DNA of 33,280 nt from Spirochaetota bacterium. Its GTDB lineage: Bacteria > Spirochaetota > Brachyspiria > Brachyspirales > JACRPF01. Positions 1 to 33,280 of the stretch are shown in pieces (the stretch's first letter is position 1; every line of letters starts with the position of its first letter). Location of the stretch: assembly GCA_038043445.1 (NCBI GenBank), contig JBBTBY010000175.1, positions 1 to 33,280 of the forward strand. Reading direction: 5' to 3'. The notes beneath the pieces are model-generated. The model searched no databases. It saw only the letters and a list, made by a program, of their open reading frames with translations, and was not told the origin of the DNA. Made by a program: the position numbers and the translations under genes.

Positions 1-1330
1 TGTCCTTGGGGAGTGTCGGCAGGGTGTAGATGCCTATCTTCACGAAGTCCTTGCCGCCTGCGCTTATCTTCTCGCCGGCAGCGATCTTCTTCAATATCGT
101 CTCGAGTATGTCCCCGAGGAAGATCGAGATTATCGCCGGCGGGGCTTCGTTCGCACCGAGGCGATGGTCGTTCCCGGATGTCGCTGTCGTCGCACGGAGA
201 ATGTCCGCATGCGTATCGATGGCATTGATGACGGCCGAGCAGAACGCGATGAATACCGTATTCTCATGCGGTGTCGCGCCCGGTTCGAGCATGTTTATCC
301 CGTCGTCGGTGGAAAGCGACCAGTTGTTGTGCTTGCCCGAACCGTTGATGCCGGCATACGGCTTCTCATGGACGAGGCAGACGAGGTCGTGGCGGAGCGC
401 TATCTTCTGCAGCGTTTCCATCACAAGCTGATTGTGGTCGGTCGCGATGTTCGTCGTTGAGAATATCGGCGCGATCTCGAACTGTGCAGGGGCGACCTCA
501 TTGTGCTTTGTCTTCGCGGATACGCCCATTTTCCAGAGCTCGGTGTCGATGTCCTTCATGAACGCCGATACCCTGTCCTTTATCGAGCCGAAATACTGAT
601 CTTCCAGCTCCTGCCCTTTCGGTGAGGGGGCGCCGAACAATGTCCTCCCGCACATGATGAGGTCCATGCGCCGCTCATAGAATTCCTTATCGATAAGGAA
701 ATATTCCTGTTCGGGTCCGACGGTAGCCATGACGGAGTGCGATGTCTTATTGCCGAGCGCACGCAGTACGCGCATCGCCTGGTCGGAAACCGCCTTCATG
801 GAGCGCAGGAGCGGTGTTTTCTTGTCCAGGGCTTCGCCGTGATATGAGCAGAATACCGTAGGTATGGTGAGCGTAACATTCCCCGCAGCGTCGGTCTTGA
901 GGAATGCCGGCGAGGTGCAGTCCCACGCGGTGTAGCCGCGCGCTTCGAATGTGGCACGCAGTCCCCCGCTCGGGAACGACGAGGCATCCGGCTCGCCCTG
1001 TATGAGCTGTTTGCCGGAAAATTCCATGATAACTTCGCCGTCGTCGGTAGGCGAGATGAACGCATCGTGTTTTTCAGCGGTGATGTTCGTGAGCGGCTGG
1101 AACCAATGCGTGTAATGGGTGGCGCCCTTCTCTATGGCCCAGTCCTTCATTGCATTGGCAACGACATTGGCGACCTCGGCTTTCAGCGGAGAGCCGGTGC
1201 GTATGGTTTCCCTGAGCGCCTTATACGTTTCCTTCGGTAAGCGCTCCTTCATTACCTTGTCGCTGAAGACGTTGGAACCGAATATCGACGGAACGTCCAC
1301 GCAGCCATCAGATTCAGTACAGCAGCACAT
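1..1330 (-). CDS. glnN: Type III glutamine synthetase (partial, C-terminus beyond window)
   Basis: Makes glutamine from glutamate, ammonia and ATP in the cytoplasm and is the main entry point for ammonia assimilation. The reading frame is open from an ATG at 1330 to the window edge, giving about 443 residues; the family is usually around 700, so the C-terminal part is missing here. Family hallmarks are visible: [12 protein letters not shown] near the N-terminus, [53 protein letters not shown] and [16 protein letters not shown]. These are the GSIII versions of the glutamate- and ATP-binding loops. A Shine-Dalgarno AGGAGG lies 4 bases before the ATG and fixes the start. The protein begins [10 protein letters not shown], an unusual cysteine cluster. 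A near-consensus sigma-54 promoter lies about 50 bp upstream, and a sigma-54 activator gene is divergent. Identity is very secure; only the far end is unseen. Confidence 0.96.
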
Positions 1331-1382
1331 ATGTCCTCCTAAAATAAAGTGGCATGATATTTGTTCATACTACCATAGTATC

Positions 1383-1398
1383 GGCAATTTTCATGCCA
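1383..1398 (-). promoter_or_regulatory. Sigma-54 (-24/-12) promoter of glnN
   Basis: On the reverse strand the sequence reads TGGCATGAAAATTGCC. This matches the sigma-54 consensus TGGCACG-N4-TTGC with one mismatch, and the invariant GG and GC are separated by exactly 10 bp. The predicted transcription start is near 1372, which leaves a leader of about 40 nt before the glnN ATG with its AGGAGG. Sigma-54 promoters need an AAA+ activator, and one is encoded divergently at 1730-3802. Confidence 0.82.
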
Positions 1399-1572
1399 TT
1401 GTTCGTCGGTTGCCGAGGCATCAGTCACACGAGGAGTGAGGGACAGCATCTATGGGAATACCATTGGAAAACATGGGAAATATGGCCGGTTTGCCATGCT
1501 GCGGCGTATCGGTGAGCAGGGAACCGGACAGGATACCCTCATCCCCGGGGTTGCAAGGTTCAACTATATTAT

Positions 1573-1677
1573 GCACTGATAGAGGGCATAATCAAAATAG
1601 CAGCACAAATATTGTGCATATTGCACAGAGAGATGGCAATGAATTCCGCGGAGCATCGATATGGTGCTCGTGTGCTT
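1573..1677. promoter_or_regulatory. Cluster of three NtrC-like upstream activator sites
   Basis: Three 15-bp elements resemble the NtrC enhancer GCAC-N7-GTGC: GCACTGATAGAGGGC at 1573-1587 (one arm mismatch), GCACAAATATTGTGC at 1603-1617 (perfect arms) and GCATCGATATGGTGC at 1663-1677 (one mismatch). Their centres (1580, 1610, 1670) are 30 and 60 bp apart, near whole helical turns. The first lies inside a longer inverted repeat, ATTATGC-N11-GCATAAT (1568-1592). They sit about 210-300 bp upstream of the predicted glnN start and 50-150 bp before the activator gene. Together with the sigma-54 promoter they account for the 399-bp gap at 1331-1729; I saw no further gene in it. Binding by the adjacent regulator is inference. 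Confidence 0.55.
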
Positions 1678-1729
1678 GCATTGAGGGCATTGACATTTTA
1701 TCATGCTCGTATACCTTGGAGGCATCCCG

Positions 1730-3802
1730 TTGAAGACGACACACATGAAAGAAAGCGATACAGTAAAGCTCGTTGAAGAGATACTTTCAACGATAAACAG
1801 CGCCAAGACGACGCAGGAGATACTTGATAATCTCGTCGATCGCATCATAAAGATAACCGATTCGCTTACCGGCAGCATCATGCTCATCGATCATGAAGCA
1901 GGCGTGCTCGATATCAAGGCATCGAGGGGTCTTAAGACCGCCGCTGTCGCCAGCACGAAGCTCAAAGTAGGCGAGGGGGTGACGGGCTTTGTCGCCAGAA
2001 AGGGCGAATCGCTTCTCGTCAATGACGTGCGGTCGGTACCGTATTATGTGCGTATCCGCGATGACCTCAAATCCGAGCTTGCCGTGCCGATCAAGGACAA
2101 GAACAGCATTATCGGTGTCATGAGCGTGGACAGCGATCGCCTCAATGCGTATACGAAAGAGGACCTCGGTCTGCTTGAGACCATAGCGAGCTTCGCCGCG
2201 CAGACGCTTATCAAGGCGAACCTTATCGAGGACCTGAAGCACCGCATCGACGATCAGGAACTGCTCATCGCCATCGGCGGCATTCTTGAAGAGGAAATAG
2301 ATTTCAACTCGATGTTCCAGAAGATAATGACCGCCATGTCCGGGCACATGCGCATCAAGCGCGGCATGATAAGCGTGCTCGATGACGGCGAGAAGCTGCG
2401 CGTGCGTACCGGATATCACCTGAGCGATGAGGCCATCGAACGCGGCGTCTACGATGTGGGCGAGGGGACGGTCGGCAAGGTATTCCATACGGGGAAGAGC
2501 ATCGCCATTCGGGACGTGAGCGAGAGCACGGATTTCCTCAACAAGATGAAGATACGCCGCGGGAAAAGCGAGACGTGCTCGTTCTTCGCCGTGCCGCTCA
2601 AGTACGACAGCCCCGTCGGGTCCATGGACAAGACCATCGGCGTGCTCGGCATAGAGAAGGAATACCGCTCGGACACCGATCATCGCTCGACGCTCCGGCT
2701 CCTTACCATCATAGCGAGCCTCATCGCGAACCGATTGTACCGGCATATCAGCGCGCAGCGGGAAAAGGAAAAGCTCCTCAAGCAGAACACGGATCTCCGC
2801 GAGAAGCTCATGGGGCGCGGCGAGTCCGTGTTCATCGGGAAGAGCAAGGCCATTGTCGGCATACTCAACACGGCCACTATTGTCGCGGATACCGATGCCA
2901 CCGTCCTCATCACCGGCGAGACCGGTACCGGGAAGGAAGTGCTCGCGCGATTCGTCCATGAAAAGAGCCGACGCGCGGAGAAGCCGTTCATCGGCATTAA
3001 CTGCGCTGCAATACCGGAGAATCTCCTTGAATCGGAGCTCTTCGGGTATAAGAAGGGTGCGTTTACCGGCGCGGTGGCGGACAAGAAGGGGAAATTCCTG
3101 CTCGCGCATGAGGGGACGATATTCCTCGATGAGATAGGCGAATTGCCGCTGCCGCTGCAGTCGAAGATACTGCGCGTACTCCAGGAGCGCGTCATCGAGC
3201 CTGTCGGCGGGGAGGAGAGCAGGAGCGTCGATGTGCGCATCATCGCCGCGACGAACCGCGACCTCAAGGCCTATGTCGATGAGAAGAAATTTCGCGACGA
3301 TCTCTACTATCGCCTCCATGTCATCCATATCCCCATTCCCTCGCTTTCGGAGCGTACGGACGATATTCCGCTTTTCGTCGAGCATTTTATCGAGAAATTC
3401 AACGCCAAATACGGCAAAGAGATACGCGGTCTTACCCCTGAATGCCGTGAGGCGTTCCTTTCGTACCGCTGGCCGGGGAATGTGCGCGAGCTTGAGAACG
3501 TCATCGAGCGTGCGGTCATCCTTTCGCATTCCGATTCGATCGATATTTCCGCGGTCCCGAAATCGCTTGCGCCGCATGCGGACTCGGCGGATGCCGATGA
3601 CCTTGAGAAGGCCGTGCTCGCTGCGGTCGCCGCACTCCCGCCGGGCACCGTGTATCAGGGAGTGACCGATATGCTCGATCGCATCGTCCTCACGCATGCG
3701 CTCGTCGCTTCGGACAATAAGCAGACCGAGGCGGCAAAACTTCTCGGGCTGCACCGCAATACGCTCCGTGAGAAACTGCGTTCGCTGTCCGGGAGATCAT
3801 GA
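1730..3802 (+). CDS. Sigma-54-dependent activator: GAF-GAF-AAA+-Fis HTH
   Basis: An enhancer-binding protein that would remodel sigma-54 RNA polymerase using ATP. Domain order: GAF 1 (roughly residues 25-150), GAF 2 (185-345), a short linker, the AAA+ domain (375-610) and a C-terminal helix-turn-helix (655-690). The AAA+ core has Walker A GETGTGKE (about 396), the sigma-54 contact loop GAFTGA (about 443), Walker B IFLDEIGEL (about 464) and WPGNVRELEN. There is no receiver domain, so control is probably by a ligand or redox signal on the GAF domains, as in NifA or FhlA. The HTH reads TEAAKLLGLHRNTLREKL, whose recognition helix resembles NtrC (GWGRNTLTRKL). Start choice: a TTG at 1730 has GGAGG seven bases upstream; an in-frame ATG at 1703 has no ribosome site. 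It is divergent from glnN, whose sigma-54 promoter is the likely target. Confidence 0.92.
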   Translation: MKTTHMKESDTVKLVEEILSTINSAKTTQEILDNLVDRIIKITDSLTGSIMLIDHEAGVLDIKASRGLKTAAVASTKLKVGEGVTGFVARKGESLLVNDVRSVPYYVRIRDDLKSELAVPIKDKNSIIGVMSVDSDRLNAYTKEDLGLLETIASFAAQTLIKANLIEDLKHRIDDQELLIAIGGILEEEIDFNSMFQKIMTAMSGHMRIKRGMISVLDDGEKLRVRTGYHLSDEAIERGVYDVGEGTVGKVFHTGKSIAIRDVSESTDFLNKMKIRRGKSETCSFFAVPLKYDSPVGSMDKTIGVLGIEKEYRSDTDHRSTLRLLTIIASLIANRLYRHISAQREKEKLLKQNTDLREKLMGRGESVFIGKSKAIVGILNTATIVADTDATVLITGETGTGKEVLARFVHEKSRRAEKPFIGINCAAIPENLLESELFGYKKGAFTGAVADKKGKFLLAHEGTIFLDEIGELPLPLQSKILRVLQERVIEPVGGEESRSVDVRIIAATNRDLKAYVDEKKFRDDLYYRLHVIHIPIPSLSERTDDIPLFVEHFIEKFNAKYGKEIRGLTPECREAFLSYRWPGNVRELENVIERAVILSHSDSIDISAVPKSLAPHADSADADDLEKAVLAAVAALPPGTVYQGVTDMLDRIVLTHALVASDNKQTEAAKLLGLHRNTLREKLRSLSGRS

Positions 3803-3825
3803 TCACTCCATGACTGGATTTTGAC

Positions 3826-3865
3826 TTGACTGATTCGTTGTGATTATATAATTTTGTGCTATACT
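3826..3865 (+). promoter_or_regulatory. Candidate sigma-70 promoter(s) for the 3928-5248 unit
   Basis: Two overlapping options lie in the AT-rich gap after the activator gene: TTGACT (3826-3831) with TATAAT (3847-3852), spacer 15, and TTGTGA (3838-3843) with TATACT (3860-3865), spacer 16. Either would give a leader of roughly 55-70 nt before the SD AGGAG and the ATG at 3928. The neighbouring gene ends only 23 bp upstream. Confidence 0.45.
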
Positions 3866-3927
3866 GCAACCCAGTCTATGAGCGGCCCGCGAGAATATGA
3901 GCCCACTGTGGCCGATAGGAGAGCGTA

Positions 3928-4332
3928 ATGGCGGTCAGGAAGAAGACGGCAATGAACGTCGACGATAAGAAGAGCATCACGAAGCCCGTGCCGAAGGCAA
4001 AAAAGGCCGTAGTCTGGGATGAGAACGCCTGCCGGGCCATACTGGAAGAGCTTGAAAAAGAGGGCGGGCCGCTCTATACCCGTCAGATAGCCGGCAACAT
4101 AACCGATCGGCTGGGGATACGTGTCGGAAAAAAGACCGTGAACCGATATCTCTACGGCATATTATTGCCGAAAGTCAGGCGTACCGAGGATGACCGCTGG
4201 GTGCTGCTTTCAGTCAAAGCGAAGCCGGGAAAAGCGATGAAGCCGGTGAAAGCGGCGAAGGCAGTGAAGGCCGTGAAAAAGAAGGCCCCTCGTGTCGTGG
4301 TAAAAAAGAAGACCGTAAAAAAGCCGCGCTGA
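3928..4332 (+). CDS. Small basic protein: Z-alpha-like winged helix plus Lys/Ala-rich tail
   Basis: A 134-residue, strongly basic protein with no family I can name. Residues 1-27 are a Lys-rich arm. Residues 30-96 look like a compact winged helix-turn-helix ending DRWVLLSV. Residues 97-134 are an Ala/Lys/Pro/Val-rich tail like those of histone H1-type or AlgP-type proteins, so a nucleoid or DNA-binding role is plausible. In the presumed recognition helix, K68 K69, N72 R73 and Y76 are followed by W91. The KK-x2-NR-x2-Y spacing is the same as in the Z-DNA-binding Z-alpha domain of ADAR1, although the wing is shorter and its Pro pair is absent. An AGGAG ribosome site precedes the ATG. nadA starts one base after this stop, so the two are probably cotranscribed. 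Function is unknown; DNA binding is inferred. Confidence 0.75.
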   Translation: MAVRKKTAMNVDDKKSITKPVPKAKKAVVWDENACRAILEELEKEGGPLYTRQIAGNITDRLGIRVGKKTVNRYLYGILLPKVRRTEDDRWVLLSVKAKPGKAMKPVKAAKAVKAVKKKAPRVVVKKKTVKKPR

Positions 4333-4333
4333 T

Positions 4334-5248
4334 ATGCCCCTCACTGAACTGCAGCAGAGGATCATGGCATTGGCGCACGATCGTCGTGCAGCGATATTCG
4401 CGCATACCTATCAGCCGCGTGAGATACAGGAGATAGCCTTGGTCGTCGCCGATTCGCTGGAGTTGGCGCGCCGGTCGCGTGACGGCAAAGAGAGAACGAT
4501 AATACTCTGCGGCGTTCATTTCATGGCGGAAAGTGCCGCCATACTCGCTCCGGAGAAGACGATACTCCTCCCCAACCTCGAGGCCGGCTGTCCGATGGCA
4601 AATATGATCGATGAAAAGTCGCTCATGGATTTCAAGGCAGAGCATCCCTCCGCACCGGTCGTCACCTATGTCAATTCATCGGCACGGGTGAAAGCGCTTT
4701 CGGATGTCTGCTGTACTTCAGCGAATGCTCTTGCCGTAGTAAAGGGCGTGGCGTCCCGCGAAGTGATATTCACGCCGGACAAATTCCTCGGCGGGTGGGT
4801 GCAGGAAAAGCTCGGCGGCGAGAAGACGATACACCTCTATCCCGGGTATTGCCCCACGCATCAGCGGTTCAAGGAAAGCGATGTAACGCGCCTGAAGCGG
4901 GAGCATCCGAAAACGAAGATACTGTGCCATCCCGAGGTGAACCCGTTGATACGCAGCTACGCCGACGAAGTGCTGTCGACATCGCAGATGATACGGTTCG
5001 CGGGGGAGAGCGATGCCGATGAGTTCATCATATTGACCGAGACCGGCATACGCTTCCCGCTCGAGACGAAGTATCCCGGCAAGAGGTTCTATTTCCCTGA
5101 CGAGCGCATCGTCTGCCCGAACATGAAGATGACATCGCTTGCCGACGTGCTGTCGTCGCTTGAGCGCGGAACACATCGCATCACCGTGCCTGAGGACATA
5201 CGCGTGAAGGCGTTCCATGCGCTCGATGCCATGCTCTCCTATTCCTGA
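4334..5248 (+). CDS. nadA: Quinolinate synthase (NadA)
   Basis: Condenses iminoaspartate with dihydroxyacetone phosphate to quinolinate in de novo NAD synthesis, using a [4Fe-4S] cluster. The 304-residue length fits the short NadA class. The three cluster cysteines are in their family contexts: C86 in EAGCPMANM, C127 in DVCCTSANA and C261 in VCPNMKMT. Other conserved motifs are AHTYQP near the N-terminus, VTYVNSSARVKA, TPDKFLGGWV, CHPEV and LTETG. No nadB or nadC is present, so iminoaspartate must come from a gene elsewhere. It begins one base after the preceding small basic-protein gene and is followed after 10 bp by an MFS transporter on the same strand, suggesting one transcript. Confidence 0.97.
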   Translation: MPLTELQQRIMALAHDRRAAIFAHTYQPREIQEIALVVADSLELARRSRDGKERTIILCGVHFMAESAAILAPEKTILLPNLEAGCPMANMIDEKSLMDFKAEHPSAPVVTYVNSSARVKALSDVCCTSANALAVVKGVASREVIFTPDKFLGGWVQEKLGGEKTIHLYPGYCPTHQRFKESDVTRLKREHPKTKILCHPEVNPLIRSYADEVLSTSQMIRFAGESDADEFIILTETGIRFPLETKYPGKRFYFPDERIVCPNMKMTSLADVLSSLERGTHRITVPEDIRVKAFHALDAMLSYS

Positions 5249-5258
5249 CGGTGATCGC

Positions 5259-6413
5259 ATGAACACGCGATTCCCGCCGGGTTTCATCTACTTTGTGCTT
5301 CTCATATCCGTACAGGCGATGTTTCTCCGTCTTGTCGGATTTTTCATGCCGATCTATTTCGAGTCCCTCCATTTCAGCGGATTTCAGATAGGTCTCTATT
5401 TCAGCATTTCCGGCATCGCCGCCATCGTGTTCTCGCTCCCCATGGGCATCGGCGCCGACCGTATCAGCGTGCGCTTCATACTCGCGGCGAGCTTCCTGCT
5501 TATCGCGGCGAGCTACGCGGGGTTTCTCGTTACGCGCTCGTTCACGGCGTTCTGCATCATTGCGTTCATCGGGAGCTTCGGTTCGCGGTTCTATCAGATA
5601 GCCGTCAATGCGATGTTCTTCAAGATACGCACGCATGATCACCGCGATGCGGGAGTGTTCAGCACGTTCAATTCTTTCGCCATGGGTATCGGTATCGTCG
5701 CGGGTGGCGTGCTGCTGGCGATCGCGGATTTTCAGCTCCTTTTCACGGTAAAAGTGATAAGCTATCTCGTCTTCGCGGTTCTCGCCCTGTTCCTGCCGCG
5801 TACGGAGACGGTATCGATACGCCTCGCGGAATATCAGCGGGAGGTGTTCACGCCGAAGGTGCTCTCGCTTTGTGTGATATTCTTCCTCTCGAGCTTTCAC
5901 TGGGGTGCGGAGATAGTGTCCTACGGACCGTTCCTGAAGCAGACGCTTCTGCTGTCACCCGTCGGCATAGGCCTCTATACCGGCATCGGGATGATATTCG
6001 TCGGCATCGGAGCGTTCATCGGCATGCAGCTCATCGCCCGGAAGATCGTCCGCTCGATGATGACGCTCCTCATGATAGGCTTTTTCCTTTCCGGCGTGTT
6101 CCATGTTCTCATGTGCGTGCCGAACCTGCCCGCATCGTTCGCACTGCGCATGGTCCATGAGATCGGCGACGGCTTCATATCGTTCTCGTTCTTTTACGGC
6201 GCGGCAAAACTGTTCCGCATCGATCGCGTAGGCGGTGCGAGCGCGTTCATAACGCTCTGGCAGAGCTCCGGTGCCATGGCAGGCTCGGCGATATTCGGTG
6301 TCGTCGGGGCGCGATACGGGCATGCGGTGCCGCTCATATCATCGGGTATAGTGCTCATGTTCGTACCGGTCGGGATCGCGCTTCTCAGGAAGAGCGGCTT
6401 TGTGCGATACTGA
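5259..6413 (+). CDS. Major facilitator superfamily transporter
   Basis: A 384-residue inner-membrane protein with about 12 hydrophobic segments, the normal MFS size. The loop after the second segment reads PMGIGADRISVRF, a version of the MFS motif A (GxxxDRxGxR), which supports the family call. The sequence does not identify a substrate. The chosen ATG at 5259 begins MNTRFPPGFIYF, running straight into the first helix; an earlier in-frame ATG at 5217 would overlap nadA and add a polar leader. The ribosome site is weak (GGTGA), consistent with translation following nadA 10 bp upstream. It converges with the coiled-coil gene, whose stop is 15 bp away. Confidence 0.88.
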   Translation: MNTRFPPGFIYFVLLISVQAMFLRLVGFFMPIYFESLHFSGFQIGLYFSISGIAAIVFSLPMGIGADRISVRFILAASFLLIAASYAGFLVTRSFTAFCIIAFIGSFGSRFYQIAVNAMFFKIRTHDHRDAGVFSTFNSFAMGIGIVAGGVLLAIADFQLLFTVKVISYLVFAVLALFLPRTETVSIRLAEYQREVFTPKVLSLCVIFFLSSFHWGAEIVSYGPFLKQTLLLSPVGIGLYTGIGMIFVGIGAFIGMQLIARKIVRSMMTLLMIGFFLSGVFHVLMCVPNLPASFALRMVHEIGDGFISFSFFYGAAKLFRIDRVGGASAFITLWQSSGAMAGSAIFGVVGARYGHAVPLISSGIVLMFVPVGIALLRKSGFVRY

Positions 6414-6428
6414 TATCGCAGGGACGCG

Positions 6429-8546
6429 TTACTGCTCGAGCTGCGCGCGGTACATGCCGCGGAGAAAGTACGTGATGTCCTGTATGTTCTTATCTATCAT
6501 ATCCTTGAATTCCTTCGGCAGGTTCTGCTCGCGGACCATTTTGAACATATCGAGTCCTTCCTGGAGATTGCCGAGCAAGGTCAGCCGTACCGCATTGCGC
6601 AGTATCGGTTTGTATTTCGAGTATGAAAGATTCTCCGGCATGGTGTCGAAGGCATAGGTGACCACGAGTTTTTCATCATAATCATCATCGCGCGTGTCGA
6701 GTTTGAGGCGCATGATGGTCTGCGGCAGTTCACCGTCCTTGCGCGCACCGCCGCGATCTCCCCCGGCGCCGCCGCCCGGGCTGCCGGCAGGCATTCCCGG
6801 GGCCTGCATTGCTTCCTGTCCCGGGGCCGCTCCGGCTCCCGCTCCGCCAGCACTTCCGCCACCTGGGCTGCCGGCGCCACCGCCACTACCGGTACCGCCG
6901 CCACTACCAGCACCGCCGGCCCCACCGGTTCCAGGCATCGGGGGCGGGGCTGGCATTGTCATCGGTCCAGCACTTCCTGCACCGCCGCCCATTCCACCAG
7001 CACCACCCATCCCGGCGCCGCCGCCGCTGATGCCCGGGGTCATGAATGCGGTAGGAGTAGCAGCGGTCGCCTGCATCTGTCCGGGAAGCATGATGCCGCT
7101 TGCGCCCATCGGATTTATCTCAACGCGGCTGTTCTCTATTTTCTCGATAAGCGTGAATACTTTTTCTTTTACATTCCCGGATGCTGCACCGGATACTGTT
7201 ATCTTTTCAAGGAGACGCACGAGATCGGTATCATGATGCCCCCCCATGGAATCGACGGCATGGGACATTTTTTCGAGGGCGCCCATGAGCTTCATGTCGC
7301 GTGCTTCACTCTTCGAATCGGACAAGCCGGCTGCGGCAGTGCCGGGGGCGATGCCCGGTGACGAGGCATCGTGCCGCGCAAGCACGGCCGAGCTCATAAG
7401 CTCCTCGTTCTCCGTGCGTAATTCCTTTGCCTCGTCGGTAAGCCGCTTATTGCTCCGCTCGACATCGGCGAGCATGCGTTTGAGCTCTTCCACCTCGCGC
7501 GAACGCGAGAGCGCTTCTTCACCCTCAGCAAGCGTGCCCTTGATCTCATCCATGCGCTCTCGATAGCGTCCCTGCTCTTCCTTCGCTTCCGCGATCTTTT
7601 TGTTGAGATGCTCCCTGCGCGGGGCGTATTCTTCCTGGGAAATATGCTTTTCCTTGAGCTGATCCTCAAGAGAGCCGATCTTGGCGAGCATGTTCTGCTT
7701 CTGCAATTCGAGCTCATCGACGATATCAGAGAGCTTGTGAAGTTCCGCTTCATATTCGCTGCGTATTTTTGTCCGCTCTTCTTCTTTTTCCCTGTCGATA
7801 GAGGTCAATCGCTCCTCGAGGGATTCCTTTTCTCCCCGCAGTTCTTTGACCAGCCCGTTCAGTTTTTTCAGTTCCTTGTCGCGATCCGCTCCCGACGGTG
7901 ATTTTTCTATCGATGCAATTTCCGCCTCAAGCGCTTCGATGCGTTCAGAATACTGCTTCGCTTTGGTCTCTTCCGCGGCTTTTTCTTCCTGCGCTGCCGC
8001 AAGCTCTTTCAGCGCCGTTTCGAATTTCGCTTTTTCTTTCTCGATGGACGCGGTGAGGGAAACGTTCTCTTCCGATATTTCCTTTATCTTAGTGCGTATT
8101 TCCTCGTTCTCCGCCGCGATCTTCTCCCGTTCTTCTTCGAGCGTGCGGTCGAACGCCTGTACCTGCGCCTCAAGCTTCGCTTTCTCGGCGGCAAGCGCTT
8201 TCATCTGATCGGCGATATCTTTCGCTTCGCCGGTCGCATCCGTCGGTATCCCGTCCATGCGCGCGCGAAGCGTTTCCATTTCACGGGAGAGATCGTCCGC
8301 ACGCGATTGATGCTCGGATTTCTCTTTTTCTACGCGTTCCTTTTCATCGGACAGTTTCTTGTGCTCCGCCTCAAGCCGCTTGAGGTCGTCAATGCGCTTC
8401 TGGTTCTCTTCGTTCAGGGCGGCAAGCTGCCTTTGTGTCTCATCGTATTGTTTGACAAGGAGCTTCGAGACCACGTCCGCGGAACCGAAGATATCCGCCA
8501 ATTTCGTGATATTCTCGCGTACCCGCTGTTTTGCTTCAGGCGCCAT
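6429..8546 (-). CDS. Long coiled-coil protein with Gly-rich linker and conserved-looking C-terminal domain
   Basis: A 705-residue protein of unknown function. Residues about 1-430 are almost entirely charged heptad-type coiled coil, rich in E, K, A and L (for example KLEAQVQAFDRTLEEEREKI). A short segment of mixed sequence follows. Residues about 500-592 are a Gly/Ala/Pro/Ser low-complexity stretch built from GGAG and GGGAG units. The last 95 residues (from LPQTIMRLKLDTRDDDYDEK) look folded: a beta-type start followed by helices of about the size of a TPR pair. There is no signal peptide or membrane segment, so it is probably cytoplasmic, perhaps a scaffold. ATGs occur at 8552 and 8546. The AAGGA site touches the first and is six bases from the second, so 8546 is preferred. 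It is monocistronic and divergent from ssb. Confidence 0.8.
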   Translation of the reverse strand: MAPEAKQRVRENITKLADIFGSADVVSKLLVKQYDETQRQLAALNEENQKRIDDLKRLEAEHKKLSDEKERVEKEKSEHQSRADDLSREMETLRARMDGIPTDATGEAKDIADQMKALAAEKAKLEAQVQAFDRTLEEEREKIAAENEEIRTKIKEISEENVSLTASIEKEKAKFETALKELAAAQEEKAAEETKAKQYSERIEALEAEIASIEKSPSGADRDKELKKLNGLVKELRGEKESLEERLTSIDREKEEERTKIRSEYEAELHKLSDIVDELELQKQNMLAKIGSLEDQLKEKHISQEEYAPRREHLNKKIAEAKEEQGRYRERMDEIKGTLAEGEEALSRSREVEELKRMLADVERSNKRLTDEAKELRTENEELMSSAVLARHDASSPGIAPGTAAAGLSDSKSEARDMKLMGALEKMSHAVDSMGGHHDTDLVRLLEKITVSGAASGNVKEKVFTLIEKIENSRVEINPMGASGIMLPGQMQATAATPTAFMTPGISGGGAGMGGAGGMGGGAGSAGPMTMPAPPPMPGTGGAGGAGSGGGTGSGGGAGSPGGGSAGGAGAGAAPGQEAMQAPGMPAGSPGGGAGGDRGGARKDGELPQTIMRLKLDTRDDDYDEKLVVTYAFDTMPENLSYSKYKPILRNAVRLTLLGNLQEGLDMFKMVREQNLPKEFKDMIDKNIQDITYFLRGMYRAQLEQ

Positions 8547-8675
8547 GCGCATTCCTTGGCAGGGGAGCTGCCGTATAGAATATAATTGAATTTACGGAAG
8601 AAAGGGCGCTTCCCTTGACCGATTTTTTTTCGTCCGCTGAGGCTTATTTTTGATGTTTTTGGTGTTCAATACAGG

Positions 8676-8695
8676 TATAATATATTCAGGAGGTG
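8676..8695 (+). promoter_or_regulatory. ssb -10 element and strong ribosome-binding site
   Basis: A perfect TATAAT lies at 8676-8681 in a locally AT-rich stretch, and AGGAGGT follows at 8688-8694, five bases before the ssb ATG. The best -35 candidate, TTGATG at 8650-8655, has a long 20-bp spacer, so the -35 assignment is weak. The transcript leader would be only about 12 nt. Confidence 0.55.
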
Positions 8696-8699
8696 GCCA

Positions 8700-9107
8700 A
8701 TGGCCAGCAACATCAATCTCATCGTCGTCGAAGGGAGGCTCACGCGGGACCCGGAGCTTCTTAAGACGAAAAGCGGGAAGTCGCTCTGCAAATTCTCGGT
8801 CGCGAACAACCGCTACTACTTCCAGGGGAAGAACCTCGTCGACGAGGTGAGCTTCTTCAATGTGACCACGTGGGGCCCGCTCGCGGAGCGCTGCGGCGCA
8901 TCCCTCAAGAAGGGGAACCCCGTTCTCGTGTCCGGTAACCTTAAGCAGGACAACTATCAGACAAAGAACGGTGAAAAGCGCGAGGCTGTCGGTATCATCG
9001 CCGCGAACGTGAAGTTCATCGGCGCACGCGCGAAGGGTGATGCCCCGGCGACAGGGAAGGTGGTCAAGGAGGCCTCGCTTTCCGGACAGATGGCGCACGC
9101 GTTCTAG
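8700..9107 (+). CDS. ssb: Single-stranded DNA-binding protein, short form
   Basis: Binds single-stranded DNA during replication, recombination and repair. It is 135 residues long, against about 160-180 for typical bacterial SSB. The OB fold is clear: INLIVVEGRLTRDPEL, KFSVANNRYY, EVSFFNVTTWGPLAERC, LKKGNPVLVSGNL and a closing VGIIAANVKFIG (to about residue 110). The tail is very short and ends SGQMAHAF. The usual acidic tip (DDDIPF-type), which recruits partner proteins, is absent. The gene stands alone, not between rpsF and rpsR, so it could be an accessory rather than the main SSB. An AGGAGGT site precedes the ATG, and an intrinsic terminator follows 18 bp after the stop. Confidence 0.93.
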   Translation: MASNINLIVVEGRLTRDPELLKTKSGKSLCKFSVANNRYYFQGKNLVDEVSFFNVTTWGPLAERCGASLKKGNPVLVSGNLKQDNYQTKNGEKREAVGIIAANVKFIGARAKGDAPATGKVVKEASLSGQMAHAF

Positions 9108-9125
9108 GCATGACCGTACAGAAAT

Positions 9126-9149
9126 GGCAGGGCAACCTGCCTTTTCTTA
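9126..9149 (+). terminator. Intrinsic terminator after ssb
   Basis: A 6-bp perfect stem GGCAGG/CCTGCC (9126-9131 and 9136-9141) closes a GCAA (GNRA) tetraloop and is followed by TTTTCTTATTTATT. It lies between the converging ssb and outer-membrane-barrel genes. The reverse strand has only a weak T run (from the A's at 9122-9124), so it mainly serves ssb. Confidence 0.8.
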
Positions 9150-9169
9150 TTTATTGGCGTATCGTTGGA

Positions 9170-10207
9170 TTACTGGTTCGTTTCGCCGGAGGGAATGACT
9201 TCGGTGGTGCCCGTCGTCGGACCGGTTATATCGTCGGACTCACCCTTCAGCTGCATAGGGAAGACATAGCTCACGGACAGGGCGAAGCTTCCCATTGTCG
9301 TCAGCCCAGTCGGGGAATTCGCATACGAAACATCGAGGATGATATCTCCTAAACGCAAGCCGACGCCGCCGGAGATATTGATGTTCTGAAGTATATATTG
9401 TATCTGAATAAGATCGCTGAACTGGAAACCCACACGAAGTGCGAGATATTTTACCGGATATATCTCGCCGCCGAGGAGGATCGCCAACGATCCGAGATCG
9501 AAATGCGCCCAGTCGTTGAGCGAGTAGACGACATCGAGATCGACGAAGCCGGTGTTCTGATTGCGAAAACCGAGGCCGTAGCGCAGGGATGTCATCCCGA
9601 AATCCTTGCCGGCATCGGAGGTGTCCTTCCCTGAACTGGAGCTGAAGAACGGTCCGAGGATATTGTTCGCGGATAATGCCATGCTCCAATGCTCGCTGAC
9701 GGTGAAGAACACGCCGGCATTCGCGTTGGGGCTTAAGCCCTGATAGCCTGCCCCGAGCTCGCTCGCATTGAGCGTCCACATCGAGAAACGCCCGCCGACA
9801 CCGAAAGAAAAATTGGGCAGTATCTTTATGCCGTATCCGAGCGTCGCCTGGAACACGTTCAATACAAGGGTGCCGTTCATGAAGAGCGGCTGCCATGTCG
9901 CGGCAAGTCCGATACCGCCGTATGGATTGAACGAAACAAGACCGCTCAGCATTACGCTGCTCAGCACGGACCGATCGTCCGGAGTTATGTACTGCGGATT
10001 TGCAAGGAGAGAAATGACCGGGTTCTTGATGAACGGGATACCGGCAGGATTTATCCCGATGATATTGCCGTCGCGCGGCATGGCGCTCACTGCGCCTGCC
10101 ATGGCTTTTCCGCGTGCATCCAGATCGGTGAGGTTATCGAAAAAAGACGGGAACGCGGATATGGAAACGGCCAGGAAAAGTGCCGAAGCCATACACATAA
10201 TTCTCAT
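9170..10207 (-). CDS. Outer-membrane beta-barrel protein (FadL/PorV-like, UPF0164-type)
   Basis: A 345-residue predicted outer-membrane protein. The N-terminus MRIMCMASALFLAVSISAF is a signal peptide. The segment DLDARGKAMAGAVSAM, followed by IIGINPAGIPFI, is typical of FadL/PorV/UPF0164-type barrels, where NPAG marks the start of the barrel. The rest alternates short amphipathic strands with Gly- and aromatic-rich turns (LVSFNPYGGIGLAATWQPL, FSFGVGGRFSMW, ILLGGEIYPVKYLALRVGF), ending in SYVFPM plus a Thr/Gly-rich tail. Such proteins carry hydrophobic ligands or serve secretion systems; the exact role here is open. The start at 10207 is set by GAGGAG seven bases upstream and by the signal peptide; the frame is open further upstream but without such support. 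A strong sigma-70 promoter precedes it. Confidence 0.82.
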   Translation of the reverse strand: MRIMCMASALFLAVSISAFPSFFDNLTDLDARGKAMAGAVSAMPRDGNIIGINPAGIPFIKNPVISLLANPQYITPDDRSVLSSVMLSGLVSFNPYGGIGLAATWQPLFMNGTLVLNVFQATLGYGIKILPNFSFGVGGRFSMWTLNASELGAGYQGLSPNANAGVFFTVSEHWSMALSANNILGPFFSSSSGKDTSDAGKDFGMTSLRYGLGFRNQNTGFVDLDVVYSLNDWAHFDLGSLAILLGGEIYPVKYLALRVGFQFSDLIQIQYILQNINISGGVGLRLGDIILDVSYANSPTGLTTMGSFALSVSYVFPMQLKGESDDITGPTTGTTEVIPSGETNQ

Positions 10208-10253
10208 ACAAGCGCTCCTCAGAGGCACGCACAATACCATAATTTCTACATTA

Positions 10254-10282
10254 AGTATAGTACGTTTTCCGCTCCTTGTCAA
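10254..10282 (-). promoter_or_regulatory. Sigma-70 promoter of the outer-membrane barrel gene
   Basis: Reverse strand: TTGACA (10282-10277), a 17-bp spacer, then TATACT (10259-10254). The predicted start is near 10247, giving a leader of about 40 nt with the GAGGAG site. This is the best sigma-70 match in the window. It also argues for the 10207 start, because a longer protein would place the promoter inside the coding region. Confidence 0.85.
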
Positions 10283-10393
10283 GGAAATGCCCGTATTAGA
10301 GCACTTTGTGGACATATTTGTCATAGCCGGGCATCTCATGTTTTTCCCTGAATACGCCGAAAATATAAGCAACATAATGTTTCGGGAAAGATA

Positions 10394-11884
10394 ATGAAGC
10401 AATTACTGTTATTGGCATCCGTATCGGTACTTTTCGGGGGAACTCCGTCGATATACTCTACCGATCGTCCTCCGGCATCCGTGAAGTCCACTGTCCCGGC
10501 AACGGTGCATCTGCGCGGCGAGGTGGAACTTACGGACGATATCGCAGCGGAAAAGGCACGCTACTTCGTGCAGATAGCCCCGGACCGGAACCGCTATCGG
10601 CTTGCCGAACCCGTAATGATGGAAATACGCATCGTATGCCGCGAGCAGTCGATAACCTTCACCAATTCGCCCAATCCGTTCGAGAATTTCCGTTTCACGC
10701 TTTTCGATGAGCGCAATAATAGGGTAATGCCGTCGCATCCGTACACGCTTTGGCAGCATAAAGAAGGATTGAACGGCATCGCCGGCGGCGACAGGGTGAT
10801 AACGATGCGCCCGGGCGAAACATACACGATGAGGATCAATATCGCCAATTTCTTCGCGCTTGAGCGCGTCGGCCGATATCGTCTCGAAGGGATGTTCAAT
10901 CCGACACCGAACGATCCCGATACGTATCGCATCTCGACCGTCATGGCGTATCTTTTCGTTGATGAAGCGGCGACCGGCGAAGCATCGATCGCCGTTGCTG
11001 CGGACAAGAAGGACGATATACCAGTGCTTGCGCCGACGAAAAAACCGCCGTATGAGGTCGTAGAGGATCTTTTCACCGCGCAGCAGCGCAGGGATTGGGG
11101 CGGCTATTTCCGAAACATCCATCTTCCGTCGTTCGTCATGGTCTCAAGCCGCTATCATGATTACTATCTGTGGAAATTCGGACCGGCGAAGGATTCCTGG
11201 ACCGATCTGGAGGCGGGGCGCCGCTATGCGAACGCGAACCTGTCGAATTCGTTCTTCAGGAAGTACGGCGATAATTCCTCGCTGCTCCAGATGAAGAAGG
11301 ATCACGGCGATGAGTATGTGAACGACCTGATCAACGCCTATCATCAAAGTCCGGTGAGCGTGCTTGCGCTTGCGCTGGAAGTCGATTACATGAAAAAGCT
11401 GCCGAAGGATAAAGAAGCGTTCTTTGCCGAATACCGGAAATATATCGCTTCCCGTTTTGACCGCGATATCCGCTTCCATTTCCTTGCCGATCTTGAACGC
11501 CGCGCCTATGATGCAGGATATGAGCCGGCGGTGAAAGGGCATGCACCGGCAGCGCACGGTACGCAGGGTTCACATGGCGATACCCGTATGCATGGCCCGG
11601 CGCAGCCCGAGGGCGACAGGCTCTGGGCGATAAAGACCGCCGTTGAGAAAGAGAACCGTACGAATGAATACTATGAGCTCAGGAAATTCGAACTCCTGCA
11701 GACGATGATAACTAATGTGAAGGGCATACACACGGCGTACGTGCAGACGAAGGTCGCCGAACGGTATGCGGACGATGGCGTGAAACACGAGTTCAAACCG
11801 ACATCGCTCAGGTTCTTCACGCTGAAGAAGCTCGGCGAGTACTGGTGGGTGGTCGATTATTTTGATACGCGATTGGTGCAATAA
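10394..11884 (+). CDS. Secreted protein of unknown function
   Basis: A 496-residue protein I do not recognise. MKQLLLLASVSVLFGG is a signal peptide, so it is exported to the periplasm or beyond. Residues about 50-190 look like an all-beta, Ig-like domain (YFVQIAPDRNRYRLAEPVMMEIRIVCRE, then NFRFTLFDERNNRVMP, MRPGETYTMRINIANFF and GRYRLEGMF), the pattern of domains that describe how a protein meets loads or ligands outside the cytoplasm. A short Lys/Pro linker (about 205-220) leads to a mostly helical middle (DLFTAQQRRDWGGYF onward). A His/Gly/Pro-rich patch at about 385-405 precedes a compact C-terminal domain ending GEYWWVVDYFDTRLVQ. It converges on tgt, with 11 bp between the stops, and is divergent from the outer-membrane barrel gene. 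I see no convincing promoter for it in 10208-10393. Confidence 0.8.
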   Translation: MKQLLLLASVSVLFGGTPSIYSTDRPPASVKSTVPATVHLRGEVELTDDIAAEKARYFVQIAPDRNRYRLAEPVMMEIRIVCREQSITFTNSPNPFENFRFTLFDERNNRVMPSHPYTLWQHKEGLNGIAGGDRVITMRPGETYTMRINIANFFALERVGRYRLEGMFNPTPNDPDTYRISTVMAYLFVDEAATGEASIAVAADKKDDIPVLAPTKKPPYEVVEDLFTAQQRRDWGGYFRNIHLPSFVMVSSRYHDYYLWKFGPAKDSWTDLEAGRRYANANLSNSFFRKYGDNSSLLQMKKDHGDEYVNDLINAYHQSPVSVLALALEVDYMKKLPKDKEAFFAEYRKYIASRFDRDIRFHFLADLERRAYDAGYEPAVKGHAPAAHGTQGSHGDTRMHGPAQPEGDRLWAIKTAVEKENRTNEYYELRKFELLQTMITNVKGIHTAYVQTKVAERYADDGVKHEFKPTSLRFFTLKKLGEYWWVVDYFDTRLVQ

Positions 11885-11895
11885 CGCATCGCCCG

Positions 11896-13048
<1,153 letters not shown>

Positions 13049-13085
13049 TAGCGTATCGATGCATGTTCTTCCATGGCAGAACACA

Positions 13086-13113
13086 TTGACTCTCCGGGCT
13101 GGATTCGTAGATT
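13086..13113 (+). promoter_or_regulatory. Candidate sigma-70 promoter of the cupredoxin gene
   Basis: TTGACT (13086-13091), a 16-bp spacer, then TAGATT (13108-13113), giving a start near 13120. The strong ribosome site GGAGGTGA at 13132-13139 follows, just before the ATG at 13143. The -10 is imperfect. Confidence 0.5.
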
Positions 13114-13142
13114 GTTATTGAAAGCACTCGTGGAGGTGATTC

Positions 13143-13493
13143 ATGCCTGCACATGCATACATAGCGATAGGTCTTACGATAGCGATGCTGACGATAGGCT
13201 GTGCACCGAGCAATCCGCTGATGGTCACATCGAACACGTATACGGTGGACATCAACAAGCAGTACAGTCCGGGCACATTGACCATTGCGGTCGGAGATAC
13301 GGTGCAATGGAAGAACAGCGAGGGCGGGGCCCAGACAGTTACGAGCGGTACCATTGGGAAGCCGGACGGTATGTTCGACAGCGGGGACATAGCCCCGGGG
13401 GCGACGTTCTCAATGACATTCACTACCGCCGGGACGATATCGTATTACAGCAGGAATGCCCGTGCAATGTCGGGCGTACTGACGGTCGAATAG
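13143..13493 (+). CDS. Cupredoxin-fold lipoprotein with degenerate copper site
   Basis: A 116-residue exported protein. Residues 1-20 form a lipoprotein signal ending in LTIGC, with C20 as the predicted lipid-bearing residue. Residues 28-116 are a plastocyanin/azurin-like cupredoxin: TLTIAVGDTVQWKNSE, MFDSGDIAPGATFSMTF, TTAGTISYY and the closing strand GVLTVE. Compared with the usual ligand pattern (His in the AHTVTS strand, then YYCxxHxxM), the first His is Q64, the Cys is S103, the second His is A106, and only M109 remains. It should therefore not bind type-1 copper and probably has a structural or binding role. GGAGGTGA lies three bases before the ATG, so expression may be strong. It is divergent from tgt and converges on the LacI gene. 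Confidence 0.88.
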   Translation: MPAHAYIAIGLTIAMLTIGCAPSNPLMVTSNTYTVDINKQYSPGTLTIAVGDTVQWKNSEGGAQTVTSGTIGKPDGMFDSGDIAPGATFSMTFTTAGTISYYSRNARAMSGVLTVE

Positions 13494-13518
13494 TCCTGCC
13501 GGTACACGATGGGACACG

Positions 13519-14520
13519 TCAGGTTGTTCCCCGTTCGATGATCCGCACCGGTACTGTAACGGCCGGTTTCGTAAGCACATGCTCGTTTATCATATCGGTG
13601 AGCATGGAGAGGCAGCCAGTTGCGATGCCATCGATATCCTGCTCGATATGTGATATCTGCGGCTGAAAAATATCGAATTCCGGGAAATTATCCATCGCCA
13701 AAAGTCCGATGCCTGCCCCTGTACCGCGGGTATCAAGATAGAACTGAACGGCGAGCGAGCGGTGTTCTATAATGACAAGCGTTTTTGCGCGCTTTGCGGC
13801 AGAAAGTATGCCGCTGATATCTGTTTTCCCGCCGCCGGTCGGCAGGTGCGCCGAACAGTCACTCATGCCATGCTTCTTAAAAAGATCGCTGATGATGCGT
13901 TTCGCATCGATGGCACGTGATGTCATGCCGGAAAACCCAAGGCACGTGTAACCGCGCTGTACCGCGAAGGTGAAGATGTCGGCGAACATAGTCCTGAAAT
14001 CTGAAACGACGCCGTTGACACCGTTCTTGACGAGCGGCGGATCGCCCGTTCGTATGCTCGTGAAATTCGAAAGTACGTACGGTATGCGAAAGCGTGTGAG
14101 CGTTTCGATGAAGTGTTCCGGCGGTGTTTCCATGAAGATGACACCGGCGAACGAGTGTGTACGGACTATCGTGTCGAACGCTGCCGCCCCGGTGGGTGCA
14201 TACACGAGCAGGAGATCATAGCCGAGCTTGAACGATGCTTCCATCGCTGCGCCGAATTTTCGCCCCATGAAATGGTCGCGCGCGTAGCTTTTATATCCCT
14301 CGCGTTCGGGTATTATCACTGCGATCTCGCGGCTGGTACGGCTTTTCAGGAGGCTCGCGCTTTTATTGATCCGGTAATCGGTCTTTTTTACCGCGGCCTC
14401 TATGCGTGTGCGCGTATCGGCGCCGAGATATCCTTTTCCGGAAAAGAATTTCGACACCGATGTGGTGCCGACGCCGGCAAGCCGAGCAATGTCACGTATC
14501 GTTGACGGCGATCTCCGCAT
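13519..14520 (-). CDS. LacI-family transcriptional regulator
   Basis: A 333-residue DNA-binding repressor. The N-terminal headpiece TIRDIARLAGVGTTSVSKFF, followed by GYLGADTRTRIEAAVKKTDYRINKSASLL, is the LacI helix-turn-helix and hinge. The rest (from about residue 60, EIAVIIPE) is a periplasmic-binding-protein-like sensor for a sugar or related ligand. It is the last gene of a four-gene operon and starts two bases after the preceding stop, so it is translationally linked to it. The ATG at 14520 is preferred because an earlier in-frame ATG (14559) would run through the preceding gene. A CG-centred palindrome at the operon promoter (17155-17174) is the obvious candidate operator, making this an autoregulated local repressor. 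The effector is unknown. Confidence 0.92.
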   Translation of the reverse strand: MRRSPSTIRDIARLAGVGTTSVSKFFSGKGYLGADTRTRIEAAVKKTDYRINKSASLLKSRTSREIAVIIPEREGYKSYARDHFMGRKFGAAMEASFKLGYDLLLVYAPTGAAAFDTIVRTHSFAGVIFMETPPEHFIETLTRFRIPYVLSNFTSIRTGDPPLVKNGVNGVVSDFRTMFADIFTFAVQRGYTCLGFSGMTSRAIDAKRIISDLFKKHGMSDCSAHLPTGGGKTDISGILSAAKRAKTLVIIEHRSLAVQFYLDTRGTGAGIGLLAMDNFPEFDIFQPQISHIEQDIDGIATGCLSMLTDMINEHVLTKPAVTVPVRIIERGTT

Positions 14521-14522
14521 GC

Positions 14523-15281
14523 TCACGCTTCCCCGATGCTCCGGAGATAATCCATGCATCCGGTCACGACCGCATGCCGCGACGGTACATCAAGGCCGGT
14601 GACGAGCGCGCCTTCCACTTCCAGAGTGAGCGGGCCGGAAAATCCATTGGTGTGCAGTGCGGCGAATATTTCAGGGAAGCGTACGACACCGCGCCCGAAA
14701 ACGGGGAAATTGCCTGACTTGAACCCGCCGTCGGTGTCCTTGAGATGCACGCTCGCTACCGACGCGATGATCTTCTTGAGCTCATCCGCGCTGTCCATGT
14801 TCTGATTGTAGTAGAAGATGTTCGCTGTGTCGAAATTGATGCGCACGTTCGGATGCGATACCTCGCGCATGGTGCGGAGCATCTCCTCCGCGTTCAGACA
14901 GAACGGGGGATGCGTCTCGAGGCATATCGTCACGCCGTTCTCCGCGGCGCGCTCGCCCACACGTTTCAATACCGATATCGCGAGAGCGCGGTCATTGCCT
15001 TTCGCGCTGATGAAGTAGTGGGCAACACCGATCGCCTTCGCTGCAGCGCAGGCGGTGAGCACGGCTTCTATCGATGCGGCATCATCGCAGTTGAGGTCGC
15101 CCGCGATGGTGAGCGGTGTAACGCCGTTCGTCCGGCAGACGGCATCGGTCTTTTTCAGCGCATCGACAGGCTGCGCCGGAATTTCCGCGAAGTGTATCCC
15201 CGCGAGCGGGAGATGCTTTGCCGCTGTTTCGATGCTGTCATAGACGCCGACGCGGCAGGATATCTTGTTCTGCTTTTTCAT
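14523..15281 (-). CDS. Sugar phosphate isomerase/epimerase-like TIM barrel (1)
   Basis: A 252-residue protein of the xylose isomerase-like/AP endonuclease family 2 fold, which includes ketose epimerases and inosose dehydratases. Metal-site residues are in place: Glu in CLETHPPF, Asp in RINFDTANIF, His in SVHLKDTDGG and Glu in LTLEVEG, together with the FPVFGRGVVRFPEIFAAL loop common to this family. It is cytoplasmic, with no signal peptide. AAGGA lies eight bases before the ATG. Position three in the operon, beside a second TIM barrel and a Gfo/Idh dehydrogenase, suggests an oxidation/epimerisation route for a sugar or inositol. The exact substrate cannot be read from the sequence. Confidence 0.88.
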   Translation of the reverse strand: MKKQNKISCRVGVYDSIETAAKHLPLAGIHFAEIPAQPVDALKKTDAVCRTNGVTPLTIAGDLNCDDAASIEAVLTACAAAKAIGVAHYFISAKGNDRALAISVLKRVGERAAENGVTICLETHPPFCLNAEEMLRTMREVSHPNVRINFDTANIFYYNQNMDSADELKKIIASVASVHLKDTDGGFKSGNFPVFGRGVVRFPEIFAALHTNGFSGPLTLEVEGALVTGLDVPSRHAVVTGCMDYLRSIGEA

Positions 15282-15314
15282 GATGCAAGTCCTTACAGTA
15301 TGATGATCGCGGGT

Positions 15315-16130
15315 TCACGCGTTCGCCCAGCGTTTGAGATCGCCGATAGACTTCTTGATGTCATCATCTTTTTTGCTTCCGCTGATCTCCCGTTCGATGA
15401 TAAGCTCTCCGGTGAAGCCTATCTCCCTGAGCCGCTTTATGAATTCCGGGAAACGTACCTTCCCTTCGCCGATAGGCGTTTCCTTGCCGAGATTTCGACC
15501 GTTGACAGGATACAGTCCGTCCTTTGCATGGATATTCTTAACGTATTTGCCGAATACGTCAAGCGCATCGATGGGATTTCCTTTGCCGTAGAGGATGAGG
15601 TTCGCCGGATCGAGATTGATGCCGAGATTGTCAAGGCCGCTCTCTTCGATATAGCGAAGCAGTGTTACCGGCGTTTCCTGTCCTGTCTCGAACCAGAATT
15701 CGACGCCGAGATCCCTGCAGTATGCGCCGATGTCCTTTATCGCATCGAGCACGGGAAGATAATCCGCATCGCTCATGTTCTCCGGGAGGAAACCCGCATG
15801 GGTGATGATAGCTTTTACGCCTATCTTTTTCGCGAAGTCGGCCGCGAGCTTTAATTCCTTCACTCGCTGAGCACGCAGCTCCTTCGGGATGAGCCCGAGC
15901 GTCGATGGCCCCTCAGTGAAATTCCACTTGCAGCCGCCGGTATATCCCGCCCAAAGCCCGCTCACGCGAATGCCGGTGCTTTTCATGTCGGTCACGACCT
16001 GCGCTGCGATATCATCGCGCCAGAGCGAGGGATCCCAGTTGACGAATTGACATACGGCAAGACCGAATTTCTTCACTTCTTCGAACGTGTTCTTTCCTTC
16101 CGTAAGCCGGGTGATGACGCCGATGTCCAT
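15315..16130 (-). CDS. Sugar phosphate isomerase/epimerase-like TIM barrel (2)
   Basis: A 271-residue xylose isomerase-like TIM barrel, distinct from its neighbour and too different to be a recent duplicate. Likely metal ligands are Glu in FWFETGQET, Asp in GINLDPANLI, His in NIHAKDG and Glu in LIIEREI. The loop PIGEGKVRFPEFIKRLREIGF is the usual one near the active site. AGGAG lies seven bases before the ATG. It is the second gene of the operon, 27 bp after the dehydrogenase gene and 33 bp before the other TIM barrel. Two such enzymes next to a Gfo/Idh dehydrogenase are common in operons that convert unusual sugars or inositols; the substrate is unknown. Confidence 0.9.
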   Translation of the reverse strand: MDIGVITRLTEGKNTFEEVKKFGLAVCQFVNWDPSLWRDDIAAQVVTDMKSTGIRVSGLWAGYTGGCKWNFTEGPSTLGLIPKELRAQRVKELKLAADFAKKIGVKAIITHAGFLPENMSDADYLPVLDAIKDIGAYCRDLGVEFWFETGQETPVTLLRYIEESGLDNLGINLDPANLILYGKGNPIDALDVFGKYVKNIHAKDGLYPVNGRNLGKETPIGEGKVRFPEFIKRLREIGFTGELIIEREISGSKKDDDIKKSIGDLKRWANA

Positions 16131-16157
16131 GATGATTCTCCTGTATTGTTGATGGTA

Positions 16158-17138
16158 TTATTGCACGGTGACCGTTTTTCCAGCCGCTATGCTTTCCGCA
16201 CTCATGAGCGCGAGCGAGATGGAGTCGCGTGATGATCCCGGCATGCATAGTTCCGGCGCTTTCCCGGAACGCACGCATTCGAAGAAGTATTCCAGTTCCG
16301 CTCGATGCCCCCCGCCTGCCGCTATAGGAACATCCTCGTATGTGTTCCCGCTGTACCGCATGAGCTTGCCGCCCTGATACTTCATGACCGTCTTGTCGAA
16401 CACCGCCTGGAATTCCATGACGAAATCACGTTTTCCCATCCAGCCGCTTTCGATAAGAACGCGCGCTTCCTTATATTCGTACGATGCGGTCACAATATCG
16501 AGCATGTTCGCCTCATCGCGGATGCCGCTTGCGGATATGCGTGTCGGGAAACCGAAGATGAAATTCGCGAAGTCGACATCATGGATATGCAGGTCCATGG
16601 TCACGCCGCCCGAGCGCTTCGGGTCGAAGAACCACGAGCCCTCGCGCGGTGAACCGCCGATACGGCGAAGCGAGAGGTATCGCAGATCCCCGAAGCGCTT
16701 GTCGTCGGCATAGGTCTTTATCTCCTGCCAACCCGGCCAGAATCGCATGCATTGCCCCACCATGAGCGTTCTGTCCGCTTTCTTCGCCGCGCGGAGAACG
16801 TCGTCGCAATCTTCAACGTTCAACGCGAAGGGCTTTTCCGTGAATACGTGGCAGCCGTGTTCGAGGGCTTGGATGTTGAAGGACGCGTGCAGATCGGACG
16901 GGAGCGCATTGATGACGATATCGATATTTTCTTTTGCGTACATATCGCGGGCGTCCGCGTACACGTTGAAATCTTTCGGTGCGCCGCCTTTACCGCCTTC
17001 GAAATGCGCATAGGCGTCGTCCGCCTGCGGGACATAGGCGATATCGCAGACAGAGACAAGGCGTGCATCGTGTATGGAAGGAAGATTCCGCGCATGCAGT
17101 TTACCGAGCCCGCCGTAGCCGACTATCGCGATATTCAT
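16158..17138 (-). CDS. Gfo/Idh/MocA-family oxidoreductase
   Basis: A 326-residue NAD(P)-dependent dehydrogenase. The N-terminus MNIAIVGYGGLGKLHARNL is the Rossmann GxGxxG motif, HVFTEKPFALN carries the conserved EKP lysine, and MDLHIHDVDF carries the H-x3-D pair of the catalytic region. The C-terminal domain is the usual open-faced sheet. Substrates of the family are sugars, inositols or their phosphates, oxidised at one carbon. The start at 17138 is chosen because GGGAG lies six bases upstream and the Rossmann strand begins immediately; an earlier ATG at 17156 adds only six residues and overlaps the operator. It is the first gene of the operon that ends with a LacI regulator. Confidence 0.93.
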   Translation of the reverse strand: MNIAIVGYGGLGKLHARNLPSIHDARLVSVCDIAYVPQADDAYAHFEGGKGGAPKDFNVYADARDMYAKENIDIVINALPSDLHASFNIQALEHGCHVFTEKPFALNVEDCDDVLRAAKKADRTLMVGQCMRFWPGWQEIKTYADDKRFGDLRYLSLRRIGGSPREGSWFFDPKRSGGVTMDLHIHDVDFANFIFGFPTRISASGIRDEANMLDIVTASYEYKEARVLIESGWMGKRDFVMEFQAVFDKTVMKYQGGKLMRYSGNTYEDVPIAAGGGHRAELEYFFECVRSGKAPELCMPGSSRDSISLALMSAESIAAGKTVTVQ

Positions 17139-17154
17139 GGGATACTCCCGAATC

Positions 17155-17174
17155 ATGGTGTAACGTTACGCCAT
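17155..17174. promoter_or_regulatory. Candidate LacI-family operator
   Basis: ATGGTGTAACGTTACGCCAT is a 20-bp palindrome with a single mismatched pair (17159/17170) and the perfect core GTAACGTTAC. The CG at the centre is characteristic of LacI-family operators. It lies directly downstream of the -10 element and covers the predicted start near 17168, where a bound repressor would block initiation. The regulator at 13519-14520, in the same operon, is the likely ligand. Confidence 0.78.
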
Positions 17175-17203
17175 ATAGTAATCATGAACGGACGGGAAGT
17201 CAA
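17175..17203 (-). promoter_or_regulatory. Sigma-70 promoter of the dehydrogenase/TIM-barrel/LacI operon
   Basis: Reverse strand: TTGACT (17203-17198), a 17-bp spacer, then TACTAT (17180-17175). The predicted start is near 17168, inside the palindromic operator, followed by a leader of about 30 nt with GGGAG before the ATG at 17138. Confidence 0.72.
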
Positions 17204-17231
17204 ATTCAAATGGCATTATCGCTGGGATATT

Positions 17232-17261
17232 GAGAACAGCGGGCTGCAACCCGCTGTTCTC
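17232..17261 (-). terminator. Long GC-rich hairpin after the voltage-sensor gene
   Basis: A perfect 12-bp stem, GAGAACAGCGGG paired with CCCGCTGTTCTC, closes a six-base loop. It lies 27 bases after the stop of the 17289-18695 gene and just upstream of the next operon's promoter, the right place for a terminator. Neither strand has a U-run after it, so it is a U-less hairpin terminator or a 3'-end stabiliser. Confidence 0.6.
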
Positions 17262-17288
17262 TGACTCGGAAGGTATTCATATGAACGA

Positions 17289-18695
17289 CTATCGCGGCAG
17301 CGATCGCTTGATATATTCCACTATCGATTTCGTGCTGATCTTGACCGCTTCTATGGCGACTTCTTTCATGATACGGGAAAGCTCCTGTTCGGAGGCTATC
17401 ATCTTATCGGCAAGGGCTTCATCGATCATGCGGCGTATCGTGGCGGTATCCACGGCCGGACCGTCCGTTGAACGTTCCGGCGCAACGCCCGCCCTATCGA
17501 TGAGGGCGTTGCCGGCCATGGCGGGTATTGCGGCATCATCGATAGCCGGGACGGCATCTTCGGGGACGCTATCGAGCAGAGGCGGGGCATCGTTCGCGTC
17601 GGCTATGGCGATATCCGGCATTGCATCCGGCGTATCACCCGCTTTCATGTCCTTCATCATTGCCTCTATGTCGTCGGCACCCTTGAGGAGGGCATCGATA
17701 TCGGCATTCTCATTGCCGGTTTTTGTATCCGCCTCGAGCGCGGGTATATCGTCAAGTCCTTCTATCTGAATGCCGGCGTCGTCATCCGCTGAGGATGCAC
17801 CGCCCTTGTCGGCTGCCGCAAAGAACGGTTGATGATGCATTGTCATGGCTCCCTCCCGGGGAACGGCCGGGGCTGCACGATATGCCCGGGCTGTCATTAT
17901 CATAATACCTGAAACAAGGCCGATGAGCAAGAGTACCAGGGATATCATGGTGCCGCGATATATCCGTGCTGTCCCGTCGGCACGGATGAGCACCGCTTCG
18001 TCCGGCAGGCGGAGGCCCGCGTTGAGCGAACGCGTACGAGTGAAGGGTATTTCCATGAAGAGCATGTCGCCGATAAGGCGCCGATAATGCATTACGTTCA
18101 TCTCCGGCGTTCCGTCGCGGAAATGTATGCGGCCTTCGCTCACGTAGTAGACCACATCGGGGAGCGTGAGCGAGAGAAGACCTACGCTCTTGTTCGCTTT
18201 CTCATATTCGGCGGCGCATTGCCGCTCCTTCGATATCGTCAGATACGTTTTCAATCCCCATTCAAAGGAGCCGGCAGCAAGGGCGCATAAAGCAGCGAGG
18301 GCGATGCCGCTCTTCAATACTGCACGGCGCGTCTCGAGCAAGGGTATCATATTCCTAAACATCCCTGGTATTCGCAGTATACGCAGAAATCGCAGATACG
18401 TGAGAGGCGCGAGGAAGGTAAGCTCGGGGATGACGGCAAGAACGGATAGAACAGGGACGGCACCCAATGCATCGGCGATGCCGTATTTCGAGAGGAAGTA
18501 TTCGCGACGATCGCCCGATGTCAGCCGCACAAGGAAGTCCGCGAGGAAGAGGATATCGATGACGCCGCTGAGGACAACGATCGCACGTCCGCTGGCCGGT
18601 GTGAATTCGGTAACAAAGAGGCATATTGACAACAGTACGAACAGGGGCTGGATGCGGTCCCAGCGCCGTATTATCGGGGAGAGATCGATGATCAT
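17289..18695 (-). CDS. Voltage-sensor-like membrane protein without K+ filter, acidic cytoplasmic tail
   Basis: A 468-residue membrane protein resembling the voltage-sensor half of ion channels. Hydrophobic segments: S1 about 17-30, S2 about 37-58 (DILFLADFLVRLTSG), S3 about 72-90, S4 about 95-115, another at 128-146 and a last one at 249-268. S4 reads YLRFLRILRIPGMFRNM, with arginines at every third position (102, 105, 108) as in voltage sensors. Where a channel has its pore loop, residues 147-248 form a roughly 100-residue extracytoplasmic section with no TVGYG-type filter. Residues 270-468 are an acidic, Asp/Ala-rich tail followed by an amphipathic helix (VDTATIRRMIDEALADKMI). Function is unknown. 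It is divergent from the cyclase gene, with its own sigma-70-like promoter and only a weak ribosome site. Confidence 0.78.
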   Translation of the reverse strand: MIIDLSPIIRRWDRIQPLFVLLSICLFVTEFTPASGRAIVVLSGVIDILFLADFLVRLTSGDRREYFLSKYGIADALGAVPVLSVLAVIPELTFLAPLTYLRFLRILRIPGMFRNMIPLLETRRAVLKSGIALAALCALAAGSFEWGLKTYLTISKERQCAAEYEKANKSVGLLSLTLPDVVYYVSEGRIHFRDGTPEMNVMHYRRLIGDMLFMEIPFTRTRSLNAGLRLPDEAVLIRADGTARIYRGTMISLVLLLIGLVSGIMIMTARAYRAAPAVPREGAMTMHHQPFFAAADKGGASSADDDAGIQIEGLDDIPALEADTKTGNENADIDALLKGADDIEAMMKDMKAGDTPDAMPDIAIADANDAPPLLDSVPEDAVPAIDDAAIPAMAGNALIDRAGVAPERSTDGPAVDTATIRRMIDEALADKMIASEQELSRIMKEVAIEAVKISTKSIVEYIKRSLPR

Positions 18696-18726
18696 TCAGT
18701 CATTGCCTGCTATTGTCTTCATTACC

Positions 18727-18755
18727 ATTATCGGCAAAGGAGTGTCGAATATCAA
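18727..18755 (-). promoter_or_regulatory. Sigma-70 promoter of the voltage-sensor-like gene
   Basis: Reverse strand: TTGATA (18755-18750), a 17-bp spacer, then GATAAT (18732-18727). The predicted start near 18720 gives a leader of about 25 nt before the ATG at 18695. Confidence 0.65.
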
Positions 18756-18828
18756 GAATTTTCGGTATTACGGGAGTACGGTAGACCGCGGAATTCTTCT
18801 TTGCATCGTATAAACGCTGACCCGTCGA

Positions 18829-18856
18829 TTGACGGCAGGGATATGCCGGATATAAT
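18829..18856 (+). promoter_or_regulatory. Sigma-70 promoter of the cyclase gene
   Basis: TTGACG (18829-18834), a 16-bp spacer, then a perfect TATAAT (18851-18856). The start would be near 18863, with a leader of about 50 nt and GGAG before the ATG at 18913. Confidence 0.75.
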
Positions 18857-18912
18857 ATCCGTGTGGGCCGCACAATCGATCCAATCTCACCCCTTGGCAA
18901 TGGAGTAATCGT

Positions 18913-20733
18913 ATGAGCACTCGCGCGGAAAAGCCGTCCATGAAGATAGGCACGAAACTTATTCTCATTGTTTCAGGGATAATCATCCTGTCGCTGGCGA
19001 CCATGACGGTGCTCGCGACCGTGTTCTTTAAGCGCGATAATGAAACGCGACTTCGGGAGAACAATCATCAATTAGCGGGTATTATCGCCCTGAAAGTGAA
19101 GAGCGATATCACCTCTCTCATCGCCGATATGCGTTTTGCCGCAGCCGTGCTCAAGGACGGGGGCGACAGGCAGAAGCTTGCCGAGCGATTCTTTACGAGC
19201 GATTCGATCGCGGCAGCGGCGCTGGTACGCAGGGACGGCGAGCGCGGCAATGTGCGCGTGTTCCTTGCCAATCCTGCCGCGGCGATGCCGGTCGAAAAAT
19301 TCCGCGAAGTGCTTCTTGACGGCGAGCGCTTTGTCCGTGCGGTCAACGGGGAAACGGTCGTCGATAATGTCTCCGATATCCTTGGGGTGCCGGCGGTAGC
19401 CGTCGCTGTTCCGACGGGGGTTGGGGAATACACCATCAGTCTCTGTAAGGCGGCGATATTCCTCGATGCGTTCCGGCAGTCGGGGATAACGGAGACGTTC
19501 ATGGTCAACGGCGCGGGCGATGTCATCGCACATCCGAAAGGGGAGATTGTCCTCGCCAAGGGCAATTATCGCACCCTGCCTGTCGTTGCGATGATGCTCA
19601 CCAGTCCCACCGACAACAGCGAGACACGATATGTCTTTTCCGGCATTCGCTACCGCGGTGCGTTCAAGAAGATCGGCATCGGCGGTGTCGGCGTCATCGC
19701 GACGGCTGCCGAGGATAAGGTGTTCGCGGAAGTGTATAATATACAGCGGCGTAATCTTCTCATCTCGATAATAGTCCTTACGCTCGCGATACTCGTCGTG
19801 TACTTCTTCGCGAAAACGCTCACCGGCCCCATCGTACGGCTGGTGAAGGCGACGAAGGATATCGAAGAAGGGCGTTTCAATGTGGCTATTACCGCGGCAT
19901 CGGGCGATGAGATCGGCGTGCTTACCCGATCGTTCGTACAGATGGGAAAAGGGCTCGAAGAGCGAGAGCGCATAAAAGAGGCGTTCGGGAAATTCGTGAA
20001 CAAGGACATAGCCGAGCGCGCCGCGAAGGGCGAGATAAAGCTCGGCGGCGAGCGTAAGCGTGTGACGGTGTTCTTTTCAGATATACGATCCTTTACCGCG
20101 ATGTCCGAGAAGCTTTCTCCGGAAGAAGTGGTCGATTTCCTCAATCAATACATGGGCCGCATGGTCCGCTGCATCGAGGCTACCGGCGGCGTTGTCGATA
20201 AATTCATCGGCGATGCCATCATGGCTGTCTGGGGCGCGCCGGTGTCCACCGGGCAGGATACGGCGAGCGCCATAGACGCGGTGCTCGCGATGCGCGAGTC
20301 GCTCAAGGAATTCAATGTCGGACGCGGTACCGACACGAAGCCGCGCATCAGCATCGGGGCGGGCATACACTCCGGCGATGTGCTCGTCGGTCAGATCGGG
20401 AGCGAGCACAGGCTCGAGTATACCGTCATCGGTGATACGGTCAATCTCACGTCGCGTATCGAATCGCTCACGAAACCTTTCGGTGCGGACATACTGATAT
20501 CGGAAGAGGCCTACCGCGAGGTGAAGGACCGTTATACGTTCGCGCCGATGAAAAAAATAAAGGTGAAAGGAAAAACCGAGCCGCAGCAGGTCTATGCGGT
20601 GCTCGGGCGCATCGGGGATGCGAAGGCGTTCCGATCGATAGAGGAGTTGAGAAGCACGCTCGGCATCGTATTGAAGGACGGTGTTATGGGCGATGATGAG
20701 GAAGAAAAGAAGTATGAGATCCTCGATGCGTGA
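18913..20733 (+). CDS. Membrane-bound class III adenylate cyclase with HAMP domain
   Basis: Makes cAMP from ATP in response to an external signal. It has 606 residues: a basic N-terminus, TM1 (13-38), a periplasmic Cache-like sensor (about 40-280), TM2 (280-301), HAMP (302-355) and the cyclase domain (375-565). The catalytic set is complete: metal Asp 390 in FFSDIRSF, metal Asp 434 and Lys 430 in VDKFIGDAIMAVWG (the Lys is the ATP-selecting residue in this family), and the transition-state Asn and Arg in IGDTVNLTSRIE. Adenylate rather than guanylate cyclase activity is inferred from that Lys. The end overlaps the next gene by about 40 bases, so the FecR/PEGA protein is translationally coupled to it. 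Confidence 0.94.
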   Translation: MSTRAEKPSMKIGTKLILIVSGIIILSLATMTVLATVFFKRDNETRLRENNHQLAGIIALKVKSDITSLIADMRFAAAVLKDGGDRQKLAERFFTSDSIAAAALVRRDGERGNVRVFLANPAAAMPVEKFREVLLDGERFVRAVNGETVVDNVSDILGVPAVAVAVPTGVGEYTISLCKAAIFLDAFRQSGITETFMVNGAGDVIAHPKGEIVLAKGNYRTLPVVAMMLTSPTDNSETRYVFSGIRYRGAFKKIGIGGVGVIATAAEDKVFAEVYNIQRRNLLISIIVLTLAILVVYFFAKTLTGPIVRLVKATKDIEEGRFNVAITAASGDEIGVLTRSFVQMGKGLEERERIKEAFGKFVNKDIAERAAKGEIKLGGERKRVTVFFSDIRSFTAMSEKLSPEEVVDFLNQYMGRMVRCIEATGGVVDKFIGDAIMAVWGAPVSTGQDTASAIDAVLAMRESLKEFNVGRGTDTKPRISIGAGIHSGDVLVGQIGSEHRLEYTVIGDTVNLTSRIESLTKPFGADILISEEAYREVKDRYTFAPMKKIKVKGKTEPQQVYAVLGRIGDAKAFRSIEELRSTLGIVLKDGVMGDDEEEKKYEILDA

Positions 20734-22696
20734 TGCGATCGCCGTCGGAGCATCGCTCGCGATCTGTGCGGGTGCGTCGATGGCGTTATATATTGACGCG
20801 AATCTTTCGCGTACGCAGAGCGGCCAGGCGATAGGTACGGTGTCATACACGCGAAAGAGCGCCGAGCGCAGGCCATCCGATGATGTGGTATGGGATGCCG
20901 TCAAGCGCGAAAGTCCGCTCTATGATAAGGACACCGTACGTACCGATGATGATTCATCCGCCGTCCTTACGCTCACCGACGGTACGAAGCTCACGCTCGA
21001 TGAGCAGACGATGATAACGATAGAACGCCCGTCCCGCGGCGGTGTTCGCGTAGGCCTTGAGCGGGGCGCGATGCGTGCGGCACGTACCGAGGCTGCCTCG
21101 GGGCAGATGCGTGTTTCCGCGTCCGGCGGTGCCGTCGCAATGACGACCGGTGATGCCGTCATACGGGCCGATAACTCTAATTTGACCGCATCGGTGGCAT
21201 CCGGTTCGGCGACCGTCACTGCGGTGAAAGGCCAGATCATGGTCGGCGCCCGCGAAGAGGCTGTCGTTGCGAGCGGCACTGCGGTGAAAAAGGCGGATGC
21301 GATAGCCCTTATTACGCCGGCGTTCGACGAAGTGTTCGTCGCGGCCGATATCGATGTTCCCGTGACGTTCCGATGGAGCGGCGGAGCGCGCGCAACGCTC
21401 ATCGTTTCGTCTGATCATGCATTCAATGATGTTGTCCTCACGCGGAAGAACGAGAGCAATGCATCGATCGTGCCGCTCGCCGCCGGAAGATATTTCTGGC
21501 GTGTGACATCGGGTCCGGTATCGAGCGAGGTACGCCGCGTCATCATAGAGAAGGCCGCTCTGCCGACGCTCATTGCACCGGCGGATGGGGCGGTGATACG
21601 GCAGAAGGCCGCATCGCTTGTCACTTTCACGTGGCATATGCCCACGGCGATATCATCGACTTTGGAGATATCCGCCGACAATGAATTCAGAACGGTAACG
21701 AAGTCCGCGCCTACCGCATTATCGGAGATAGCGCGGAGCATGGCGCTTGGACCGTATTTCTGGCGGGTGCGTTCGGTGATCGATACCGGGTACAGGACAT
21801 CGGAAATAGTGAGCGCTGCCCGTGCGCTCACCGTTACCAATGCCGTTTCGCCGCGGGTGACGCTCGTCTATCCCGCCGACGGCGCATCGATGGATGGCGA
21901 GAGTGCATCGAATGCCTTCAGCTGTTCGCCGGTTGACGGCGCCCGTTCGTATACCCTTGTCGTGAGCCGTGACGGATCGGGGACCGATGCGGTCTTTCAG
22001 GGCGTTTCCGAGCTCAACGTCATATCGGTCGTCAAGCATATCGCGCCGGGGGAATACCGCTGGCGTATGCGGGCCAATGACGGGAGTGCCGAGATAGCCG
22101 CTTCTGCGACACGACGTCTTATCGTGACGGGAGCAATGTCCGGGGCTGCCGCGGGATCTACGAATATATCGATGATCGCAACGAATACGCCGCAGACGAA
22201 CGGTCCGATGGCGGCAGTGAAGGACAAGCCGGTGAGACCGAGACCGATCGTTGTCCCGGTGAAGACGAATATTGTTCAGAACAAAGAACCGATGCGGAGA
22301 ACGAATGCGGCGAGGACGGCGTCTCCGGTGACGGCGATATCCCTTTCGGTGAGCCCGCCGGGGGCGACGGTCGTATATATGGTGAACGGTAAACCGCGAG
22401 CGATGACATCAGGCATAAGCGTCATTGCGCCCGGGACGTATACCGTTTTCGCTTCGCTCGACGGCTACATCCCGCTGAAAAGAACGGTCACCATCGCGAA
22501 AGGGGAGACGAATGCCGTCGCCCTCGAACTGCGAAGGAAAGTGATCGTGACCGAGCGTATCACGCTCCTCGATGATACCGTGATCTCCGGCAAGATCGTC
22601 AAGCAGACGGCGGCGGAAGTGCATATCGATACCGATGACGGCAGGAAGATCATAAAGCGCGACGAGATACAGGGTGTTCAGTACCTGAAGAAATAG
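20693..22696 (+). CDS. FecR-domain and PEGA-domain envelope protein
   Basis: A 667-residue exported or membrane-anchored protein. After a basic start comes one hydrophobic segment (about 15-34, AIAVGASLAICAGASMALYI), then a FecR domain (about 47-200: DTVRTDDDSSAVLTLTDGTKLTLDEQTMITI, GAMRAA). Three repeats of roughly 95 residues follow (210-480), each with PADGA-type openings and a closing YFWRV or YRWRM, like fibronectin-type modules. A Thr/Asn/Pro-rich linker leads to a PEGA domain (about 545-610: SVSPPGATVVYMVNG and SLDGYIPLKRTVTI) and a final small beta module (VISGKIVKQTAAEVHI). Here FecR is unlikely to control an iron-type sigma factor; it is probably a ligand- or glycan-binding envelope part. 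The start is uncertain among 20681 (GTG), 20693, 20696 and 20714; all overlap the cyclase end. Confidence 0.85.
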   Translation: MMRKKRSMRSSMRDAIAVGASLAICAGASMALYIDANLSRTQSGQAIGTVSYTRKSAERRPSDDVVWDAVKRESPLYDKDTVRTDDDSSAVLTLTDGTKLTLDEQTMITIERPSRGGVRVGLERGAMRAARTEAASGQMRVSASGGAVAMTTGDAVIRADNSNLTASVASGSATVTAVKGQIMVGAREEAVVASGTAVKKADAIALITPAFDEVFVAADIDVPVTFRWSGGARATLIVSSDHAFNDVVLTRKNESNASIVPLAAGRYFWRVTSGPVSSEVRRVIIEKAALPTLIAPADGAVIRQKAASLVTFTWHMPTAISSTLEISADNEFRTVTKSAPTALSEIARSMALGPYFWRVRSVIDTGYRTSEIVSAARALTVTNAVSPRVTLVYPADGASMDGESASNAFSCSPVDGARSYTLVVSRDGSGTDAVFQGVSELNVISVVKHIAPGEYRWRMRANDGSAEIAASATRRLIVTGAMSGAAAGSTNISMIATNTPQTNGPMAAVKDKPVRPRPIVVPVKTNIVQNKEPMRRTNAARTASPVTAISLSVSPPGATVVYMVNGKPRAMTSGISVIAPGTYTVFASLDGYIPLKRTVTIAKGETNAVALELRRKVIVTERITLLDDTVISGKIVKQTAAEVHIDTDDGRKIIKRDEIQGVQYLKK

Positions 22697-22700
22697 ACAT

Positions 22701-22728
22701 GCGGGGTGTTGGGATATCGATGCCCCGC
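22701..22728 (+). terminator. Hairpin between the FecR/PEGA gene and the sulfatase gene
   Basis: GCGGGG (22701-22706) pairs with CCCCGC (22723-22728) across a 16-base loop, immediately after the FecR-gene stop. It touches the stop codon of the converging sulfatase gene. No U-run follows on either strand, so it may be a shared weak terminator. Confidence 0.35.
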
Positions 22729-24071
22729 TACAGAGCGTCGGCGTTCCGTATCACCGGGGCCTTGCCGCCTGCGGAGACAATGCACTGTGTGATCGCCTCT
22801 GCGAGCGCTGTGCGTACCGATGCATACGCGTGTTCGCGGACGAGGTTTTTTCGTTCATGCGGATCGTTCTCAAGGTCGTAGAGATGATATTCATGATAGA
22901 CCTCGCCGCCCGCGTGATTTCCGCTCCAGGGCTTATCGCTTTTCACCCATATCTCATATTTCCATTTCTTCGTCCGTATCGTACGCCCGACATGATCTTC
23001 ACTTATCTCTGCGTATACCATATCGCGCCAAGCCGTTGTTCCCTGCACGAGCGCTGACAGGTCCTCGCCGCGCATGACGGACGGTTTCTGTACACCTGCC
23101 GCACCAAGCACGGTCGGTGTCGCATCGAGAAGACTTACGAGCCCGTCGCACACGTTTCCTCCGGTAAAGCCGGGTCCCCGCACGATGAACGGAATGCGCA
23201 GGCAGCTGTCATGGCAGGCGCGCTTGTACTCCTTGTTCCGTGTCCGGAAATGCGTGCCATGGTCGCTCGTGTAGATGATAAGCGTGTTCTCGTATATGCC
23301 GCGGCGTTTGAGCAGAGCGACGATACGACCGACATTCGCGTCAATGGCATTGCAGCAGCCGAGATAATCGGGATAATTCTCACGCCAGTCGCCTTCGGTC
23401 CCGGCAAGATCGCCCGGCACTGCAAAGTCCTTGAATTTTTCCCTTGAGCCGTGCGGTCCTTCGTAGCGGTTATGATCGTTCTGATGATGCGGTTCGATGA
23501 ATGAGGTGAACAGGAAGAACGGCTTTTTCAGATCGCGCGACGAAAGATAGTCGATGATGAAGTCGCCCTGCGCATCGGCGCGAAATCTCCCTTCCGGGAA
23601 TACGCGCTTATTGCCATCTGCGTCGAACATATGGCCGTCATAGCTGTGCGATGTGAATTCAAGCACATCGGATGCTATCCAGAAATCCCTGTATCCGCCG
23701 CGGCGTTCCATCGGCACGGGGTGCTCGCGGAAATCCTCGGTCCCGTTCCTGTCATTGGACGCGAGGTGCCATTTGCCGATATAGCCAACTTCATAGCCGC
23801 AATCCGAAAGATAATGCGCCATCGTCTTTTCGTTCTGCGCAAGCGCGATGCCGTTGACATAGCAGCCGGTCTCTGTCGCCCACTTGCCTGTCTGCAGCGC
23901 CGCGCGTGCCGGTCCGCACACCGGCTGACAGGTGAACGCATTCTCGAAACGTACGCCTTCGGAGGCGATCGCATCGAGATTCGGCGTCACGGGGAGCTTC
24001 TGGCCGTAGCAACCCATGGTGTCCCATCGCTGCTGATCGGAAAAGATGAAGATGATGTTCGGCTTTTTCAC
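22728..24071 (-). CDS. Sulfatase, Cys-type (A), no signal peptide
   Basis: A 447-residue type I sulfatase that would hydrolyse sulfate esters, probably on sugars. The active-site motif CGPAR (C52-R56) is Cys-type, so the cysteine must be converted to formylglycine; no maturase gene lies in the window. Metal and phosphate-type ligands appear as FSDQQRWDTMGCYG at the N-terminus, YIGKWHL and YTSDHGTH. The start is a GTG at 24071: AGGAG lies six bases upstream, overlapping the previous stop, and the protein then begins directly with KKPNIIFIFSD. There is thus no signal peptide, and the enzyme is predicted cytoplasmic. It is the last gene of the sulfatase/PHP run, 10 bp after the PHP gene. Choline- or N-sulfoglucosamine-type substrates are possible; none is shown. 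Confidence 0.94.
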   Translation of the reverse strand: MKKPNIIFIFSDQQRWDTMGCYGQKLPVTPNLDAIASEGVRFENAFTCQPVCGPARAALQTGKWATETGCYVNGIALAQNEKTMAHYLSDCGYEVGYIGKWHLASNDRNGTEDFREHPVPMERRGGYRDFWIASDVLEFTSHSYDGHMFDADGNKRVFPEGRFRADAQGDFIIDYLSSRDLKKPFFLFTSFIEPHHQNDHNRYEGPHGSREKFKDFAVPGDLAGTEGDWRENYPDYLGCCNAIDANVGRIVALLKRRGIYENTLIIYTSDHGTHFRTRNKEYKRACHDSCLRIPFIVRGPGFTGGNVCDGLVSLLDATPTVLGAAGVQKPSVMRGEDLSALVQGTTAWRDMVYAEISEDHVGRTIRTKKWKYEIWVKSDKPWSGNHAGGEVYHEYHLYDLENDPHERKNLVREHAYASVRTALAEAITQCIVSAGGKAPVIRNADAL

Positions 24072-24081
24072 CAGGGACTCC

Positions 24082-25902
24082 TTACTCGAACCATATCGGG
24101 CTGGAGTAGGCGATGTGATTGTCGATCTGCGTGATACGTACATACCAATTCGACGGTTCTCCCGATGTTTCGGTGATGTCGCCCTGATATTCCGTGCCCC
24201 CCGGTGTAAGCCGCGTATACGGATCGCCGTTCCTGAAGACATCGATCTTCTTTATCGTATTCTCGGCCGCGATATCGATATGTATCGTTTTCTTCTGTTC
24301 GTTCTTCACGACGGAGCCCATGAGCATTCCATTGCCGGTGATGACGAGGCGTATGCGCGCATTCGTCGTGCCGTAGACATGACGTTTTCGGTATGCGTCG
24401 AGTATCGATGCCGTATCGAGCGATCTTGAGAATACCGCAGTAATGCCGTTGGTGCCGACATGCCCTTTGTGGCCGTCGGAATTGCAGACGAAGCCGTAGT
24501 GATGACCGTTCTTGAGAAAATATCTTCCATGGCGGTCGGGGCGAAAGCTCTTTATCATCGGGATATGTTTCTCGAGCACGATATCGGACTCGTAACTTCC
24601 GTGGCAGGAGAATATCTCAAGCACCGGCTCGATGCGCTCATCGGTGGAAAGCCATTCCCCCGGGGGAAGCCCTCCCTGGTTATGGAAATGCGGAATGCTG
24701 AGATAATCTTTTCCGGAAAACCCCTTCCAGAATTCGTCAACGCGTGCATATGAAGGGACATCTATCTCTTCGTACTCCGGTGTCCAGCCGAAAAGCATGA
24801 CCGTGTCGCCGCGTTTGCAGCGGTATTCGATGGCGGGGAAGACGAGGAACTCCCCCGTGCGGTCATATTCTTTCAGCGCTTCCATCGTTCGTTCCCAGCC
24901 GATACGACCGATCTTGTTGCGTTCCTTGTCCCAGGGCTGATGGTGGTCGCTCACCGCATAGAAATCGAGCGCGGCATTGTCGCGGGCGAAGCGCATGAGA
25001 TCGCCCGGATACATGAGGAGCTTCTCTCGTTCGACGCAGTCATTGGAGAACGCCGAGTGCGTGTGTATATCACCCCAGTAGATGTTCATCCCTTCGAAGA
25101 CATTGTCCATCCGCGGTCCATCGAGCATCGATGTTTTTTTCGGCCGTATCGAAACGCCTTTGTCCGAAAAAATGAAGCTTCCGCTTTCAGTGCGCGCAGG
25201 CTTTGCGTTCGCAGAGGCTATCGACGCGAGGTCCGTGACATCGGCGCAGTTCCAGAATTCATCGCGCGGGATGACGACGGTGCGTCTCGCCGTACGTATC
25301 ACCTGCACAGTCTTTGCTTCACGCGGCCGCGTTCGGACGCGAAGCGAAACTTCATGATCGGCAGCGGGGCGGTCATACCCTTTGAACGAGCGTCCGAGAT
25401 CGGGTAGGCCGCGGGTATGTCCGTCAAATACGCGGACATCGATGACATGAGCCGCATCAAGCGTGGGTGCCACCGTTGTCACTTTTGCGCCGGGGCCGTA
25501 GCCGCGGGTATTCTCGCCCCAGCGTATTTCAATCACATCGCCAGCTTCAAGTCCTGTGCCGAGATCGAGGACATACTGACGCATCGCACGAAGCGCGTGG
25601 AAATTCATTCCGCCGCCCTTGATCTCGTTCCCGTGTTCGGCGAACATGTCCTTTTCGAGATTCCATAACCGTTCGGTATAGATGACCGACGGATTGCTTA
25701 CATACGCTTCGACGTATCCATCCATTTCCTGATGAAGCATCGCCGGCCGTGAGGTGCCGATGAGCCCTTGGAAATCGAGTATGATACGCGACTCTCCTTT
25801 CGGAAAATCCGCACCGATGACGAGACGAACGACGAATTCATGCGTATCGCCGGCGAGTACGTCGTCGGGGGTTATTGAAGCTTGAGAGAAGTACCGTTTC
25901 AT
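24082..25902 (-). CDS. PHP-domain metal-dependent hydrolase with N-terminal beta domain
   Basis: A 606-residue predicted metallohydrolase. The second half is a PHP domain: GDIHTHSAFSND gives the first His pair, FYAVSDHHQPW a second site, SIPHFHNQGG a third and FVCNSDGHKG the closing Asp/His. These form the usual multi-metal cluster of PHP phosphoesterases. The first half (about residues 1-270) is mostly beta and unassigned (ADFPKGESRIILDFQGLIG, GDVIEIRWGENTRGYGPGAKV). The C-terminus (IHIDIAAENTIKKIDVFRNGDPY) looks like another beta domain. There is no signal peptide. The ATG at 25902 has AGGAG eight bases upstream and overlaps the preceding sulfatase stop in an ATGA, so translation is coupled. 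Being sandwiched between two sulfatases suggests action on the same substrate; the reaction is unknown. Family members of this shape are sometimes labelled DUF3604. Confidence 0.82.
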   Translation of the reverse strand: MKRYFSQASITPDDVLAGDTHEFVVRLVIGADFPKGESRIILDFQGLIGTSRPAMLHQEMDGYVEAYVSNPSVIYTERLWNLEKDMFAEHGNEIKGGGMNFHALRAMRQYVLDLGTGLEAGDVIEIRWGENTRGYGPGAKVTTVAPTLDAAHVIDVRVFDGHTRGLPDLGRSFKGYDRPAADHEVSLRVRTRPREAKTVQVIRTARRTVVIPRDEFWNCADVTDLASIASANAKPARTESGSFIFSDKGVSIRPKKTSMLDGPRMDNVFEGMNIYWGDIHTHSAFSNDCVEREKLLMYPGDLMRFARDNAALDFYAVSDHHQPWDKERNKIGRIGWERTMEALKEYDRTGEFLVFPAIEYRCKRGDTVMLFGWTPEYEEIDVPSYARVDEFWKGFSGKDYLSIPHFHNQGGLPPGEWLSTDERIEPVLEIFSCHGSYESDIVLEKHIPMIKSFRPDRHGRYFLKNGHHYGFVCNSDGHKGHVGTNGITAVFSRSLDTASILDAYRKRHVYGTTNARIRLVITGNGMLMGSVVKNEQKKTIHIDIAAENTIKKIDVFRNGDPYTRLTPGGTEYQGDITETSGEPSNWYVRITQIDNHIAYSSPIWFE

Positions 25903-27377
25903 ATGTGTCGCTCCTGTAATCCAAAACGGTCGTAGAGCTCTGCCGGCGCATCGTTCTTTTGCATGCAATCTTTCAAGAGCGCTGTCATGCGTTTTTCAAT
26001 GGCACTATCATTCATCGGTGTGTCCTGCGCAGGATCTTTCTCATTGTCGAAAAGCAGTGTCCCATGCTCGCCGCCGCCAGGACCTGCCGGTATTTTCATG
26101 ACGCGCGCGCCTTTGGTGAAAGAGAATCCGTCATGCATTTCGGCATTTGCAAGCTGATCATTCCTGAAGAAGCCGCGCATATTCGTCGGCATGACCGTGT
26201 ACTGATTGAGCGACTTGATCTTGTCGGGTGCGCGCATATACACATACCGTCCGTCGGTGACATTGATATGCTGTCCGTGATAGCCGAATATCACCGCATC
26301 ATGTATCGCTTCGTTTTTATCGATGACGCTTCTCAGCGGTTTTCCTTCCATGTCTTTCGGTATCGGTACGCCGAAATAATCGAGCAGGGTAGGCGCAATG
26401 TCTATCGTCTGTACTAGCCTGTCATTGCGCACGCTCTTCTTCCCTGAGCGCGGGTCCCATACGAAGAACGGCGTGTTCGCTATCTCGTTGTAGAGCGGCG
26501 GATTGTTCTTCGCCATCCAGCCGTGTTCGCCGAGCAGAAAGCCGTGATCGGTGTTCACGATGAGCATGGTGTCTTTCCAGAGATCATGCCTGTCCATGGT
26601 ATCGATAATAGTGCCGAGATAGTGGTCGCACATGGTTAAAAGGGCCGCGTACTGCATACGGAATTGTGTGAGATATTCCTGCGGGAAGTCGGCTTTGCCG
26701 TATTTCGGCCAGTCGAGGACGATGCCGAGTGCATCGTAGTTGTGCTTGTATTTCTTCTTCCATTCCGGCTGTGAGAAGAACGGTTCATGCGGGTCGAATG
26801 TTTCGATAGTAAGGAACCAATTATCGGAAGCGTGATTCTTTTCGATGAATTCCTGTCCGAGCCGGAATGTGTTCGCCTGCGGCATATCCTCTTCGCGCCT
26901 GATATAGCCCCGATTGACATAGTCCTGCCGGTGATGCGGACTTTTTTTGCAGTAAGGTTCGGGATTGAATGCTGCGGGTGATCCTTTGACCGATACATCG
27001 GCTTTCCACTGATCTCCTTCCTGGCCGCGCGGGAATTCCCATGATGAATACCGGTTATGATATGTTGCCCCGCCATCCTCCCAGTAATGGTAATGATCGG
27101 AGATAAGATGCGTGTAGATATCCGCTTTCGAAAGCAATTCCGGCATGGAATCGTCGAACGGCTCGAGAGGCCCCCAGGAGCGGTGCAGGAAATTATAACG
27201 CCCGGTGTGTATCTCCCTGCGTGCCGGCATACAGGGCATGCTTCCGATGAAGCATTTTTCGAACGTTACCGTGCGTTCCGCCAGCCGGGAGAAATTCGGC
27301 GTTACCGTCCAGCCGCAGCCGTACGGCGCGAGGAGACGGCGGTTGAGCGAATCGAACATGATCATGATGGCTTTCAT
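25899..27377 (-). CDS. Sulfatase, Cys-type (B), no signal peptide
   Basis: A 492-residue type I sulfatase. The active-site motif CMPAR (C49-R53, in SMPCMPARREIHTG) is Cys-type and needs formylglycine conversion. Other conserved pieces are IMFDSLNRRLLAPYG, TVTPNFSRLA, FDPHEPFF and NTDHGFLLGEHG, the last carrying metal-binding Asp/His. The subfamily differs from sulfatases A and C, so the three probably cut different sulfate positions. The start at 27377 has AAGGAG eight bases upstream and gives MKAIMIMFDS, with no signal peptide; an earlier in-frame start (27416) lies in the repeat side and has no ribosome site. The stop overlaps the PHP gene start. The 137-bp repeat sits just upstream, between this gene and sulfatase C. 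Confidence 0.94.
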   Translation of the reverse strand: MKAIMIMFDSLNRRLLAPYGCGWTVTPNFSRLAERTVTFEKCFIGSMPCMPARREIHTGRYNFLHRSWGPLEPFDDSMPELLSKADIYTHLISDHYHYWEDGGATYHNRYSSWEFPRGQEGDQWKADVSVKGSPAAFNPEPYCKKSPHHRQDYVNRGYIRREEDMPQANTFRLGQEFIEKNHASDNWFLTIETFDPHEPFFSQPEWKKKYKHNYDALGIVLDWPKYGKADFPQEYLTQFRMQYAALLTMCDHYLGTIIDTMDRHDLWKDTMLIVNTDHGFLLGEHGWMAKNNPPLYNEIANTPFFVWDPRSGKKSVRNDRLVQTIDIAPTLLDYFGVPIPKDMEGKPLRSVIDKNEAIHDAVIFGYHGQHINVTDGRYVYMRAPDKIKSLNQYTVMPTNMRGFFRNDQLANAEMHDGFSFTKGARVMKIPAGPGGGEHGTLLFDNEKDPAQDTPMNDSAIEKRMTALLKDCMQKNDAPAELYDRFGLQERHI

Positions 27378-27394
27378 AGTGAGTCTCCTTGAAC

Positions 27395-27531
27395 AACCCT
27401 TATCCCTCCAGCCCACTTCCCCCTTTATTTAAAGGAGATGGGGGAGCGATTACTATTTCAATAGCAGGCATCCTGCTGTTTTCGCTCCCCTTTCCCTTCT
27501 TAGAGGGGAAAGGGGTTGGGGGATAGGGGTG
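27395..27531. repeat. 137-bp repeat with imperfect terminal inverted repeats (MITE-like)
   Basis: The two ends are imperfect inverted copies of about 28 bp: AACCCTTATCCCTCCAGCCC at the left and, read on the other strand, CACCCCTATCCCCCAACCCC at the right. Inside are nested perfect palindromes: GGGGAGCGA (27441-27449) with TCGCTCCCC (27482-27490), enclosing AGCAGG-CAT-CCTGCT (27463-27477), plus CCCCTTTCCC (27487-27496) with GGGAAAGGGG (27506-27515) and CCTTTA-TT-TAAAGG. It has no coding capacity and fills the whole gap between sulfatases C and B. Its composition (homopurine/homopyrimidine blocks) is unlike its neighbours. A non-autonomous mobile element is the best guess; no clear target duplication is seen. 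Confidence 0.72.
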
Positions 27532-27534
27532 AAT

Positions 27535-28953
27535 TTACAGAATATGCTTCAATACCTGCGTCGGATTTCTTCCAACGATCAATTTGTTCCCGTCGCTGTA
27601 TCCTTCCTCCCGTCCGTCAAGTTCCTGAACGAGCCTTGTTCGCCATTCGGCAAGTTCATTCGCCTTTTGCCCCGCACAATCATGCTGCTCATTGGGATCG
27701 TTGACGAGGTCGAAGAGCTGCTCACGCCCCGTCTGTGAGAACCACGCATATTTCCATTTTCCATCCGTGAGCCACTGATTCGATCCCTCTCCCCACTCAT
27801 GCTCCCCGTGTATATAGTCTCTCCATGCGGGGCTCTCTCCGCGGCACAACGGCATCACGCTTTTCCCTTCAACCGATTTCGGCGTTTCGATGCCGGCGAT
27901 GTCGCACATTGTCGGGAATATGTCGCGCATCTCCACCGGCGCATCGATGGTCCTTCCCGTCGGGAGAGCGTTCTTCTGCGGATAGCGGATGATAAGCGGC
28001 ACGCGTGCACATCCCTCGTACGGCAGCGCTTTCGCGGTGAGATTATGATCGTAGAGCATATCGCCGTGATCGGATACGAATATTATCCAGGTGTTATCCA
28101 TCAACATTCGCTCATGGAGCGCATGGATAAGCCGATTGATCTGATGATCGATAAAGGTGAGCTGCGCGTAGTACGCCTTTCGCGCACGGTCGATGGCATC
28201 GGGATGCGACGGCACCGGGCTGTCCGGGCCGCGGTCGGCACGCAGAAGCTCCGCCCAGTCACCCATGACCGGCGGCGGGAGCGTTTTCCTGTCATACATG
28301 GCGAGATAATCGCGCGGCGGATCGAGCGGCGGGTGCGGGCGGTGATATGATGTATAGAGGAAGAACGGCTTGTCCGGGTCGCGTCGGCGGAGAAAGTCAA
28401 TTGATTCAGTCGTCACCCAGGCCATCGGATGCTCGAGCGTGTCGTAACACCACGGCGCTACCGCGTAACCGTTGCAGCCCATGCCGGTATCAATGAAGTC
28501 TGCGGTCGCTCCGCGCCGGTCGCGAAGCCACAGGAGATAATCGTCACGGTCGGCGATGTCTCCCTGTGAGCGTGAGCGGTGAAGATATCCGTCATGGAGA
28601 ACGACATTGTGAAAACCGAGAAGATTCCGCTCAGGATATACATGCATTTTCCCGACCGCCTGCGTATGATATCCGGCATCGGCAAGCGTCCCGGCGAGCG
28701 TCGTATCGTATTTCCACGGTACGCCGTCGCGGTAACCGACTCGCCCGTGCGTGCGCTGCGTCAATCCCGTCATGAGCGAAGCCCGCGAGGCGATGCACGA
28801 GGGCACGGCAGCGTAGGCTTTCGAGAAGCTTACCCCGCTCCGAAAGAAGCTGTCCAGATGCGGTGTTTCTACCGACGGATGGCCGGTAAAGGAGAGACAG
28901 TCCGCCCTCCATTGGTCGGCGTGGATAAGGACGATGTTCGGCCGTGTGTTCAT
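27535..28953 (-). CDS. Sulfatase, Cys-type (C), no signal peptide
   Basis: A 472-residue type I sulfatase. The motif CIASR (C53-R57, in AVPSCIASRASLMTGL) is the C-x-A-S-R form of the formylglycine signature. Conserved sites are LIHADQWRADCL at the N-terminus, AVGKMHVYP and VSDHGDMLYDHN. FFLYTSYHRPHPPLDPP is the usual substrate-pocket loop of this family. The ATG at 28953 overlaps the previous gene's TGA (ATGA), with GAGGAA upstream, and the protein opens MNTRPNIVLIHADQ with no signal peptide. It is the third gene of the IclR-led run. The substrate is unknown; sequence differences from A and B argue for separate specificities. Confidence 0.95.
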   Translation of the reverse strand: MNTRPNIVLIHADQWRADCLSFTGHPSVETPHLDSFFRSGVSFSKAYAAVPSCIASRASLMTGLTQRTHGRVGYRDGVPWKYDTTLAGTLADAGYHTQAVGKMHVYPERNLLGFHNVVLHDGYLHRSRSQGDIADRDDYLLWLRDRRGATADFIDTGMGCNGYAVAPWCYDTLEHPMAWVTTESIDFLRRRDPDKPFFLYTSYHRPHPPLDPPRDYLAMYDRKTLPPPVMGDWAELLRADRGPDSPVPSHPDAIDRARKAYYAQLTFIDHQINRLIHALHERMLMDNTWIIFVSDHGDMLYDHNLTAKALPYEGCARVPLIIRYPQKNALPTGRTIDAPVEMRDIFPTMCDIAGIETPKSVEGKSVMPLCRGESPAWRDYIHGEHEWGEGSNQWLTDGKWKYAWFSQTGREQLFDLVNDPNEQHDCAGQKANELAEWRTRLVQELDGREEGYSDGNKLIVGRNPTQVLKHIL

Positions 28954-29912
28954 ACGTTCCTCGCTTTCTGAAGACGCTTCACTGCATTCCATGTTGCGTG
29001 ATTGAATCGTTCCTCATTGTTCTTTTCAAGCATTTCATGCGCGCAGTAATAGTACATGAGATGGTCCATCGGCAGTGCAAAAGCGCGGTCGACGTTGGCG
29101 AGATAATTCTCGAGGTCCTCGTCGCGGTGACGCTGTGCCTCAAGAAGGTAAAACGACTTTTTTTCGGCACGGTCTATGATGGGCTGGAATTCTTCGTACG
29201 CTTCGAATATCGTGCGTTTCATCCGGTGCATCTGATGATCGGGTGACCGTACATGACCGTCGCTGCCGATGTAGTCGATGTTCGTCGTTGCCGTCATCGC
29301 GCGCAGAAGCCCTTCGCTTTCCGGCATGACAAAGCAGCTTGCGGCGGTTTTGCTGTTGAACGATTTGAAATGCACGGTCATGTCATCGAGGAATGATGCG
29401 GTCATCGCATGCTGCCATGTATCGGTCGGTATTCCCTCCGGCGCCGCTTTTCGGCAGTGTTCGCAGAAGCAGGCTTTTGAATGCGGCTCGTCCCAGATGA
29501 TGCCGTCGATATCGAATGTCTTCATCATCGACTCGATGGAACGCATCATGTGGTCTCGCACTTTCGGGTGCTGCGTGCAGGATGCCATCTCTCCCTCAAT
29601 GCGCGGCGTGCCGTCCTCGCGGCGGATGATGGTATCCATGTTCTTGAGCGTGAACTCGCCGAAGGCGTCGAACCAGCCGGCGACGAGACCCGCCCAGCGG
29701 TTGGGGACAACATGCACAGCGAGCCCCGCATCATGGGCCATGCCGATGAATCGCTTGATGCGCGGCATATGCCAGTTCGTCATCTGCCATTCGATAAGGC
29801 AGAACGATACGATGTCCGTGCCGAGCGACTTCATGCGCTTGAGGTCTTTCGCGAGATACTCGCGCAGTATCGTGTGATTGTGCGGTGCATAGTAGTAGCA
29901 GTTCACGTTCAT
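28950..29912 (-). CDS. Glycosidase-like TIM-barrel protein
   Basis: A 320-residue protein that looks like the putative glycosyl hydrolase-like TIM barrels found beside glycan genes. Evidence: strand-helix repeats from NVNCYYYAPHNH, a first strand-end SFCLIEWQM, AVHVVPNRWAGL, and the signature IDGIIWDEPHSKACFCEHCRK, where WDEP is the typical acid site and CFCEHC may hold a metal or disulfide. Later strands give ASCFVMPES and DYIGSDGH. There is no signal peptide. The start at 29912 is preferred because AAGGA lies seven bases upstream and the first strand begins at once. Only four bases separate it from the IclR stop, and its own stop overlaps the sulfatase C start. Catalytic activity is inferred, not certain. 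Confidence 0.75.
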   Translation of the reverse strand: MNVNCYYYAPHNHTILREYLAKDLKRMKSLGTDIVSFCLIEWQMTNWHMPRIKRFIGMAHDAGLAVHVVPNRWAGLVAGWFDAFGEFTLKNMDTIIRREDGTPRIEGEMASCTQHPKVRDHMMRSIESMMKTFDIDGIIWDEPHSKACFCEHCRKAAPEGIPTDTWQHAMTASFLDDMTVHFKSFNSKTAASCFVMPESEGLLRAMTATTNIDYIGSDGHVRSPDHQMHRMKRTIFEAYEEFQPIIDRAEKKSFYLLEAQRHRDEDLENYLANVDRAFALPMDHLMYYYCAHEMLEKNNEERFNHATWNAVKRLQKARNV

Positions 29913-29916
29913 AGCA

Positions 29917-30654
29917 TCATCCTTCCGCATGCGGTACGAGCAGTGTCTCGAACGCATCACGACCTTTTTTCAGCGCATCGATGATCTCTTTTTTCCGCTT
30001 CACCGTTTCAGGAGCACCGATGACGCCGAGCGCATAGCGCGGGGTATGCTCTCCGCCGAGAACGCATATGGTAAAGCGTGCGATATGCGACTGCCATTCC
30101 ATTTCCTCAACGGCGACGCCGGTGCGTTTCGTCTCATCGAGCGCCCGTATGAACGTTGCGTAGTCGGGCTTTCTGTTGTGCACAATGCCCGCAAGGCCCT
30201 GGTGCATTTCCGAGCGTACCTCATCGTCCGCATACGCGAGGAATATTTTCGCGAAACCGTGTACGGCATACATCGGCATCTCTCTCCCCGGGTAGGCGAT
30301 AGTGCCCTGATCGGCGACGTTTTCCCGATCGATTATCACCATGGTCGTCCTGCCGAGCGGAGCGAATATTCCGGCTGACATCGAAAGTTCTCGAGCGAGG
30401 GACCGCACTATATCCTGGGTACCCTGCGGTTGCAGCACTATCCCTCTGCCGATCCCCCTTTTCAGGAAATACAGCCCGTCTCGTTTTGCGACATAGCCAA
30501 GCGATTCAAGGTCGTCGAGAAGTCGGGAAAGCGAAGCATGTGATATCCCGGTGACTGCGGCAACAATATCCTTGAAGCGTGCACCCCGCCGGGACGTGAG
30601 ATATTCCAGAATAGTAAAAGTCCTGGAAAGTGATGTGATCGGTTTTAGTTTCAT
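29917..30654 (-). CDS. IclR-family transcriptional regulator
   Basis: A 245-residue regulator. Residues about 1-65 are the IclR winged helix (SLSRTFTILEYL, ARFKDIVAAVTGISHASLSRLLDDLESLGYVAK). The rest is the IclR effector-binding domain (ELSMSAGIFAPLGRTTMVIIDREN, IVHNRKPDYATFIRALDETKRTGVAV), which senses small carbon compounds. It heads the sulfatase operon, so it probably controls it and itself. Start choice: the ATG at 30654 gives MKLKPITSLSRT; a TTG at 30681 is possible, but neither has a Shine-Dalgarno site, which is unusual for this window. The following gene starts four bases after its stop. The ligand is unknown. Confidence 0.93.
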   Translation of the reverse strand: MKLKPITSLSRTFTILEYLTSRRGARFKDIVAAVTGISHASLSRLLDDLESLGYVAKRDGLYFLKRGIGRGIVLQPQGTQDIVRSLARELSMSAGIFAPLGRTTMVIIDRENVADQGTIAYPGREMPMYAVHGFAKIFLAYADDEVRSEMHQGLAGIVHNRKPDYATFIRALDETKRTGVAVEEMEWQSHIARFTICVLGGEHTPRYALGVIGAPETVKRKKEIIDALKKGRDAFETLLVPHAEG

Positions 30655-30668
30655 ATATGTTACTATAG

Positions 30669-30684
30669 GTATTTTAATCAATAC
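30669..30684. promoter_or_regulatory. Inverted repeat at the IclR promoter, possible operator
   Basis: GTATT-TTAATC-AATAC is a 16-bp inverted repeat lying just downstream of the -10 element, across the predicted start near 30679. AT-rich palindromes at the start site are typical places for IclR autoregulation, but no partner copy is seen elsewhere in the window. Confidence 0.4.
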
Positions 30685-30685
30685 T

Positions 30686-30714
30686 AATATCTATATAAAT
30701 CCACAGGAAGTCAA
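30686..30714 (-). promoter_or_regulatory. Sigma-70 promoter of the IclR/sulfatase operon
   Basis: Reverse strand: TTGACT (30714-30709), a 17-bp spacer, then GATATT (30691-30686). The predicted start is near 30679, about 25 nt before the ATG at 30654. The region is unusually AT-rich against the GC-rich coding background. Confidence 0.6.
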
Positions 30715-30742
30715 GTTGAAATCGGTAAAATACGCGTTGAAT

Positions 30743-31789
30743 TCAGCTTCGTGCAGTACTTTCACGTTCTATAATGGAGCTTGGAATGATGACAGAGGGC
30801 ATGGGAGCGTGAAGCCACCGGAAAATATTCTCTGTGTATGCGTCAAAGTCATTCTTTACTGTTGTGAGCGGCGGCGTCAGATACCGCGCAAAATAGATGT
30901 CGTCGAACCCCGCGATGCCGATATCCATCGGGATTTGCTTCCGAGCGTCGGCTGCGGCCTTGTATACCATTGGGGCTATCTGATCATGATGTATCTTGAT
31001 GCAGTCGTATCCTGCTGCGATGATATTCCGTGCGATAGCATACACCGTTTCCGGCGATGTGATCTCCGTCCGAAAAACATCGCGTGTATGGTCGAAAAAG
31101 CCTTTGCCGTATGCCGCAGTAAGCTGCTTCAGCCGCGCATCCTGCGGGCTTTTAAATATATCGGCTCCCGGTGCGGAGGGCGGGATGTCGTACGTAAGAA
31201 CGGCTGCCCGTGTGTATCCTCGCTTGACAAGATGCCCGAAGAGATCGAGCCACGCGCGCGTGAAATCCGCATACATGAAAGACGCGCGATGTGCCGCCGT
31301 ACCGTCGCCCATGTAGTCGAGAACGAGAAGCCGGTCGCCGAAACGGTCGGAAAGCGCTTTTCGTTCTGCACGGTCCATCCTGTCCCAGAACCGGAATACG
31401 ATGAGCTTCTCGAGATCGTAGGACAGCATGTCGCGTACCATGTCTCCCGCGGCGGTGTACTGGTCGTAATTCAGGAATTGTATCGGGATATTCCTTTCGA
31501 TACTTGCGCGCAGCACCCGGTGCTTCAATTCATTGTTGGCGAGATCGTTGTACCTGTCCGATGCGAATCCGATGCTTCCGGTACGTTTCTTTCTGAGTGA
31601 GCGCGCGAATGTATTGGGCTTATAGTTGAAGCGTTCCGCAATGCGCAGTATCTTGTTTCGCGTCATCTCACTTACTTTCGCCCGTGAGTGCGTACTGGGG
31701 TTAAGCGCGACACTCGCCGCGACGATACTGACACCGGCCTTTTCAGCGATCTCTTTCAGCGTATGCATTCCTGCTGCAGTTCGTTTCAT
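30743..31789 (-). CDS. LacI-family transcriptional regulator (second)
   Basis: A 348-residue repressor. The headpiece HTLKEIAEKAGVSIVAASVAL is the LacI helix-turn-helix, with the hinge at about 60 (NTFARSLRKKRT); the remainder from about residue 65 (GSIGFASD) is the sugar-binding-type core. It lies between a glycosidase gene upstream and the IclR-led sulfatase run downstream, so it probably controls glycan genes, but no CG-centred palindrome is visible near it in the window. The ATG at 31789 is preferred; a TTG at 31792 is adjacent, and ATG 31768 (MHTLKEI) is a possible shorter form with AGGA too close. There is no clear Shine-Dalgarno site. It starts 117 bp after the glycosidase stop. Confidence 0.92.
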   Translation of the reverse strand: MKRTAAGMHTLKEIAEKAGVSIVAASVALNPSTHSRAKVSEMTRNKILRIAERFNYKPNTFARSLRKKRTGSIGFASDRYNDLANNELKHRVLRASIERNIPIQFLNYDQYTAAGDMVRDMLSYDLEKLIVFRFWDRMDRAERKALSDRFGDRLLVLDYMGDGTAAHRASFMYADFTRAWLDLFGHLVKRGYTRAAVLTYDIPPSAPGADIFKSPQDARLKQLTAAYGKGFFDHTRDVFRTEITSPETVYAIARNIIAAGYDCIKIHHDQIAPMVYKAAADARKQIPMDIGIAGFDDIYFARYLTPPLTTVKNDFDAYTENIFRWLHAPMPSVIIPSSIIERESTARS

Positions 31790-31906
31790 CAAGCTGTCTC
31801 GGTAAGACCCATGTCTATTGATCGTGTTTCCGAAGGGAAGAGTATTAGGGGCAGCACCGTGTTCGCGGAAAAAAGAAGCAGGAAAAGACGATGCAATTTC
31901 ATACGA

Positions 31907-33280
31907 TCACCGATCAAGGCCATCGATCCTCAGGAGATCGTTGTTGATGAATCGATCGGTATTTTTCGGCATGGATTTGAATACTTCGTATGCCTTGCGC
32001 GGCGCGAGGTTCGTCTCCACGAGTGCAAGCCCGCTCTCGCGGTCGAGTTTCGTTTTGAGCGACTTGAAATTCCACCAGAACACCTTTTCGATGTTCGGGT
32101 GCCTGAGCAATAGGGTGTACGTGTCGCGGAGATAATCAGCCTGCGCATCTTCGGTCGAATTCCATATCGATTTCGCCGTTTCGGTTATCCATATCGGTTT
32201 TTTTGCATCGCCATTCTTCGCCATGACCGCGATCGATCGGTTGAGCTGATAGATATTGCGTTCTACGGTCGATTGATAGAGATGGAACGCGAGTATATCG
32301 GTCTTTTCTTTCAGTCCCGCATCGTACATGCGCTGAAGATAATCATCCTTTCCTTTTTTTTCACCGATAATGCCGTCCTGCGCGAGGCCGCCCATGATGA
32401 TCTTTACCTTCGGATTATATTTCCTGAGCGTTTCCCGGGCGATGGCCAGGTTACGCACAAAGTGCTCAGGCGTACCCGCCCAGAATTCCCAGTCCATTTC
32501 ATTGCCGATCTCCCAGTAGTCGCTCGCTTTCGCATACATCCGCGCATACGCTTCGATGAGCAGGCGGTATTCTTCGCTGTCCGGGTGTGGATAAGCCCAG
32601 GCGGGGAAACCGTCCTTAATGCTTGCTTTCGGCGGCGTATACCATGGCACCTGCCCCGCCGATGCGATTATGTAGAATTGTATGCCGCGTTCACGAAGTC
32701 CGTTCATGAGCTTTTCATTTCTAGCGAGCTGTGAGGCGACCGCCTCAGCGTGTACCGCGGCTTCCCGATTGGTGAACGGTTTCCCGAGCCCGATGCGTAC
32801 CCATTGCACACCCATGTCTTTCCACAGCGAAAGCGCTTTATCAAGCAATTCGTCAGTGTAGCCGAAGGGATGCGTGTCTATCCTGTCGGCGTGGAGACAA
32901 ATGCCGAAGGGTTCATACGGCGCAGTCGGTCTTACTTTCGCCCCCGCGCTCTGAAGCTGTGCAGCGGTCAACAGCGGCAATTCGGTGATCACTATCGAAT
33001 CGATGATCGCGCGCCCCTGCTTGCGAATGCCCAACTGCAGGCTCATATCGTCATAGGTGTCATTGACGAACCAATGTTCTTTCTTCCTTACGACACCGAT
33101 CTCATCCTCCGTACGGAGCGTTGTCCACATATTCGTCGATACCGGTCGTGTCATGAAATAGAAACAGTCCTTATCGCCAAGCGACAGAACGCGGCATGAC
33201 AGGGATAGTGTATATCGATGTCCTTTCGTGAAAAGGTCTCGTGACCGCAGGGCAACATGCCATTCTCCCGTTGTCGCTGT
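31907..33280 (-). CDS. Clan GH-A-like glycoside hydrolase with N-terminal beta domain (partial)
   Basis: The frame is open from the stop at 31907 to the window edge (457 residues seen), so the true start is upstream. The TIM-barrel part, from about PFGICLHADRI onward, has the two acidic residues expected of clan GH-A (GH5/GH39-like): Glu in YWEIGNEMDW (codon at 32500-32498) as acid/base, and Glu in PIWITETAKS (codon near 32182-32180) as nucleophile. The part before it (RYTLSLSCRVLSL and the strands that follow) looks like a carbohydrate-binding beta domain. The GH family number and the presence of a signal peptide cannot be judged because the N-terminus is missing. It is followed by a LacI regulator on the same strand. 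Confidence 0.85.
   Translation of the reverse strand, partial: TATTGEWHVALRSRDLFTKGHRYTLSLSCRVLSLGDKDCFYFMTRPVSTNMWTTLRTEDEIGVVRKKEHWFVNDTYDDMSLQLGIRKQGRAIIDSIVITELPLLTAAQLQSAGAKVRPTAPYEPFGICLHADRIDTHPFGYTDELLDKALSLWKDMGVQWVRIGLGKPFTNREAAVHAEAVASQLARNEKLMNGLRERGIQFYIIASAGQVPWYTPPKASIKDGFPAWAYPHPDSEEYRLLIEAYARMYAKASDYWEIGNEMDWEFWAGTPEHFVRNLAIARETLRKYNPKVKIIMGGLAQDGIIGEKKGKDDYLQRMYDAGLKEKTDILAFHLYQSTVERNIYQLNRSIAVMAKNGDAKKPIWITETAKSIWNSTEDAQADYLRDTYTLLLRHPNIEKVFWWNFKSLKTKLDRESGLALVETNLAPRKAYEVFKSMPKNTDRFINNDLLRIDGLDR

Follow-up and report, generated by a model that had tools for sequence, protein, structure and literature searches.

The voltage-sensor domains (VSDs) of voltage-gated channels carry 4–6 basic residues at every third position of S4 (PMC10651576), and pore-less VSD proteins have been described in eukaryotes, i.e. 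the phosphatase Ci-VSP, Hv1, TMEM266 and SLC9C1 (PMC13095418, PMC10651576, PMC10620092). The protein family of Spirochaetota that is presented here has in common with the channels (Ion_trans, PF00520; Kv/Nav/Cav) the helices S1–S4, the S2 motif Fxx[DE], the S3 aspartate, the Arg/Lys at every third residue of S4 and six transmembrane helices in total; it differs from them in the lack of a pore loop or filter, in an alpha/beta insert between TM5 and TM6 and in the presence of a gene for a helical partner. With the eukaryotic proteins it shares a VSD that serves a purpose other than the gating of a separate pore, whereas the bacterial family contains neither phosphatase nor exchanger and is distinguished by a receptor-like TM5/TM6 module and a C-terminal helix. 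Hv1 consists of the VSD only, without S5 and S6, in contrast to the two further transmembrane helices of the protein under study; with respect to Ci-VSP, no Pfam domain for a PTEN-like phosphatase was present in this protein, which has a disordered tail and a helix in that place. The order of transmembrane helix, alpha/beta extracytoplasmic domain, transmembrane helix and juxtamembrane segment is also that of Cache-HAMP receptors (chemoreceptors, sensor kinases, cyclases); unlike in the latter, a VSD precedes the first of these helices, an MCP, kinase or cyclase output is missing, and Cache or HAMP were not detected by Pfam. The CheX/CheY chemotaxis modules of spirochaetes share the gene neighbourhood with the family in three lineages (f56, f32 and the Borrelia-type f37), but neither the VSD protein nor its partner is a known chemotaxis component. 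A search of the openly accessible literature, which was not complete, yielded no publication that describes a bacterial receptor of the pore-less kind.

Voltage-sensor homology of the window protein

The analysed stretch of DNA (33,280 nucleotides from a Spirochaetota bacterium; hereafter the window) contains an intact open reading frame with ATG start, the product of which (the window protein) is organized as follows:

17289..18695, minus strand: whole open reading frame of 468 aa; it encodes a divergent representative of the pore-less VSD family of spirochaetes
18609..18680, minus strand: S1 helix, residues 6–29 (AlphaFold2 model)
18516..18587, minus strand: S2 helix, residues 37–60, with the charge-transfer motif F50xxD53FxxR57 (AlphaFold2 model and alignment)
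18438..18509, minus strand: S3, residues 63–86, with the invariant D75 (alignment and AlphaFold2 model)
18348..18428, minus strand: S4 helix, residues 90–116, with R102/R105/R108 followed by R114, fewer charges than in canonical relatives (AlphaFold2 model)
18258..18326, minus strand: TM5, residues 124–146, modelled as one helix continuing to residue 166 (AlphaFold2 model)
17979..18257, minus strand: extracytoplasmic insert, residues 147–239, a small alpha/beta domain without selectivity filter (AlphaFold2 model and motif scan)
17874..17978, minus strand: TM6, residues 240–274 (AlphaFold2 model)
17451..17870, minus strand: cytoplasmic linker, residues 276–415, acidic by composition (30 D/E versus 8 K/R) and for the most part disordered in the AlphaFold2 model
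17301..17447, minus strand: C-terminal helix, residues 417–465, shared by the two paralogues and, in the sister genome, by a stand-alone tail protein

The earlier note on this DNA had proposed a voltage sensor, S1–S4, with arginines at positions 102, 105 and 108. These arginines form the sole RxxRxxR run of the protein; since such a run was present in 7.7% of shuffles of residues 1–140, it is weak evidence by itself and the case for a voltage sensor rests on homology. Indeed, the proposal was borne out by a Pfam Ion_trans match to residues 17–140 (E 6e-6, 26 bits versus a cut-off of 25 bits), by the comparison of the family profile with solved Kv/Nav/Cav channels, in which the VSD and only the VSD was matched (best E 3e-7), and by the AlphaFold2 model. 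The family profile was needed for the second of these results; a PDB sequence search with the single window protein gave nothing significant (best 0.075). The model, of moderate confidence (pTM 0.50), comprised S1–S4, TM5, an alpha/beta domain up to approximately residue 238, TM6, a disordered stretch and the C-terminal helix. Structure prediction, suggested beforehand as a check, hence showed VSD-like S1–S4 helices, and the top Foldseek matches of the model, although weak (best E 0.03), were voltage-gated channels. The elements of the gating charge-transfer centre (F50xxD53 in S2, D75 in S3) are present.

A spirochaete-wide protein family and its partner

Within a spirochaete-wide, previously unnamed family of pore-less VSD proteins, the window protein represents a divergent paralogue; neither Pfam nor NCBIfam provides a name for this family beyond Ion_trans across the VSD. 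No relative was found in the first contig scan, in which the single window protein served as query; when 84,980 species were scanned with a group-1 alignment, 12 loci were confirmed, all of Spirochaetota. Group 1 includes full-length relatives from six Spirochaetota families, among them the canonical paralogue encoded in the same genome (L002:1087-2370, 427 aa), which adjoins hflX and rfaE2-like genes (names assigned by eye). The larger, widespread group 2 was represented by profile matches in 117 of the 393 sampled Spirochaetota genomes. An alignment of the two groups covers 285 columns (HHalign probability 99%), comprising the VSD, both TM5 and TM6 and the juxtamembrane segment, and Ion_trans was matched by 10 of the 11 group-1 and 33 of the 39 group-2 members. 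The S2 motif F-x-x-[DE]-[FY]-x-x-[RK] and the S3 aspartate occur in nearly all members, and canonical ones typically possess 6–9 basic S4 residues at every third position, a pattern kept in most lineages. Neither the window protein nor any of 50 family members gave a Pfam match to a HAMP, kinase, cyclase or MCP domain; matches to NCBIfam kinase models were weak and confined to a few of 39 members.

Group-1 VSD genes are usually preceded directly, on the upstream side, by one that encodes a soluble, all-helical protein of some 270–410 aa. This partner was present in 10 of the 393 genomes, i.e. all eight with a strong group-1 VSD and two with weaker VSD matches (G220, G070); canonical group-1 VSD and partner therefore co-occur without exception in this sample. 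The window genome encodes its partner (G000:C50:3104-4276, E 6e-117) unlinked to the VSD genes, and the sister genome likewise retains the partner apart from them. Its model (mean pLDDT 77) matched no fold in the PDB (best E 2.0). Group 2 has an upstream gene of its own, and no relation could be detected between the partners of group 1 (family A3) and those of group 2 (family A6).

Sensor, insert and divergence of the window copy

In group 1, the mean majority fraction amounted to 0.64 for S1–S4, 0.62 for TM5, 0.63 for the juxtamembrane segment and 0.52 for TM6, compared with 0.34 for the insert; on account of these values, the VSD, the TM5/TM6 pair and the juxtamembrane segment are regarded as the conserved machine of the family. 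The earlier note had placed two further membrane segments around about 100 residues without a selectivity filter behind S4, which agrees with the model, where the gap measures 93 residues. This insert was modelled as alpha-beta-beta-alpha-beta(4), mostly at pLDDT 83–92 (a171-177, b181-186, b189-192, a201-209, b213-217, b221-223, b229-231, b233-238). By the order of its elements only, the modelled domain might be called PAS/Cache-like; as Pfam found no Cache or HAMP domain among 50 family members, this stays a topological suggestion. In the Treponema sp. UBA12037 member (L115:7968-8969), TM5 and TM6 are separated by 11 residues, with VSD, TM5, TM6 and tail all kept.

According to alignment A8 and the model, the window copy exhibits the group-1 architecture of VSD, TM5, insert, TM6 and C-terminal helix, and it keeps F50, D53, R57 and D75 of the S2/S3 signature. 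Its S4, however, contains R102/R105/R108 and R114 versus the 6–9 basic residues of canonical relatives, and the juxtamembrane motif FAxDM..LIxDSxDAxDYxLL, present in the other members of A8, is absent. In the tree it is located on a very long branch (24% identity at best), in consequence of which its placement is unreliable. In three further members (L015:1132-2808, L017:1447-2844, L099:8037-9155) the S4 arginine pattern is lost and the remainder of the protein kept, with a gene still in the partner position at L015 and L099. The pattern is also lost in the G024 homologue; together with L015 and L017, this indicates that the fold can persist without it. The VSD-like proteins of the Borrelia-type loci L067 and L068 lack the S2 motif and have just three arginines in S4.

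These deviations bear on the strongest competing explanation, in which the VSD would be a mere membrane scaffold and the Cache-like insert the sensing part, so that the protein would act as a ligand receptor without voltage sensing. We consider it improbable on the whole and nevertheless a serious alternative for the window copy: the reduced S4 charge of the latter and of the Borrelia-type members, the loss of the pattern in L015/L017, the missing juxtamembrane motif and the well-modelled insert are all in line with it, whereas a canonical VSD among the most and an insert among the least conserved parts, the nearly insert-less L115 member and the retention of the S4 pattern across most lineages are not. 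A sensor of membrane potential coupled to something other than ion flow, as had been proposed for the window protein, accordingly is the best reading for the family; for the window copy it is less certain, the three S4 arginines and the lost juxtamembrane motif making voltage sensing by this protein uncertain. In one branch, the window protein probably fine-tunes or substitutes for its canonical counterpart.

Absence of a pore motif between TM5 and TM6

A pore loop hidden in residues 147–248 had been named as an observation that would speak against a non-conducting protein. The region was found to be occupied by the alpha/beta domain, none of the K+, Na+ or Ca2+ filter motifs was present in the insert of the window protein, the family profile ceases to match channels at S4, and the L115 member does almost entirely without an insert; voltage-sensor homology without a pore is thus supported. 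GFG, GYG or TEEKW occur scattered in a few group-2 members. Ion conduction, whether through an unrecognised pore in a channel of unusual type or as an Hv1-like proton or gating-pore current through the VSD, is quite unlikely in our estimate. The homology of the VSD to channels and the gating-pore currents known from VSDs without S4 charges (PMC10651576) would be compatible with it; the alpha/beta domain in the position of the pore, the profile matches ending at S4, the filter-free insert in comparison to the TTGFG of L034 (a channel-like ORF obtained in the same scan) and the absence of TM5/TM6 from Hv1 argue against it.

Acidic linker and C-terminal helix

The cytoplasmic tail, described previously as acidic over 200 residues, is 193 residues long; its acidic character holds for residues 276–415 and not for residues 417–465, which form a near-neutral helix. 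This helix is 45% identical to that of the paralogue L002 and about 60% identical to that of a soluble protein of 213 aa from the sister genome (L006:1315-1956, genome G001), which consists of the acidic linker and the C-terminal helix alone. The conservation of the helix and the existence of this stand-alone protein suggest that the tail constitutes a module that has its own function. The gene of the tail protein is situated between genes for a FocA/NirC-like transporter and a DnaJ-like protein (both assigned by eye).

The degree of helix identity also weakens the assumption that the window copy is a decaying duplicate, non-functional or nearly so, as do the intact reading frame of 468 aa and the preserved signature residues of S2 and S3; despite the very long branch with its low identity and the loss of S4 charges and juxtamembrane motif, which would fit such a decay, we regard it as very improbable.

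The adjacent adenylate cyclase and other window genes

Next to the VSD gene, the window encodes a cyclase:

18913..20733, plus strand: membrane sensor-HAMP adenylate/guanylate cyclase, divergent neighbour of the VSD gene (Pfam)

From this arrangement the earlier note had derived a hint at signalling, with conservation of the pairing as a check. The hint was not supported: the orthologous cyclase of the sister genome (57% identity, same FecR/PEGA neighbour) has a trpB-like gene upstream instead of a VSD gene, no comparable cyclase was found beside the VSD at the other family loci examined, and it is another gene that serves as conserved partner. The pairing of VSD and cyclase was in consequence rejected, and a window protein dedicated to the regulation of the divergent cyclase, for which the head-to-head position of the genes at a distance of 217 bp would speak, is hardly credible in the light of these loci.

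The cyclase and the FecR/PEGA gene (window 18913-22696) form a conserved pair that recurs in the sister genome (L129:6897-10647). A run of sulfatase-like genes follows on the minus strand (22728-28992; Pfam was applied to the first, 22728-24242). A 369-aa ORF on the plus strand (14745-15854) overlaps two real minus-strand genes of sugar isomerase-like proteins and is probably spurious.

Gene neighbourhoods in relation to chemotaxis and motility

At L116 and L075, genes for CheY, CheX, a MASE6-Hpt-HATPase kinase, the partner and the VSD protein, followed by FliG, are located on one strand, and at L090 a CheX gene lies approximately 5 kb from the VSD gene. At L067 and L068, a flaA-cheA-cheW/cheR-cheX-cheY series runs tail to tail into the VSD-partner operon. 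Chromosome size (0.90–0.94 Mb) and gene order suggest that the genomes of the latter two loci are those of Borrelia and Borreliella. Their loci (L067:8160-10575 and L068:8387-10799) comprise the partner gene, the VSD-like gene and a gene for a 171-aa protein (170 aa in L068). On the Borrelia loci around BB0673-BB0676, the accessible literature yielded a single mention, of BB0676.

A chemotaxis neighbourhood was thus encountered in three lineages (f56, f32, Borrelia-type f37) of about 25 examined. The proximity to CheX is suggestive of a link between the VSD protein and chemotaxis or motility, with the reservation that such neighbours were sought after the first case had been noticed and that, with 1–8 CheX genes per genome, proximity by chance is expected at a few percent in each lineage. 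FliG was present in 115 of the 117 VSD genomes, the two exceptions being incomplete; as the listed genomes without FliG belong mostly to one family (f49), the co-occurrence of VSD and flagella is weak.

ComFB and PilZ are both linked to c-di-nucleotide binding, and their genes lie within approximately 9 kb of eleven group-2 loci. Recurring neighbours in group 2 (L070-L081, L085, L092, L117) are a protein of about 1600 aa, a probable beta-barrel of 450 aa and an HD-domain-like protein (both by eye), ComFB and PilZ/DUF1577.

Proposed mode of action and significance

On balance, and with slightly better than even confidence, we interpret the Spirochaetota family, to which the window protein belongs as a divergent paralogue, as pore-less voltage-sensor receptors that signal by way of TM6, the C-terminal helix and the partner. 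A change in membrane potential would move S4; this movement would pass along the S4-TM5 linker into TM5 and TM6, in a manner resembling that of HAMP-type receptors, and could alter the presentation of the juxtamembrane segment and the C-terminal helix to the putative binding partner. The partner would relay the signal, with motility, chemotaxis or the control of c-di-GMP as the most plausible targets; a second input, from the extracytoplasmic side, may come from the insert. A more specific proposal appears rather unlikely at present, namely that spirochaetes own a dedicated membrane-voltage receptor, the pore-less VSD of which reports via TM5/TM6 and the helical partner to the control of chemotaxis and motility, the window protein being a retuned paralogue.

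We know of no sensor that has been named for the effect of membrane potential on chemotaxis in Spirochaeta aurantia. Judging by their titles, the studies of Goulbourne and Greenberg (1981, 1983, J. Bacteriol.; cited in PMC4841586) report that membrane potential takes part in the chemotactic signalling of this species and that voltage clamp inhibits it. If true, the voltage-receptor reading would offer a molecular candidate for this involvement, and the family makes both gene deletion and measurements on the protein possible. With a widespread bacterial family of pore-less VSD proteins and their dedicated partner, voltage sensing would come to include signal transduction in bacteria.
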